DNA of 64,000 nt from Alphaproteobacteria bacterium (GTDB lineage Bacteria; Pseudomonadota; Alphaproteobacteria; Caulobacterales; Hyphomonadaceae). The notes under the pieces were generated by a model that saw nothing but the letters and a program-made list of their open reading frames with translations, was not told the origin of the DNA and did no database searches. Below, piece after piece: positions 1-64,000 of the stretch; within the stretch, counting starts at the first letter, position 1, and each line of letters starts with the position of its first letter. A program made the position numbers and the translations under genes. Location: contig WGLW01000008.1 in the NCBI GenBank assembly GCA_016125405.1, forward strand, positions 186,001 to 250,000, given 5' to 3'.

Positions 1-175
1 CCTTGGCCGCCAGGATCTGCCGGCCGCGGTACATCCCGGTTTTCGGATCAACATGGTGCGGACGGCGCAGTTCGCCCGTCTCGGCGTCCTCAATGAAGGT
101 CGCGTTCGGCAGACGGTCATGGGCCCGGCGCATGCCGCGCTTGGACGGGGAGGTTTTGCGCTTTGGAACGGCCAT
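1..175 (-). CDS. rpmF: 50S ribosomal protein L32, partial (C-terminus beyond window edge)
   Basis: L32 is a small zinc-ribbon or zinc-ribbon-like protein of the large ribosomal subunit. Translating the minus strand from the ATG at 175 gives [20 protein letters not shown] followed by a region ending RGRQILAAK at the window edge, the conserved L32 pattern. About 58 of the usual 60-65 residues are present. A GAGG motif lies just upstream of the start. It is the next minus-strand gene after pyrG, 135 bp away. No CxxC pair is visible, so this looks like the zinc-free form. Confidence 0.93.
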
Positions 176-310
176 AACTGCCTCGGAAATTGGGTCTCGG
201 ACGGCGCTTCCCCGTCCTTGCGAGCGGGGTACATACGCAAAAGGGGCTTCCGGGGCAAGGGCCGGGACCAGCAGCCGGATTGCGCCCCAAAAACCGCGGC
301 AATCCCGGGC

Positions 311-2005
<1,695 letters not shown>

Positions 2006-2563
2006 CTACTGTCCGTTCGTGTCATTTCCGGCCGGCGCAGGCGTTGCCGGCGCTGTATCCGGCGAAGCCGGTTTTGTTGCGGGCGCGACAGGCTCGGCCG
2101 CCTTGGGCTTGGCAGGCGCCGCATTGCCGGGTGCAGGCGTGGCGGCCGGTTCAGAGGTGGTCACGGGGGCCGTCGACGTCGCGGGCGGGCTGGTGAGCGA
2201 AGGAGCCGCCAGCGGATCGGGAGCGGGCGCAGCAGGTTCGGGTGTCGTGGCGGGCGCCGAGGTGGGCTCTTTGGTGGGGGCGAAGGCGTCCGTCTTGCGG
2301 TTTTTCAGCTCACGCTCAACCGCATTGGGCGTCCGCGCCGCTTCGGTATTCAGCCTCGTCATTACGATGCTGGTAACGAAGAAAACCGCTGCGAGACCCA
2401 TCGTTGTGCGCACCAGCACGTTCGCGACGCCACGCCCGGAGATAATGCCGCCGGTTCCGCCGCCGCCCATGCCCAGGGCCCCGCCCTCAGAGCGCTGCAA
2501 CATGACAGCGATCACCAGTGCGACGCAGGCGATTATGTGAACGACGAGCAGGACGGCGAGCAT
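2006..2563 (-). CDS. secG: Preprotein translocase subunit SecG
   Basis: SecG is a small inner-membrane subunit of the SecYEG translocon that helps the SecA cycle. The start is placed at the ATG at 2563 (MLAVLLVVHIIACVAL); an in-frame TTG lies 12 bases upstream. There are two hydrophobic segments, about residues 1-19 and 46-66, separated by the conserved QRSEGGALGMGGGG loop. An unusual Ala/Pro/Thr-rich tail of about 100 residues follows, making 185 residues against roughly 75-130 in many families. Such low-complexity tails are known in alphaproteobacterial SecG. It lies between tpiA and pyrG. The 5' leader may be almost absent (see the promoter entry at 2572-2600). Confidence 0.93.
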   Translation of the reverse strand: MLAVLLVVHIIACVALVIAVMLQRSEGGALGMGGGGTGGIISGRGVANVLVRTTMGLAAVFFVTSIVMTRLNTEAARTPNAVERELKNRKTDAFAPTKEPTSAPATTPEPAAPAPDPLAAPSLTSPPATSTAPVTTSEPAATPAPGNAAPAKPKAAEPVAPATKPASPDTAPATPAPAGNDTNGQ

Positions 2564-2571
2564 GATGAACC

Positions 2572-2600
2572 GCAATACAGGAATAGCTGGCCGGTCTCAA
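2572..2600 (-). promoter_or_regulatory. Candidate promoter for secG-pyrG
   Basis: On the minus strand TTGAGA (2600-2595) and TATTGC (2577-2572) are separated by exactly 17 bases. Transcription from this sigma-70-like site would begin near 2565, almost on the secG ATG at 2563, so the mRNA would be nearly leaderless. No clear Shine-Dalgarno sequence precedes that ATG, which fits. This rests on sequence pattern alone. Confidence 0.35.
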
Positions 2601-2667
2601 AGCACGTTGACGCCCTCTGGTCGAGCCCCGGACGTCCGTTAGCTGACCGGCGCGACGATCTGAGGCG

Positions 2668-3420
2668 TCAGGAACACGCCTGTGCGATGGCCAAAAAGTC
2701 CGCGGCTTTCAGACTGGCCCCTCCCACCAGGGCGCCGTCCACGTTCTCGACATGCATCAATTCCCGGGCGTTTTCCGGCTTTACCGAGCCCCCGTAGAGC
2801 ACCTTGCACGTCTCTGCCGCCTTGCCGATGCGTGCGCGCAAGCCGTCCCGTATCGCCGCGTGCATCTCGGCGACCTGTGCGGCTGTGGGGGTACGCCCTG
2901 TACCAATCGCCCAGACGGGTTCATAGGCAACGACAAACGGCTTTGCGGCAATGGCGTCGGGAATGGATGCGGCCAACTGGCCGCCAACGACCTGCAATGC
3001 CTCGCCGGCGTCTCGCTGACCAAGGCTTTCCCCTACGCATATGATCGCCTCTAGACCCGCGCGGGCGGCGGCGGCGGCCTTGGCGGCCACAATGGCGTCC
3101 GTCTCGCCATGATACTCCCGGCGTTCGGAATGCCCGACAATGACGTATCTTGCGCCAAGGTCAGCCCACATCTCGGCGCTGATGTCGCCCGTAAAGGCTC
3201 CCCTGGCTTCGGTGTGGCAATTCTGGCCGCCGAGGGCCACGCCGGTGTCTTTCAACGTGTCCGCGAGCCATCCGGCCAGCGTTGCCGGCGGACAAATCGC
3301 CAGATCGGCGAACGGAGAAACGCTGGCGGCGCCTGCCGCCATGGTCTGCGCCTCGGCCAGGGAGGCCTTGTTTCCGTTCATCTTCCAGTTGCCGACGACC
3401 AGCTTTTTGCGTTGGTTCAT
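2668..3420 (-). CDS. tpiA: Triose-phosphate isomerase
   Basis: Interconverts dihydroxyacetone phosphate and glyceraldehyde-3-phosphate in glycolysis and gluconeogenesis. The length of 250 residues is typical of the TIM-barrel enzyme. Visible landmarks are Lys13 in NWKMNGN, the catalytic histidine in IVGHSERRE, the catalytic glutamate in [12 protein letters not shown] with the flexible loop, and the phosphate-binding YGGSVKPEN and GALVGGASL strands. It is divergent from the ppiD-like gene across a 111-bp gap that must hold both promoters, and it is followed after 92 bp (104 to the chosen ATG) by secG. Confidence 0.97.
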
Positions 3421-3531
3421 GCGGGGAGTATGCCTTGCTTAAGAATACGGCGTCGCCTAGCAAGCCGTGTTCCCGCGGACAAGCCGGTTCGGGTCATCCA
3501 GCCGCAGGCCGGAAGTTAAGGAGACACGCCA

Positions 3532-5430
3532 ATGATGGGCGGAATGCGCTCGTTCGTGAAGTCGCCCTGGGCGGTCGGCCTCCTGGTTGTGCTCGCCGCC
3601 AGCTTTGGCATTTTTGGCTTCAAGGACCCCTTCAACGGGGTGGTCGGCGGCGGTTTTATGTCCGCTGGTGACCGCACGATACACCCCGTGGACGTCAACC
3701 GGATGGTTGACCAGGCCATCGAACGCGTTCGCAAGGAGCAGAACAAGACGCTCTCCCGGCGCGAAGCGGGCCAGCAGGGCATTCCCCAGCAGGTCCTGTC
3801 TGATCTGACGCAGCAGACTGTAATACTGGCCTATGCCGACAAGGCGGGGATCAAGGCCAGCCCGTCCGCGGTTGCGGACATCATTAGTAACGCGCCCATT
3901 TTCCGCGACGGTCTCGGAAACATCGATCAGAAGGCGATTGAACGTTACGCAAATGAACAGCGCATGTCGGTCGCCCAGTTTCAGGCCGACATCCAGGACG
4001 GTTTGACCGTCGACTATCTGCAGCAGGCAATCCTTGGAGGCCTCAAGCCTCCGAAGATCATCAGCAATCCCATCATTTCCTATCTCGGGGAAAAACGTAC
4101 GGTGGTTGTCGGTCGCGCGACGCGGGACACCGCGCCCGAAATCAAGCCGCCGACCGACGCCGAACTGGAAACCTTCTACGAGTCAAAGAAAGCGATGTTC
4201 GCCCAGCCCGAGCGGCGGCGGTTTACGGCGCTGAATTACTCGGCCAATGATTTTCTGGACAAGGTCAAGATCGAGGACAAGGCCGTCAAGGAACAGTACG
4301 ACCGCCGGATAAAGGAATTCTCGACGCCCGAAACACGTGACATCGCGCAGTTCAGCTCGTCCGACGGCCAGGCCGTGCAGGATGTGGTTGATCAGGTGAA
4401 ACAGGGCAAGAAGCTCGAGGAGGTCGTCAGCCAGGCGAAGGGCGTGACGCTGACGAATCTGACGGTCAAACCAGGCGACCTGAAGGACAAAGCCTACAAT
4501 GATGCGGTCTTCGCCCTGCCGTCCGGCGAGACCTACGGGCCGATCAAGGTTGGCGATTCCTATTTCGGCGTGAAGATCAATTCCGTGACGCCGGGCGTAC
4601 CGACTCCACTGGCTGAAGTTGCAGACCAGATCCGTGTCGACATGTCCAAGCGGGACGCACAGCACCTCTACGAAGCGTCGAACGACCAGTTCCTGGATTA
4701 CGTCAGCGGCGGAAAACCGCTTGATGAAATTGCGACCGAAATGGGCGCCCCGTTGTTCGTTCTGCCCGCCGTTGATGTGCGCGGTAACGACCAGGACGGA
4801 CAACCGGTTTCGTTGCTCGCCAAGAACCCGAAGGAGTTGCAGAACGCGTTCAAGTTGAACGTTGGCGAAAACAGTTCCGTCATTGAAGGCGACGGCGAAC
4901 GAACGGTGTTGCGCCTGGACGAAATCATCCCCGCACATACGCCGAAGCTGGAAGAAGTTCGCAGCGATGTCGTGCAACTCTACATGCGCGACAAGGAAAT
5001 CGAAGCGGTGCAGAAGTCCGCCGAAAAGATGGTTGCGGCGGTGAAGTCGGGAAAATCGTTCGACGACGCAGCAAAAGCGGAACGGATGGGCGTCATCCGT
5101 CCGCCACAACCGATCTCCCGTGCAACGTCAGGACAACTCGATCCCAAAATTCTGGGCGTCATGTTTTCGTTGCCGGAGGGCGGAATTGAGGTGACGCAGA
5201 CGAGTCAGGGCGAACCGTGGGTGGTGCAGGTCGACAAGATCGAACAGATAACGCCGGAGCAGGCCGACGCGAAACTCGTGCAGACGGTTGACGACAACGT
5301 TCGTCAATCTGTGACGCAGGATGTGTTCCAGTCGTTCCTTCGCGGCGTGCAGAAGGAAGTTCGGGTCCGCACGAACAACAAGGCCATACAGGACTTCCTT
5401 GCGGACTTCACCAAAGACGCCGCGGGATGA
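3532..5430 (+). CDS. ppiD: Membrane-anchored peptidyl-prolyl cis-trans isomerase / periplasmic folding chaperone (PpiD/SurA-like)
   Basis: Predicted to help newly translocated proteins fold at the periplasmic side of the inner membrane. The 632-residue protein starts with a short cytoplasmic segment and one membrane anchor (about residues 14-30, AVGLLVVLAASFGIFGF). A SurA-N-like chaperone region follows, then parvulin-type sequence in the middle (about residues 240-370), where alphaproteobacterial PpiD proteins are often degenerate, and a long C-terminal helical region. The start is well set: AAGGAG precedes the ATG by about 8 bases. The stop overlaps the trpE start (ATGA at 5427), implying co-transcription with the trp genes, a recurrent alphaproteobacterial arrangement. 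The last third and the start of trpE use more A/T-ending and ACG codons than later genes. Confidence 0.9.
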   Translation: MMGGMRSFVKSPWAVGLLVVLAASFGIFGFKDPFNGVVGGGFMSAGDRTIHPVDVNRMVDQAIERVRKEQNKTLSRREAGQQGIPQQVLSDLTQQTVILAYADKAGIKASPSAVADIISNAPIFRDGLGNIDQKAIERYANEQRMSVAQFQADIQDGLTVDYLQQAILGGLKPPKIISNPIISYLGEKRTVVVGRATRDTAPEIKPPTDAELETFYESKKAMFAQPERRRFTALNYSANDFLDKVKIEDKAVKEQYDRRIKEFSTPETRDIAQFSSSDGQAVQDVVDQVKQGKKLEEVVSQAKGVTLTNLTVKPGDLKDKAYNDAVFALPSGETYGPIKVGDSYFGVKINSVTPGVPTPLAEVADQIRVDMSKRDAQHLYEASNDQFLDYVSGGKPLDEIATEMGAPLFVLPAVDVRGNDQDGQPVSLLAKNPKELQNAFKLNVGENSSVIEGDGERTVLRLDEIIPAHTPKLEEVRSDVVQLYMRDKEIEAVQKSAEKMVAAVKSGKSFDDAAKAERMGVIRPPQPISRATSGQLDPKILGVMFSLPEGGIEVTQTSQGEPWVVQVDKIEQITPEQADAKLVQTVDDNVRQSVTQDVFQSFLRGVQKEVRVRTNNKAIQDFLADFTKDAAG

Positions 5431-6863
5431 CGACGCAAACGCCACGACTGCAGGTGCGGCGACGCGTCGACGACACGGAATCGCCGGTGTCGGCGGTTCT
5501 CAAACTCGGCGCAACGCAAACGGGCGTCGTACTGTTCGAGAGTGTCGTCGGTGGCGAAACACGCGGACGGTATTCGTTCGTGGGGTTGCAACCGGACTTG
5601 TGGTGGCGGGTGCGCAACGGTGTTGCGGAGACGTCGACATCGACGAACTTCACCAACATACTAACGACGTCCACTGACGTCATGGCGTCGCTTCGCCAGT
5701 TCATCGACGACTGCTCGGTGACCGGAATGGAGGGCCTTCCGCCCATGGCGGCGGGGGCGTTCGGCTATCTCGGCTACGATTTCGTGCGCTATGTGGAGAA
5801 ACTTCCGCAGGTAGCGTCCGACCCCAATGACGTTCCCGAGGCGCTGCTGATGCGCCCGTCGGTGGTGCTGATCTTCGATGGCGTCCGGCAGGAAATCATC
5901 CTCACGACGCCCGAGCGGGACGGCGCGGCGGCGGCCTCCGCCCGGCTGGATGCGATCGAAGCCCGCCTGGATGAACCGCAGCCAGCCGCCCGGCCGAGCA
6001 CGGTCGACCCGGAAAAGATCGAATTCGCCTCGAACACCGAAAAGGCCCGCTATCTGGAGATGGTTGAGACGGCGAAATCCTACATCCGCGCCGGCGACAT
6101 CTTCCAGGTTGTGCCGAGCCAGCGGTTCTCGGCGCCCTTCCCCCGCTCGCCCTTCGCCTTCTACCGGGCGCTGCGCCGGCTCAACCCGTCGCCGTTCATG
6201 TTCTATGTGAATTTCGGCGACTTCCAGGTCAGCGGCTCCAGTCCTGAAATCCTCGTCCGGCTGCGCGACGACACGGTCACGGTGCGGCCGATCGCGGGCA
6301 CCCTGCCCCGCGGCGCAACGCCTGAGGCGGACCTCGCCAACGAGACGGCCCTGCTATCCGACCCGAAGGAGCGCGCCGAGCATTTGATGCTGCTCGACCT
6401 TGGCCGCAATGATGTCGGTCGGGTGTCCCGCCGCAATTCCGTGAAGGTGACGGAGAGCTTCACCATCGAGCGGTACAGCCATGTGATGCACATCGTCTCC
6501 AACGTGGAAGGCAAGCTGAAGCCGGGCGAGGACATGGTCTCGGCGCTGGCGGCGGGCTTTCCGGCCGGAACGGTTTCGGGCGCGCCGAAGATCCGGGCGA
6601 TGGAGATCATTTCCGAACTCGAGCCGCATGCCCGCGGCGTCTACGGCGGCGGCATCGGTTATTTCGGCGCCGGCGGCGACATGGACACCTGCATCGCCCT
6701 GCGCACCGCCGTGTTCAAGGACGGCAAGATCCACGTGCAGGCCGGCGGTGGCGTCGTGTTCGATTCCGACCCTGAAAAGGAATTCCAGGAGACGGTTCAC
6801 AAGGCCTCCGCGCTGTTCCGCGCAGCCGAAGAAGCCGCCCGCTATGACCGGGGTAACCGGTGA
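5427..6863 (+). CDS. trpE: Anthranilate synthase component I
   Basis: Forms anthranilate from chorismate, using ammonia supplied by TrpG, as the first step of tryptophan synthesis. The 478-residue protein has the N-terminal regulatory region with the LFES segment, which corresponds to the LLES tryptophan feedback site. The C-terminal chorismate-binding domain carries GDIFQVVPSQRF, PIAGTLPRG and the DPKERAEHLMLLDLGRND signature. It is slightly shorter at the N-terminus than the usual form of about 500 residues. It overlaps ppiD by ATGA and trpG by TGATG. No leader peptide or attenuator can precede it, because it begins inside ppiD. Codon use in the first ~300 bases differs from the rest. Confidence 0.97.
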   Translation: MTTQTPRLQVRRRVDDTESPVSAVLKLGATQTGVVLFESVVGGETRGRYSFVGLQPDLWWRVRNGVAETSTSTNFTNILTTSTDVMASLRQFIDDCSVTGMEGLPPMAAGAFGYLGYDFVRYVEKLPQVASDPNDVPEALLMRPSVVLIFDGVRQEIILTTPERDGAAAASARLDAIEARLDEPQPAARPSTVDPEKIEFASNTEKARYLEMVETAKSYIRAGDIFQVVPSQRFSAPFPRSPFAFYRALRRLNPSPFMFYVNFGDFQVSGSSPEILVRLRDDTVTVRPIAGTLPRGATPEADLANETALLSDPKERAEHLMLLDLGRNDVGRVSRRNSVKVTESFTIERYSHVMHIVSNVEGKLKPGEDMVSALAAGFPAGTVSGAPKIRAMEIISELEPHARGVYGGGIGYFGAGGDMDTCIALRTAVFKDGKIHVQAGGGVVFDSDPEKEFQETVHKASALFRAAEEAARYDRGNR

Positions 6864-7453
6864 TGGCGCAAAAGATCCTGCTGATCGATAACTACGACAG
6901 CTTCACGTACAACCTGGTCCACTACATCGAGGAAATAACGCCCGATGTGGATGTGGAGGTTGTGCGCAACGATGCGCTGACCGTGAAGGAAGCGCTGGCG
7001 AAAGGGGCGGACGGGATTGTGCTTTCGCCCGGACCCTGCACGCCGGACGACGCGGGCATCTGCCTCGAACTCGTTCGCACGGCCCCTGACGACCTGCCCA
7101 TCCTTGGCGTTTGCCTGGGCCACCAGTCGATCGGACAGGCATTCGGCGGCGTCGTTGAAGGCGCGATGGACATCATCCACGGCAAGATCTCGACCGTGCA
7201 CCAGTTCGGCGGCGAGCTGTTCGAGGGCGTGCCCGAGACGTTCGAGGCGGTGCGCTACCATTCGCTGGCCGTGCGACGGAAGGGCCTGCCAAATGTGCTG
7301 CGCGTCGATGCGGAAACGTCCGACGGCGAGATCATGGCGCTGTCCCACGTCAACCGCCCGATCTATGGCGTCCAGTTTCACCCGGAATCCGTCGGCTCCC
7401 AGTACGGGAAGACGATGCTGGCGAATTTCCTGAGGCGGGCGTCGGGCAAGTGA
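6863..7453 (+). CDS. trpG: Anthranilate synthase component II (glutamine amidotransferase)
   Basis: Hydrolyses glutamine and passes ammonia to TrpE. The start at the ATG at 6863 (MAQKILLIDNYDSFTYNL) is chosen over the GTG three bases upstream because it gives the family's normal N-terminus and a TGATG overlap with trpE. Class I amidotransferase residues are visible: Cys84 in LGVCLGHQSIGQAFGG and the His/Glu pair in YGVQFHPESVGS. The length of 196 residues is normal. It is a free-standing TrpG, not fused to TrpE or TrpD. The downstream trpD begins inside its stop (GTGA). Confidence 0.97.
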   Translation: MAQKILLIDNYDSFTYNLVHYIEEITPDVDVEVVRNDALTVKEALAKGADGIVLSPGPCTPDDAGICLELVRTAPDDLPILGVCLGHQSIGQAFGGVVEGAMDIIHGKISTVHQFGGELFEGVPETFEAVRYHSLAVRRKGLPNVLRVDAETSDGEIMALSHVNRPIYGVQFHPESVGSQYGKTMLANFLRRASGK

Positions 7454-8466
7454 GCGACGCGGTTCGCAATGTGGTCCGCCGGCTCGCGGTGGGCGAACGC
7501 CCCGACCAGGCCGACATGGGCCTGGCGTTCGGGGCGATCCTTGCGGGCGAAGCCGAGCCGGCGCTGATCGCGGCATTTCTGACCGCGCTCAGCATTCGCG
7601 GCGAAAGCACTGACGACATCATCGCAGGCGCCAAGGCGCTTCGCTCCAATGTCCGCCGCGTGGCGGCGCCTGCGGGCGCAGTTGATACATGCGGCACCGG
7701 CGGCCTCGCCTGGACCTCGCTGAACACCTCCACCGCCGCAGCCTTTGTCGCCGCCGGCGCGGGCGCCGTGGTCGCCAAGCACGGCAACCGCTCCCGCCCG
7801 CCCAAGACCGGCTCGGCCGACGTGCTGGAGGCGCTGGGCGTCAATCTCACGCCGTCGGATGCGCAGCTTGAGGCCAGCTTCCGCGAAGCCCGCCTGGGCT
7901 TCATGTTCGCACCGGCCCATCATTCGGCGATGAAGTACGTCGCGCCGGTGCGCAACGCGCTGGGCATCCGCACGATCTTCAACCTGCTCGGCCCGCTGGC
8001 CAATCCCGCCGGAACGACGCGGCAGGTTCTCGGCGTGTTCGACGAGCGCTGGGTCGAACCTTATGCGCGCGCGCTGCTGAGCCTCGGATCCGAGCGCGCG
8101 TGGGTCGTCCACGGGCGCGACGGGATGGACGAGATTTCGACAACCGGGCCGACCATCGTCGCCGAGATCGCAGACAACGGCATCCGCGTTTTCGAATTGA
8201 CGCCCGAAGACCTGGGACTGGCTCGCGCCTCGCTCGACGATCTTCGGGGCGGCTCTGCGGCGGACAACGCCAACGCGCTCCGGAATGTGCTGAAGGGCGA
8301 ACCGGGCCCGTTCGCGGACCTTGTGGCGGCGAACGCTGCGGCGGCGCTGGTGGTGAGCGGGTTGGCGCCGGACATCCGGTCCGGGATCGCACTGGCCCGG
8401 AAAGGCATCGCCAGCGGCGGCGCGAACGCGGCGCTTGAGGCGCTGGTCAGGTCGTCCAATGGCTAG
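7450..8466 (+). CDS. trpD: Anthranilate phosphoribosyltransferase
   Basis: Transfers phosphoribose from PRPP to anthranilate, the second step of tryptophan synthesis. It starts with GTG at 7450 overlapping the trpG stop (GTGA), which supports translational coupling. The 338-residue protein shows the glycine-rich PRPP-binding motif DTCGTGGLAWTSLNTST, then AKHGNRS and GSADVLEALGVNL, and the FNLLGPLANPA segment. The usual KHGNRAxSSxxGSAD motif is slightly altered here to KHGNRSRPPKTGSAD. The end overlaps trpC by 8 bases. Confidence 0.97.
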   Translation: MSDAVRNVVRRLAVGERPDQADMGLAFGAILAGEAEPALIAAFLTALSIRGESTDDIIAGAKALRSNVRRVAAPAGAVDTCGTGGLAWTSLNTSTAAAFVAAGAGAVVAKHGNRSRPPKTGSADVLEALGVNLTPSDAQLEASFREARLGFMFAPAHHSAMKYVAPVRNALGIRTIFNLLGPLANPAGTTRQVLGVFDERWVEPYARALLSLGSERAWVVHGRDGMDEISTTGPTIVAEIADNGIRVFELTPEDLGLARASLDDLRGGSAADNANALRNVLKGEPGPFADLVAANAAAALVVSGLAPDIRSGIALARKGIASGGANAALEALVRSSNG

Positions 8467-9262
8467 CCTGTCCAACCGCCTCGCCCAGATCATCGCCTAC
8501 AAGCGAGAGGAAGTAGCCGCATTGCGCCAGGCCCGCACGCTGGCCTCGCTGGAGGCGGAGGCCGCCGACGCCGCGCCCGCTCGCGGGTTTGCCGCCGCCA
8601 TGCTGCGCATCGCCCGGACGGACGGCAACGCCCTGATCTGTGAGGTCAAGCGCAAGAGCCCCTCCGCCGGCGAGATCAACACCACGCGCACGCCGACCGA
8701 CGCCGCGCGCGCCTATGAAGCCGGAGGCGCCGCCTGCATCTCCGTGCTGACCGACGGGCCGAGCTTTGGCGGATCGCTGGCGGACCTGCAGGAAGTGCGC
8801 GCGGCTGTCACTCTGCCCGTGCTGCGCAAGGACTTCATGGTGGACCCGATCCAGGTGGTCGAATCCCGCGCGGCGGGCGCCGACGCCATCCTCATCATCC
8901 TTGCGGCGCTCTCCGATGCGCAGGCGCAGGAAATCCATCAGGCGGCTGTTGGGTATGGCCTCTCCGTCCTGCTGGAAGCGCACAACGAGAGCGAGCTGCA
9001 GCGGGCGCTGGACATCCCCTCCCCGCTGGTGGGCGTCAACAACCGCGATCTGCGGGCGTTCACGACCGATCTGGCGGTGACCGAACGGCTGTCCGGCATG
9101 GTTCCCAGGGACAAGCTGCTGATTTCCGAAAGCGGCCTCAAGGCGCCAGGCGACGCGGCGCGGCTTCGCGCCTGTGGCGCGCGGGGCTTCCTGATCGGCG
9201 AGACGGTGATGCGGGCGGATGATCCGGCAGCCGCGGTGCGCGCATTCGTCGAGGCGCGCTAG
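8459..9262 (+). CDS. trpC: Indole-3-glycerol-phosphate synthase
   Basis: Closes the indole ring of 1-(2-carboxyphenylamino)-deoxyribulose phosphate in tryptophan synthesis. The start at ATG 8459 (MASLSNRLAQIIAYKREEV) gives 267 residues, the normal size of the monofunctional enzyme. TIM-barrel motifs are present: ICEVKRKSPSAG, PVLRKDFMVDPIQVVESRAAGAD, LLEAHNESEL, VGVNNRDLRAF and LISESGL. It overlaps trpD by 8 bases and is the last plus-strand gene of the ppiD-trpEGDC run. The trpF, trpB and trpA genes are not in the window. Confidence 0.97.
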   Translation: MASLSNRLAQIIAYKREEVAALRQARTLASLEAEAADAAPARGFAAAMLRIARTDGNALICEVKRKSPSAGEINTTRTPTDAARAYEAGGAACISVLTDGPSFGGSLADLQEVRAAVTLPVLRKDFMVDPIQVVESRAAGADAILIILAALSDAQAQEIHQAAVGYGLSVLLEAHNESELQRALDIPSPLVGVNNRDLRAFTTDLAVTERLSGMVPRDKLLISESGLKAPGDAARLRACGARGFLIGETVMRADDPAAAVRAFVEAR

Positions 9263-9294
9263 GCGCGGCCGGGAGTTTGCCGGATCCCCTCTGC

Positions 9295-9395
9295 TGTCAT
9301 CCCGGAAACGCGGAGCGTTATCCGGGATCCATCCAGGCACAGAACAGGTTGAGGCATGGGTCCCGGCTCTTCGCTTCGCTACGGCCCCGATGACA
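9295..9395. repeat. 101-bp interspersed inverted-repeat element
   Basis: The segment opens with TGTCATCCCGG and closes with a near-complementary CCCCGATGACA. Inside it, CGGAAACGCGGAGCGTTATCCGGGATCCAT and CATGGGTCCCGGCTC parts can fold into a long imperfect hairpin. It has the look of the small non-coding palindromic repeats (TGTCATCCCGG...CCGGGATGACA) scattered between genes in many alphaproteobacteria. It lies between the trpC stop and the convergent dioxygenase gene. There it could act as a transcription end or RNA-stability element, but it has no clear U-tract. No second copy was noticed in the window. Confidence 0.7.
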
Positions 9396-9424
9396 ACGGT
9401 CGGGTTGATCAAGCCCGGCGCAGA

Positions 9425-10318
9425 TTACGCTGATCGCGACTCGTCCCAGGCCGCAATCGTGGTGCGGTGAAGGATGCGGTCGTGGCCGGCATAGCCGCCG
9501 GTCGCGGCATGAAGCACCGAGCGGTTGTCCCACATCAGCAGCATGTTCGGGCGCCATTTGTGGCGGTACTGGAACTCTTCCCGGCCCTGCCACTGATAAA
9601 GCTCCTGCAGCAGCGGCGTCGCCTCCTCGCTGGCCATGCCTTCGATGCCGATGATGTAGCCGAAACAGCTGAAGAGGCCCTCGCGGCCGGTTTCCGGGTG
9701 CTTGCGGATGATCGGGTGAAGCTGTGTCCGGTCCGCCTCGCGCGAGGGGCGGATGTCCATCGAGCGATCCGACTTGTCGCGGGCGCCGTAGGCTCCTTCG
9801 GGCGCATAGGCGCGCTTGGCCGAATGGATCGCCATGCGCCCTTCCAGCCGAGAGCGCAGGCGCGCCGGCATGGCGTCGAGGGCGGCGTGCTGGTTCGCGA
9901 ACAGGGTGTCGCCGCCGACGGGCGGGATGGTGAGGCCGTAAAGGCAGGTGCCGGCGGGTGGGCGGACCTGGAAGCTCCAGTCGCTGTGCCAGTTCTCCGC
10001 GAACAGGGGCGAGGTTTCGTTGGCCCGCCTCTGCACCGCGATGACGTGGCTGCGCCCCGGTATCGGCGCAATGAAGGGATCCTCGCCAAAGCCGCCGAAC
10101 GCCAGCGTGAAACGCTCCAGGTCGTCGTCGGTCATCTGCTGATCCGGGAAGGCCAGCACGTGGTGTTCCAGCCAGGCGGCGCGGATGGCGGCGGCGTCTT
10201 CCGGGCCCAGCGGCCGGGAGAGGTCGAGGCCAGTAACGGTTGCGCCGCAGGCCTCACCGGAAGGGGTTATGCTGATCAAGGCGGGTCCGGCGGCAAGTGA
10301 ACGACAAGACAACGTCAA
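9425..10318 (-). CDS. TauD/TfdA-family 2-oxoglutarate-dependent dioxygenase
   Basis: Predicted non-haem Fe(II)/2-oxoglutarate dioxygenase. The substrate is unknown; taurine or another alkylsulfonate is one possibility. The 297-residue frame has the iron-binding H-x-D (His111, Asp113 in NWHSDWSF) and the distal His270 in SVLHAATGGYAGHDR. Arg281 and Arg285 lie 11 and 15 residues later, the spacing of the 2-oxoglutarate-binding arginines in TauD. The start is uncertain: there is no ATG, only TTG codons at 10318, 10312 and 10279. The last would give the usual short N-terminus before ITPSG. No sulfonate-transporter genes are nearby. The gene sits alone and inverted between trpC and lexA. Confidence 0.85.
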   Translation of the reverse strand: MTLSCRSLAAGPALISITPSGEACGATVTGLDLSRPLGPEDAAAIRAAWLEHHVLAFPDQQMTDDDLERFTLAFGGFGEDPFIAPIPGRSHVIAVQRRANETSPLFAENWHSDWSFQVRPPAGTCLYGLTIPPVGGDTLFANQHAALDAMPARLRSRLEGRMAIHSAKRAYAPEGAYGARDKSDRSMDIRPSREADRTQLHPIIRKHPETGREGLFSCFGYIIGIEGMASEEATPLLQELYQWQGREEFQYRHKWRPNMLLMWDNRSVLHAATGGYAGHDRILHRTTIAAWDESRSA

Positions 10319-10403
10319 CAGAGGCGCCGGAAGGACTTCCGGTCAATTGCCGGGCGCGCGGATTTGATCCGTACAGGTGTGCAGTTCACTACTCACAGAA
10401 TTA

Positions 10404-10432
10404 TTGACCCATAACGTGAACGCATGTAGAAC
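10404..10432 (+). promoter_or_regulatory. lexA promoter
   Basis: TTGACC at 10404-10409 and TAGAAC at 10427-10432 are separated by 17 bases, a good sigma-70-type promoter. It lies about 37 bases before the lexA ATG. The -10 hexamer is contained within the SOS box, so LexA binding would directly block RNA polymerase. Confidence 0.7.
10418..10432. promoter_or_regulatory. SOS box (LexA operator)
   Basis: GAAC-GCATGTA-GAAC is the reverse complement of the alphaproteobacterial LexA operator GTTC-N7-GTTC, with an exact match in both half-sites and in the 7-base spacing. It overlaps the -10 of the lexA promoter, which predicts autorepression of lexA and induction on DNA damage. The half-sites are direct repeats, unlike the palindromic CTGT-N8-ACAG box of gammaproteobacteria. 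Confidence 0.85.
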
Positions 10433-10468
10433 CATTCGCGACTCAGTTGAGGAGCCGCGAGGCCAGCC

Positions 10469-11146
10469 ATGCTTACCAAGAAACAGCGCGAACTTCTTTT
10501 GTTCATCAACGGGCGGATCAAGGAGACCGGCGTCTCCCCGTCGTTCGATGAAATGAAGGAAGCGCTCGACCTGGCGTCCAAGTCGGGCATCCACCGCCTG
10601 ATCACGGCCCTGGAGGAGCGCGGCTTCCTGCGGCGGCTGGCGCACCGGGCGCGGGCGCTGGAGGTGCTGAAGCTGCCGGAGAGCGCCGCCCCGGCCGCCG
10701 CGCCGCGCCCCACCCCGGTCCGCAGCACGGTGGTCAACGCCGAGCAGCGCTTCGCGGCGCGCGGGGGCACCATTCCCGTGCTGGGCCGGATCGCCGCCGG
10801 TACGGCCATCGAGGCGATCCAGCACGAAACCCACCGCATCGCCGCACCGGATGACGATTTCGATCCCGATACGCACTTCGCACTTGAGGTGCAGGGCCTG
10901 TCGATGATCAACGCCGGCATTCTGGACGGTGATACCGTGGTCCTGAAGAAGACCGATACCGCTCAGTCCGGCGACATCGTGGTGGCGCTGGTCAATGACG
11001 AGCACGCCACGCTGAAGCGCTTCCGCCGCAAGGGTGGCTCGATCGCGCTGGAGGCGGCCAACCCGGATTTCGGCACGCAGATCTACGGACCGGACAAGGT
11101 GCGCATCCAGGGCAAGCTGGTCGCGCTGGTGCGGCGCTACCACTAG
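10469..11146 (+). CDS. lexA: LexA repressor, SOS regulon master regulator
   Basis: Represses DNA-damage genes until RecA-ssDNA filaments trigger its self-cleavage. The 225-residue protein has an N-terminal winged helix-turn-helix (residues 1-65) beginning [13 protein letters not shown], and a C-terminal S24 peptidase domain. The cleavage site is Ala110-Gly111 in [11 protein letters not shown]; the catalytic Ser145 (QGLSMINAG) and Lys183 (ATLKRF) are present. An Ala/Pro linker of about 25 residues joins the domains. A GAGG motif lies 6 bases before the ATG. The gene carries its own SOS box. Its stop shares the palindrome CTAG with the stop of the convergent comEC. Confidence 0.97.
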
Positions 11147-13209
11147 CGCTGGCGCACCGGCTGGCCCCACGGCCTGCCCGTCTGGCTGAGCCCTGCCCTG
11201 ATGTGGGGACCGGAAAGACCGGTCTCGATCACCGCGCCGGCCTCTGCGTAGGCGCACGGGTCGATCGCCAGCGCCTGCCGGCCTGAGGACGGGGTGAACC
11301 GGAGCACCGACTGGCTCGGGCACGGTTTGGGCGCGAGGGGCTTAGTTTGCTCCTCGGCTGCTGGCGACGCCCGTGACGGATCGTTGGTAGTGGGCGCCGG
11401 AACGATCTCGATCTCGCCATGCTTCAGCGCCAGCCGGCACGCGACGCCTTTGCCGGGGCAGTTCGCGGGGCCGACGTCATCCCCAATCAGGAGCGGGTCG
11501 AGACCGTTGAACCTGCGCCAGTCCTTGAGGACCACCCAGCCTGTCTGAGTGCGCGCATAGACCGACCCGTCGGTCGCGATGTAGGCGGCCGGTTGCGGCC
11601 CGGACAGCCACAGCACGATTGCCACAGCCGCTGGCGCCGCGGCGAGGCTCCGTCCGCGTCCCCGGAAGATGAAGAACGCGGCGATGGCGAGCGACGCCCA
11701 GACAAGGGCCGCGGCGCCCAGGCGCGGCAGATCGAGGCTTGGCGAGAGACGCGCGCTGTATCGCGCGATGGCGAGCACGATCCCGAGACTCTTTCCAAGC
11801 AGGCCGAGAAAAACATCCTGAAGCCCGAATGGCGCCGCGACAGCCGCCGCTGCCGCAGCCGGGGTCGTCCAGAAACTGATGATCGGCGAAATCGCGAGAT
11901 TTGCCGCCACGCTGAAAACCGCGGCGCGATTGAAGTGGTGTAGCGCGAACGGCATCGCCGCCAGCGAGGCGGTTATGGAGGTTGCGGCGGCGCCGGCAAT
12001 CCAGCCGCCAACGCGCGAGATAACGCCCCGTCCCTCCGGCTGGTCTGTCGTCGGCCAGAACCAGAATTCGTAGAGCGCGATCAGGGCGGCGGACGCCGCG
12101 AACGACATCTGGAAGCCCGGCGTCACGACAGCCTCGGGCTGGAGAAGCACGACAACCGTCATCGCCACGGCGACCGAGCGGAGCGACAGGGCCGGACGGT
12201 CGAAGAGCTTCGCGCCAAAGCCGACGAGCGCCATGACATAGGCGCGTTGCGTCGACACCTGCCCGCCCGAGATGACGAAGTAGAGCGTGCAGGCGATGAT
12301 CGCGCCAGCGGCCGCCACCTGCACTGCAGGCGCGCGCAACGCCAGGGGTTCGCACAACGGCCACAGGAGGCGGATGAGGAAAAAGAAGATGCCTCCCGCC
12401 AGCGCCATATGGAGTCCGGAGATCGAAAGCAGGTGCGCAAGGCCTGAGAGCCTGAGCGCTTCTGAATCGTCTGGCGTCAGGTAACTGCGGTCGCCGGCGA
12501 GCATCGCGGCGGACATGCCGCCACCGGCGGCGCCGGATGCGCTGAAGACGTGCGCGGCGATCTTTCGCCGGACAGCCGCGACCCAGAGTTCAACCCGCTC
12601 CAAAACGTTCCGCGCCATGGGCGTGGCGAGCGGCTCGCATCGACCGACAGCAAAGCCGACCGCGCCAAGCCGGTCGAACCAGGCGTCGCGGTTGAAAACG
12701 TAGTCCCCCGGAACGACCGGTCGGGGCGGTGGCGAAAGAATGGCGCGGCAGGCTACCGGACGCCCCGGCGCAAAATCGATTGCCGGGCGGTAGCTGATGC
12801 GGACGAACTTCGGCGTCCGCTGCGGGGTCAGGTCTTCTATTGCGCGCACGGCGATGCGAAGCCGCCGGCTGTGGTCGCTGGCGTCGATCTCCGCGACAAC
12901 GCCTTCAATCCGGACGGACCCGATCTGTTCCGCAAGCACCGGAGCCGCCACAAGCGTTGTTCTTGTCTTGCCGGCCAGCGCGCCGCACGCAAACCAGAGG
13001 CACAACGTGCAGAGCATGGAAACGGCGACAAACCTGTTCCGCGTGATGTAGGCGGCCACGGCGAACACGACCGGCGCAGCGAGCAGCGTGCGCCAGCCGG
13101 GCTCCATCGGGAGCGTCATGTAGGCGGCGGCGCCGAAGGCAAGCCCCAATGGAAGAACCAGCGGCCATCGCAGCGACTGGCCCGCGAGCACGCTTTGCAC
13201 CACCGCCAT
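11143..13209 (-). CDS. comEC: ComEC/Rec2-family DNA uptake channel protein
   Basis: Predicted polytopic inner-membrane protein that passes single-stranded DNA into the cytoplasm during natural transformation. After a DUF4131-like N-terminal part ([20 protein letters not shown]) comes the Competence domain with the hallmark [20 protein letters not shown] and about ten membrane segments. The C-terminal portion has no HxHxDH metallo-beta-lactamase motif, so that domain is absent or degenerate, as in many alphaproteobacteria. The frame stays open to 13383, inside the divergent gltX start. I placed the start at the ATG at 13209; TTG 13308 or GTG 13290 are alternatives. A 7-bp hairpin abuts the chosen ATG. 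The stop shares CTAG with the lexA stop. Whether the cell is competent cannot be told from this gene alone. Confidence 0.88.
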
Positions 13210-13335
13210 GAGCGATTTGCGATCGCTCTGGACCGATTCAGCCTGCGGCACGGGAGTCCGCACCTCCGGGGCGGGACTTGCTACCACCACGGCCGATGTG
13301 GTCTTCAAGGCGCGTACCGAACGAATTGGATCCGT

Positions 13336-14781
13336 ATGCCGGTTGTCACGCGATTTGCCCCCTCCCCCACGGGTTACCTCCATATCGGAGGCGCCCGCAC
13401 TGCCCTGTTTAGCTGGCTATATGCACGCCACACCGGCGGCAAGTTTCTGCTGAGGATCGAGGACACCGATCGCGAGCGTTCGACCAACGCCGCGATCAAC
13501 GCGATCCATGATGGACTGGGCTGGCTTGGCCTCGATGGGGATGAACCCGCACTGCTGCAGAGTTCCCGGGCGGACCGCCATCGCGAGGTCGCCCTGGACC
13601 TGGTGAAGCGCGGCGTGGCCTACCGGTGCCCCGTCACGCCACAGGAACTCGAAGACCGTCGCAACGCGGCCAGCCTGCTGCGCCAGAAGCGGGAGACGGA
13701 CGGACATCTGTCTCCCGAAGACGGCGAGAAGCTGGACGCCCTGCTCAAACCCTTCCGGTCGCCCTGGCGCGACCCGAAGAAAGAACTGCCGGCCGGCGCC
13801 TCAACCGTCATTCGCCTGCGTATGCCGGATGAAGGCGAGATCGTTGTCGACGACAAGGTTCAGGGCCGGGTGACCATCAACGCGACCGAACTGGACGATC
13901 TTGTTCTCATGCGTTCGGAGGGAACGCCCACCTACATGCTGGCCGTCGTCGTCGACGACCATGACATGGGTGTGACCCACGTCATCCGCGGCGACGACCA
14001 CCTCACCAACACGTTCCGCCAGCTGCCGATCTACACCGGCATGGGGTGGTCGGCGCCGGAGTTCGCCCACATCCCGCTGATCCACGGGCCGGACGGAAAG
14101 AAGCTTTCCAAGCGCCACGGCGCGCTGGGCGTCGATGCCTATCGCGACATGGGCTACCTGCCCGAAGGACTGAAGAATTATCTGCTGCGACTCGGCTGGA
14201 GTCATGGGGATGACGAAATCATCCCAGAGGCGCAGGCGATCGAGTGGTTTGATCTGGATGGCCTCAACAAGGCTGCCGCCAGGCTCGATCTCGCAAAGTT
14301 GAACGCCGTAAACGCGCACTATATGTCGCTGGCTAACGATCAGCGGCTGGCCGATCTGTTCTTCGCTCGCCCGGAAGGCGCATCGTTGAACGCGGCGGAG
14401 CGCGAACGCTTTCAGGCGGCGATGCCTGTGCTGAAGACGCGCTCGCCGACAATCGCCGATATCGCCGATGCCGGGCGCTTCCTGACCGATTTGCGGCCCA
14501 TAAAGTTGACCGGGAAAAGTGCGGCCATGGTCAACCCGGAGGCGATTGAACGCCTGCGCGGGCTCGCCGCAGGCCTGGACGGCCTGCCCGACTGGTCGGA
14601 ACCCGCAATAAAGGAAGAAATTGCCCGATATTGCGCGGAGATTGGCGTCGGAATAGGAAAGATCGCGCCCGTCCTGCGAGCCGTCCTGACCGGCGGCGCA
14701 CCTTCGCCGGACATAACGCTTGTACTCGCCTTGCTTGGCCGTAATGAGTGTCTGGCCCGAATCCGGGACCAGACGGGCTGA
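13336..14781 (+). CDS. gltX: Glutamyl-tRNA synthetase
   Basis: Charges tRNA-Glu with glutamate, and possibly tRNA-Gln if an amidotransferase route is used. Starting at ATG 13336 (MPVVTRFAPSPTGYLHIGG) it has 481 residues, typical of bacterial GluRS. The class I signatures are HIGG at residues 16-19 and KLSKRHG near residue 255 (KMSKS equivalent). The frame is open far upstream, but the MPVVTRFAPSPTG start is the universal GluRS N-terminus. It is divergent from comEC and 33 bp upstream of gltA, the conserved gltX-gltA pair of alphaproteobacteria. Confidence 0.98.
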   Translation: MPVVTRFAPSPTGYLHIGGARTALFSWLYARHTGGKFLLRIEDTDRERSTNAAINAIHDGLGWLGLDGDEPALLQSSRADRHREVALDLVKRGVAYRCPVTPQELEDRRNAASLLRQKRETDGHLSPEDGEKLDALLKPFRSPWRDPKKELPAGASTVIRLRMPDEGEIVVDDKVQGRVTINATELDDLVLMRSEGTPTYMLAVVVDDHDMGVTHVIRGDDHLTNTFRQLPIYTGMGWSAPEFAHIPLIHGPDGKKLSKRHGALGVDAYRDMGYLPEGLKNYLLRLGWSHGDDEIIPEAQAIEWFDLDGLNKAAARLDLAKLNAVNAHYMSLANDQRLADLFFARPEGASLNAAERERFQAAMPVLKTRSPTIADIADAGRFLTDLRPIKLTGKSAAMVNPEAIERLRGLAAGLDGLPDWSEPAIKEEIARYCAEIGVGIGKIAPVLRAVLTGGAPSPDITLVLALLGRNECLARIRDQTG

Positions 14782-14814
14782 ACGACGCACGGGAAGTTTG
14801 AGGAGATCTGCTCC

Positions 14815-16122
14815 ATGGAAAACAAGGTCAAGCCGAACGGCAACGCGACCCTGACTGTCGGCGGAAAGTCGACGGAGTTGCCTGTCTACAGCGGTTCGGT
14901 CGGCCCGGACGTCGTCGATATCGGCAAGCTCTACGCCCAGACCGGCATGTTCACGCTCGATCCCGGTTTCACCTCGACGGCGAGCTGCGAAAGCCAGATC
15001 ACCTACATCGACGGCGACCAGGGAATCCTCCTTCACCGCGGATATCCCATCGACCAGCTGGCGGAAAACTCGTCCTTCCTCGAAGTCTGCTACCTGCTGC
15101 TTCACGGCGAGCTGCCGAACGCCAAGCAATCGAAAGACTTCGTCGACGCGATTACGCGCCACACGATGCTGCACGCGCAATTCGACCGCTTCTTCGAGGG
15201 CTTCCGGCGCGATGCGCACCCGATGGCCATCATGTGCGGGACGGTCGGCGCGCTGTCGGCGTTCTACCACGACTCCACCGACATCAACGATCCGGCGCAG
15301 CGCACCATCGCCTCGCACCGCATGATCGCCAAGATGCCGACGATCGCGGCGCGGGCCTTCAAGTATTCCACAGGCCAGCCGTTCATCAGCCCGCGCAATG
15401 AACTCGATTTCGCATCGAACTTCCTGCGCATGTCGTTCGCCGTGCCGGCTGAGGACTACAAGGTCAATCCGGTGCTCGCCCGCGCGATGGACCGGATCTT
15501 CATCCTTCACGCCGATCATGAGCAGAACGCATCGACCTCGACCGTGCGTCTGGCTGGCTCGTCTGGCGCCAATCCGTTCGCGTGCATCGCGGCGGGCATC
15601 GCCTGCCTCTGGGGACCGAGCCATGGCGGCGCCAACGAGGCTGCGCTGCAGATGCTCCAGGAAATCGGGACCGTTGATCGCGTTCCGGAGTTCGTGAAGA
15701 AGGCCAAGGACAAGTCCAGCGGCTTCCGCCTGATGGGCTTCGGTCACCGGGTCTACAAGAACTACGACCCGCGCGCGAAGGTCATGCAGAAGACCTGCCA
15801 CGAAGTTCTGAAGGAAGTCGGCCACGAGGCGGATCCGCTGCTGCCAGTGGCGGTCGAGCTGGAGCGCATCGCGCTGCAGGACGAATACTTCATCGAGAAG
15901 AAGCTGTACCCGAACATCGACTTCTATTCGGGCATCACCCTGAAGGCGATGGGTTTCCCGACCTCAATGTTCACCGTGCTGTTCGCGCTCGCGCGGACGG
16001 TGGGCTGGATCGCCCAGTGGCAGGAGATGATCACGGATCCGACGCAACGCATCGGCCGGCCGCGTCAGGTCTATACGGGCGCAACGCAGCGCGACTACGT
16101 GCCGATGGCCCAGCGCAAGTAG
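14815..16122 (+). CDS. gltA: Citrate synthase (type II)
   Basis: Condenses oxaloacetate and acetyl-CoA to citrate at the entry of the TCA cycle. The 435-residue length and the N-terminal beta-rich extension before [20 protein letters not shown] match the large hexameric, NADH-sensitive bacterial type. Active-site motifs include [14 protein letters not shown] (His near residue 310) and [14 protein letters not shown] with the catalytic Asp. A GAGGAG ribosome-binding site precedes the ATG. It is convergent with lpxB with only 6 bases between the stops. A probable terminator lies inside the end of lpxB. Confidence 0.98.
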
Positions 16123-16128
16123 CGCTGG

Positions 16129-17280
16129 CTATCCGGCGGCGAGCCGGAGCACCGTTTCGGCTGCAATGGAAGCGGCGGGCCTTTCGGGGCCCGCCATTTT
16201 CTTGAGCGCCGCCCGCTGGTCGCTCCGCTGGCTCGCCAGCGCTTCTGGATCGGACAGCAGCCGTTCCGCCGCCCGCGCCAGATTGGATGCGGTGAACCGC
16301 GTCTGGACGAATTCCGGCGCGACTTCCTTGTTCGCCGCTACATTGAGCAAGGTGATGAACCGGGCGCGCATCAGAAACGCCCGCGCGATGGCCCAGGTAA
16401 CCCAGCCGAGTCGGTAACCCACAACGATCGCCGCGCCCTGGGCCGCCAGTTCGGTGGTCACCGTGCCCGAGCAGGCCAGCGCAACCTCCATGGCGGCGAA
16501 CGCATCGGACTTGTCCTCCTCGGCGATCACGAGCAGGTAGGGAAACGTCCACGATGACGAAAGAGCGCGCAATTCCGGCTCAATGGAGGGAGCGACCACG
16601 CATACGACCAGCCGCTGGGGATCCTTCCGGCAAAGCTCGCGGGCGGCCTCGACCAGGACAGGAGCAACACGGTGGATTTCGGAGGGACGGCTGCCCGGCA
16701 GGAGGCCGATCACGGTCTGGCCCGCGGCCACGGCATGGTCCGCGCGAAACCTGGCGCCGTCGCCCTGGTGTACGCGGCCCAGCGCAGGATTGCCGATCAC
16801 CGTCGTCGGCAATCCCCAGCGTTCGTAGAACGGCTGCTCGAAGGCGTGGATGCAAAGCAGGTGATCGCACCATTCGGCCAGCACGCGCGCTCGGCCCGGC
16901 CGTGTCGCCCAGACCTGCGGACCGATGAGCTTGATCCGCCGCGCGCGCAGGCCACGCAACTTCAACTCCCGCGCCACGCGCCACATGAACCCCCAGCTGT
17001 CTATGAGCACGACAGCGTCGGGGTCGGCGCGCACGATTGCGTCGGCGACCTCCTTCACCTTCTGCTTCACGCGGCCGAACGCCTTGACCCCGTCGATGAG
17101 GCCCAGGACGGCGAGACCGCCGGTATCCACCAGCGACGGCACGCCACGGGACGCCATTTTCCCGCCGCCCACGCCGCTCAGGCGGACGTCAGGCTGTTCC
17201 TGCCGCAGGGCATCGATCAGATCCGCACCCAGCGCATCGCCGGATGCTTCCGCCGCGACCAGAAAGATGCTGGCGCTCAA
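16129..17280 (-). CDS. lpxB: Lipid-A-disaccharide synthase
   Basis: Joins UDP-2,3-diacylglucosamine and 2,3-diacylglucosamine-1-phosphate to the lipid A disaccharide on the cytosolic side of the inner membrane. The 383-residue protein starts with TTG at 17280, which overlaps the lpxI stop (TTGA). This gives SIFLVAAEASGDALGADLI, the canonical LpxB N-terminus with the GD-x-LGA motif. GT19-type segments such as GLLPGSRPSEI and ACSGTVTTELA follow. The frame is open further upstream, but that is a shadow of lpxI. The last codons coincide with a plus-strand hairpin (16174-16195) that probably terminates gltA. Confidence 0.95.
   Translation of the reverse strand: MSASIFLVAAEASGDALGADLIDALRQEQPDVRLSGVGGGKMASRGVPSLVDTGGLAVLGLIDGVKAFGRVKQKVKEVADAIVRADPDAVVLIDSWGFMWRVARELKLRGLRARRIKLIGPQVWATRPGRARVLAEWCDHLLCIHAFEQPFYERWGLPTTVIGNPALGRVHQGDGARFRADHAVAAGQTVIGLLPGSRPSEIHRVAPVLVEAARELCRKDPQRLVVCVVAPSIEPELRALSSSWTFPYLLVIAEEDKSDAFAAMEVALACSGTVTTELAAQGAAIVVGYRLGWVTWAIARAFLMRARFITLLNVAANKEVAPEFVQTRFTASNLARAAERLLSDPEALASQRSDQRAALKKMAGPERPAASIAAETVLRLAAG
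16174..16200 (+). terminator. Probable intrinsic terminator of gltA, inside lpxB
   Basis: GGCGGGCC (16174-16181) pairs perfectly with GGCCCGCC (16188-16195) around a 6-base loop and is followed by ATTTTC on the plus strand. It lies 52 bases after the gltA stop. Because gltA and lpxB converge with a 6-bp gap, the hairpin is embedded in the last codons of lpxB, where it encodes MAGPERPAAS on the other strand. Confidence 0.6.
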
Positions 17281-18140
17281 TCCCCGTCTCCCGCCAGGTC
17301 TTCCGCCGTGAAGCCGTAGAGAAATACGCCAAGCTCGTCCGCAAGCGCCGCCGTTTCCTGACGGTTCATAAGCAGCGCCTTGCCGGCTTCCACCGCAATT
17401 CCGGAAAGACCCGCAAGCTCGACCTTGCGAACGGTTTCGATCCCCAGCGTGGGCAGGTCGATGCGAAGCTCCTGGTTCGGCTTGGGCCGCTTCACGAGCA
17501 CGCCGCGCCGCTGCTCCGGCGTTCCGCGGATTTCGGCCGGCAGGTCCGCACAGCGGCGAAGCATCTGGTCCGTACCTTCCTGCGCCTCCACGGCGAGGAT
17601 CAAGCCGCCACACGAAACGGCGCCCTGCCCCACATCAAGACCGCCGATGACGCTTGCGACCCGCGCGGCATGGCGGATGTCGAGCCAGTCGGTTTCAGTG
17701 GGTGTCAACCGGCCAATGGCGCCGGCGGGCGCCAGCAGGTCGGCGAGCACATCATCCGCGCCGACGACCTTGAAACCGGCCTCTTCAAATGCGCCCAGGA
17801 TTACCCTCAGGAGCGCGTCATCGCCCTTGCCCGCGGCAGCCATCACACGCGGCAACAGCCGCGCGCCGCGCATGTCGAGTTTGAGATGGGAAAAGTCTGG
17901 CCGTTTGACCACGCCGGCGAAGACAACCTCCGTGCAGCCAGCAGACCTGAGAAGGTCAATATGTCGGCCAACCTCGCCGATCGAGACCAGTTCGCCTTCG
18001 TGCGAGGCGACAAAGTCAGGGTCGGCGAACCCGCGAATACCGAGCACGAAAGGCGGCCGGCCACTGGTCCGCGTTTGCGCGGCGAGCTTCTTTGGCAGCT
18101 CGCCAGCGCCGGCGATAATGCCAAGGCGCGACTGCGTCAT
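17277..18140 (-). CDS. lpxI: UDP-2,3-diacylglucosamine pyrophosphatase LpxI
   Basis: Hydrolyses UDP-2,3-diacylglucosamine to lipid X and UMP in lipid A synthesis. LpxI is the alphaproteobacterial replacement for LpxH and attacks the alpha phosphate instead of the beta. The 287-residue protein begins MTQSRLGIIAGAGELPK at ATG 18140, overlapping the lpxA stop (ATGA). Family features are the N-terminal GIIAGAGELP nucleotide-binding-like turn, the GFADPDF segment and the conserved C-terminal DUF1009 domain with RTDLPTLGIETV-like sequence (here IDLPTLGIETV) and AGLSGIAVEAGKALL. It is translationally coupled to both lpxA and lpxB. Confidence 0.95.
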   Translation of the reverse strand: MTQSRLGIIAGAGELPKKLAAQTRTSGRPPFVLGIRGFADPDFVASHEGELVSIGEVGRHIDLLRSAGCTEVVFAGVVKRPDFSHLKLDMRGARLLPRVMAAAGKGDDALLRVILGAFEEAGFKVVGADDVLADLLAPAGAIGRLTPTETDWLDIRHAARVASVIGGLDVGQGAVSCGGLILAVEAQEGTDQMLRRCADLPAEIRGTPEQRRGVLVKRPKPNQELRIDLPTLGIETVRKVELAGLSGIAVEAGKALLMNRQETAALADELGVFLYGFTAEDLAGDGD

Positions 18141-18931
18141 CCCTCCATCACCGGAAGACAAAGCGGGCGTTTCTCGCCCGCCTGGATGAAGTCCAGAATT
18201 TCGGCGACCTCGGGAACGCCGCCATGCCGCTCGCCGACCATTGCCAGCCTGTCTTCGAAATGCCCCTGGCCGAGGAACAATTCCCGATAGACCGCGCGCA
18301 ATGTGTTGATGGTGTCGCGCTTGAACCCGCGCCGCTTCAGGCCGATGAGGTTGAGCCCGTGCAGGCGTCCGTGATTGTCCGCCATGCCGAAGGGGATCAC
18401 GTCCCCCACGAGAGGGGCGCCGCCGCCCACAAAGGCATAGCGGCCCACGCGTCCAAGCTGATGCACTGCAGAGAGACCGCCCAGCGTGACGAAGTCGCCG
18501 ATCACGACCAGGCCGCCCAATGTTGCGTTGTTGGCGAAGACGACGTTGTCGCCAACGATGCAATCGTGGCCAACGTGCGCCCCGGCCATGAAGAACCCGC
18601 GGTCGCCGATCCGGGTCTCGCCCCGCCCCTGCACCGTACCGAGGTGCATGGTCACGTGCTCGCGCAAGAGGTTGTCCGCGCCGATGATCAGGCGCGTATC
18701 CTCGCCCTTGAACTTTGTATCCTGAGGTGGATGGCCCAGCGCGACGAAGGGTGAGACGACCGTACGAGGTCCGATCGTCGTGGAGCCCGCGATGGAGACA
18801 TGGCTGACCAGCCGCACGCCATCTCCGAGCCGCACCTTCGGTCCGATTGTGCAGAAGGGGCCGATCTCGATATTGTCGCCCAGCTCGGCGCCTGGCTGCA
18901 CGATCGCCTGGGGATGGATGAAAGCGCCCAT
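18137..18931 (-). CDS. lpxA: Acyl-ACP--UDP-N-acetylglucosamine O-acyltransferase
   Basis: Adds a 3-hydroxyacyl chain to UDP-GlcNAc, the first step of lipid A synthesis. The start at ATG 18931 (MGAFIHPQAIVQPGAELG) gives 264 residues. A left-handed beta-helix of hexapeptide repeats spans about residues 3-190. The catalytic histidine is His122 in AHVGHDCIVGDN. The C-terminal helical part includes LNLIGLKRRGF. It lies only 34 bp downstream of lpxD. The fabZ gene that normally sits between the two is missing. Confidence 0.97.
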   Translation of the reverse strand: MGAFIHPQAIVQPGAELGDNIEIGPFCTIGPKVRLGDGVRLVSHVSIAGSTTIGPRTVVSPFVALGHPPQDTKFKGEDTRLIIGADNLLREHVTMHLGTVQGRGETRIGDRGFFMAGAHVGHDCIVGDNVVFANNATLGGLVVIGDFVTLGGLSAVHQLGRVGRYAFVGGGAPLVGDVIPFGMADNHGRLHGLNLIGLKRRGFKRDTINTLRAVYRELFLGQGHFEDRLAMVGERHGGVPEVAEILDFIQAGEKRPLCLPVMEG

Positions 18932-18965
18932 TGTCCGCGAAGTCCCGCCGCTGCGAATCCAGCGA

Positions 18966-19985
18966 TTATTGCTTAGCCTTGGTCGGGCGTTTTTGCGACT
19001 CGCGGCCGAGCCATGCAAGTTCGCGCATCCACGTCACGATCGGCTTGGCCGGATAGCCGGCATGCGTCTCGCCGGCGGGAACGTCACGCATGACCGCAGC
19101 GCCTGCGCCAAGGCGGGCGTTGTTCCCGATCTTTACGTGATCGGCGATGCCCACCCGGCCGCCGAACATCACGCCGTCGCCGATCTGGACGGATCCCGAT
19201 ACGCCGGCAAAAGCCGCCATGACGGTGTTCGAGCCGATGTGGACGTTGTGGGCGATGTGGCAAAGGTTGTCGATGTGAACGCCTTCGCCCAGCACGGTGT
19301 CGTCGAACAGCCCGCGATCGATGCAGCAGTTCGCTCCGATCGAGCCGCCATTCTGAATGATCACCCGCCCAAAGTGCGGGGTAAGCACAGCAACGCCCTT
19401 GTCGCTCGCCAGCCCGAAACCGGTCTCACCGATAACGGCCCCCGGGAGGATCGTGACATCATCGCCGATCAGGGCGCAGCGGACGGAAACCGTCGCCCCT
19501 ATGAACGAGCGCGCGCCGATCTGGACGCCCGGGCCGATGACGGCGTTGGGGCCGATGCGCGCATCCTTGCCGACGGCGGCGCCGGGGCCCACCACGCAAC
19601 CGGGCCCGAGCCGGGCGCCTTCGGCGATGCGCGCCTCGGGGTGGATCGCCGGCTGATCGTAGGCCAGTTCGCGCGCGGCAAACAGCAAACGGGCGGCGCG
19701 GCCGAATGCGCTGCGCGGAGACGGCGCTTCGATCAGCGTCGCGGCGCCGGCCTGGCGCGCAGCGGCCCCAGCCGAAACAAAACAGACGCCAGCCGTCAGC
19801 GCCGGCGGGGCGTCGTCTTCACGCAGCTCCAGAAATGTCAGGTCGTCCGGGCCGGCCATGGGGGCCGAGGCCAGCGAGGTGATCCGTTTTTCCGGATCGC
19901 CGCTGGAAACGGTCAAGCCGACGGCGGCGGCCAACGCGGCCGCCGTCGCCGGTCCCTTGCTTTCGTAAAACCTGGCGTCGATCAC
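18966..19985 (-). CDS. lpxD: UDP-3-O-(3-hydroxyacyl)glucosamine N-acyltransferase
   Basis: Adds the second 3-hydroxyacyl chain to the glucosamine nitrogen in lipid A synthesis. The 339 residues comprise an N-terminal uridine-binding domain (about 1-100, ending SAFGRAARLLF) and a left-handed beta-helix (about 105-300) with many hexapeptide repeats. The catalytic histidine region NLCHIAHNVHIGSNT is present. A C-terminal helix follows. It lies 16 bp downstream of the skp/ompH-like gene in the order bamA-skp-lpxD-lpxA. Confidence 0.97.
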   Translation of the reverse strand: MIDARFYESKGPATAAALAAAVGLTVSSGDPEKRITSLASAPMAGPDDLTFLELREDDAPPALTAGVCFVSAGAAARQAGAATLIEAPSPRSAFGRAARLLFAARELAYDQPAIHPEARIAEGARLGPGCVVGPGAAVGKDARIGPNAVIGPGVQIGARSFIGATVSVRCALIGDDVTILPGAVIGETGFGLASDKGVAVLTPHFGRVIIQNGGSIGANCCIDRGLFDDTVLGEGVHIDNLCHIAHNVHIGSNTVMAAFAGVSGSVQIGDGVMFGGRVGIADHVKIGNNARLGAGAAVMRDVPAGETHAGYPAKPIVTWMRELAWLGRESQKRPTKAKQ

Positions 19986-20001
19986 CGCCCGACCACAAGC
20001 G

Positions 20002-20622
20002 TCAGGGTTTGGCTGGCTTCGCCGCCGGCTTGGCGGCGGCGCCCGTCGCCGTGGCGATCGCAGCTTTCAGACTGTCCATCGAGGGCGTGGTTGCATCGAG
20101 GCGGGCCGTGACCTTGGTGCTGAGGTCGATGGTGTTCTTGAAATACCAGGTGGATGAAGCGCTGAGCACCACATCGGCGCCAGCTTCCTTGCCGACATAC
20201 TCAACCGCCGGCGCCAGCGCGCTGGCGAAGGCGGACATCGCCGCAGATTCCTGCTGTTGCAGGTTCTGGTCGAGATAGTTGGCTTTCTGGAGGAATTCGC
20301 TCTTCTTCTTGTTGAGAGCCTCCACACGCGCCTTGAGGGTCGGATTGGCGTCGAGGGCTTCCTTGCTCAGCGACTGCACCTGGGGCTTGAGCGCGTCGTC
20401 CTCGGTCTTGATGTCCTTCTCGAGGGCGTCAAGGTCGAGCTTGGTGACGCCTTCCTGTTTGATCTGGCCCAGCTTGCTGGCGATATCCTGGCCGAGCTTG
20501 CTGTCCTTGCGGACCTTGCCTTCGTCGATGACATAAATCTTTGTCTGCGCATAGGCTGCGCCGGCGACCTGACAGAGGCCGACAAATACCGCGGCCATGA
20601 GCGCCATGTGGCGGATTTTCAT
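20002..20622 (-). CDS. skp: Periplasmic OmpH/Skp-family chaperone
   Basis: Predicted to hold unfolded outer-membrane proteins in the periplasm on their way to the Bam complex. The start at ATG 20622 gives a classical signal peptide (MKIRHMALMAAVFVGLCQVAG, cleavage after AYA near residue 25). The mature part starts KIYVIDEGKV and continues as a long charged helical region (about residues 45-125) as in Skp tentacles. The C-terminus ends in an Ala/Pro/Lys-rich tail. The 206 residues are near the family's size. It starts 1 base after the bamA stop. Confidence 0.9.
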   Translation of the reverse strand: MKIRHMALMAAVFVGLCQVAGAAYAQTKIYVIDEGKVRKDSKLGQDIASKLGQIKQEGVTKLDLDALEKDIKTEDDALKPQVQSLSKEALDANPTLKARVEALNKKKSEFLQKANYLDQNLQQQESAAMSAFASALAPAVEYVGKEAGADVVLSASSTWYFKNTIDLSTKVTARLDATTPSMDSLKAAIATATGAAAKPAAKPAKP

Positions 20623-20623
20623 C

Positions 20624-23176
20624 TTAGAACCTCGTATAAGTGCTGAAGCGGAAGGTTTGCGTACGGTCGTACTGCTCTTTTGCCAGGATCTGGGCAATAT
20701 CGAAGCGCACAGGGCCGAAGGGCGAATCCCAGAAGACCGTGAAGCCCGCGCTGGCGCGCAGACTTGCGGAATCGTCGATCCTGTAGGCGGTAAAGGCGTC
20801 GTCGGCCTGCCGGCGCGTGTCTGCGGCGTCGAGGATGCCGACGGTGCCAAACTCAGTGAACAGGCCCCCGTTGATCCCCAATTCGTCCGGGACGAACGGG
20901 ATCGGGAAGTTCAACTCAAAGGACCCGATTGCATAGGCCTTCCCGCCCAGAGCGTTAAAGGCGCGGACCTTCGATGGCAGGATGTTGCCGCTGCTGTCGC
21001 GAACCGCGGCCGTGTAGAGCAACTGGCCGGCGTCGTTGGTCTGCTGCGTGCCGTCCGAAGCGTTGAGCAACGGGACGGAGAATGTCGGCGGCGGCATGCC
21101 CGGATCAACCGCGACGGTTTCGGTATCGTAGTAATACTCCACTTCGCGCGGCCCCAGGCCGGCGTAGTCGAAGCCACGGAAAGAGTTGGCGCCCTTGAAG
21201 AAGCGATCATTGATCCGGATGCCCTGGTCGCCCCAGCTATCGATATAGCCAGCATCGATGTTGGCGCGGAAGACAACCTTCGGAAACAGTCCGTGGAACC
21301 AGGAGCCGCTCACCTCGGTCTTGAGGTAGTTCACATCGCCGCCGAAGCCCGCCACGTCCTGGTTGAACGAGAAGCGGTATCCGCGGGTCGGGGTCAGGTA
21401 ATCGTTCGTGCGGTCGACCTGGATCGTATAGCCAAGAGACGACGTCAGCCGGCTTCCGATCTGGTCGCAGATCGATGAGCGGAAGAAGGCCGTGTCGCTG
21501 CAGCTTGAATTGGTAAGCGTGCTGTCAAGCTCCAGATCGTCGCTTTGAAGCTTGTAGCGCAACGCAAGCTGGTCCGTGTCCGACAACGGGAACAGCAAGC
21601 GGCCCTGAACGCCGAGAACCTTGTTCCGGAAACCCTCTTCCCGCGTGAAGTCCGAATTGGTCGCGAAGAGGTCGACGCCAACCGCCAGGTTGCGGTCGTT
21701 GAACTTCGGCTCGGTAAAGCGGAATTCGATATCCTGCTGGCGCGAGGTCGTCTGAATACGGGCCGTCAGATACTGGCCGCGGCCCCGGAAGTTGCGCTGC
21801 GTCGCGCTGGCGCTGAACAGGAATGCGTCCTGCGAGGAGAAGCCCGCGGAGAAGGCCAGTTCGCCGGTCGCTTCCTCCTCGACCTTCACCTTGACGATCG
21901 TGCGGTCGTCGCTTGAGCCCGGCTCTTCCGTGATGTCGACGCTGTCCTTCTTGAAGAAGCCGAGCGCCCGGATCCGGTTCTTTGCGTTGTCGAGAAGCAC
22001 GCGGTTGAAGGCGTCGCCCTCCGCGACGCGGATTTCACGCCGGATCACGCGGTCCAGCGTCTGGGTGTTGCCGGTGATATCGATGCGTTCGATGTAGACG
22101 CGCGGGCCTTCGTCGACCTGGAAGACGAGGTCAATCGTGTGCGTCTGCGGGTTAGGCGTATAAACCGGCCGGACCACGACGTTCGCGTAGCCGGCCGTAC
22201 CGGCGGCGAAGGTGATCGTATCGATCGAGTCCTCGATCTTCTTGGCGCTGTAGAGATCACCCTTCTTGAATGGCAGCACCAGCGCGAGCCGGTCGCCAGA
22301 GAGCTTCTCCAACTGCGTTTCGACTTTCACATCGCCGAAGTGATACTGTTGGCCTTCGTCGACCGTGTAAGTGATGTAGAAATCCCGCCGGTCCGGCGTC
22401 AGTTCGGCGACCGACGAAATGGTTCGGTAATCGTAATACCCGTTGTTCGTGTAGAACTTCCGCAATTGCTCGCGGTCATACTCCACCTGTCCCGGGTTGT
22501 AGTTGTCGCGTTTCTCGAAAAACCGCCACCAGCGCGACTGGCGCGTCGCAATCTCGTGCCGAAGACGGCTGTCCGAGTAATGGTCGTTGCCGAGGAAGTT
22601 GATAGCCCGCACGCCGGTTGTCGGGCCTTCCTCGATGTTGAAGATGACGTCGACGCGGTTCTGCGGCAGCGCCTTGTACTGAGGCGTCACCGTCGCGGCG
22701 AAACGCCCTGCGCGCCGGTAAACCTCAAGGATCTTCTGGACGTCCTGTTCGACCGCCGACCGCGTGAAGGTGTCGCGCGGCTTGATCTCGGTCTGCTCGT
22801 TCAGGCGGTCCTTGGTGACCGCGTTGTTGCCTTCAAAGATCACGCGGTTGACGATGGCGTTCTCGATCACCCGGATGACGAGGTCGTGGCTGTCTGCCCG
22901 CCACTCGAACACCGCATCGGCGAACAGCCCGGTGCCCATCAGCGCCTTGAGCGAGAGGTCGATCCGGTCCGGATCGTAGGCGTCGCCCGGCTTGACCAGC
23001 AGATAGGAGAGGACGGTGCGGGCTTCGATCCGCTGGTTGTTCTCGACCAGGATGCGGGAGATGACGTCGCCCGGCTGCTGCGCCCACGCCTGACCGAGCG
23101 GAGACGCGGTTTCGGCCGCGATCATTGCGCCAGCAGACGCCGTCAGCGCCAAGGCGCTCGCCAAATATGACCGCAT
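20624..23176 (-). CDS. bamA: Outer-membrane protein assembly factor BamA
   Basis: Core of the beta-barrel assembly machine in the outer membrane. The start at ATG 23176 is preferred because AAGAGG lies 6 bases upstream; an in-frame GTG sits at 23191. A signal peptide (about residues 1-33, ending AWAQQ) is followed by POTRA domains (about 35-420). The C-terminal 16-stranded barrel contains the conserved GGDVNYLKTEV and FKGANSFRGFDYAGLGPR segments (the latter is the VRGF motif of loop 6). It ends in an aromatic residue (TYTRF), the barrel sorting signal. The 850 residues are typical. It follows rseP by 76 bp. Confidence 0.97.
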   Translation of the reverse strand: MRSYLASALALTASAGAMIAAETASPLGQAWAQQPGDVISRILVENNQRIEARTVLSYLLVKPGDAYDPDRIDLSLKALMGTGLFADAVFEWRADSHDLVIRVIENAIVNRVIFEGNNAVTKDRLNEQTEIKPRDTFTRSAVEQDVQKILEVYRRAGRFAATVTPQYKALPQNRVDVIFNIEEGPTTGVRAINFLGNDHYSDSRLRHEIATRQSRWWRFFEKRDNYNPGQVEYDREQLRKFYTNNGYYDYRTISSVAELTPDRRDFYITYTVDEGQQYHFGDVKVETQLEKLSGDRLALVLPFKKGDLYSAKKIEDSIDTITFAAGTAGYANVVVRPVYTPNPQTHTIDLVFQVDEGPRVYIERIDITGNTQTLDRVIRREIRVAEGDAFNRVLLDNAKNRIRALGFFKKDSVDITEEPGSSDDRTIVKVKVEEEATGELAFSAGFSSQDAFLFSASATQRNFRGRGQYLTARIQTTSRQQDIEFRFTEPKFNDRNLAVGVDLFATNSDFTREEGFRNKVLGVQGRLLFPLSDTDQLALRYKLQSDDLELDSTLTNSSCSDTAFFRSSICDQIGSRLTSSLGYTIQVDRTNDYLTPTRGYRFSFNQDVAGFGGDVNYLKTEVSGSWFHGLFPKVVFRANIDAGYIDSWGDQGIRINDRFFKGANSFRGFDYAGLGPREVEYYYDTETVAVDPGMPPPTFSVPLLNASDGTQQTNDAGQLLYTAAVRDSSGNILPSKVRAFNALGGKAYAIGSFELNFPIPFVPDELGINGGLFTEFGTVGILDAADTRRQADDAFTAYRIDDSASLRASAGFTVFWDSPFGPVRFDIAQILAKEQYDRTQTFRFSTYTRF

Positions 23177-23252
23177 CACCGACCTCTTCACACACGCGAC
23201 CGCTATTGGCGGCTCTCTTCGGCGTCTCTCAGACTACAGGCGCAGGCAAACC

Positions 23253-24407
23253 TCAAGCGGTCAGCCAGCGGGTTATGTCATTCCAGGTGATCACCACAGC
23301 AAAGCTGATAAGACATGCAAGCCCTATTGTCAGTCCAACGCGCTGAACTCTTTCGGGAATTTCACGTCCGGTGATCGATTCAGCGATGCACATGACCGCC
23401 GCGCCGCCGTCCAGTACCGGGATCGGCAGCAGATTGAAGAAACCGACGCCAATAGAAAACAGCGCGGCCATCTGGACGATATCAAGCGCCAGACCGGCCA
23501 GGCGCGTCCCCATCCCGACGTCCGTGTCCTTGATATGGGCGTCTGTCACATTCCCGGTGAAATTCAGCATGCCGACCGGGCCATTGAGCTTGTCCAGTCC
23601 GTCCCGCCCCGTCACAAGCCGGCGCAAGACGGTCACCGTCGTGCCGATCGTGTCCGCCGTGTGCGATACCCCGTACCCGAGCGCGGCAATCGGTCCCAGG
23701 CGTTTAAAGTGCAGATTGCCCTGAGCCATGCCGAGACCAATGTGGCCGGTCTTCTCGGTGACCTTGTAAACCGGGTCGGTGTACGCCTGAGAAACGGGCG
23801 TCGCCTTCAGAACCATCGGCTGGCCGTCACGAAGAATACGGTATTCGACCGGCTCCCCTGCCCGGAGAATGGTCGCCTGGGAGACGTCGTTCGAGGTCTC
23901 GACCTTGCGTCCGCCGGCTTCCACCAGCACGTCCCCGACCTTGAAGCCGGCCGCCTGCGCAGGCCCGCCCGCGATCACTTCGCTGACGCGCACCTGATCG
24001 GCCACGGGCAGGCCAAACGACAGCGCCCAGATCGTGTAGACGAGGATCGCGAAGATGAAGTTGGCGGCCGGGCCGCCGAGGGAGATCGCCAGTCGCGGAA
24101 GGGCGGCGATCTGGGTGAACGCCTTGCCCACCGGACCGTCCACGGTTTCGCGGCTATCCTTGGGAGACTGCATCTCCCCGACAAATTTCACGAAGCCGCC
24201 GAGCGGCAGCCAGTTGATCCGCCAGTGGGTGCCGCGCCGGTCCTTCACGGTTAGCAGCGGCTTTCCGAAGCCCACCGAGAACGACTCAACTGCAGCGCCG
24301 AAGAAGCGCCCAACCAGATAGTGGCCCAACTCGTGTACGGTGATGACGACCGATATCAAGATCAGGAACGAGACGGGCTGTAGCAGCGCGGCAATCAGAT
24401 TGTTCAT
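23253..24407 (-). CDS. rseP: RIP site-2 metalloprotease RseP
   Basis: Intramembrane zinc protease that cleaves anti-sigma factors and leftover signal peptides. The 384-residue protein has HELGH at residues 25-29 in the first membrane segment and one PDZ domain in the middle (VIAGGPAQAAGFKVGDVLVE). The C-terminal membrane part has the NLLPIPVLDGG motif supplying the third zinc ligand. It has one PDZ domain instead of the two of E. coli RseP, as is common in alphaproteobacteria. It lies 36 bp after dxr and before bamA. Confidence 0.95.
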   Translation of the reverse strand: MNNLIAALLQPVSFLILISVVITVHELGHYLVGRFFGAAVESFSVGFGKPLLTVKDRRGTHWRINWLPLGGFVKFVGEMQSPKDSRETVDGPVGKAFTQIAALPRLAISLGGPAANFIFAILVYTIWALSFGLPVADQVRVSEVIAGGPAQAAGFKVGDVLVEAGGRKVETSNDVSQATILRAGEPVEYRILRDGQPMVLKATPVSQAYTDPVYKVTEKTGHIGLGMAQGNLHFKRLGPIAALGYGVSHTADTIGTTVTVLRRLVTGRDGLDKLNGPVGMLNFTGNVTDAHIKDTDVGMGTRLAGLALDIVQMAALFSIGVGFFNLLPIPVLDGGAAVMCIAESITGREIPERVQRVGLTIGLACLISFAVVITWNDITRWLTA

Positions 24408-24443
24408 CAGGGCTGGCCTCTCACTGAACTGATCCCTGTTCGC

Positions 24444-25625
24444 CTAGGCCGCGAGGCGCAGCTTGTTGATGGTTCGTTCGCGCGTTCGGCGATCGATTTC
24501 GTAAACAGCCTCGAAGCTTTCGGGGGCCACATCCTGCGGTTCGTCGAGGAAATCGTCGAGCACTTCGCGGGCCACCTGGGATATCGTCAAGAAACCAATC
24601 CGCCGTTGCAAAAAGGCCGCCACAGCGACCTCATTCGCCCCGTTAAGCGCAATACTCGCGCCCCCCCCGGCGGAAACTGCCGTCCGCGCCAGCTGCAGCG
24701 CAGGAAAACGCTGCATGTCAGGCGGATGGAAATCCAGCCGTCCAATCTTGGCCAGATCAAGGCGCTCAAGGCCCGGGAGTGCCATTCGGTGGGGATGAGC
24801 GAGGGCGTAGGAGATGGGCGTGCGCATGTCCGGCAGGCCAAGCTGGGCCAATACGGACCCGTCGTCATACGCCACCAGGCTGTGGATGATCGATTGGGGG
24901 TGAACGAGGATCTCGATCTGGTCCGGCCTGACATCGAACAGGTACGCCGCCTCGATCAGCTCCAGCCCCTTGTTCATCATGGTGGCGCAATCGACGGAGA
25001 TCTTGGCGCCCATCATCCAGTTGGGATGGTTGCAGGCCTGTTCGGGCGTGGCGGACGTCATTTCCTGCACCGAGGCGGTGCGGAACGGGCCGCCCGAGGC
25101 GGTCAGAATCAGCTTTTCGACGCGTTCCGGCCGGTCCAGGACCTGGAAGATCGCGTTGTGCTCGCTGTCGATCGGAAGAAGGCGGGCGCCACTCTTGCGC
25201 GCTTCCGAACTGAGCAGGGTGCCCGCGCAGACAAGGCTTTCCTTGTTGGCTAACGCCACGCTGGCGCCGCGACGAACCGCCGCGAGCGTCGCCGGCAGAC
25301 CGGCGATGCCGACAATCGCCGCCACCAGGGTTTCGGCCGGGCGCTCCGCCGCCTCGACAATCGCGGCCGGGCCCGCAGCCGCCTCGACGCCAGAGCCTGC
25401 CAATGCCGCCTTCAGGTCACCATAGAGGTCCGGGTCTGCGATCACGGCGACCTCGGCCTTCGCGGCGATGGCGGCCGAGGCGAGCGCCTTTACGTTGGTG
25501 TTCCCCGTAAGCGCAACGACCTCAAAGGCAGGTCCGTTCAGGTTCCCTTGCCGGATCACATCCAGCGTCGATGCGCCCACCGAGCCCGTCGCTCCGAGGA
25601 TTGAAACCCGAGCCGGCCGCTTCAT
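24444..25625 (-). CDS. dxr: 1-deoxy-D-xylulose-5-phosphate reductoisomerase
   Basis: Converts DXP to 2-C-methyl-D-erythritol 4-phosphate in the MEP isoprenoid pathway. The 393-residue length is normal. NADPH-binding ILGATGSVGASTLDVI lies at residues 9-24. Metal and substrate sites include PIDSEHNAIFQ, LTASGGPFR and the HPNWMMGAKISVDCATMMNKGLE block. It overlaps the end of cdsA by 4 bases at its start (ATGA-type coupling) and precedes rseP. Confidence 0.97.
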   Translation of the reverse strand: MKRPARVSILGATGSVGASTLDVIRQGNLNGPAFEVVALTGNTNVKALASAAIAAKAEVAVIADPDLYGDLKAALAGSGVEAAAGPAAIVEAAERPAETLVAAIVGIAGLPATLAAVRRGASVALANKESLVCAGTLLSSEARKSGARLLPIDSEHNAIFQVLDRPERVEKLILTASGGPFRTASVQEMTSATPEQACNHPNWMMGAKISVDCATMMNKGLELIEAAYLFDVRPDQIEILVHPQSIIHSLVAYDDGSVLAQLGLPDMRTPISYALAHPHRMALPGLERLDLAKIGRLDFHPPDMQRFPALQLARTAVSAGGGASIALNGANEVAVAAFLQRRIGFLTISQVAREVLDDFLDEPQDVAPESFEAVYEIDRRTRERTINKLRLAA

Positions 25626-26533
25626 TGTGGACCGCCCAGCGAGAAGCCCGGCACAAGGAAAGGCGTGAACTGCAGAAGAAGCGCCGCGACCACGACGGCC
25701 GCCATCAACGCATCCAGGCGATCAAGAACGCCTCCATGCCCGGGCACGATTCCGGACGTATCCTTGACCCCGTAGAGGCGCTTGAACCGGGATTCCAGAA
25801 GGTCGCCCGCCTGCGCCACCACCGACAACAGCAGACTGAACGCCAGCCAGTAGACGAACGGACCGCCGGCCGCCCTGGCGACAGCGACGCCGGCCAGGCA
25901 CGCGCAGACCACGGCCCCGATGGCGCCAGTCCAGGTCTTGTTCGGGCTGTCCTTAGGTGAAAGCAACGGCCCGCCAAAGCCACGCCCCGCGAAGTAGGCG
26001 GCTATGTCGGTGGCCCATACGACGGCCAGAATCGCAAAAAGGAAAAGACGACCGTCTGGCTGGTGCTCGCGGATCCAGACGAACGCACCGAATGGCAGGC
26101 TGGTATAGATGGCGCCGAATGCGAGGGTGGCGGCGGACCCCTTGCCGAGGTAACCGAGAAGCGCCACCAAGCCAGCTGACACAAGGCAGGCCAGAGCGAC
26201 AAATCCCAGGCCGAGCTCACCGAGATAGGTCGCCGCAGCCGCGCCAATGACGAGGACGGCGTACACAAGTGGCGTGACCCATCCGGCGCCCCGCGAAGAC
26301 GTCATCCGCGCCCACTCGATCCCGGCCACGATCGCGCAAAGCCCCGTGGCCGCGATCAGGACCAGGCCGCCAGCGTAGACCACATACAGGCCGAGCGGGA
26401 CGAGCACGACCGCCGAGAGGACGCGAAGCACGATTTCCCGACGCCCGCTCACGCGAGCATCACCATCCTGCCCTGACTTGAGGGTTTCAGACGCCAAGGC
26501 CGCCAAATCGCCTGTCACGACATCTGAAGGCAT
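25622..26533 (-). CDS. cdsA: Phosphatidate cytidylyltransferase
   Basis: Makes CDP-diacylglycerol from phosphatidate and CTP, the branch point of phospholipid synthesis, in the inner membrane. The 303-residue frame has about eight membrane segments. Near the C-terminus it carries the family signature ([22 protein letters not shown] followed by DRLDAL). The ATG at 26533 lies 47 bases inside uppS. A GTG at 26452 ([12 protein letters not shown]) would remove a hydrophilic N-terminal stretch and is a reasonable alternative. Confidence 0.94.
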
Positions 26534-27239
26534 CGATCGCCTTTTCCATCCATTCGCGATTGAAGTCGGGCCACCATATGTCCATGAACATCAATTCCGA
26601 ATAGGCCCCGCTCCACAGCAGAAAATTGCTCAGCCGGAGTTCGCCGCTGGTACGGATGACCAGGTCAGGATCGGGCGATTCCGAAGTCCACAGCAATCGG
26701 GAAACTGCTTTTTCATCAATATCTTCCGGCTTCATCTCTCCGTTTTGCACGGCCCTGGCGAGGCTCTGTGCGGCGGCGACGATTTCGCCCCGGCCGCCGT
26801 AGTTGAAGGCGATGTTCAGGGTGAGTCGCGTATTGTTCCGCGTCAGGCTCACCGCTTCGTCGATCAGCTCCAGGATGTCCGGCGACAGGCCATGGCGCGA
26901 TCCGATAATCCGGATCCGGACACCGTCCCGGTGGAGCTGGGCCAGGTCACGCTTCACGAACATGCGAAGAAGGTCGAAGAGCGCGTCGATTTCAGCCTGC
27001 GGGCGGTTCCAGTTCTCGGTTGAAAACGAGAACACCGTCAGGTGTGCGATGCCCAGAGCAGCGGCGGCGTCGACGGTTCGCCGCAACGCCTCGACGCCTT
27101 CGCGGTGTCCCATTGCCCGAGGCAAGCCGCGCGCCTTCGCCCAGCGGCCATTGCCATCCATGATGATCGCGAGATGGCGGGGCGGCGGCCGGATGTCAGC
27201 GACAGCGGTGCGGTCGAGAGAGGGTGACGGCTCGCTCAC
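26487..27239 (-). CDS. uppS: Isoprenyl transferase (undecaprenyl-diphosphate synthase)
   Basis: Builds the C55 isoprenoid carrier for peptidoglycan and other glycans from farnesyl diphosphate and IPP. The 250-residue cis-prenyltransferase has the catalytic Asp28 in [13 protein letters not shown], then [27 protein letters not shown] and the C-terminal [14 protein letters not shown] motif. It starts with GTG at 27239 inside the frr stop (GTGTGA), suggesting coupling. In the operon it comes between frr and cdsA. Confidence 0.97.
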
Positions 27240-27796
27240 ACCTGCATGATCTCTTCTTCTTTGTGCTTCAGCGCTTCGTCGATCTGCGCGACGAACTTGT
27301 CGGTCGCTTTCTGCACATCAGCCGACAGAACCTTCTGGCGGTCTTCGTTGAGTTCGCCGGACTTCTCGAGACGCTTGAGCAGCTCCATCCCATCCCGCCG
27401 CACATTGCGCACAGCGATGCGGGCGTTCTCGGAGAACTTGCCGGCAAGCTTGGCGAGTTCCTTGCGCCGTTCTTCGCTCAGCGCCGGGATCGGAATGCGC
27501 AGCGTCTGCCCGTCCATGATGGGGTTGAGGCCAAGCGGCGACTCGCGGATCGCACGGTCGACGGCGCCGACCTGGCTCTTGTCCCAGACGTTCACCGCCA
27601 GCATGCGCGCTTCGGGTGCGCTTACCGACGCAACCTGGTTCAGCGGCATCGTCGAGCCGTAAGCGGAAACCTGAACGGTATCGAGCAAGTGCACCGAAGC
27701 GCGGCCCGTCCGAAGACCGGTGAACTCAGTCCTCAACGACGTAAGGGCGCCTTCCATGCGCCTTTCGATATCCTTGAGATCGAACTGTTCAGCCAT
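27236..27796 (-). CDS. frr: Ribosome recycling factor
   Basis: Works with EF-G to split post-termination ribosomes. The 186-residue protein has the expected two domains: a three-helix bundle, with the [21 protein letters not shown] start and the C-terminal [28 protein letters not shown] helix, and a small beta domain ([21 protein letters not shown]). It follows pyrH by 22 bp in the conserved rpsB-tsf-pyrH-frr order. Confidence 0.98.
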
Positions 27797-27818
27797 CGCC
27801 GGACGCTCCCTTCAGTTC

Positions 27819-28556
27819 CTATTTTTTCTTCCGGCCGCCAATGACCGTGCTGACGCCCTTGCCGGTCAGCACCTTCGCCAGACCGCCCTTCTCACGAATG
27901 CGGAACACAACGATCGGAATCTTGTTTTCCTTCATCAGGCTGATCGCCGTGGCGTCCATGACCCGCAGCTCCTGCGAGAGCACGTCCATGTAGTCCAGAT
28001 AGTCATAGCGCGTGGCGGCGGCGTCGAGCTTCGGATCGGCGGTGTAAACTCCGTCCACCTGCGTGCCCTTGAACATGGCGTCGCAATTCATTTCGGCCGC
28101 GCGCAGCGCGGCGCCGGTGTCGGTTGTGAAGAACGGGTTGCCGGTTCCGGCGGCGAATATCACTACCCGGCCCTTCTCCATATGGCGGATGGCCCGGCGA
28201 CGGATGAACGGTTCACAGATCGATTGCATCGCGATCGCCGACTGCACGCGCGTGGGAATACCGATGCGCTCCAGAGCGCCTTGCATCGCGAGCGCGTTCA
28301 TCACGGTCGCCAGCATGCCCATGCTGTCCGCCTGGGCGCGGTCCATGCCGTGCGCCGCCGCATTCATGCCGCGGAAAATGTTGCCGCCGCCGATAACGAG
28401 GCACATCTCGGCGCCGAGTTCGAGTGCGGATCGCACCTCTTCGGCAAACATGGCGCAGGCATTGATGTCGATGCCGAAGCTCTGCTCCCCCATCAACGCT
28501 TCTCCTGAAATCTTCAGGAGCACGCGCTTGTACTTGAGAGGGGCCTCACCCGGCAT
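27819..28556 (-). CDS. pyrH: Uridylate kinase (UMP kinase)
   Basis: Phosphorylates UMP to UDP. This is the bacterial hexameric amino-acid-kinase-fold enzyme, usually regulated by GTP and UTP. The start at ATG 28556 ([21 protein letters not shown]) gives 245 residues; the upstream extension of the frame is non-coding hairpin sequence. Visible motifs are [22 protein letters not shown], and the [16 protein letters not shown] and [15 protein letters not shown] blocks. It is separated from tsf by 88 bp with two hairpins. Confidence 0.97.
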
Positions 28557-28573
28557 CAGGTCACCAATGTTCT

Positions 28574-28604
28574 GGCGCCCCGGCGGTTGGTCCGCCGGGG
28601 CGCC
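28574..28604 (-). terminator. Strong GC hairpin between tsf and pyrH
   Basis: GGCGCCCCGGCGG (28574-28586) pairs perfectly over 13 bp with CCGCCGGGGCGCC (28592-28604) around a 5-base loop. No run of U follows on the minus strand, so it may be a partial terminator, or a processing or mRNA-stability hairpin that lowers pyrH expression relative to rpsB-tsf. Confidence 0.5.
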
Positions 28605-28627
28605 TGAGTTTACGCGCGAATCTTGAG

Positions 28628-28644
28628 GTTTCGCAAAGCGAAAC
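28628..28644 (-). other. Small hairpin immediately after the tsf stop
   Basis: GTTTCGC (28628-28634) and GCGAAAC (28638-28644) pair perfectly over 7 bp around the loop AAA. It touches the tsf stop codon (28645) and precedes the larger 28574-28604 hairpin in the direction of transcription, making a tandem structure in the tsf-pyrH spacer. Confidence 0.45.
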
Positions 28645-29589
28645 TCAGGATTTGCTGAAAGCGGCGACCTCGGCCGCGAAATCGCTGGCCTCTTTCTCGA
28701 TGCCCTCGCCAACCTCGAACTTCACGAAGCCCTTGAGATTGATCGGGGCGCCGAGTTCCTTGGCGTGCTTTTCGATAAACAGGCCGACGGTCGTGTCGGG
28801 GTCCATAACGAACGCCTGCTCGACCAGGACCGATTCCTGATAGAACTTGCGAAGCCGGCCCTCGACCATCTTTTCCACCACATTGGCGGGCTTTCCGGAT
28901 TCCCGGGCCTGTTCGGAGAGGATGGCCCTCTCCTTCTCAACGACCGTCGGGTCAAGGTCGGCGACCGTCGCGGCAAGCGGTTTCGCCGCGGCCACGTGCA
29001 TCGCGATCTTCCGCCCCAGATCATTGAGGCGGGCCTTGTCTCCGGAGGACTCAAGCGCCACCAGCACGCCGATCTTGCCCAGTCCCGGCGAGACCGAGTT
29101 GTGAACGTAGGACGCAACAACCCCGTCGGAGACAGACAGGGCGACTGCGCGACGCAACCCCATGTTCTCGCCGATCTTGGCGACCAGATTCACAAGCATC
29201 TCGCCGACCGTTCCGCCCCCGGGCGCAGCGGCGTGCTGCGTCTTGGTCGCGTCGCCGTCATTCTTGAGGGCGATATCGGCAATGGTCCGAACCGCCGCCT
29301 GGAATTCCTCGTTGCGGGCGACGAAGTCGGTTTCAGAGTTCACCTCAACCAGCGCGGCCGACTTGGCGTCCGCCGCAACGCCGACCAGCCCTTCGGCCGC
29401 AACCCGGCCAGCCTTCTTGGCCGCCTTGGTGATGCCCTTGGCGCGCAGGTAGTCGGCCGCGGCTTCGAGCCACGCATCATCGTTGGGATAATCACCGGCC
29501 GTTTCCGCGAGCGCCTTCTTGCAATCCATGAGGCCCGCACCGGTCATTTCGCGCAGCTTCTTCACAAGTGCAGCGCTGATGTCAGCCAT
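28645..29589 (-). CDS. tsf: Translation elongation factor Ts
   Basis: Nucleotide exchange factor for EF-Tu. The start at ATG 29589 ([19 protein letters not shown]) gives 314 residues. The N-terminal UBA-like domain carries the signature [16 protein letters not shown]. The core has [12 protein letters not shown] and the C-terminal module ends [18 protein letters not shown]. An AGGAG motif lies about 9 bases upstream of the ATG. It is separated from rpsB by 89 bp containing a long perfect hairpin. Confidence 0.98.
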
Positions 29590-29611
29590 CTGTGAAATCT
29601 CCTGATTTTGG

Positions 29612-29647
29612 GCTCCGCCGCCCTGGACGGAGTCCGGGCGGCGGAGC
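29612..29647 (-). other. Long perfect hairpin in the rpsB-tsf spacer
   Basis: GCTCCGCCGCCC (29612-29623) pairs over 12 bp with GGGCGGCGGAGC (29636-29647). The loop itself contains GGAC/GTCC, so the stem can extend to about 16 bp with one bulged base. On the minus strand it is followed by CCAAAATCAGGAG, not a U-tract, so it is more likely an attenuating or RNA-processing hairpin than a full terminator. Spacer hairpins between rpsB and tsf are common and help set the S2:EF-Ts ratio. Confidence 0.6.
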
Positions 29648-29678
29648 AATTCGATATCTCAATAGAAGCCCTGGAGCG

Positions 29679-30467
29679 CTAGTTCGCTCCGGCGGTTTCC
29701 TGCTCGCGGCCCGACGCTTCCAGCGCCGGCTCGCTGACGGCCTCTGCGGCGCCAAGATCAACGCCCGAAGCCACGGCCGACGCGGACAGTCCATCAAGAA
29801 CCGCGTCCGCAACCAGGCCGCAATAAAGCTGGATCGCGCGGCTTGCGTCGTCGTTGCCGGGGATCGGGAAGTCGACTTCATCCGGGTTGCAGTTCGAGTC
29901 GATGATCGCAACCACGGGAATACCCAGCTTGCGGGCTTCCTGCACGGCGATCGCTTCCTTGTTGGTGTCGATCACGAACATCAGGTCCGGCAGCCCGCCC
30001 ATGTTGCGGATGCCGCCCAGAACGCGCTGGAGCTTCTCCTGCTCGCGGGTCAGGCGCAGCAATTCCTTCTTGGTGAGACCGGTGGATTCACCAGCGGCCA
30101 GCGTTTCGTCGAGCTCGCGCAGGCGCTTGATCGACTGGGACACGGTCGCCCAGTTAGTCAGCGTGCCGCCCAGCCAGCGGTCGTTCATGAAGTACTGGGC
30201 GCAACGGCCGGCAGCTTCGGCGATCGCATCCGCCGCCTGACGCTTGGTTCCGACGAACAGCACCCGGCCACCCTTGGCGGACACTTCGCGGACCTTCACC
30301 AGCGCCTGGTGCAGCAGGGGAACGGTTTGCGACAGGTCGAGGATGTGGATCCCCGAACGGTCGCCGAAAATGTAGGGTTTCATCTTCGGGTTCCAGCGGT
30401 GGACCTGGTGACCGAAGTGGACGCCGGCTTCGAGCAGCTGACGCATCGTGAATTCTGGCAGAGCCAA
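29679..30467 (-). CDS. rpsB: 30S ribosomal protein S2
   Basis: Small-subunit ribosomal protein that is assembled late and required for S1 binding. The 262-residue sequence starts [21 protein letters not shown] and has the S2 signatures [13 protein letters not shown] and [23 protein letters not shown]. The C-terminal tail (about residues 228-262) is an Ala/Glu-rich extension typical of alphaproteobacterial S2. An AGGAGAAG ribosome-binding site lies about 6 bases upstream. It is the first gene of the 14-gene run ending at lpxB and has its own promoter. Confidence 0.98.
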
Positions 30468-30552
30468 TTTACTTCTCCTGTCCGGTTGGCCGCCGCAGAC
30501 AGAAGGGCCGAAGCCCCACCGGATATGTGGTCTGCGTGTCGGAATGGCCGGG

Positions 30553-30581
30553 GATATAGGCAGATTTTACCCCAAACGCAA
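30553..30581 (-). promoter_or_regulatory. rpsB operon promoter and leader
   Basis: On the minus strand TTGCGT (30581-30576) and TATATC (30558-30553) are separated by 17 bases, a good sigma-70-like promoter. The ~80-base leader before rpsB contains a GGGC-TTCG-GCCC tetraloop hairpin (about 30502-30515). It is a plausible site for the S2 autoregulation known for rpsB leaders, although I did not match it to a defined leader family. Confidence 0.6.
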
Positions 30582-30604
30582 CCCGGGGATCGCCCCCAGC
30601 CGCG

Positions 30605-33600
30605 CTAGGCCGCCGCCGGCCGGACCTGATCGACCCCCGGAGCCGCCTTGAAGGCGGACATGGCGCCAAAATCGACCGGATAGACGCCATCCAGTGCGAT
30701 CATGACAACCCTGTTATCCTCCAGCGGAATCTCGATGAGGATCGATCCCTGGCTTGTCGAGCGCGTCCTCCGCAGGCCCTGGGCGATGCTGGCGAGCTGG
30801 TCCAGCCGGGCCTCGGCGTTCACCCGCACGCACAGCGCCTCATGGGAGCCAATGCTGGCCTCGCTGAGCGGACGGACGCTTTCGATGGAAAACCGCACAT
30901 CGTCGTCCACCCGGCGCACCTTGACCCGCGCCATGACCCGTTTGCCGACGTCCAGGAGTTCCCGCGAAGTGTCCAGGGTTTCAGGGGGAACCGTGACCTC
31001 GAACTCGCCGGACGGGTCCGAGAGCGTCACGAAGGCGAACTTGCCGCCGGATCGGGCCGGCTTTTCGACCCTGGCGCGCACCACGCCGATCACATCGAAA
31101 GACAGGCGCTCGCGGCCTGCGGTCTCACGGTCGGCCGCAAGCACGATCCGTTCGCGCAGGTCGCCGGTCAGCAAGTCATCGAGCGGGTGGCCGCTGAGGA
31201 AGAAACCCACCGCGCCAAGCTCGTGGTCGAGACGGTCGGCCTCGCTCCAGGGAGCAGCGGACGGCAGACGGGCGCGGGCCATGGGTTCATCGCCAAACAG
31301 GTTCACCTGGTTGCTGTTTCGCTCTTCCTCGGCTGTCGCGGCGAGCGCCGAAAGCGCGCTGGCGGCGGCGAAGGCCCTGGCCCGGTTCGGCTCAAGCGAC
31401 TGAAACGCCCCCGCCCTGGCCAGAGCTTCAAAACAGCGGCGGTTGACCAGCCGGGCGTCCACACGTTCCGAGAAGTCCTGAAGGTCCTGGAACGGACCGT
31501 TGGCGCGCGCCTGCTCCACCGAAAGCATCGCCGGCTTGCCAACGCCCTTAATCGCACCGAGCGCATAGCAGATCGTCTGGTCGCGTACATCGAAGTCCGC
31601 ATTCGACGTGGAAACGTCCGGCAGGGCGATCTTCACGTTCATGCGGCGTGCGTCCTGGAAGAAGGCCGCGAGCTTGTCGGTGTTATGAATATCGAGGCTC
31701 ATCGAAGCCGCGAGGAATTCGACCGGATGGTTGGCCTTCAGGAAGGCGGTCTGGTAGGCGATAACGGCGTAGGCGGCGGCGTGCGACTTGTTGAAGCCGT
31801 AGCCGGCAAACTCGTTCACCAGTTCGAAGATGTATTCCGCGCGACCGGACGTGACGCCCTTCTTCACCGCGCCGTCGAGGAAGCGCTGCTTTTGCTTCGC
31901 CATTTCCTCGGGCTTCTTCTTGCCCATGGCGCGGCGCAGAAGGTCCGCCTCGCCCAGCGAATAGCCCGCCAGGATCCGGGCGATGTTCATGACCTGCTCC
32001 TGATAGACGATCACGCCGTGCGTTTCTTCCAGCACGGGTTTCAGATCTTCATGGAGGTAGTCCGGATCCTTGCGGCCAAACTTGGCGTCGACATAGGTGT
32101 CGATGTTCTTCATCGGTCCCGGGCGGTAGAGCGAGATGAGGGCGATGATGTCGTCGATGCAATTGGGCTGCACCTTGCGCAGCGTGTCACGCATGCCCTG
32201 ACCCTCGAGCTGGAACACACCAAGCGTGTTGCCCGAGGCCATCAGCTCATAGGATTTTGGGTCGTCGTAAGTGGTCCACGCATCTCCCAGAACCCGGCCT
32301 TCCTTCTCGATGAACCCCAGCGCGCGCTGGATCACCGTCAGGGTTTTGAGGCCGAGAAAGTCGAACTTCACGAGGCCGGCGGCTTCAGCCCATTTCATGT
32401 TGAACTGGGTCGCCGGCATGTCCGATTTCGGATCGCGATAGAGCGGCGTCAGTTCCTGCAGGGGCCGGTCCACCATGACGACACCGGCGGCGTGCGTTGA
32501 TGCGTTGCGGTAGAGGCCTTCCAACTGCTGCGCAGTCTGGACGAGGTGCGCGACGGCTTCCTCGGCCTCCATCGCCTCCTGCAGCCGTGGCTCCATCTCC
32601 AGCGCCTCGGCCAACGTTGGCGGCTGGGCCGGATTAAACGGAACGAGCTTCGCCAGCTTGTCGACCTGGCCGAACGGGAGCTGAAGGACGCGGCCCACAT
32701 CCCGCAACACAGCCCGCGCCTGCAAGGTGCCGAACGTGATGATCTGCGCGACCCTGTCCGCGCCGTATTTCTGGCGGACGTACTCGATCACTTCGCCCCG
32801 GCGTTCCTGGCAGAAGTCCACGTCGAAGTCCGGCATCGAAACACGTTCGGGATTCAGGAAGCGTTCGAACAGCAAGCCGAAGCGCAGCGGGTCAAGATCC
32901 GTAATCGTCAGCGCCCATGCCACGACGGAGCCCGCGCCGGACCCCCGCCCGGGACCCACGGGAATGTCGTTGGACTTCGCCCACTTGATGAAGTCCGAAA
33001 CGATCAGGAAGTAACCGGGAAATCCCATCTTTTCGATGACGGCGAGTTCGTAGGCCAGCCGGTCCTCATAAACCTTCCGCTCGGCATGAAGTTCGCCGCC
33101 GGCCAGACGTTCCTTCAATCCTGCTTTGGCTTGAGCAGTGAGCTCGGCCGCCTCGTCGCGGCCGCGCTTGGTGTCAAAAGTCGGCAGGATCGGGGCGCGT
33201 CCGAGCGGCCGGAAGGCGCACCGGTGCGCGATCTCGACCGTGTTGGCGATCGCTTCGGGAAGGTCGGCGAAGGCAGCCGCCATTTCGTCCTGCGACTTCA
33301 GGTAATGTTGCTGCGTCACCCGCGGACGATCGGTTTGCGACACGTAGGCCGAGTTGGCGATGCACAACAGCACGTCGTGCGTCTCGTACTGGTCCGACGT
33401 CTTGAAGCGAGCGTCGTTGGTGGCGACGAGCGGCAGTCCAAGCTCATAGGCGAGATCGACCAGCACCTCTTCCGCGGCCGCCTCCTCCCGCCTGCCGTGC
33501 CGTTGAAGCTCGACATAGAGGCGGTCGCCGAGGGCCGCGTGAAGCTCCTGCAGGCGCGCGTGCACCTCGTCGCGACGTCCCGCCGCCGCGCGCCGGTTCA

Positions 33601-34015
33601 ACAGGCCGCCGTACCCACCCGTGAGACAGATCAACCCGTCCGCGTGATCAAGCACCGTTGCAAGGGCGACCTGACGCGCATCTCCGGCGGGCTCCAGAAA
33701 CGAGGCCGACGAAAGAGCCATCAGGTTCAAATAGCCGGTCTCGTTCTGGGCGATCAGCGCCAGCGTTCCGGATTCGCCCGTGATCCCCGGCTCGCTCACA
33801 TTCAGGGTGAGGCCGGTGATCGACTGCACGCCGGCAGCCGTCAGGGCCTCGGACAGCTCAAGCGCAGCAAAGAGATTGTCATCGGTTACGCAGACCGCCG
33901 GAGCGCCGGTCTCGACCGCCCATTTGGCGAGATCCTTCGGGCGGATCATGCTCTGCAGCAGGGTGAGCGCCGAACGCACTCGCAGATGGATGAAACGTGG
34001 AGCCGTCTGGGTCAT
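30605..34015 (-). CDS. dnaE: DNA polymerase III subunit alpha (replicative polymerase)
   Basis: Catalytic subunit of the replicative polymerase. The 1136-residue protein has an N-terminal PHP domain (about 1-270; FIHLRVRSALT), the C-family palm with GPGRGSGAGSVVAW and the catalytic PDFDVDFCQERRGEVIEYV, then RNASTHAAGVVM in the polymerase core. The C-terminal part holds helix-hairpin-helix sequence (LGAIKGVGKPAMLSVEQA) and an OB fold (about 960-1050, FVTLSDPSGEFEVTVPPE). It is about 25 residues shorter than E. coli DnaE. It lies 30 bp downstream of lolD, at the end of the nuo-to-dnaE minus-strand run. Confidence 0.98.
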   Translation of the reverse strand: MTQTAPRFIHLRVRSALTLLQSMIRPKDLAKWAVETGAPAVCVTDDNLFAALELSEALTAAGVQSITGLTLNVSEPGITGESGTLALIAQNETGYLNLMALSSASFLEPAGDARQVALATVLDHADGLICLTGGYGGLLNRRAAAGRRDEVHARLQELHAALGDRLYVELQRHGRREEAAAEEVLVDLAYELGLPLVATNDARFKTSDQYETHDVLLCIANSAYVSQTDRPRVTQQHYLKSQDEMAAAFADLPEAIANTVEIAHRCAFRPLGRAPILPTFDTKRGRDEAAELTAQAKAGLKERLAGGELHAERKVYEDRLAYELAVIEKMGFPGYFLIVSDFIKWAKSNDIPVGPGRGSGAGSVVAWALTITDLDPLRFGLLFERFLNPERVSMPDFDVDFCQERRGEVIEYVRQKYGADRVAQIITFGTLQARAVLRDVGRVLQLPFGQVDKLAKLVPFNPAQPPTLAEALEMEPRLQEAMEAEEAVAHLVQTAQQLEGLYRNASTHAAGVVMVDRPLQELTPLYRDPKSDMPATQFNMKWAEAAGLVKFDFLGLKTLTVIQRALGFIEKEGRVLGDAWTTYDDPKSYELMASGNTLGVFQLEGQGMRDTLRKVQPNCIDDIIALISLYRPGPMKNIDTYVDAKFGRKDPDYLHEDLKPVLEETHGVIVYQEQVMNIARILAGYSLGEADLLRRAMGKKKPEEMAKQKQRFLDGAVKKGVTSGRAEYIFELVNEFAGYGFNKSHAAAYAVIAYQTAFLKANHPVEFLAASMSLDIHNTDKLAAFFQDARRMNVKIALPDVSTSNADFDVRDQTICYALGAIKGVGKPAMLSVEQARANGPFQDLQDFSERVDARLVNRRCFEALARAGAFQSLEPNRARAFAAASALSALAATAEEERNSNQVNLFGDEPMARARLPSAAPWSEADRLDHELGAVGFFLSGHPLDDLLTGDLRERIVLAADRETAGRERLSFDVIGVVRARVEKPARSGGKFAFVTLSDPSGEFEVTVPPETLDTSRELLDVGKRVMARVKVRRVDDDVRFSIESVRPLSEASIGSHEALCVRVNAEARLDQLASIAQGLRRTRSTSQGSILIEIPLEDNRVVMIALDGVYPVDFGAMSAFKAAPGVDQVRPAAA

Positions 34016-34045
34016 GAATCCGCCTGGCGAAGTGACGTTCGCAAG

Positions 34046-34807
34046 CTAGACCGAGTCGCCGCCGGCGGACGCAACGAACGGGATCAGCCGACCATCATCG
34101 AGGGTCCAGACCCGGTCCATATAGCTGGTGAGCGCAATGTTATGCGTCGCAACCAGAACCGCCACCCCTTCCTGCCGGGCAATGTCGAAAAGGCTCTGGA
34201 AAACTGACCCGGAGGTGTGAGGATCCAGGTTCCCGGTCGGCTCGTCAGCGATCAACACCTTGGGGCTGTTTGCCAGCGCCCGCGCAATGGCCACGCGTTG
34301 CTGCTCGCCGCCGGAAAGTGCGCCCGGGCGGTGATGGTCGCGATCACGAAGGCCCATCTGCTCCAGAAGCGCGCGCGCCCGCTTCGTGGCGTTGCGGCGC
34401 GACACGCCGTTCAACATCAGCGGAGCGGCGATGTTGTCGACCGCGCTCAATTCGGGAAGCAGGTGGTGAAACTGATAGACAAAACCCAGTTGCAGACGCC
34501 GCGTCAGGGTCCTTTGCCGGTCGCCCATGGCCAGCGCGTTCTTGCCGAGAAAGGTAACCTCGCCCGCGTCCGGTTTTTCCAGCAGCCCCGCAACGTGCAA
34601 CAGGGTCGATTTCCCTGACCCGGAGGGGCCAACGAGGCCGCTGACTTCGCCTGCGTGCAAGGTCAGATCGATCGATTTGAGAACCTGGAGAACCTTGTCA
34701 CCGGACTTGTAGCTACGCGCCACGCCGGAAAGGCCAAGCACCTGCGCCCCGAATTGTTCGGTCATCGGCGCGCCCGCCTTTTCCACGATGGGCTCACCGG
34801 GCGTCAT
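34046..34807 (-). CDS. lolD: Lipoprotein-releasing ABC transporter, ATP-binding subunit
   Basis: Powers release of outer-membrane lipoproteins from the inner membrane to LolA. The 253-residue ATPase has Walker [11 protein letters not shown]-loop [11 protein letters not shown], the ABC signature [15 protein letters not shown], Walker [13 protein letters not shown] and the H-loop [13 protein letters not shown] is characteristic of LolD. The first ~20 residues before [13 protein letters not shown] form a short extension. The start overlaps the lolC/E stop (ATGA at 34804-34807). Confidence 0.96.
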
Positions 34808-36102
34808 TGGAATCTCAACGCGTCAACCGGGTCCAGCCGCGCCGCCCACAGGGCGGGAATGATGGACATCACCAGCGTCACGACGAAAGCCGAGATTGTC
34901 ACCCATGCCACCTCCGACCACTGCAAGTGGGCCGGCAAGGCGTCCAACTGGTAGATGTCCTTCGGAAAGAGCTGGACGTGCAGGATGCCTTCAAGCGTAT
35001 GCTGGATGGGCGCGATATAGATCGAGCACAGGACGCCCAGCATCAGTCCTGTCAGCACCCCGGCCATACCGAGAAAGCTGCCGGTCATCAGGAACACCCG
35101 CACAACCCCGCTGCGGGTGGCGCCAATCGTGCGCAGGATGGCGATGTCCCGGGCCTTGTTCTTCACCAGCATGAGGATGCCGGTGATGATGTTCAAAGCC
35201 GTGATGATGACCACAATGAAGAGGATCAACCGCATCACGTTGCGCTCGACGATCAACGCCGTGACATAGGTGCTGTTGCGCGTAATCCAGTTGCCGATGA
35301 TGGGCAGGCCAGCCGTCGCAAGCTGCGTTGTCATGGCTTCGGCATTGTCTGGATGATCGATCCGGATTCCGAGGATCGGATAGCCGTCATCGACCCCAAA
35401 AAAATTCTTGGCGGACTCGATCGGCAGGAAGATCGAATACCGGTCGTATCGCTCATTGCCGACATTGAAGATTGCGGAAACGGTGAAGACCCGCGTTCGC
35501 GGCGCCATCCCCGCGATGGTCTGGCTGCCATTGGGTTGCGTCAGCTGGATCTTGTCGCCGACATACAGTCCCATAGCCTGGGCAAATTGCTCGCCGACAA
35601 CGATGTCAGGTGACAGCGGCCCGCTTTCGCCGAACGAATCCAGCGACCCGACGTCCCCGCCATCCTTCTTCAGCTTGGCCATGCCATCGTGGATCAACTG
35701 GTTGGCCCTAAGATCCTTCGGCCGGACGCCGCGGACCTGAACGCCTTCGCTGCGTCCATGCGCAGAGGCAAGCGCCGTGTCCTCAATGATCGGCTCGACG
35801 GCGACCACGCCAGGCCGCCTCAGCAGGTCTTCCATCATGCCGTCGACCTGCGGCTGGGGAAGTCCGCTGGTGTCGAGATAGATGTGCGGTTCAAAGCCGA
35901 CGATCTTGGAAATCAGCTCCAGCCGAAACCCGTTCATGATGGACATCGTGAGGATCAGCGCCCAGACACCGAGCGTGATGCCGATAACGGACACGATCGA
36001 AATGAAAGCCAGACCACCGTGTTCGCGTTTCGCGCCCAGATAGCGAAGGGCGAGCATCCGCTCGAAAGGGCCGAAGGGTCGCTCGACGACGCGGGCTTCC
36101 AT
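34804..36102 (-). CDS. lolC: Lipoprotein-releasing ABC transporter permease (LolC/LolE family)
   Basis: Inner-membrane permease partner of LolD. The 432-residue protein has one N-terminal membrane segment (about residues 26-50; AFISIVSVIGITLGVWALILT), a large periplasmic domain (about 50-280) and three C-terminal membrane segments within an FtsX domain (INIITGILMLVKNKARDIAILRT-like). Only one LolC/E-type gene is present, so the transporter probably uses a homodimer (LolF-like), as in many alphaproteobacteria. It follows proS by 4 bases. Confidence 0.95.
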   Translation of the reverse strand: MEARVVERPFGPFERMLALRYLGAKREHGGLAFISIVSVIGITLGVWALILTMSIMNGFRLELISKIVGFEPHIYLDTSGLPQPQVDGMMEDLLRRPGVVAVEPIIEDTALASAHGRSEGVQVRGVRPKDLRANQLIHDGMAKLKKDGGDVGSLDSFGESGPLSPDIVVGEQFAQAMGLYVGDKIQLTQPNGSQTIAGMAPRTRVFTVSAIFNVGNERYDRYSIFLPIESAKNFFGVDDGYPILGIRIDHPDNAEAMTTQLATAGLPIIGNWITRNSTYVTALIVERNVMRLILFIVVIITALNIITGILMLVKNKARDIAILRTIGATRSGVVRVFLMTGSFLGMAGVLTGLMLGVLCSIYIAPIQHTLEGILHVQLFPKDIYQLDALPAHLQWSEVAWVTISAFVVTLVMSIIPALWAARLDPVDALRFQ

Positions 36103-36106
36103 ACGG

Positions 36107-37435
36107 TCAGCTTCCCTTCCTGGCGCACCGGGCGATTGCGGCCTCCAGCGGCATTTCCTCCGTGACGCCCGTTCGCCGGTCCTTGACCTCGACCACGCCC
36201 GCCTTGAGCCCTTTGGGCCCGATGACCAGCAAGGTCGGAATGCCGATCAGTTCCAGCGTCGAGAGCTTGGCGCCCGGGCGATCGGCCGTGTCGTCGTAAA
36301 GCACGTCCAGCCCGGCTTTCTGCAACTGGTCGTAGGCCGTCTCGCACGCACTGGAGACTGCCGCATCGTCCGAGCGCAGGTTGACCACCGCGACATTGAA
36401 GGGAGCGACGGCGTCCGGCCAGATCACGCCCTTGTCGTCGTGGCTTGCCTCGATGATCGCCCCGACAAGGCGCGAAACGCCAATGCCGTAGGAGCCGCCC
36501 TCAATCGGCACGTCCTTGCCATCCGGCCCGGTCACAACCGCCTTCATCGGCACCGAGTACTTGGTGCCGAAATAGAAGACCTGACCGACCTCAATGCCCC
36601 GGGCGGAGAGCCGCTTCTCCGGCGGCACTTCCTTTTCGAAGCGGGCCTGGTCGTGAACATCTTCGGTGGCGGCGTAGAGCGCTGTGCGCTGTTGAACGAT
36701 GGGTTCAAGGTCGCCATCGAAATCCGTGTCCTCGCCCGGGATCGGCATGTCGAGGAGATCCTGATGGCAGAAAACGCCGCTTTCACCGGTTTCGGCCAGC
36801 ACAATGAATTCGTGCGACAGGTCGCCGCCAATCGGGCCCGTCTCGGCACGCATGGGGATTGTCTTGAGGCCCATGCGTGAGAAAGCCCGGAGGTAGGCGA
36901 CGTACATCCTGTTGTAGGACTTGCGGGCGCCCGCAGCATCGAGATCGAACGAGTACGCGTCCTTCATCAGGAACTCGCGGCCGCGCATCACGCCAAAGCG
37001 GGGACGCGTCTCGTCGCGGAACTTCCATTGCGTGTGATAGAGGTTGAGAGGGAGCGCCTTGTAGGACTTCACATAGGCCCGGAAGATTTCCGTGATCATG
37101 TCCTCGTTGGTCGGTCCGTACAGAAGCTCCCGCTCGTGCCGGTCCTGGATGCGCAGCATCTCGGGCCCGTAAGCCTCGTAGCGGCCGGTCTCCTTCCAGA
37201 GTTCGGACGGCTGCAGCGTCGGCATCAGCATCTCGATGGCGCCGGCGCGGTTCATCTCCTCGCGGACGATCTGCTTGATCTTCTCGAGAACCGCAAAACC
37301 AAGCGGCAACCAGGCATAGATGCCGGCGGCTTCCTGACGGATCATTCCGGCCCGAAGCATCAGCCGGTGCGACACGATCTGCGCCTCGGAGGGCACTTCC
37401 TTCTGGACCGGCAGGAAATAGCGGGAAAGGCGCAT
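36107..37435 (-). CDS. proS: Prolyl-tRNA synthetase, short alphaproteobacterial type
   Basis: Charges tRNA-Pro. The start at ATG 37435 ([19 protein letters not shown]) gives 442 residues against about 570 in E. coli. The class II catalytic core is present: motif 1 near [21 protein letters not shown], motif 2 [19 protein letters not shown], and motif 3 [13 protein letters not shown]. The large cis-editing INS domain between motifs 2 and 3 is missing, which is normal for alphaproteobacterial ProRS; editing of Ala-tRNA-Pro is then done by free-standing proteins. The C-terminal anticodon-binding domain covers about residues 340-440. Confidence 0.97.
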
Positions 37436-37585
37436 GAATCGGCTTTTCTGACGTACGGCGGGTTGAGGCTGGATAGCCGTCCAGCGGCGGGCGTGCAATG
37501 AGGCTAAAGCAACAGCGGATGGTCCACTTGCCAATGTATCGCGTAATGGAATCAGGTCGCTAACCCTGCCTCACGGGAGATTCAG

Positions 37586-38119
37586 TTGAAACGCACCCTC
37601 GCCGTCGGTCTCGCCGCGCTGATCCTGGTCACTGGACCTGCTTTTGCTTCGCTCAAAGCGGGCGTTCAGGCCCCCGATTTTACCGCCGAGGGCGCGCTGG
37701 GCGGGCAGCCCTTCACCTTTCACCTCGCGGACGCCCTGAAAAAAGGCCCCGTCGTGGTCTATTTCTTCCCGGCCGCCTTTACGCCCGGGTGCACAGCGGA
37801 AGCAAAGCTCTTCGCGGACGCGGCTGACCAGTTCAAATCGGCCGGCGCAACCCTGATCGGCGTTACACGGGGAAACACGAACCAGCTCGTGCGGTTCTCC
37901 ATGGAGGCCTGCCGCAACAAGTTCCCGGTTGCGGGGATCTCGAAGCAGACCATGCATGCCTACAAGGAATCCATGGCCCTCAGCCCGGGCTGGACCGATC
38001 GCACATCCTACGTGATCGACATGGATGGCCGGATTGTACTCGTGTACTCCGCCATGAAGCCGAACGAGCACGTCACACGCACGCTGGCTGCCGTAAGAGC
38101 ACTGACCAGCGCCGAGTGA
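37586..38119 (+). CDS. Secreted peroxiredoxin (AhpC/TSA, BCP-like)
   Basis: Predicted thiol peroxidase acting in the periplasm. The 177-residue protein starts with TTG at 37586 after a GGGAG site. It has an N-terminal signal peptide (about residues 1-21; LAVGLAALILVTGPAFA) followed by GVQAPDFTAEGALGG. The peroxidatic cysteine is Cys69 in FTPGCTAEAKLF, the TPGCT motif of BCP/PrxQ proteins. The resolving cysteine five residues later, seen in many BCPs, is absent; Cys109 is the only other cysteine. It is the only plus-strand gene within the 30.6-56.8 kb minus-strand run. Confidence 0.88.
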   Translation: MKRTLAVGLAALILVTGPAFASLKAGVQAPDFTAEGALGGQPFTFHLADALKKGPVVVYFFPAAFTPGCTAEAKLFADAADQFKSAGATLIGVTRGNTNQLVRFSMEACRNKFPVAGISKQTMHAYKESMALSPGWTDRTSYVIDMDGRIVLVYSAMKPNEHVTRTLAAVRALTSAE

Positions 38120-38125
38120 TCCCGC

Positions 38126-38386
38126 CTACAGGGAAATGGTCGGCCGCATGATGAAGTCGAGCCAGCCAAACTGGATGAAGATCGAAATCACGAAAGTGAC
38201 CAGCCCGGCGCCAACAGTTGCGCCGAGCAGTTTCCACACCATGCCGATCTTGACCGGCGCCCCTCGCTCGCTTCCGGGAACCACGACCCCGGATTCTTCC
38301 TGACTTTGCGTACCCACACTCAGAATGGGCAGGAACACGATCCACCACGAAAGCAGGTAGACGACTGAGGCCTCGAAAAGGGTCAT
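38126..38386 (-). CDS. DUF1467 family small membrane protein
   Basis: Conserved alphaproteobacterial protein of unknown function, 86 residues with two membrane segments (about residues 4-24 and 50-72). It shows the family hallmarks: an N-terminal YLLSWWIVFLPILSVGTQSQEE, the central GSERGAPVKIGMVWKLL and a second hydrophobic segment near the C-terminus. It lies 10 bases downstream of mce, the usual neighbour of this family, and faces the peroxiredoxin gene tail to tail. Confidence 0.88.
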   Translation of the reverse strand: MTLFEASVVYLLSWWIVFLPILSVGTQSQEESGVVVPGSERGAPVKIGMVWKLLGATVGAGLVTFVISIFIQFGWLDFIMRPTISL

Positions 38387-38396
38387 GCCAAACTCC

Positions 38397-38810
38397 TCAG
38401 TGGCTGGCGGGTGTTTCCATCAGTTCGACCAGAACCCCGTCCGAGTCCTTCGGGTGCACGAAGATAACCAGCGTGCCGTGAGCGCCGATCCGCGGCTCGC
38501 CCAGAACTTTGGCCCCCTTCTTTTCCATGTCGGCCTTGGCCTCATGGATGTCCTTGACCTCGAAACAGACATGGTGCTGTCCGCCCTTCGGGTTCTTCTC
38601 AAGGAAGTTGATGATCGGCGACTTCTCGCCCAGCGGTTCGATCAGTTCGATCTGGCTGTTCGGCAGGTTGACGAACGCGACCCGCACGCCCTGCGCCGGC
38701 ATGTCGAAGGGCTGAACGAACTCGGTAGCGCCGTAGAGTTTCCGGTAGGTGTCCATCGCGGCCTCGACCGAGGGCACCGCGACGCCGATGTGGTTCAGCC
38801 GACCGATCAT
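38397..38810 (-). CDS. mce: Methylmalonyl-CoA epimerase
   Basis: Interconverts (R)- and (S)-methylmalonyl-CoA in propionate and branched-chain metabolism. The 137-residue VOC-fold protein has two beta-alpha-beta-beta-beta modules. Likely metal ligands are His7 in RLNHIGVAV, a Glu in NSQIELIEPL, His in KGGQHHVCFEV and Glu near the C-terminus in DGVLVELME. It lies 28 bp downstream of rnj, a conserved alphaproteobacterial arrangement. A methylmalonyl-CoA mutase is not in the window. Confidence 0.93.
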   Translation of the reverse strand: MIGRLNHIGVAVPSVEAAMDTYRKLYGATEFVQPFDMPAQGVRVAFVNLPNSQIELIEPLGEKSPIINFLEKNPKGGQHHVCFEVKDIHEAKADMEKKGAKVLGEPRIGAHGTLVIFVHPKDSDGVLVELMETPASH

Positions 38811-38838
38811 GTTTCTTGTCTCCCGTGCTGAGCGGGCA

Positions 38839-40500
38839 CTAGACCCGATGAATGGTCACGTCCACCAGGGGGCGTTTTCCGAACGTGATCTCCGCGGCGC
38901 GGCGGACCGCCTTCACCATGGCGCGTTCTATGGCTTGATCGTCGTTCCGGTCCGCTCTGGACAGGCGTCCGAACGCCGCATCTGCGGCCTCATCGAGCGT
39001 TTCGAGGGATTCATCCGCCGCCCGGCCGTCCGGCTCGGAAAAGCCCCTCGCGACGATCACAGGGCCGTCGCTCGCGCCATTTCTCGCGATCGCCAGGCTG
39101 ACCCCGACATAGCCGTTCCAGGATATCCGCCGGCGCTCCCACAACCCGCCCGCGCCATCGGGGGTCAGCACCTCGCCATCAAGGTAAAGACGCCCGGACG
39201 GCGCTTCGTCCACCACGTGTGCGGGGCCGGGCGCCAGACGGATGATGTCGCCATTGTTCGGCGTCAGCGCTTCCGGCACCTGAAGCGACGCGGCGAAGCG
39301 CGCGTGCTCCGCGATATGCCGGCGCTCGCCGTGGACCGGCACGGCCACGCGTGGGCGGGCCCAAGCGTACATCCTCCGGAGTTCGTCACGGCACGGGTGG
39401 CCGGACACGTGGATCGCCGCCTGCCTGGGCGTGACCAGCTTGATGTTCCGGTCGGCGAGCATGTTCTGCACTTCGCCAATAGACTTCTCGTTGCCCGGGA
39501 TAACCCGCGACGAGAAGATGACCGTGTCGCCCTGCCCAAGCTTCACGAACGGATGCTCGTCCCGGGCGATGCGCGCCAGCGCCGCGCGCGGTTCGCCCTG
39601 GCTGCCGGTGCAGAGATAAAGCACGTTGGCGGCAGGCAGCTCGCTGGCCTCGCCCGGCTCCAGAAAGTCAAATTCACGAAGCAGGCCGACGGAGCGCGCG
39701 GCATCCACAATTCTCAGCATCGATCGGCCGACAAGGCAGACAGACCTGCCGTTCGCTTTCGCCGCCTGGCAGGCGGACTGAACCCGCGCGACATTGGAGG
39801 CGAAGCTGGCAACGGCGACGCGGCCCGTCTGTTCGCCAACCGTCCGGATCAACGCCTCGCGCGCTGACCCTTCCGAGCCCGCCTCGCCTTCCTCAAAGAC
39901 GTTCGTTGAATCACACACCAGCGCCAGTATCCCCTCGGCGCCAAGCTCTTCGATTTTCGCCTGGTCAAAATCCTCGCCGATCATGGGGTCCGGGTCGATC
40001 TTCCAGTCGCCGGTGTGAAGCACGAGACCAAGCGGCGTCCGGATGGCGAGCCCGTTGGGTTCCGGTATCGAATGAGTCAGCGTGACAAGCTCGACGTCGA
40101 ACGGACCGAACGTACGGCGTTCGCCGAGTTGCAGGATGTGCAAGGGCGCCTCGTCTTCCAGTCCCCGCTCCCGCAGCTTCTCGGCGACCAGATAGGCCGT
40201 GAACGGTGTTGCGTAGATCGGCGCGCGCAGGCGCGGCCACAGCCAGCCGATCGCTCCGATGTGGTCTTCATGGGCATGCGTCAGGATGATGGCGTCGATC
40301 TGGTCGGCGACCTGCTCGAGGTAGACCGGGTCCGGCATGATCAGTTCGATACCTGGTGTCGAAGCGTCGCCGAAGGTGACGCCCACGTCGACGACGATCC
40401 AGCGCCGGTTGTCGGGCGGGCCATAGGCGTAGGCATTGAGATTCATGCCGATTTCCCGGCATCCGCCGAGCGGCGCGAAGATCAGTTCTGCGTCCTTCAT
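38839..40500 (-). CDS. rnj: Ribonuclease J
   Basis: 5'-3' exonuclease and endonuclease for RNA maturation and decay, of the metallo-beta-lactamase/beta-CASP class. The 553-residue protein has the zinc-binding HAHEDH motif (His75, His77, Asp79, His80), then LVLHTGDWKID and the beta-CASP region with VCDSTNVFEEG, STNVARV-like FASNVARVQS and the conserved HVSGHP. A C-terminal domain of about 110 residues follows. It overlaps the coaX stop by one base (TGATG). RNase J is common in alphaproteobacteria, where it often coexists with RNase E. Confidence 0.95.
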   Translation of the reverse strand: MKDAELIFAPLGGCREIGMNLNAYAYGPPDNRRWIVVDVGVTFGDASTPGIELIMPDPVYLEQVADQIDAIILTHAHEDHIGAIGWLWPRLRAPIYATPFTAYLVAEKLRERGLEDEAPLHILQLGERRTFGPFDVELVTLTHSIPEPNGLAIRTPLGLVLHTGDWKIDPDPMIGEDFDQAKIEELGAEGILALVCDSTNVFEEGEAGSEGSAREALIRTVGEQTGRVAVASFASNVARVQSACQAAKANGRSVCLVGRSMLRIVDAARSVGLLREFDFLEPGEASELPAANVLYLCTGSQGEPRAALARIARDEHPFVKLGQGDTVIFSSRVIPGNEKSIGEVQNMLADRNIKLVTPRQAAIHVSGHPCRDELRRMYAWARPRVAVPVHGERRHIAEHARFAASLQVPEALTPNNGDIIRLAPGPAHVVDEAPSGRLYLDGEVLTPDGAGGLWERRRISWNGYVGVSLAIARNGASDGPVIVARGFSEPDGRAADESLETLDEAADAAFGRLSRADRNDDQAIERAMVKAVRRAAEITFGKRPLVDVTIHRV

Positions 40501-41285
40501 CAGGCGCTCGCCGCCGCGCGGCGCACGTTGCGCTCGAACAGGATCAGAAGCCCGCGAATGGTGATGTCCGCATCAAAATGGTCGATATTGCGTGACGCGC
40601 CCTGAAAGAGCGACGCGACGCCTCCGGTGGCGATGACTGTCATCGGCTGGCCATACTCTCGCTTGATCCGTTCGACCAGCCCGTCGATCAGGTCGATATA
40701 CCCCCAGAACACGCCGGACTGCATGGCCTCGACCGTGTCCTGTCCGATGACCCGCGCGGGTTTCTGGATCGCCACGCGCGGCAGCTTCGCCGCCGCCTCG
40801 TGAAGCGCCTTCATGGACAGGTTGATACCCGGCGAAATGATGCCCCCCTCGAAACTTCCGTCCGAACCGATGATGTCGAAGGTTGTGGCCGTGCCGCTGT
40901 CGATCACGATCAACGGGCCCGACCACGTGTTGCTGGCGCCTACGGCGTTGACCAGGCGGTCGGCGCCCACTTCGCTTGGTTTCGGAATTCTGACCTGCAC
41001 GCCCAGGTCCACGTTTTCCCCGATCACATAAGGTTCGACGTTGAGGTACCGCCTGGCGAAGTTCCGCTGGTTGAACAGCGATTGCGGCACCACTGTCGAA
41101 ATGATGCAGGAATCGATGTCGGACAGCTTCAACTTGTTCAGTTCCATGAGCTGCGAAAGCCAGACGGCATAGTCATCGGCTGTCCGCGTCATGTCGGTGG
41201 CGCTGCGCCATTGCGCGCGCCAGCCCTTGCCATCGTGCACGGCAAACAGGGTGTTCGTGTTGCCAGTATCGATCGCCAGCAGCAT
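40500..41285 (-). CDS. coaX: Type III pantothenate kinase
   Basis: First step of coenzyme A synthesis, phosphorylating pantothenate. CoaX belongs to the ASKHA superfamily, needs a monovalent cation, and is not inhibited by CoA. The 261-residue protein starts [19 protein letters not shown] (phosphate-1 loop). It has [14 protein letters not shown]-like sequence (here [14 protein letters not shown]) and the phosphate-2 motif DSGTATTFD, then [23 protein letters not shown]. It lies between birA and rnj, with 27 bp to birA and a 1-base overlap with rnj. Confidence 0.96.
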
Positions 41286-41312
41286 GGAGTGAGGTCCTTT
41301 CTCGACCGCAGT

Positions 41313-42065
41313 CTAGCTCAATACCGAAATTTCGCCTGCCCGAACATTGTGCAGGCTTCCGTCCGGCAGTTCGAGCACCAGCGCGCCGTCGGCCGCCAGA
41401 TCCCGGACAATGCCCTCTATGCGACCCGTGGCGGGGGTGAGCTCGACCCTGCGGCCAATATGGGCGGCTCGCGACAGCCAGTCGGCGCGCATCGGGCCAA
41501 AACCGTCGGCGACAAGGCGCGCCATCCGCGAACGGAAAGCGGCATCCAGCAGGGACAGGTATCGCTCGGGCGTGAGGCCGGCGCCGCCGGGCAGCTCGCC
41601 CAGGCTCGCCGTTTCCCTGTCCTCACGCTTTGGCGCAACGGCGATGTTCACGCCGAAGCCTGCCGCCATCCAGAGGGCGCCAGCTCGCCCGCCGGTCTCG
41701 ATCAGTATGCCCGCCACCTTGGCCTCGCCCAGCAGGACGTCGTTTGGCCATTTCAGCCGCAGGCCGCTGCTGTCCACGCCCGCTGCGTTCACTGCGTCGA
41801 TGACCGCCAGGCCGGCCGCAAAACAGGCAAGCGCCGCATCAACCGGGCTCCCCGCGAAGCGAAACAAGGCCGTGGCCGACAGATTGCCGACAGGTGAATC
41901 CCAGCTGCGCCCCAGTCGGCCCCGCCCCGCAGTCTGCCGCGCCGCGGAGAGCCAGCAGGAGCCGAAGTCGCCACCCTCCGCGCGTCGGCGGGCTTCGCTG
42001 TTCGTCGAATCGATCGCGTCGAAGCGCAGAACAGGCCAGACTGTCGTGAACTCGGCAGCCGTCAT
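41313..42065 (-). CDS. birA: Biotin--[acetyl-CoA-carboxylase] ligase
   Basis: Attaches biotin to BCCP of acetyl-CoA carboxylase and other carboxylases. The 250-residue protein contains only the catalytic and C-terminal SH3-like domains, without the N-terminal winged helix of E. coli BirA. It is therefore probably not a DNA-binding repressor. Catalytic motifs are DSTNSEARRRA, ARQTAGRGRLGRSW (the GRGRRGR-type biotinyl-AMP loop) and LKWPNDVLLGEAKVAGILIE. It lies 9 bp after nuoN, the usual end of alphaproteobacterial nuo operons. Confidence 0.95.
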   Translation of the reverse strand: MTAAEFTTVWPVLRFDAIDSTNSEARRRAEGGDFGSCWLSAARQTAGRGRLGRSWDSPVGNLSATALFRFAGSPVDAALACFAAGLAVIDAVNAAGVDSSGLRLKWPNDVLLGEAKVAGILIETGGRAGALWMAAGFGVNIAVAPKREDRETASLGELPGGAGLTPERYLSLLDAAFRSRMARLVADGFGPMRADWLSRAAHIGRRVELTPATGRIEGIVRDLAADGALVLELPDGSLHNVRAGEISVLS

Positions 42066-42074
42066 ACGGCCAAT

Positions 42075-43496
42075 CTAGCCGACATGAGCCGAGACGGCCA
42101 CGTCGAGCAGGCGCTGGATACCGATGGTGAGAACCGGGAACATCAGCACGCTGGTGGCCAGCACCGTCGTAGCCACCGGCCAGTCGGTCCGGTCGAGCGC
42201 CTCTCCGGGCGGCTTCATCATGACGGCCCAGACAATCCGGAGGTAATAGCCGAGAGACACGACGCTGGACGCAAGACCGATCAGGACCAGCCAGAGCATG
42301 TCCGCATGCAGACCGGCCTGGATAACCTGCACCTTTCCCCAGAACCCGGCGAGCGGCGGGATACCGGCCACGGAGAAGGTCAACATCAGAAGACCGAACG
42401 CCATGCCGGGCTTTGTTTTGGCGAGGCCGTTCAGATCGCTGATGTTCTCCAGCGGCGCGCCATTGCGGCGCAAGGCCAGCACGGCGCCGAACATGCCAAG
42501 CGTCGCGATCACGTAGATCGTCATGTAGACGAGCACCGAACTCGCGCCGAATTTTTCTCCGGCCGCGACGCCGATCAGCGCGAACCCCACGTTGGAGATC
42601 GAGGAATAGGCGAGGATCCGCTTGATGTTGTTCTGAGCGAGCGCGCCGAATGCGCCGATCACCATGGAAGCCGCCGAGATGATGGCGATGATGCCCTGCC
42701 ACGACGCCTGGCTCGGCCCGAAGGTGGTGAACATCACGTTTGCCAGCACGACCACGGCCGCGATCTTGGGCGCCGTCGAGAAGTAGGCCACCACGGTCGA
42801 GGGAGCGCCCTCATAGACATCCGGCACCCATACGTGGAAGGGCGCGGCCGACGCCTTGAACGCGAGGCCCACGATCAGCAGCACGAGGCCAAAGGTCAGG
42901 CCGATCGACGTTGGCGCCTGCGCGATGACATCGTAGCCCGCGCCATGCGCGAAGCCGTAGATCAACGACGATCCATAAAGCAGCAGGCCGGATGCGAGCG
43001 CACCAAGCACGAAATACTTCAATCCCGCTTCGGCGGAGCGAACGCTGTCACGCTTGAACGCGGCAAGGACATAGGACGCGAGGCTGAGGGTCTCCACGCC
43101 CATGTAGAGCGTGATCAGGTTGTGCGCCGACAGCATGACGCCTGCGCCCATCGCCGAGAACACCACAAGCAGCGAATACTCGTAACGTTCGGCCTTCGTT
43201 ATTTTCAGGAACCCGCCCGACATGAACAGCGCCACGGCAGCCATTGCGTAGGTGACGCCTTTCGCGAAACTCGTGAACGGCGTGGCCTGATAGAGGCCGT
43301 TGAACGCCAGCGCGGAAGGCTGGCCGACCTGTTGAAACGCCAGCACAGCGGCGACCGCGAGCGCCACGCCGGACAGCAGGCGCATAAGGATGGAGATCCG
43401 GTCTCCGCCGATGGCGCCCAGCAACAGTCCGACCAGGCCCACCGCCGCCAGTAGCGCGTCAGGCAAAGCCACATGAAGATCGGTCATCAGGTCCAT
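42075..43496 (-). CDS. nuoN: NADH-quinone oxidoreductase subunit N
   Basis: Antiporter-like proton-pumping membrane subunit of complex I. The 473-residue protein has about 14 membrane segments. The Mrp-type core includes MGVETLSLASYVLAAF with the conserved glutamate of TM5. The discontinuous-helix lysines appear near FKASAAPFHVWVPDVYEGAP and NIKRILAYSSISNVGF. It is the last nuo gene, 2 bp after nuoM and 9 bp before birA. Confidence 0.97.
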   Translation of the reverse strand: MDLMTDLHVALPDALLAAVGLVGLLLGAIGGDRISILMRLLSGVALAVAAVLAFQQVGQPSALAFNGLYQATPFTSFAKGVTYAMAAVALFMSGGFLKITKAERYEYSLLVVFSAMGAGVMLSAHNLITLYMGVETLSLASYVLAAFKRDSVRSAEAGLKYFVLGALASGLLLYGSSLIYGFAHGAGYDVIAQAPTSIGLTFGLVLLIVGLAFKASAAPFHVWVPDVYEGAPSTVVAYFSTAPKIAAVVVLANVMFTTFGPSQASWQGIIAIISAASMVIGAFGALAQNNIKRILAYSSISNVGFALIGVAAGEKFGASSVLVYMTIYVIATLGMFGAVLALRRNGAPLENISDLNGLAKTKPGMAFGLLMLTFSVAGIPPLAGFWGKVQVIQAGLHADMLWLVLIGLASSVVSLGYYLRIVWAVMMKPPGEALDRTDWPVATTVLATSVLMFPVLTIGIQRLLDVAVSAHVG

Positions 43497-43498
43497 GG

Positions 43499-44974
43499 CT
43501 ATTTCCCGATCCCCGCGAGGATGTCGGCCGTCGAACCGGCGGTCGCGTCAAAGATCAGCGACGGCGCAACGCCGAGGACAAGGGCGGATATCGCCAGCAG
43601 GCCGAGAATGAATATCTCGGTCGCCGTCAAATCCTTGATTGCCGAGAGCTTTTCGTTGGTCATTTCGCCAAACACGACCCGGCGATAGACGGTCAGCATG
43701 TAGACAGCCGACAGGATGACGCCCAGCGCGGCGCCGGCCGCCGCCCAGGTGGAGGCCTGGAACCCGCCAACCATTGTCAGGATCTCGCCAACGAACCCGC
43801 TTGTCCCCGGCAAGCCGACATTGGCCATCGAGAACAGCATGAAGAGGCCGGCGTAGATCGGCATGCGATGCACAAGGCCGCCGTAGAAGGCGATCTCGCG
43901 GGTGTGCATCCGGTCGTAGATCACGCCGACACAGAAGAAGAGAGCGCCCGAAATGACGCCGTGCGACAGCATCTGAAAGATGGCGCCCTGGATGCCCATC
44001 TGCGTGAACGAGAATATGCCGAGCGTCACGAAGCCCATGTGCGCGACCGAGGAATAGGCGATCAGCTTCTTGATGTCGGTCTGCCGGAACGCCACCAGCG
44101 ATGCGTAGACGATCGCGATCACGCTGAGCACGAACATCAGCGGCTGGAACAGATGCGAGGCGTCCGGGAACATCGGCAGCGAGAACCGCAGGAAGCCGTA
44201 CCCGCCCATCTTCAGCAGCACGCCGGCCAGGATGACCGAGCCCGCCGTTGGCGCCTCGACGTGCGCGTCGGGAAGCCATGTGTGCACCGGCCACATCGGC
44301 AGCTTCACAGCGAACGATGCGAAGAAGGCCAGCCACAGCCAGGTCTGCACATGCGGGTCGAACGGAAAGCGCTGCAGGGTCACGATGTCAGTCGTGCCGG
44401 CGACATTCGACATGTAGATCAGCGCCGCCAGCAGCAGTAGCGAGCCGAGCAGCGTGTAGAGGAAGAACTTGAACGCGGCGTAGAGCCGGTTCTTGCCGCC
44501 CCAGATACCGATGATGATGAACATCGGGATGAGACCGCCCTCGAAGAAAACGTAGAACAGCATCAGGTCGAGCGCGCAGAACACGCCGATCATCAGTGTT
44601 TCCAGGACGAGGAAAGCGATCATGTAGTCGGCGACGCGGTCCTCGATCGGCTTGAAGCTGGCGAGGATGCAGAGCGGCGTGAGGAATGTGGTCAGCACGA
44701 TCAGCAGGATCGCCATGCCGTCGACGCCCAGCTTGTAGGACGTACCCGTGAACCACGGCACGTCTTCCACAAGCTGGAAGCCGCTTTGCGACGGATGGAA
44801 TTGCGCCAGCGCCACCAGCGACGCGGCGAACGTCGCCAGGGTGATGACGAAGGCAATCGACTTCGAGGCGCTGCCCGCGAAGTTCGGGCCGCCAAAGATG
44901 CGGAATGCGCCAATCACCAGCGCGCCAACCAGCGGCAGGAAGGTGACAATCGAAAGGATGGGAAGCCCGGTCAT
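43499..44974 (-). CDS. nuoM: NADH-quinone oxidoreductase subunit M
   Basis: Second antiporter-like proton-pumping subunit of complex I. The 491 residues contain about 14 membrane segments. Typical NuoM sequence is visible: [20 protein letters not shown] with the TM5 glutamate, [20 protein letters not shown], and [19 protein letters not shown]. It lies 5 bp after nuoL. Confidence 0.97.
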
Positions 44975-44979
44975 GTCGA

Positions 44980-47091
44980 TCAGCCCCCGCCCCGTCCGAG
45001 CATCACGACGGCGCCGAATGCGACGGCCGACAGCAGGATCACGAGCGCATAGTGGAAGAGGTATCCGGTATGCAGTTTCGACAGCCCCCCGGCGCCTGAC
45101 TTCGCAAGCTTCGTCACGCCGTCCGGACCGCCGCCGTCAATGATGGTCTTGTCCCCGACCTTCCAGAAGAAGTCGCCCAGCAAGGCCGCGCCGCGCACGA
45201 ACACGAAATGGTAGAGTTCGTCGAAATACCATTTGCGCTGCAGGAAGGAGAGCAGCGGGCCTCCATGCTCGGCCATGCGCCGTGGAATGGAGGGGTTCAG
45301 CAGGTAGAAGAACACGGCGAACAACAGACCGACGATCCACGCCGCCGCCGGCAGGATCTCCACCCACATCGGCAGTTCGTGACGGTCATGCAGCACGTGG
45401 TTGTCTGCGCCTGTGAAGATCGCCGATCCCCAGAACGCCTGCTGGCCCTCGTCGACAAAGGCGTGCGCGAAGACGCCGCCCGCGAACACCGCGCCAACGG
45501 CCAGCACGATCAGGGGAACCGCCATGACCCAGGGCGCGTCGTGCGCTTCGTCGTAGGCGTGATGGTCTGCGCGCGTCTTGCCCTCGAACGTCATGAACAT
45601 GAGGCGCCAGGAATAGAACGAGGTCAGCACGGCCGCGCCAACCGACAGCCAGAAGGCAAGCGGTGCGAACGTATCGTGCGAAACGAACGCCGTCTCGATG
45701 GTGGCGTCCTTCGAGAAGAAGCCGGCAAAACCGATCTTCAGCCCTTCGACGCCCGGCAGGCCCACGCCGGTCAGCGCCAGCGTGCCGATCAGCATCATCG
45801 CCCAGGTCAGCGGCATCTTCTTCCTGAGGCCGCCCATCCTGCGCATGTCCTGCTCGTCATGCAGCCCGTGGATCACGGCGCCGGCCGAGAGGAACAGCAG
45901 CGCCTTGAAGAAGGCGTGCGTGAAGAGGTGGAACATCGCCGCCTGATAGGCGCCCAGTCCGGCCGCGAAGAACATGTAGCCGAGCTGCGAACAGGTTGAA
46001 TAAGCCACGACGCGTTTGATGTCGTTCTGCGCCATGCCGACGGTCGCTGCAAAGAAGCAGGTTACGGCGCCGATCACGGTGATGATGTTCGCCGCCACGA
46101 CCGTGTGTTCGTAAAGGTAGGAGCAGCGGCATACCAGGAAGACGCCAGCGGTCACCATGGTCGCCGCGTGGATCAGCGCCGAAACCGGCGTCGGGCCTTC
46201 CATGGCGTCCGGCAGCCATGTGTGCAGGATGAACTGCGCCGACTTGCCCATCGCGCCGATGAACAGCAGCACGCCGGTCATCTCGAGCGCATAGACATGA
46301 TGGCCGAGGAAATCAAAGGCGACCGACTGAACCGCCGTCGCCGCGTGCGCGCCAATCGGCTGCACGGCGAGGTTGTGATTGATGACACCGAAGACGGTGT
46401 CGAAGCCGATGCTCGAGAACTTCTCGACGCCGATTTGTTGCAGGTAGCTGGCGGCGACGGCGCCGTTGGCGCCGACAAATTCCGCCGGCGGCTGGATCAC
46501 AAATACCAGTGCCATGATCCCGAGGGCAAAACCAAAGTCGCCCACCCGGTTGACCACAAACGCCTTGATGGCGGCGGAGTTGGCCGAGGGTTTCTTGTAC
46601 CAGAAGCCGATCAGCAGATACGAAGCCAGCCCCACGCCTTCCCAGCCAAAGAAGAGCTGGATGAAGTTGTCCGCCGTCACCAGCATCAGCATCGCAAAGG
46701 TGAACAGCGAAAGGTAGGCAAAGAAGCGCGCCCGGTGCGGGTCGTGCTCCATGTAGCTGATCGAGTAGATGTGCACGAGCGCCGAAACGGTCGTTACAAC
46801 GAACATCATCACGACCGACAGCGTGTCGATACGAACCGCCCAGTTGGCGCTGAAGCTGCCGATGTCGATCCAGCGAGCCAGAACAATCGTGTGCGATACG
46901 GACGCCGCGTGCGCGCCAAAAACCTGGTTGAAGAACTGAACCGCGGCGGCGGCGAACGCCGCAACCAGAATGGCCGTGGTGAGCGTCATTGCGCCCTTGT
47001 CGCCAAGCACGCGCTGGCCAATCCCGGCCACCGCCGCGGCGAGCCCTGGCGCGAACACGATGAAAAGTGCGGCGATATCCGAAGCGCCCAC
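44980..47091 (-). CDS. nuoL: NADH-quinone oxidoreductase subunit L
   Basis: Distal antiporter-like subunit of complex I. The C-terminal lateral helix runs along the membrane arm. The 703-residue length is on the long side of normal. Conserved parts are [18 protein letters not shown] (TM5 glutamate), [30 protein letters not shown] and [19 protein letters not shown]. The C-terminus contains the lateral helix and a last membrane segment. It lies 19 bp after nuoK. Confidence 0.97.
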
Positions 47092-47110
47092 GCCCCTGCT
47101 CCTCCCGGCC

Positions 47111-47419
47111 CTAGCCGCGCAACTCGTTGACGTCTTCGACGCCGATTTCCCCGCGATTGCGGAAATAGACGACGAGGATCGCCAGACCCACGGCGGCCTC
47201 CGCAGCGGCGACCGTCAACACCATCATGGCGAAGACCTGCCCCTGCAGATCGCCGTTGAAGACCGAAAACGCGACGAGATTGATGTTCACCGAAAGGAGG
47301 ATCAGCTCGATCGCCATGAGAATGACGATGATGTTCTTCCTGTTCACGAAGATACCGAAGACGCCGATTGTGAAGAGCGCCGCCGACAGAGCCAGATAAT
47401 GACCAAGCGTGAGTGCCAT
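47111..47419 (-). CDS. nuoK: NADH-quinone oxidoreductase subunit K
   Basis: Small membrane subunit linking the peripheral arm to the pump modules. The 102-residue protein has three membrane segments. The two conserved glutamates lie in [18 protein letters not shown] and [16 protein letters not shown]. It begins directly after the nuoJ stop. Confidence 0.97.
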
Positions 47420-48007
47420 CTAGATCCCCTGTCCCGGGCGAACATCCTTCAGCTCCACCGCATCCTTGCGTTTGCGGCCGGTCTGCCGGGCGATGTTCTG
47501 GCGTTTGACGTTCGGGCGCGAGCGCAGCGTCAGCACGATGGCGCCCATCATGGCGATCAGCAGCACGACCCCGGCGAGCTGGAAGAGCAGCAGGTAGTCG
47601 GTATAGAGCACCTTCGACAGCGCATCGGCGTTCGTCTGCGCGCCAGGGCTGGGATTGAAGGTTCCGCCGGAAACAACCGCGCTGGCCACGATGATGATTT
47701 CGGCCAGCAGCGCGGCGGCGATTATGCCGCCAAGAACCAGGTAATCCGTGAAGCCCTGCTTCAGTTCGGCGAAGTCGATGTCCAGCATCATGACGACGAA
47801 CAGGAACAGCACCGCCACCGCGCCGACATAGACGACGACCAGCAGCATTGCGAGGAATTCGGCTCCGATGAGCACGAGCAGACCGGCCGATGTGAAGAAG
47901 GCGCAAATCAGCCACAACACGGAGTGAACCGGGTTGCGGGCCGAAATGACGAACAGCGCCGAAAGCACGACGATGGCCGACAGAATGTAGAAAGCAATCA
48001 GCTGCAC
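47420..48007 (-). CDS. nuoJ: NADH-quinone oxidoreductase subunit J
   Basis: Membrane subunit of complex I whose third helix contains the pi-bulge near the quinone/proton coupling path. The 195-residue protein has five membrane segments. The conserved VYVGAVAVLFLFVVMMLDID stretch is present. The C-terminal 30 residues form a charged cytoplasmic tail. A 94-bp gap, unusually wide for this operon, separates it from nuoI; no gene is visible there. Confidence 0.96.
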   Translation of the reverse strand: MQLIAFYILSAIVVLSALFVISARNPVHSVLWLICAFFTSAGLLVLIGAEFLAMLLVVVYVGAVAVLFLFVVMMLDIDFAELKQGFTDYLVLGGIIAAALLAEIIIVASAVVSGGTFNPSPGAQTNADALSKVLYTDYLLLFQLAGVVLLIAMMGAIVLTLRSRPNVKRQNIARQTGRKRKDAVELKDVRPGQGI

Positions 48008-48101
48008 GCTGCGCCTCTTCTCGAATGTCGTCTCAAGCGCTCCGGATGGAGCCAGTGATGGTCTAGACGCTCGCGCCCCCCGGCTGCGAGTCGGTGGTCT
48101 T

Positions 48102-48587
48102 CTATCGGTAGCGGGCGTCCAGTTCCAGATTGCGGGCGATCTCGCGTTCCCAGCGGTCCCCGTTCTCCAGCAGACGGTCCTTGTTGTAGTAAAGCTCCTC
48201 GCGCGTTTCCGTCGCGAACTCGAAATTCGGGCCTTCGACGATGGCGTCCACCGGGCAGGCTTCCTGGCAGAAGCCGCAGTAGATGCACTTCACCATGTCG
48301 ATGTCGTAGCGCGTCGTCCGGCGGCTGCCATCCTCGCGCGGCTCGGCCTCGATCGTGATGGCCTGCGCCGGGCAGATCGCTTCGCACAGCTTGCAGGCAA
48401 TGCAGCGTTCCTCGCCGTTGGCGTAGCGGCGCAGCGCGTGCTCGCCACGAAAGCGGGGCGAAAGCGGTCCCTTCTCGAACGGATAGTTCACGGTCGCCTT
48501 GCGGGTGAAGAACTGGCGCATGGCGAGGCCGAAGGCGGACACAAAGTCCGTCATCAGGGCGCCCCGGATGGCCTGGCCGATCGACAT
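48102..48587 (-). CDS. nuoI: NADH-quinone oxidoreductase subunit I
   Basis: Peripheral-arm subunit carrying iron-sulfur clusters N6a and N6b. The 161-residue protein has two 4Fe-4S motifs: [12 protein letters not shown] (Cys62, 65, 68, 72) and [12 protein letters not shown] (Cys101, 104, 107, 111). An amphipathic N-terminal helix anchors it to the membrane arm. It lies 9 bp after nuoH. Confidence 0.97.
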
Positions 48588-48596
48588 GGCTGCTCC

Positions 48597-49679
48597 TCAG
48601 GTCCCGGCGACGGGACGAACGAAAACGACATAGGCGGATACGAGGACCACCGCGACCAGCGAGGTGGGGAGGAATATCTTCCAGCCCAGCCGCATCAATT
48701 GGTCGTAGCGGTATCGGGGGACGATGGCCTTGACCATCGCAAACAGGAAAAAGAAGAACGTGACCTTTACGGCGAAGACCAGCAGCCCGCCAAGACTCAC
48801 CAGCCAGTCCGGCATGCCCGTAGTGGGAATGGGGATAGGCATGTGCCAGCCGCCGAAGAACAGGATGGTCAGCATCGCACACATCAGGACGATGTTGACG
48901 TATTCGCCGATCATGAAGAGCAGGTACGGCGTCGAGGAGTATTCGACCTGGTAGCCGGCGACGAGTTCGGATTCCGCTTCAGGCAGGTCGAACGGGGGAC
49001 GGTTGGTTTCGGCCAGCGCCGAGATGAAGAACACCACGAACATGGCGAACATGACCGGGAAGAGAGCGATCTTGTCCGGCGTGAGCAGGAAAGCGTTCCA
49101 GTGCCAGATGCCGCCCGCCTGGGCGTTCACGATGTCGGTGAGGTTCAGCGAGCCGACCAGCAGGAGGACCGTCACGATCACGAAGCCGATCGAGACTTCG
49201 TAGGAGACCATCTGCGCAGCGGACCGCAGGCCGCCAAGAAAGGGGTATTTCGAGTTGGACGCCCAGCCGCCCATGATGATGCCGTAGACGCCGAGCGATG
49301 ATATCGCGAAGAGATATAGTATCCCCACATTGAGGTTGGCGATCACCCAGCCGGGGGCCACGGGAATGACCGCCCAGCCGACCAGCGCCAAAGTAAGCGT
49401 CAGGATCGGGGCAAGAAGAAACACAGTCTTGTTGGCGCCGGCCGGGATGACGATCTCTTTCAGCACGAACTTGAAAAGATCGGCGAAGGACTGAAACAGC
49501 CCGAACGGGCCGACGACATTCGGTCCTTTGCGCAATTGCACGGCGGCCCAGACCTTGCGGTCCATGAGCAGCAGAAACGCGATCGAAACCAGCAGAACAA
49601 CCACCAGACCAAGGATCTGCAGGACCGCGAGGCCGATGCCGCCCCACATTCCGCCGCCGAGCTTGAAGAGATACTCCAT
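48597..49679 (-). CDS. nuoH: NADH-quinone oxidoreductase subunit H
   Basis: Membrane subunit forming much of the quinone-access chamber. The 360-residue protein has eight or nine membrane segments. The ND1 signatures are present: [22 protein letters not shown] and [21 protein letters not shown] with the acidic E-channel residues. It lies 9 bp after nuoG. Confidence 0.97.
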
Positions 49680-49688
49680 GCCGATCCC

Positions 49689-51806
49689 CTACTCCGCCGC
49701 CACCGCCACCGCTCCCGCGGCGAGTTCGGCGCATTCAGCCATCGTTCTGGAGGCCCTCGCGATCGGATTGGTCAGGTGGAAAACGCCGACCGGAGACCGG
49801 AAAGGCGTCGCCTGAACAGAACCAACCGAGCCGTAAGGCGGCGCGTGACTTTCGGCATTTGTATGCGGCGCGAAATCCGTTCCACGGAACGTCGGATGGT
49901 TCTCGAGCAGCTTGGCTCGCAGTTGCGCCAACGTGTCGTAAGGAAGCGACTTGCCCAGTACAGCCGACAAGGCCCGCAGAATCGCCCAGTCCTCACGCGC
50001 CTCGCCTTTCGGCGGCGTGGCCCGCGCGGTGCGTTGAACGCGTCCTTCCGTATTCACGTATGTGCCGGACTTTTCCGTGTAGGCGGCCGCAGGAAGTATG
50101 ACGTCCGCGCGATGCGCTCCGGCGTCGCCATGGCTGCCGATGTAAATGACCTTCGCGGAACCGAGTTTGGAAACGTCGATCTCGTCCGCACCGAGCAGCA
50201 GAACTGTCTTGATCTCGCCCGAAGCGGCGCCGGCCATAATGCCTGCAACATCCCTTCCGCCTTTTCCAGGGAGGAAACCGAGATCGAGGCCGCCGACCCG
50301 CGCAGCGGCGGTGTGCAGCACGTTGAACCCGTTCCAGCCTTCGGCCGGCTTGAACGCGCCAACGCTTGCAGCGAGACCCGAGGCGGCGGACAGAATTGAA
50401 AGGCCGTCTTCCCGAGCGAGCGCTCCCTGCCCGACGATGATCATCGGCCGTTTGGCGTTCTGCAGGCTTTCGAACATCGCATTGCCGGGTTTGAGCAGGT
50501 TCAGGCTATCGGGCCCGGCGCCCAGATAGTCATACTCGAACGTAAGGTCGGCGCGTTCGCCAATCACGCCGATCGGAACTGAGCCACGCAGCCACGCCTT
50601 ACGGATGCGCGCATTGAGAACGGCGGCTTCTTTTCTCGGATCCGCGCCAATCAGAAGAATGGCGTCCGCCTCATCAATTCCCATGATCGTGGAATTGAAC
50701 AGCCAGCTTTCGCGCGGCAAACGGGTCCCATCCGCATCAAGACCCAGGCGCGTCCCGTCCTGACGGCAATCGAGAGACACGACGCCCAGCGAACCCAGCA
50801 GATCCATGGTCGCCATCATGCTTTCGGCGTCCGCGAGGTCACCGGCGATTGCCCCGATCTGCCCGGCCGGCGCCTTGAGCATGTCGGCCGCCGCCGCAAG
50901 CGCTTCACCCCACGAAACAGCCCGCAACGCGCCGTTCTCGCGCACATAGGGCTTGTCGAGCCTCTGCCGCGCCAATCCATCCCACACAAAGCGCGTTTTG
51001 TCGGAAATCCACTCTTCGTTGATTTCCTCATTCACGCGCGGAAGGATCCGCATCACCGCAGGGCCGCGCGCATCGACGCGAATGGCAGCCCCCATGGCGT
51101 CCATGACGTCGATGCTTTCCGTCTTCCGCAGTTCCCAGGGACGCGCATTGAATGCGTACGGCTTGGAGGTAAGCGCGCCGACGGGGCACAGGTCGATAAC
51201 GTTGCCGGACAACTCCGAAGTCAGTGACTTTTCGAGATACGTGGTGATTTCTGCATCCTCGCCACGGTTGGCGAGGCCGATTTCCTCAACCCCGGCCACC
51301 TCGGAAATGAAGCGAACACAGCGCGTGCACTGAATGCAACGCGTCATCACCGTCTTGACCAACGGCCCCATATACTTGTCGTCGACGGCCCGCTTGTTTT
51401 CCGAATAACGGGACCCGGCGCGGCCATAACCCATCGCCTGGTCCTGCAGATCGCATTCACCGCCCTGGTCACAGATCGGACAGTCCAGCGGGTGATTGAT
51501 CAGAAGAAATTCCATCACGCCATTTCGCGCCTTGATGGCTCGTGGCGATTTGGTCTCGACGCGAGGCGGCGTTCCGTCGGGGTTCGGCCGCATGTCGCCG
51601 ACGGTCTGCGCGCAGCTTGCGATCGGCTTGGGGGCGCCGACCCAATCGACGAGGCACATCCGGCAGTTGCCGGCGATCGAGAGCCGCTCGTGGTAGCAGA
51701 AGCGCGGAATCTCGGCCCCCGCCGCCTCACACGCCTGCAGCAGCGTGTAGCTCTTCGGTACGTCGACTTCGACGCCGTCAACGAAGAGTTTGAAGGTGTC
51801 AGCCAT
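49689..51806 (-). CDS. nuoG: NADH-quinone oxidoreductase subunit G
   Basis: Large peripheral-arm subunit carrying a 2Fe-2S and 4Fe-4S clusters. The 705-residue protein starts with a ferredoxin-like domain (CYHERLSIAGNCRMCLV), then CPICDQGGECDLQDQAM and CIQCTRCVRF for N5 and N4. A molybdopterin-oxidoreductase-like domain follows (about residues 220-640), which in complex I has lost its cofactor. The C-terminal 60 residues form a variable tail. It lies 3 bp after nuoF. Confidence 0.97.
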   Translation of the reverse strand: MADTFKLFVDGVEVDVPKSYTLLQACEAAGAEIPRFCYHERLSIAGNCRMCLVDWVGAPKPIASCAQTVGDMRPNPDGTPPRVETKSPRAIKARNGVMEFLLINHPLDCPICDQGGECDLQDQAMGYGRAGSRYSENKRAVDDKYMGPLVKTVMTRCIQCTRCVRFISEVAGVEEIGLANRGEDAEITTYLEKSLTSELSGNVIDLCPVGALTSKPYAFNARPWELRKTESIDVMDAMGAAIRVDARGPAVMRILPRVNEEINEEWISDKTRFVWDGLARQRLDKPYVRENGALRAVSWGEALAAAADMLKAPAGQIGAIAGDLADAESMMATMDLLGSLGVVSLDCRQDGTRLGLDADGTRLPRESWLFNSTIMGIDEADAILLIGADPRKEAAVLNARIRKAWLRGSVPIGVIGERADLTFEYDYLGAGPDSLNLLKPGNAMFESLQNAKRPMIIVGQGALAREDGLSILSAASGLAASVGAFKPAEGWNGFNVLHTAAARVGGLDLGFLPGKGGRDVAGIMAGAASGEIKTVLLLGADEIDVSKLGSAKVIYIGSHGDAGAHRADVILPAAAYTEKSGTYVNTEGRVQRTARATPPKGEAREDWAILRALSAVLGKSLPYDTLAQLRAKLLENHPTFRGTDFAPHTNAESHAPPYGSVGSVQATPFRSPVGVFHLTNPIARASRTMAECAELAAGAVAVAAE

Positions 51807-51809
51807 TCC

Positions 51810-53117
51810 CTACTCCGCCGCCAACGTGGCGCCCTGAACGTGGGGGCGGCCTTGCCGATAGCTGGTGATGCGGTCTTCGATCTCCTGCCGGAAATGGCGG
51901 ATCAGCCCCTGGACAGGCCAGGCAACCGCCGATCCGAACTCGCAGATCGTGTGCCCTTCGATCTGGCTGGCGACATCAAGCAGCGTGTCGATCTCCGACA
52001 TCTCCGCCTCGCCGCGAGCCATGCGTTCCATCACGCGCCACGTCCACCCCGTGCCTTCCCGGCACGGTGTGCACTGCCCGCAGCTCTCGTGTTTGTAGAA
52101 GTAGCTGATGCGGGCGATGGCCCGGACCAGATCCGTCGATTTGTCCATGACGATGACGGCGGCTGTCCCAAGTCCGGACTTCACTTCCCGAAGCGCGTCG
52201 AAATCCATCAGCACGTCGTCGCAGATTTCCTTTGGGATCATGGGCACCGAAGAGCCGCCGGGGATGACCGCCTTGAGATTGTCCCAGCCGCCGCGCACGC
52301 CGCCGCAATGCTCTTCGATCAATTGCCGGAGCGGGATGGACATCGCCTCTTCGACATTGCACGGGCGCTCCACGTGTCCCGAGATGCAGAAAATCTTGGT
52401 GCCGGCGTTGTTGGGGCGGCCAAAGCCGGTGAACCACCCCGCCCCGCGACGCAGGATAGTCGGCGTGACGGCGATCGATTCCACGTTGTTGACGGTGGTG
52501 GGGCAACCATAAAGCCCGGCGTTTGCCGGGAATGGCGGCTTCATGCGCGGCTGGCCCTTCTTGCCCTCAAGGCTTTCCAGGAGAGCCGTTTCTTCCCCGC
52601 AGATGTACGCGCCGGCGCCGTGGTGACAGTAGATGTCGAAGTCCCAGCCGGACCCGCAAGCGTTCTTGCCCACCAACCCAGCCTGGTAGGCCTCCGCAAT
52701 CGCTTCTTCGAGAACTTCGCGCTCCCGAATATATTCCCCGCGCAGATAGATGTAGCACTTGTTCGCCCGCATCGCGAACGAAGCGATCAGGCACCCTTCG
52801 ATCAGCAGGTGCGGATCGTGGCGCATGATGTCCCGATCCTTGCAGGTGCCGGGTTCGCTCTCATCCGCGTTGACGACGAGATAGTGGGGACGGTCGCCGA
52901 CCTTCTTGGGCATGAAGGTCCATTTAAGTCCGGTCGGAAAGCCAGCGCCGCCGCGACCGCGCAATCCGGACGCCTTGATCTGGTCGCAGATCCATTCGGG
53001 ACCAAAGGACATCAGATCCTTGGTCGAATTCCACGCCCCGCGCTGCCTGGCTGCATCGAGATGAAAATCATGCCGGCCGTAGAGGTTTGTGAAAATCCGG
53101 TCGCTATCGAGAAGCAC
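51810..53117 (-). CDS. nuoF: NADH-quinone oxidoreductase subunit F
   Basis: NADH- and FMN-binding subunit with cluster N3. The start is set at GTG 53117 ([17 protein letters not shown]) because AAGGAG lies 7 bases upstream and the family starts there; a longer frame to 53210 overlaps another gene. The 435-residue protein has the FMN/NADH motifs [35 protein letters not shown] and the cluster ligands [12 protein letters not shown]. Its ribosome-binding site lies inside the end of the upstream small membrane-protein gene (14-base overlap). Confidence 0.96.
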
Positions 53118-53337
53118 GATCTTGCTCCTTTGCGCTACGCGCGAACCGGATAAGAGGCGGGCCGGAAAATCCGAGACCGGCAATGACGCCGGAGACGATC
53201 CAGAGAACATGGTGGGTCAGGGCGAAAGCGAGCCCGCCCGCCACAAGGCAAAGCCCGTCGCACAGCAGCCCCCAGATCAGCGCCTGAAAACGGCGCGACC
53301 TTTCCGTCGCCGCGGAGGTGACCGGACCATTCCTCAT
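53104..53337 (-). CDS. Uncharacterised small membrane protein within the nuo operon
   Basis: I do not recognise this 77-residue protein. It has a basic, hydrophilic N-terminus (to about residue 18) and two predicted membrane segments (about residues 19-39 and 44-60). The C-terminus is polar and positively charged ([14 protein letters not shown]). It is embedded in the operon: its ATG overlaps the nuoE stop (ATGA at 53334-53337) and its 3' end overlaps nuoF by 14 bases and carries the nuoF Shine-Dalgarno. This coupling argues that it is really translated. It could be a complex I accessory or assembly factor, but nothing in the sequence proves a function. Confidence 0.72.
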
Positions 53338-54017
53338 GCCTTGGTTTCCTCGGGCGCCGCTGGCTGCGGCGCGCCCGGAATCGTTTTCAAAGGCTCCGCG
53401 CGCGAACCATCGAAAAGCGCCGGGTCCGTAAGAGACGTCGCCGGACCTTCCGGAGCGCTCGTTTGTCTCTTTGCGTAAGTGCCCGGTTTGGGCTCCTTGC
53501 CCGCAGCGAAATCCTCGATCAGCTGCTCAAGCGTCTCGATCGATATGTCTTCGTAATAATAGTCGTTGATCTGGATCATCGGCGCATTCACGCAGGCCCC
53601 GAGACACTCCACCTCGACCCATGAGAACGTCCCGCTGCGGGAAACCTGGCCCTTGGGGCCAATCTTCCGCTCGCAGAATGACTTCAGCTTGTCGGCGCCA
53701 CGAAGCATGCACGGCGTCGTGCCGCAAACCTGGAAGTGATACTTCCCGACCGGCTCGAGATTGAACATCGTGTAGAACGTCGCGATCTCGTAGACGCGGA
53801 TGTACGCCATGCCGAGCCGGTCGCCGACCGCGCGCAGCGCTGCTTCGGAAAGCCACCCGCCGTTCTGTTTTTGCACGACCCACAAAGCTGGAATGACCGC
53901 GGAGTTACGGCGTTCCAGGGGGTACTTCTTTTCCCACCAGGCGATCTGGCTTTCCGTCTCCTTCGTGAAGACGAAAGTGGCGTTGGGGTCGGGGTGATGG
54001 AAACGCCGATGGCTCAA
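53334..54017 (-). CDS. nuoE: NADH-quinone oxidoreductase subunit E
   Basis: Carries the 2Fe-2S cluster N1a next to NuoF. The 227-residue protein has the thioredoxin-like domain with ligands Cys98 and Cys103 ([10 protein letters not shown]) and Cys138 and Cys142 ([10 protein letters not shown]). After about residue 175 it has a Pro/Ala-rich tail longer than in E. coli NuoE (166 residues), as is usual in alphaproteobacteria. Its start overlaps the nuoD stop by 4 bases. Confidence 0.97.
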
Positions 54018-55222
54018 CGGTCGATCTCCCCGAACACGATATCAAGGGAACCCAGCACCGCCGATACGTCCGCGAGCATGTGTCCGCGGCACAAGTGATC
54101 CATGGCGTGGAGGTGAGCGTAGCCCGGCGCCTTGATCTTCAGCCGGTAGGGGCGGTTGCCGCCGTCCGTCACGAGATACACTCCGAATTCTCCTTTGGGC
54201 GCTTCCACACACGCATAGGCCTCTCCCGCCGGCACGTGGAAACCCTCGGTGTACAATTTGAAGTGATGGATCAGCGCTTCCATGGACGTCTTCATCTCGG
54301 CGCGGCGCGGCGGAGCGAACTTGGAGTGATCAGGCAGGACCGGACCAACCGGCATCTTGTCGATGCACTGCTTGATGATCTTGATCGATTCCCGCATTTC
54401 CTCGACGCGGCAGAGATAGCGGTCCCAGCAGTCGCCGTTCTTGCCGACCGGGATCCTGAAATCCAGCTCGGAGTAAACTTCATAAGGCTCCGCGCGGCGA
54501 AGGTCCCACGCCAGGCCCGAACCCCGGACCATGACGCCAGAAAAGCCCCACGCAAGCGCATCCGGCACTGACACCACACCGATATCGACATTGCGCTGCT
54601 TGAATATCCTGTTCTCGGTGACGAGTTGCTCGATGTCGTCCACAACCTTCAGGAACGGATCGCAGAACCGGTGGATGTCTTCCACAAGTTCCGGCGGCAG
54701 GTCCTGGTGAACTCCGCCCGGGCGGAAATAGGCCGCGTGCATGCGGCTGCCCGACGCACGCTCATAGAAGACCATCAATTTTTCGCGTTCCTCGAAGCCC
54801 CACAGCGGCGGCGTCAGCGCACCAACGTCGAGAGCCTGCGTCGTCACGTTGAGGAGGTGGGACAGAATGCGCCCGATCTCCGAGAAGATCACGCGTATGT
54901 ACTTCGCACGCTCCGGCACCTCGATGCCCGCAAGTCTTTCGACCGCGAGGCAGTACGAGTGCTCCTGGTTCATCGGCGCGACGTAGTCGAGGCGGTCGAA
55001 GTAGGGCAGCGCCTGGAGGAACGTCTTGTACTCGATCAGCTTTTCAGTGCCGCGGTGCAGCAGGCCAATGTGGGGGTCGACACGGTCGACGATCTCTCCG
55101 TCGAGATCGAGAACCATGCGCAGAACGCCGTGCGCTGCAGGATGTTGAGGACCGAAGTTGATCGTGAACTTGCGGTCGTCGGCGAGAGCTTCTTCAGTAA
55201 TCGGGGTGCTGTCGTCCGCCAT
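54014..55222 (-). CDS. nuoD: NADH-quinone oxidoreductase subunit D
   Basis: Peripheral-arm 49-kDa-type subunit forming the quinone site with NuoB. The start at ATG 55222 ([18 protein letters not shown]) gives 402 residues. Landmarks are [17 protein letters not shown] with the quinone-site histidine, [25 protein letters not shown] and the C-terminal DIVFGEIDR ending. It is separate from nuoC, unlike the fused NuoCD of E. coli, and begins 2 bases after the nuoC stop. Confidence 0.97.
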
Positions 55223-55224
55223 GA

Positions 55225-55848
55225 CTAGGACTTTGCCTCCCCGGATTTCTCGTCGCCGGGAATGACCGCCTGCATACCCTCCCATGGGGACAGGAAGTCG
55301 AAGTTGCGATACTCCTGCACCAGTTTCACAGGCTCGTAGACAACTCGCTTGGCCGCATCGTCGTAGCGAACCTCGACGTGGCCGGTGAGCGGAAAGTCCT
55401 TGCGCAACGGATAGCCCTCAAACCCGTAGTCCGTGAGGATGCGGCGAAGATCCGGATGTCCGGAAAACAGGATGCCGTACATGTCGAAGGCTTCGCGCTC
55501 ATACCAGTTGGCGACCGGGAATACCTGCACGGCGCTCGGCACCGCTGTTTGTTCATCCGTGCGGATCTTGACCCGCAGCCTCTGGTTCAGCCGCATCGAC
55601 AGAAGATGGTAGACCACCTCGAACCGCTCGGCCTCCATGGGGTAGTCGCAACCGCAGATATCCACGAGCGTTTCGAACCGGCACTGGCTGTCATCCCTCA
55701 GGAAAGACAGAAGCGTGGTGATTTCATCCCGCCTGGCGATCACGGTGAGCTCACCCAGCGACGCGTGCACCGAAACGATCCCCTTGGCCTGCAGGCCTTC
55801 GAGATGGCGCTTCAGTTCGGTTATCATTGCCAGACGTTCGGGTGTCAT
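55225..55848 (-). CDS. nuoC: NADH-quinone oxidoreductase subunit C
   Basis: Peripheral-arm 30-kDa-type subunit. The start at ATG 55848 ([18 protein letters not shown]) overlaps the nuoB stop (ATGA) and gives 207 residues. The family signature [29 protein letters not shown] is present in full. The C-terminal [13 protein letters not shown] matches other alphaproteobacterial NuoC. The longer open frame to 56259 is a shadow of nuoB. Confidence 0.97.
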
Positions 55849-56411
55849 CGCTCGATGCCCCCTTCCCGCCTGATCTTCTTCTGAAGCTGCAACACGCCGT
55901 AAACCAGCGCTTCGGCAGTCGGCGGACACCCCGGCACGTAAATGTCGACGGGTACGATCCGGTCGCAGCCACGCACGACTGCGTACGAATAGTGATAGTA
56001 GCCGCCGCCATTGGCGCACGAGCCCATCGAAATGACGTAACGCGGCTCCGGCATCTGGTCGTAGACCTTGCGGAGCGCGGGAGCCATCTTGTTGGTCAGT
56101 GTACCGGCGACAATCATCACGTCCGACTGGCGCGGCGAAGCACGCGGAGCGAAGCCGAAACGCTCCAGGTCGTAACGCGGCATCGAGGCTTGCATCATCT
56201 CGACCGCGCAGCACGCCAAGCCAAATGTCATCCACATCAGCGAGCCCGTGCGCGCCCACGTGATGAGATCGTCGGCAGCCGCGACCAGAAACCCCTTGTC
56301 GGCGAGTTCATCCGAAAGACCGCTGAAGAACGGGTCGTCTGGCTTGATGAGGGCCCCGCCCTCAACACCGGATCGGCCGGCGGATCCGGCGGGAATGACG
56401 GGTTCAGCCAT
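55845..56411 (-). CDS. nuoB: NADH-quinone oxidoreductase subunit B
   Basis: Carries cluster N2, the last electron donor to quinone. The start at ATG 56411 overlaps the nuoA stop (TAATG) and gives 188 residues. Cluster ligands are Cys67 and Cys68 ([10 protein letters not shown]), Cys132 (MGSCANGGG) and Cys162 (VPGCPPT). The first ~20 residues ([17 protein letters not shown]) are a family-variable linker here encoded by a palindromic DNA segment (56368-56389). An upstream ATG at 56441 would overlap nuoA more and is less likely. Confidence 0.97.
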
Positions 56412-56788
56412 TATTCCCACTCCAGCGCGCCACGGCGCCACTCATAGATGAACCCGACCGTCAGGACGCCGAGAAACGCCATCATGGACCAGAAGGCTGC
56501 GACATCTCCTGCGGCGACGCGGAAGACCCACGGAAACAGGAACGCCACTTCAAGGTCGAAAATGATGAACAGGATCGAGACCAGATAGAACCGGACGTCG
56601 AACTTCATCCGGGCGTCGTCGAAGGCATTGAAGCCGCACTCGTAGGCCGACAACTTCTCCGGGTCGGGCTTCTTGGGCGCCATAACCGTTGAGGCGAGCA
56701 GAAACGCCACGCTGAGCGCGGCCGCGATCACTAGAAAGATCACGATGGGAAGGTAGTTCACGACCAGCGCCTGAACGTCCGCCATCAT
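56411..56788 (-). CDS. nuoA: NADH-quinone oxidoreductase subunit A
   Basis: Small membrane subunit with three membrane segments that contacts the quinone site. The 125-residue protein shows [43 protein letters not shown]-type sequence, including the conserved ECGF and FDLEVAF. It is the first gene of the nuo operon. An AGAGG motif lies upstream of two adjacent ATG codons (56788 and 56785). A 153-bp gap to the next gene upstream must contain the operon promoter. A TTGACG at about 56866-56861 is visible, but no convincing -10 is correctly spaced. Confidence 0.96.
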
Positions 56789-56941
56789 AAAGCCTCTTTA
56801 CCTTTCGCGGCACGGCCTATGACGCTTTGACCGGACAGGCAAGAGAGCCTTGTTACCGATGCGTCAAAGTTTCGCCGATCGCCCGGGGGTCGGCCAATTT
56901 TGGGCCGGCGGAAGCGGTTCCTGCGAGGGATTTCTGCCAAT

Positions 56942-57922
56942 TCAGACGATCGTCTGGATCCGGTCCCTCACCCACTGTGAGAGCGCCCATTTCGTTCCCC
57001 GAACCGGGGGCCGTCCCGCGTGTAGCGTTGACGGGTCAGGAGCGCGGCCGTGTGTCACGTTGGCGAACAACAGGGCATCTCCCGTATTTCCGCGGAAACG
57101 GTAGCCAATTTTTGGAAAGTCCGTTTCCCCGCCTTCATAGTCATCATTCAGGTAGGTCAGGCAGGTCGCGACCCGTTGGCCCATAAGCTCCAGCTGGCTT
57201 TTGAAAGCGGGAATGGCGGGGTTTATGAAGTCAAAGTGGGCGCGATACTCCTGCCCGGGTTCATAGCTAAGCAGGAACGGAGCTTCCTGCTGATGCACCA
57301 TCAGTCCGGTCGCACGCGCCAGGCGCTCTTGCGTCAGGACGACAACAAGGTCGGTATCCAACACGCCGAAGGGTGCTGCCAGCCCGGTTCTGATGGGGTC
57401 AGGAACCCATTGGCCGGTGCCAAAGTCGAATACTGTCGCCCGGCTCAAACGTTGCCGCCCCCGAGTGATTATCCATCGGCAAGCGGCAGGTGACGCCAGG
57501 CCGCGCATCACCATGATCGCTGGCGCCGAGGAAACCGTTTCGACTGCCGGAGCCGAGAGAAGGCTTTCCAAGTCGATGTCCTGGCGAACCTTGCGCCAGA
57601 ATTTCTCCCCGCCCTGATTGCCCGCCAGATCGCGCCGTCCAGACAGGATCGCCAGTTGGCGTTGGGCCGGGACGAACGACAGCCCGGCTGCCTGGGCGAG
57701 AAGATCGAGCGCGTCCGGCCAGCTGGATTCGCAAGCGATACCCTTGGCGGCAATCACGGCCAGTCTGACCGCTGCCTCGCCGCTGCCCTGACCGACTGCC
57801 TCTGCATAAAGACGAGTCGCGGTTTCGGGGTTGGGAGCGCCGCCCACCCTGCCCACCAGGAGGTCGTCCGCGATGCGGATCTTCTCAACGGCAGCCGCTA
57901 GCGACGGAGAAGGATGTGGCAT
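56942..57922 (-). CDS. Prolyl-4-hydroxylase-type 2OG-Fe(II) oxygenase with N-terminal Sel1-like repeats
   Basis: Predicted 2-oxoglutarate-dependent hydroxylase; the substrate is unknown. The start at ATG 57922 (MPHPSPSLAAAVEKI) gives 326 residues. Residues 15-110 look like Sel1/TPR helical repeats (AVGQGSGEAAVRLAVIAAKG). The C-terminal P4H domain (about 180-320) has His229 and Asp231 (YRAHFDF), His301 (STLHAGRP) and Lys311 for 2-oxoglutarate. The NDDYEGGETDFP segment is typical of prolyl 4-hydroxylases. It lies downstream of tRNA-Asp with a hairpin just before its start codon and no obvious Shine-Dalgarno. Confidence 0.87.
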   Translation of the reverse strand: MPHPSPSLAAAVEKIRIADDLLVGRVGGAPNPETATRLYAEAVGQGSGEAAVRLAVIAAKGIACESSWPDALDLLAQAAGLSFVPAQRQLAILSGRRDLAGNQGGEKFWRKVRQDIDLESLLSAPAVETVSSAPAIMVMRGLASPAACRWIITRGRQRLSRATVFDFGTGQWVPDPIRTGLAAPFGVLDTDLVVVLTQERLARATGLMVHQQEAPFLLSYEPGQEYRAHFDFINPAIPAFKSQLELMGQRVATCLTYLNDDYEGGETDFPKIGYRFRGNTGDALLFANVTHGRAPDPSTLHAGRPPVRGTKWALSQWVRDRIQTIV

Positions 57923-57929
57923 GGAAGAC

Positions 57930-57947
57930 TTGCCAGTCCACTGGCAA
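57930..57947 (-). other. Hairpin next to the start of the 2OG oxygenase
   Basis: TTGCCAG (57930-57936) and CTGGCAA (57941-57947) pair over 7 bp around a 4-base loop. On the minus strand the stem ends 7 bases before the ATG at 57922, where a ribosome-binding site would be, so it could limit translation. Confidence 0.4.
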
Positions 57948-57985
57948 AAATCGCAGCCGGGGCCATGGAACCAAGCCGTCCCGGC
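57946..57985 (-). terminator. Possible terminator downstream of tRNA-Asp
   Basis: On the minus strand GCCGGG and CCCGGC (57985-57980 and 57961-57956) can pair across an 18-base loop and are followed a few bases later by TTTTT (57950-57946). It lies 24 bases after the tRNA 3' end. The stem is short, so this is a tentative call. Confidence 0.35.
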
Positions 57986-58009
57986 GTCGAATCGGCCGTC
58001 CGAAACCAA

Positions 58010-58086
58010 TGGCGCGAGTGACGGGGCTCGAACCCGCGACCTCCGGCGTGACAGGCCGGCACTCTAACCAACTGAGCTACACCCGC
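58010..58086 (-). tRNA. tRNA-Asp (anticodon GTC)
   Basis: The minus strand reads GCGGGTGTAGCTCAGTTGG at the 5' end, an anticodon stem-loop CCGGC-CTGTCAC-GCCGG with anticodon GTC, a T-arm with GGTTCGAGCCC, and an encoded CCA 3' end. The acceptor stem pairs over 7 bp with one G-T wobble. The 77-nt length and the discriminator G fit tRNA-Asp. No integrase gene or duplicated tRNA 3' end is visible nearby, so it shows no sign of being an integration site. Confidence 0.95.
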
Positions 58087-58125
58087 ACATTGGAGGAGTG
58101 GGTTTAGGCGCCCGGCATCCGCCGG

Positions 58126-58944
58126 TCAAGCGCGATGATAGGCTGCCTCCAGCTGCCGTCGTGTCGCATCCCGGTGCGCGTTTTCCGTAACGCTGACAGG
58201 CCGGTCCCCGAGCTGCTGATGCAGAACATAGGCGCCGTCGAGGGGCTGAAAGCCGAGTTCGGTGAGGGTTTCGACGGCGCCCTGGGTGGCGTTGGCCACC
58301 CTCGCCTGCAGGTCCAGAGAGAGGTTAAGGCCCACCCGGAGGCTCGCCGACACGTCTTCGCCGCTTGCCGACTTGCCGCTTGCTTCGACCGCCACCTTTC
58401 CACCCTCACACGTAACCGGTCCACGCAGCTCCGGACCAACCCAGCCATGACCCAGATCCGCCTTGGCGAGCGCGTCGGTCCAGACCTCGCCCGAGGCCGC
58501 GCTGCAGGCGCCTTTCTGGAGCACGATCTGCGAAACCGAGAGGCGAAACTTTCCGTCCGTCCCCCTCAGTCGAGCGGGCAGGATGGGAACGGTCGAGGCG
58601 TCGCCCTGCACGAGGATACCAGCAAGCGTCGTCTTGCCGCCGATGAGGGAGTAGGAAACTCCGGCCTCTCCACTGAGCCCTTTACTCGCGAACGCCGCGT
58701 GGCCAGCAGCGTTCCCGGTGAATATCTGGCCGGCGTCCACTTTAATGGACACATCCCCCAGGTCCTGGCCATTCACCACGACACCCGAAAGCTTTCCGTT
58801 CCAGACAGTCCCGGATGCGCTCTCGTACTGAATCCAGGGGAGCCGCTTCTGGACGGCGCCTGCAACGGCCGACATCGGCAGCATCGCAGCGGCGATCGAT
58901 CCGCCAACCAACAAGAGAAGAAGCGCAAACACGATCCATTTCAT
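58126..58944 (-). CDS. gspN: Type II secretion system protein N (GspN)-like protein
   Basis: GspN-family proteins accompany type II secretion systems, or appear alone as envelope proteins of uncertain role. The 272-residue protein has an N-terminal membrane anchor or signal (about residues 1-28; WIVFALLLLLVGGSIAAAMLP). A periplasmic beta-rich region follows with the family's early GTVWNGKLSGV (W-N/S-G) motif and a single cysteine pair (CSAASGEVWTD and VTCEGGK). No other gsp gene is in the window. It is the minus-strand gene upstream of tRNA-Asp. Confidence 0.72.
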   Translation of the reverse strand: MKWIVFALLLLLVGGSIAAAMLPMSAVAGAVQKRLPWIQYESASGTVWNGKLSGVVVNGQDLGDVSIKVDAGQIFTGNAAGHAAFASKGLSGEAGVSYSLIGGKTTLAGILVQGDASTVPILPARLRGTDGKFRLSVSQIVLQKGACSAASGEVWTDALAKADLGHGWVGPELRGPVTCEGGKVAVEASGKSASGEDVSASLRVGLNLSLDLQARVANATQGAVETLTELGFQPLDGAYVLHQQLGDRPVSVTENAHRDATRRQLEAAYHRA

Positions 58945-59285
58945 CGAGACTTACTTCCGCGCCCCCGACTCATGCCTGACCGCCACCCGCCGTTCCCCAG
59001 CAGGACTTATAATGCAACCTGCCTGCCCCGACAGCCTTCGACCTCACCAGCAATGTGAAAAGGGCCGGCGGTCTTGCGATCGCCGGCCCAGTGCACAGGA
59101 ACAGATGCTGGAGAAGACCATCGAGGGACATCAAGGCGCCCCTCCAGCACGCCACCTTCCTATGCCAGTGAGTCTGAACACCGATTGAGGCAGATGTTGT
59201 CCAGAATTCAGAAACCTCGCCATGCCGGAAGTCGCTGAATTTGAGCCGTATTTCGGACGGAATCAGATTGCAGGCGGCTAGCCGG
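58945..59285. other. 341-bp intergenic region
   Basis: No convincing gene is seen. On the minus strand a 30-codon frame (starting near 59223) has no recognisable product. The only clear element is the hairpin at 59057-59089. Confidence 0.5.
59057..59089 (-). terminator. Intrinsic terminator downstream of the mfd-SDR-racemase group
   Basis: GGGCCGGCG (59062-59070) and CGCCGGCCC (59081-59089) pair perfectly over 9 bp around a 10-base loop. On the minus strand the stem is followed by TTTTC, a short U-tract. It lies about 200 bases after the racemase stop, so that transcript would have a long 3' untranslated region. Confidence 0.6.
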
Positions 59286-60434
59286 TCAGGCCTCGGGAGC
59301 CGCCGCCACAGCGCCCGCATCGACCAGCGAACGCACCCTTTCAGACGCAATCCCCCAGGCCAGCATGCCAGAAACAGAATGTTCCCCGGCGGCAGCGGGG
59401 GGGCCCTGAATCCCTTCGACAGTCCGGGAGAAGCGCGGCGCCGGTGCAGGCTGCGTGGCGCCGAACGCCTCCACAAAGGTCTTCCGCGCCGCATTGTGCG
59501 GGTGAGCCGGAGCTTCACCCATATCGAGTATTGGGGCGACGCAGGCGTCGGTTCCCTCGAATATCGACATCCACTCGTCCCGCGCCTTCGCACGGACTGC
59601 CGTCGCGATTCGATCCGAATAGCCGGGCCAGGCCTCGCGATTCATCCGGGCCGGAAATTCGGCGTCGGACAGCCCCAGTCCCCTGAGCAGCTCCGCATGG
59701 AATTGCGGTTCGATCGCCCCGATAGCCAGCCACTTGCCGTCGGCGCATTCATATGCGTCGTAGAAATGGGCGGCGCCGTCCAGCAGGTTGTCCTCGCGGG
59801 TGTCGGTCCAGATTCCGGCGGCGCGCATACCGTAAAACATGCTCATCAACGAGGCGGCGCCATCGGTCATGGCGCAATCAATCACCTGGCCCTTGCCGGT
59901 CCGCTGTGACTCCCACAGGGCGGCGCAGAGGCCGAAAGCCAGATAGAGAGCGCCGCCGCCATAGTCTCCGACCAGATTAAGCGGGGGCGCGGGAGGTTGG
60001 CCGCGACGCCCCATCGAATGAAGGGCGCCGGTCAGGGCGATATAGTTGATGTCGTGCCCCGCCATCGACGACCACGGGCCTGTCTGCCCCCATCCGGTCA
60101 TGCGGCCATAGACGAGCCTGGGGTTGCGCGCCTGGGCGACATCCGGCCCCAGCCCAAGGCGTTCCATCACGCCCGGACGGAAACCTTCTATCAGCGCATC
60201 AGCCTTTTCGATCAGAAGCAGGGCCGCCTCGACGCCTTCCGGATGCTTCAGATCAATCGCCACGGAGCGCTTGCCGCGCCCCATCAGATCCCTCGGCGTG
60301 CGGCCTACCGACTCCTTGCGATCGATGCGGATAACGTCTGCGCCAAGATCAGCCAGCAACATCCCGCAAAACGGCGCCGGACCGATGCCGGCAAATTCGA
60401 TCACCTTGAGTCCGACCAGGGGTCCGGATGGCAT
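59286..60434 (-). CDS. CaiB/BaiF-family alpha-methylacyl-CoA racemase
   Basis: Predicted to epimerise 2-methylacyl-CoA esters so that branched chains can enter beta-oxidation. The 382-residue family III fold protein begins [27 protein letters not shown]. His127 ([12 protein letters not shown]) and Asp157 ([15 protein letters not shown]) match the catalytic His126 and Asp156 pair of known alpha-methylacyl-CoA racemases. This favours racemase over a CoA-transferase role. It lies 8 bases downstream of a short-chain dehydrogenase gene, suggesting a shared acyl-CoA pathway. Confidence 0.88.
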
Positions 60435-60442
60435 GTGGGCTC

Positions 60443-61207
60443 CTACATCGACTGTCCGTCATCCACGAGCAAATCCGTACCCGTGACGAATTTCGAGTCG
60501 TCGGAACAGAGAAACAGGATCGCCTCATCGAGGCTTTCCGCATCCATGATCCGCCGGCGCGGCGTCTTTTGCAGTGTCTTCGCTCCGCCTTCGCTGTTCA
60601 ACCAGTCTTCCGTGAGTTCCGTGGCGACATATCCCGGCGACAGGGCATTCACATTGACGCCGTACCTCGCCCATTCGCGGGCGAGCGACCGGGTGAGGTG
60701 TGCGCAAGCGGCCTTTGAGGCGCAGTAGGCCGCGACATTGGGAATGACGTGCCGGGCCGCCATGCTTGCGATGTTGACGATCCGACCTCGCGATGAGACT
60801 TCCGGCCCGGCCTTGATCAGCCGGCGCGCCGCTTCGCGCGCGACCATCCAGACGGACGTGACGTTGAGATCCATAATCCGCCGGAACTCGTCGACGCTCT
60901 GAGTGACGGCGTTGTCGCTGTGCGTCATGCCGGCGTTGTTGACCACGGTGTCGACCAGCCCGAACTCGCGCTCGGCGACATTGAAGGCGTCAATCACGCT
61001 GTCTTCGCGCGTGACATCGCACTCGACCGCAATCGCCCGTCCGCCCGCCTCCGCAATTTCCTTCACGAGATCGTCGAGCCTGTCCTTGCGGCGCGCAGCG
61101 GCGACAATGGCGGCGCCCTCCCTGGCCATGACAACGGCGAAACGGCGCCCCAGGCCGCTCGATGCGCCCGTGACCAGTGCGATACGTCCTGCAAGTCTGC
61201 CCGCCAT
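60443..61207 (-). CDS. SDR-family NAD(P)-dependent oxidoreductase
   Basis: Classical short-chain dehydrogenase of 254 residues; the substrate is unknown. The Rossmann motif TGASSGLG lies at residues 13-20 with an ARRKDR segment after beta-2 that favours NADP(H). NNAG is at 90-93. The catalytic residues are Asn115, Ser148, Tyr161 and Lys165 (YCASK). The arrangement suggests a 3-hydroxyacyl-CoA or 3-oxoacyl reductase-type enzyme working with the neighbouring racemase, but that is inference. It begins 1 base after the mfd stop. Confidence 0.9.
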
Positions 61208-61208
61208 A

Positions 61209-64000
<2,792 letters not shown>

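Follow-up and report, generated by a model that had tools for sequence, protein, structure and literature searches.

A predicted two-helix membrane protein encoded between nuoE and nuoF in Caulobacterales

The window analysed here, a stretch of 64,000 nucleotides, contains between nuoE and nuoF a genuine gene of 77 codons, the product of which belongs to an unnamed family of small inner-membrane proteins of Caulobacterales (hereafter family A), ordinary in kind except for one striking residue, a carboxylate predicted to lie inside the first helix. The gene is patchily distributed, with deletion scars, is often lost in its order, and is dispensable. Its residence in the operon is best read as that of an accessory or assembly protein for complex I that is specific to the lineage, a role for which we consider the case to be evenly balanced.

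The ORF lies on the minus strand at 53104..53337 (ATG at 53337, TAG ending at 53104), between nuoE (53334..54017, minus strand; listed with a TTG start, which is putative) and nuoF (51810..53117, minus strand; GTG start at 53117). At its 5' end, the ATG overlaps the nuoE stop, the TGA being contained in the ATGA at 53337-53334 (minus strand), and GAGGA, a candidate Shine-Dalgarno sequence for the ORF, is read within nuoE (53347..53351, minus strand). At its 3' end, the ORF contains the nuoF Shine-Dalgarno AAGGAG (53125..53130, minus strand) and overlaps nuoF by 14 bases (53104..53117, minus strand), which encode the end of the ORF, ASR-stop, and, in another frame, the nuoF start. The overlaps and the nuoF Shine-Dalgarno, as described in the original prediction, can all be read in the sequence: the gene order nuoE, ORF, nuoF is a chain of overlapping genes, and the overlaps suggest that translation along it is coupled. 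A codon-usage score, trained on six neighbouring nuo frames including nuoE and nuoF, was positive in the ORF frame only (0.121 bits per codon vs. −0.086 to −0.49 in the other five frames). Third-position GC counts against coding, being less marked in the ORF (0.69) than in nuoE (0.77) and nuoF (0.79). The frame-specific codon score together with the homologues at the same place identify the ORF as a genuine gene, above chance.

Two hydrophobic segments are apparent in the hydropathy of the protein, and the AlphaFold2 model contains helices at residues 8-41 and 45-76 (mean pLDDT 71, pTM 0.39), in support of the two membrane segments that had been proposed. Predicted membrane helix 1 spans about residues 18-41 (53215..53286, minus strand; hydropathy and the AlphaFold2 model), and predicted helix 2 about residues 45-66 (53140..53205, minus strand; family residues and the model), with small residues at positions 50 and 54 and Pro60. 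The Asp27 codon (53257..53259, minus strand) specifies the conserved acidic residue inside helix 1: of 42 distinct proteins of family A, 27 have Glu at position 27, 14 have Asp and 1 has His, i.e. it is acidic in 41/42, or in 41/43 when a Caulobacter protein with Asn at this position is added. The set of 42 comprises proteins scoring at least 18 with profile A1, among them the 18 training rows and 11 of 16 hand-added proteins, the other 5 having lower scores; the Caulobacter protein with Asn, at 18.0 bits, is not part of it. Within the helix cores (residues 23-40 and 46-62) of these 42 proteins, position 27 accounts for 41 charges, and the 34 other positions together for three. Because the tails are basic (on average, 3.2 basic residues in the N-tail and 3.8 in the C-tail) and the loop is nearly uncharged (0.2 basic residues), the positive-inside rule predicts that both termini of the hairpin are cytoplasmic. 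The basic C-terminus of the original prediction was observed as well, but part of it is a by-product of the overlap, given that the terminal ASR is read from bases that also encode the nuoF start. A profile search of the PDB found no relative past the cut-off (best E = 0.06), and Foldseek with the AlphaFold2 model returned 12 matches within E = 10, all of them worse than E = 0.001, a comparison in which a two-helix model with a pLDDT of 71 says little.

When 61 genomes were searched with the window protein, 18 non-self loci were found (E up to 2.8 × 10−4), all 18 between nuoE and nuoF. To judge by the nearest named relatives of its NuoE, mostly Hyphomonadaceae MAGs, the window probably belongs to this family. 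Profile A2 produced strong matches (E = 4.9 × 10−7 or better) in 31 of the 105 genomes of the window's family, all adjoining nuoF on the same strand; nuoE was found on the other side in 23 of these 31, and the remaining 8 were read on the nuoF side only. Profile A3 produced strong matches (E = 4.9 × 10−12 or better) in 22 of the 150 genomes of Caulobacterales, with 22/22 located between nuoE and nuoF (placement from coordinates and earlier junction reads). Among the candidates scored, the number of which is capped for each genome so that some copies may have been missed, there was no strong match outside this junction in either the 105 family genomes or the 150 order genomes, and the other A3 matches in the order were weak (E = 9.8 × 10−6 or worse) and mostly in longer frames. 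Four hits inspected as possible relocated copies outside the operon (L020-L022 and L030) turned out to be frames of other ORFs or short frames. A class-wide search of 289 genomes with profile A1, in which at most 20 candidates per genome were scored, yielded weak matches in 7 other genomes (E = 4.7 × 10−4 to 0.0078), in open frames of 98-441 aa, as well as a second weak match in the window's own genome; we judge these to be chance matches. The family A gene does not always abut nuoE, being separated from it by another ORF in L393, L397 and L402 (families f3/f5) and in L004 and L018 (f1, the window's family). At L004/L046 and at L018, what separates the family A gene from nuoE is a second small ORF, itself with membrane segments.

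Profile A1, built from 18 rows, gives 98.1 bits for the window protein, which is itself in the training set. Fifteen junction proteins, from f3, f5 and the named locus L073, scored 18.0-37.3 bits, and for each of these, none of 200 local shuffles of its own sequence and none of 164 two-helix control windows scored as high. Thus, against shuffles and controls, homology within family A spans three Caulobacterales families. First-round profile scores were used throughout because iteration on junction ORFs drifts into any hydrophobic hairpin. Type C, the hairpin of the Caulobacter junction, matched family A in a profile-profile comparison with a probability of 62.7% (E = 7.2 × 10−5, 57 columns), and ten type C proteins scored 6.3-18.0 bits with A1, with 0-14 of 200 own shuffles as high, the other type C proteins falling below the matches listed. 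Type C proteins are possibly remote relatives of family A, several of them not clearly beating their shuffles. For hairpin types B and D, the same comparison detected no relation to family A (0.6% and 1.1%, respectively).

In agreement with the description of the protein as uncharacterised, no relative past the cut-off was found in Pfam, NCBIfam or the PDB. The best Pfam match of the window protein was DUF3040 (E = 0.22; 12.2 bits vs. a cut-off of 24.7); at E = 0.01, 27 A3 members yielded only single matches to TauE (0.0012), ATP-synt_I (0.0034) and DUF4271 (0.007), none accepted as a relative; NCBIfam, searched with the window protein only, gave 0 families at E up to 10. DUF1453 (CcdC, PF07301) had no match at E = 0.01 to the window protein or the 27 A3 members. 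Four Henriciella-type members scored 14.3-22.5 bits with it, below the cut-off of 24.6; the best of these (22.5 bits, E = 0.00012) is near the cut-off and covers only positions 34-82 of 145. An origin from NuoK, the helix 2 of which resembles by eye the Glu-containing helix 1 of family A, was rejected: hhalign gave 0.6%, and 60 shuffled NuoK sequences reached 3.2%. Comparison of A3 with the window's single NuoK, NuoJ, NuoA, NuoN, NuoM, NuoL and NuoH gave 0.2-5.3% (NuoJ highest, E = 0.0073), the shuffle baseline being that for NuoK only. A literature search, with many subscription papers outside its reach, found no paper on the gene nor any containing the word DUF5337.

Analysis of the closest pairs, picked as such, showed a clear excess of synonymous differences: 16 synonymous vs. 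10 non-synonymous for L006/L008 (pN/pS 0.20, p = 9 × 10−6), 17 vs. 5 for L106/L107 (pN/pS 0.10, p = 3 × 10−8) and 27 vs. 9 for L184/L192 (pN/pS 0.11, p = 4 × 10−13; Fisher tests with rounded site numbers). The latter two pairs are not independent because L184 and L106 carry the same sequence. In each close pair, NuoE and NuoF are more constrained than the family A protein (0.05 and 0.06 in L006/L008), and most other family A pairs approach saturation, their pN/pS reaching as much as 0.92. The window copy itself is divergent (pN/pS 0.66-0.92 vs. its genus, at saturated pS), so the claim of purifying selection pertains to close relatives of the gene and not to the branch of the window. The original prediction was to fall if no homologue were conserved at this position or if substitutions betrayed no selection; homologues were found at the junction in 31/105 family and 22/150 order genomes, and the close relatives evolve under purifying selection.

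A FastTree phylogeny of NuoE and NuoF covers 108 loci, of which 35 carry the gene, 72 lack it and one could not be assigned; on this tree, the distribution of the gene takes 15 state changes vs. 25-33 in 30 label shuffles, counts by which gain and loss are not separable. Even in the genus of the window, 10 genomes carry the gene and 3 do not (13 judged out of 15, with G007 and G012 left out). Four lineages of the window's family that lack the gene retain a mini-ORF, its first codon overlapping the nuoE stop and its end lying within the nuoF start, with lengths of 9 codons (L045), 32 and 31 (L047/L050), 13 (L065) and 18 (L071/L072/L093). The frame is the same in 4/4, which would occur by chance about once in 81 if the lineages are independent. 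In Henriciella and Hyphomonas genomes without the gene, nuoE and nuoF overlap directly or lie 3-4 bases apart. Thus, close spacing of nuoE and nuoF is kept with or without the hairpin, and coupling does not need the hairpin, given that the four lineages keep both overlaps by means of mini-ORFs of 9-32 codons. Accordingly, the suggestion that the gene is a translation-coupling spacer is weakened in so far as it means a spacer only. Nor does complex I need the gene: 128 of the 150 order genomes have no strong A3 match among the matches listed, though nuoF is present in 150/150.

The junction between nuoE and nuoF was also examined irrespective of family. Among 126 of the 150 order junctions, an ORF no longer than 175 aa and with one or more membrane-like windows occurs in 65; another 58 junctions are short, and the last 3 are longer and have no such ORF. 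The other 24 comprise 22 with gaps of about 2-11 kb and two with nuoE and nuoF on different contigs. The f5 junctions L133 and L141, with gaps of about 2 kb, were left out of the 126. Outside the order, 106 of 181 nuoF-bearing genomes were taken, for the most part the top scorers for NuoF, and 101 of their junctions were resolved first: the gap is at most 30 bases in 93, and 3 hold an ORF with a membrane-like segment. Among the 5 remaining, three, all of family f27, have an ORF of 75-77 aa before nuoF, and L277 was left out of the counts; G247, also outside the order, has a gap of about 1.2 kb with no membrane ORF among those listed. A membrane protein between nuoE and nuoF, which the original prediction had called unexpected, is indeed so in most of the class (3/101, plus the three of f27), but not in its own order (65/126).

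Several other arrangements were observed in these operons. In L381-L404 (22 genomes of f3 and f5), the nuo operon is interrupted, the nuoE-nuoF gap of about 2-11 kb holding long ORFs that by eye are TonB receptor-like, polysaccharide deacetylase-like and methionine-pathway-like. The junction of L244 (f3, g256) contains three small membrane ORFs in tandem, namely a family A member, a type D and a type B. Type B, found at Brevundimonas and Caulobacter junctions (e.g. L055, L062 and L081), is a separate conserved family of about 88 aa with membrane segments, invariant Y, R, E, L, G, W, R and H among six aligned proteins, and no accepted Pfam match for the one member searched. At the nuoF-nuoG junctions of L065, L074, L077, L078, L098 and L144, there is a multi-helix ORF of about 106-132 aa, which occurs both with the E-F hairpin (L077, L098) and without it. 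The nuo genes of L051 and L076, whose records bear the titles Pseudanabaena biceps and Bordetella, fall within Brevundimonas in the NuoE and NuoF tree, likely owing to contamination or misnaming.

The three f27 genomes, of three genera (L317, L356 and L362), encode a DUF5337 protein (PF17272) of 75-77 aa directly before nuoF, which starts at 1101 on the reverse complement at these loci. Like family A, DUF5337 is a two-helix protein with two hydrophobic segments, of which one does not reach the cut-off in L356, and it has an invariant Asp near the second segment in all three genomes; it differs in that its gene is preceded in f27 by a larger ORF, of 228-277 aa with hydrophobic N-terminal segments. 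No homology with family A was detectable by profile-profile comparison (4.7%, E = 0.0085), and profile A1 gave 2.7 and 1.5 bits for two of the f27 proteins, the third not being among the eight matches listed. Conversely, none of 60 order genomes exceeded the DUF5337 cut-off (27 bits), and the window protein had no DUF5337 match. Thus, hairpins recur at the nuoE-nuoF junction, f27 carrying an apparently unrelated one just before nuoF.

The usual picture of bacterial complex I is one of 14 core subunits and a few extras. Alphaproteobacterial nuo operons, such as those of Paracoccus and Rhodobacter, contain intercalated unidentified reading frames, which, like the family A gene, are small ORFs between nuo genes (sequences were compared for DUF5337 only). 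CydX and CcoM, small accessory membrane proteins of respiratory oxidases, resemble the family A protein in being short, hydrophobic and easily overlooked, a likeness that carries no claim of homology, and differ from it in having a single helix and in their association with oxidases. Known supernumerary subunits of alphaproteobacterial complex I are NDUFS4, NDUFS6 and NDUFA12, with PIMT in Paracoccus, described in the parts of the accounts considered here with the hydrophilic domain or heel of the complex (PMC11522691, PMC8762328). As additions to the 14-subunit core, they resemble the role proposed for family A, and they differ from this membrane hairpin encoded inside the nuo operon. The same parts of these accounts name no hairpin of this kind (PMC11522691, PMC8762328), nor is such a subunit named there for the Paracoccus structure (PMC11522691), Paracoccus not being a member of Caulobacterales.

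The accessory or assembly role is the reading favoured by residence at the junction, together with the chain of overlapping genes and the conserved carboxylate. The help with assembly or membrane delivery of the NuoEFG module that the original prediction suggested is a candidate form of this role. Under this scenario, the product would be made in the chain nuoE, ORF, nuoF by coupled translation, and the hairpin would insert in the inner membrane with both ends in the cytoplasm. Carboxylate 27, the small residues at 50 and 54, and Pro60 might then mediate packing of the hairpin onto a membrane-arm partner, which could help the assembly or stability of complex I. A bolder version, which we advance tentatively, is that family A represents a membrane subunit of bacterial complex I, or an assembly factor for it, that has so far escaped recognition and is made in a chain with the NADH module. 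The buried carboxylate of the hairpin would pair with a core membrane subunit, and, with DUF5337, family A may be among several hairpins that were independently recruited to a single task.

Somewhat doubtful in our assessment is the possibility that the ORF serves coupling or membrane tethering, i.e. that selection is for the translation of a short ORF, or of any hydrophobic hairpin, which would bring ribosomes to nuoF or anchor the polysome at the membrane, with little importance for the protein sequence. The occupation of one junction by hairpins without detectable homology (types A, B and D, and DUF5337 in 3/3 f27 genomes) would be expected in that case, as would the mini-ORFs that retain both overlaps in a common frame. 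However, living lineages manage with hairpin-less mini-ORFs or with direct overlap of nuoE and nuoF, and these mini-ORF lineages disfavour a pure spacer; moreover, family A keeps specific residues, including the carboxylate inside the helix (41/42), and pN/pS in close pairs is 0.10-0.20.

Junction residence alone does not prove function, because gaps of at least 120 bases, found at 59/101 loci for E-F, occur also at nuoD-nuoE (31/88) and nuoF-nuoG (32/79), where they hold soluble and membrane ORFs that by eye are unrelated to complex I. Such ORFs, along with the inserts of about 2-11 kb in 22 order genomes, are what one would expect if the protein were a passenger, a small membrane protein with no relation to complex I and no role in it that has come to reside in an operon that is permissive and well expressed. 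That is unlikely: strong matches in the order, found in 22 genomes, map to this junction in every case and, among the candidates scored, to no other place, and the presence of the gene in three families suggests long residence, so that these counts disfavour a free passenger. Finally, that the ORF is spurious, and open only on account of GC-rich composition and the nuoF leader, might be suspected from its shortness, the tail partly dictated by nuoF, the weaker third-position GC and the window copy having no close relative for a selection comparison, but this reading is very improbable and in effect refuted by the substitution pattern in relatives, the codon-usage score, the cross-family homology and the single conserved carboxylate.

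The lineages that retain only a mini-ORF are natural deletion mutants, which separate translational coupling from the function of the protein. Two-helix proteins have turned up more than once at the nuoE-nuoF junction, which calls for a common reason. If the role in complex I is true, this hairpin, resident in the operon and with a buried carboxylate that is conserved, would add a new accessory part or helper to the complex.
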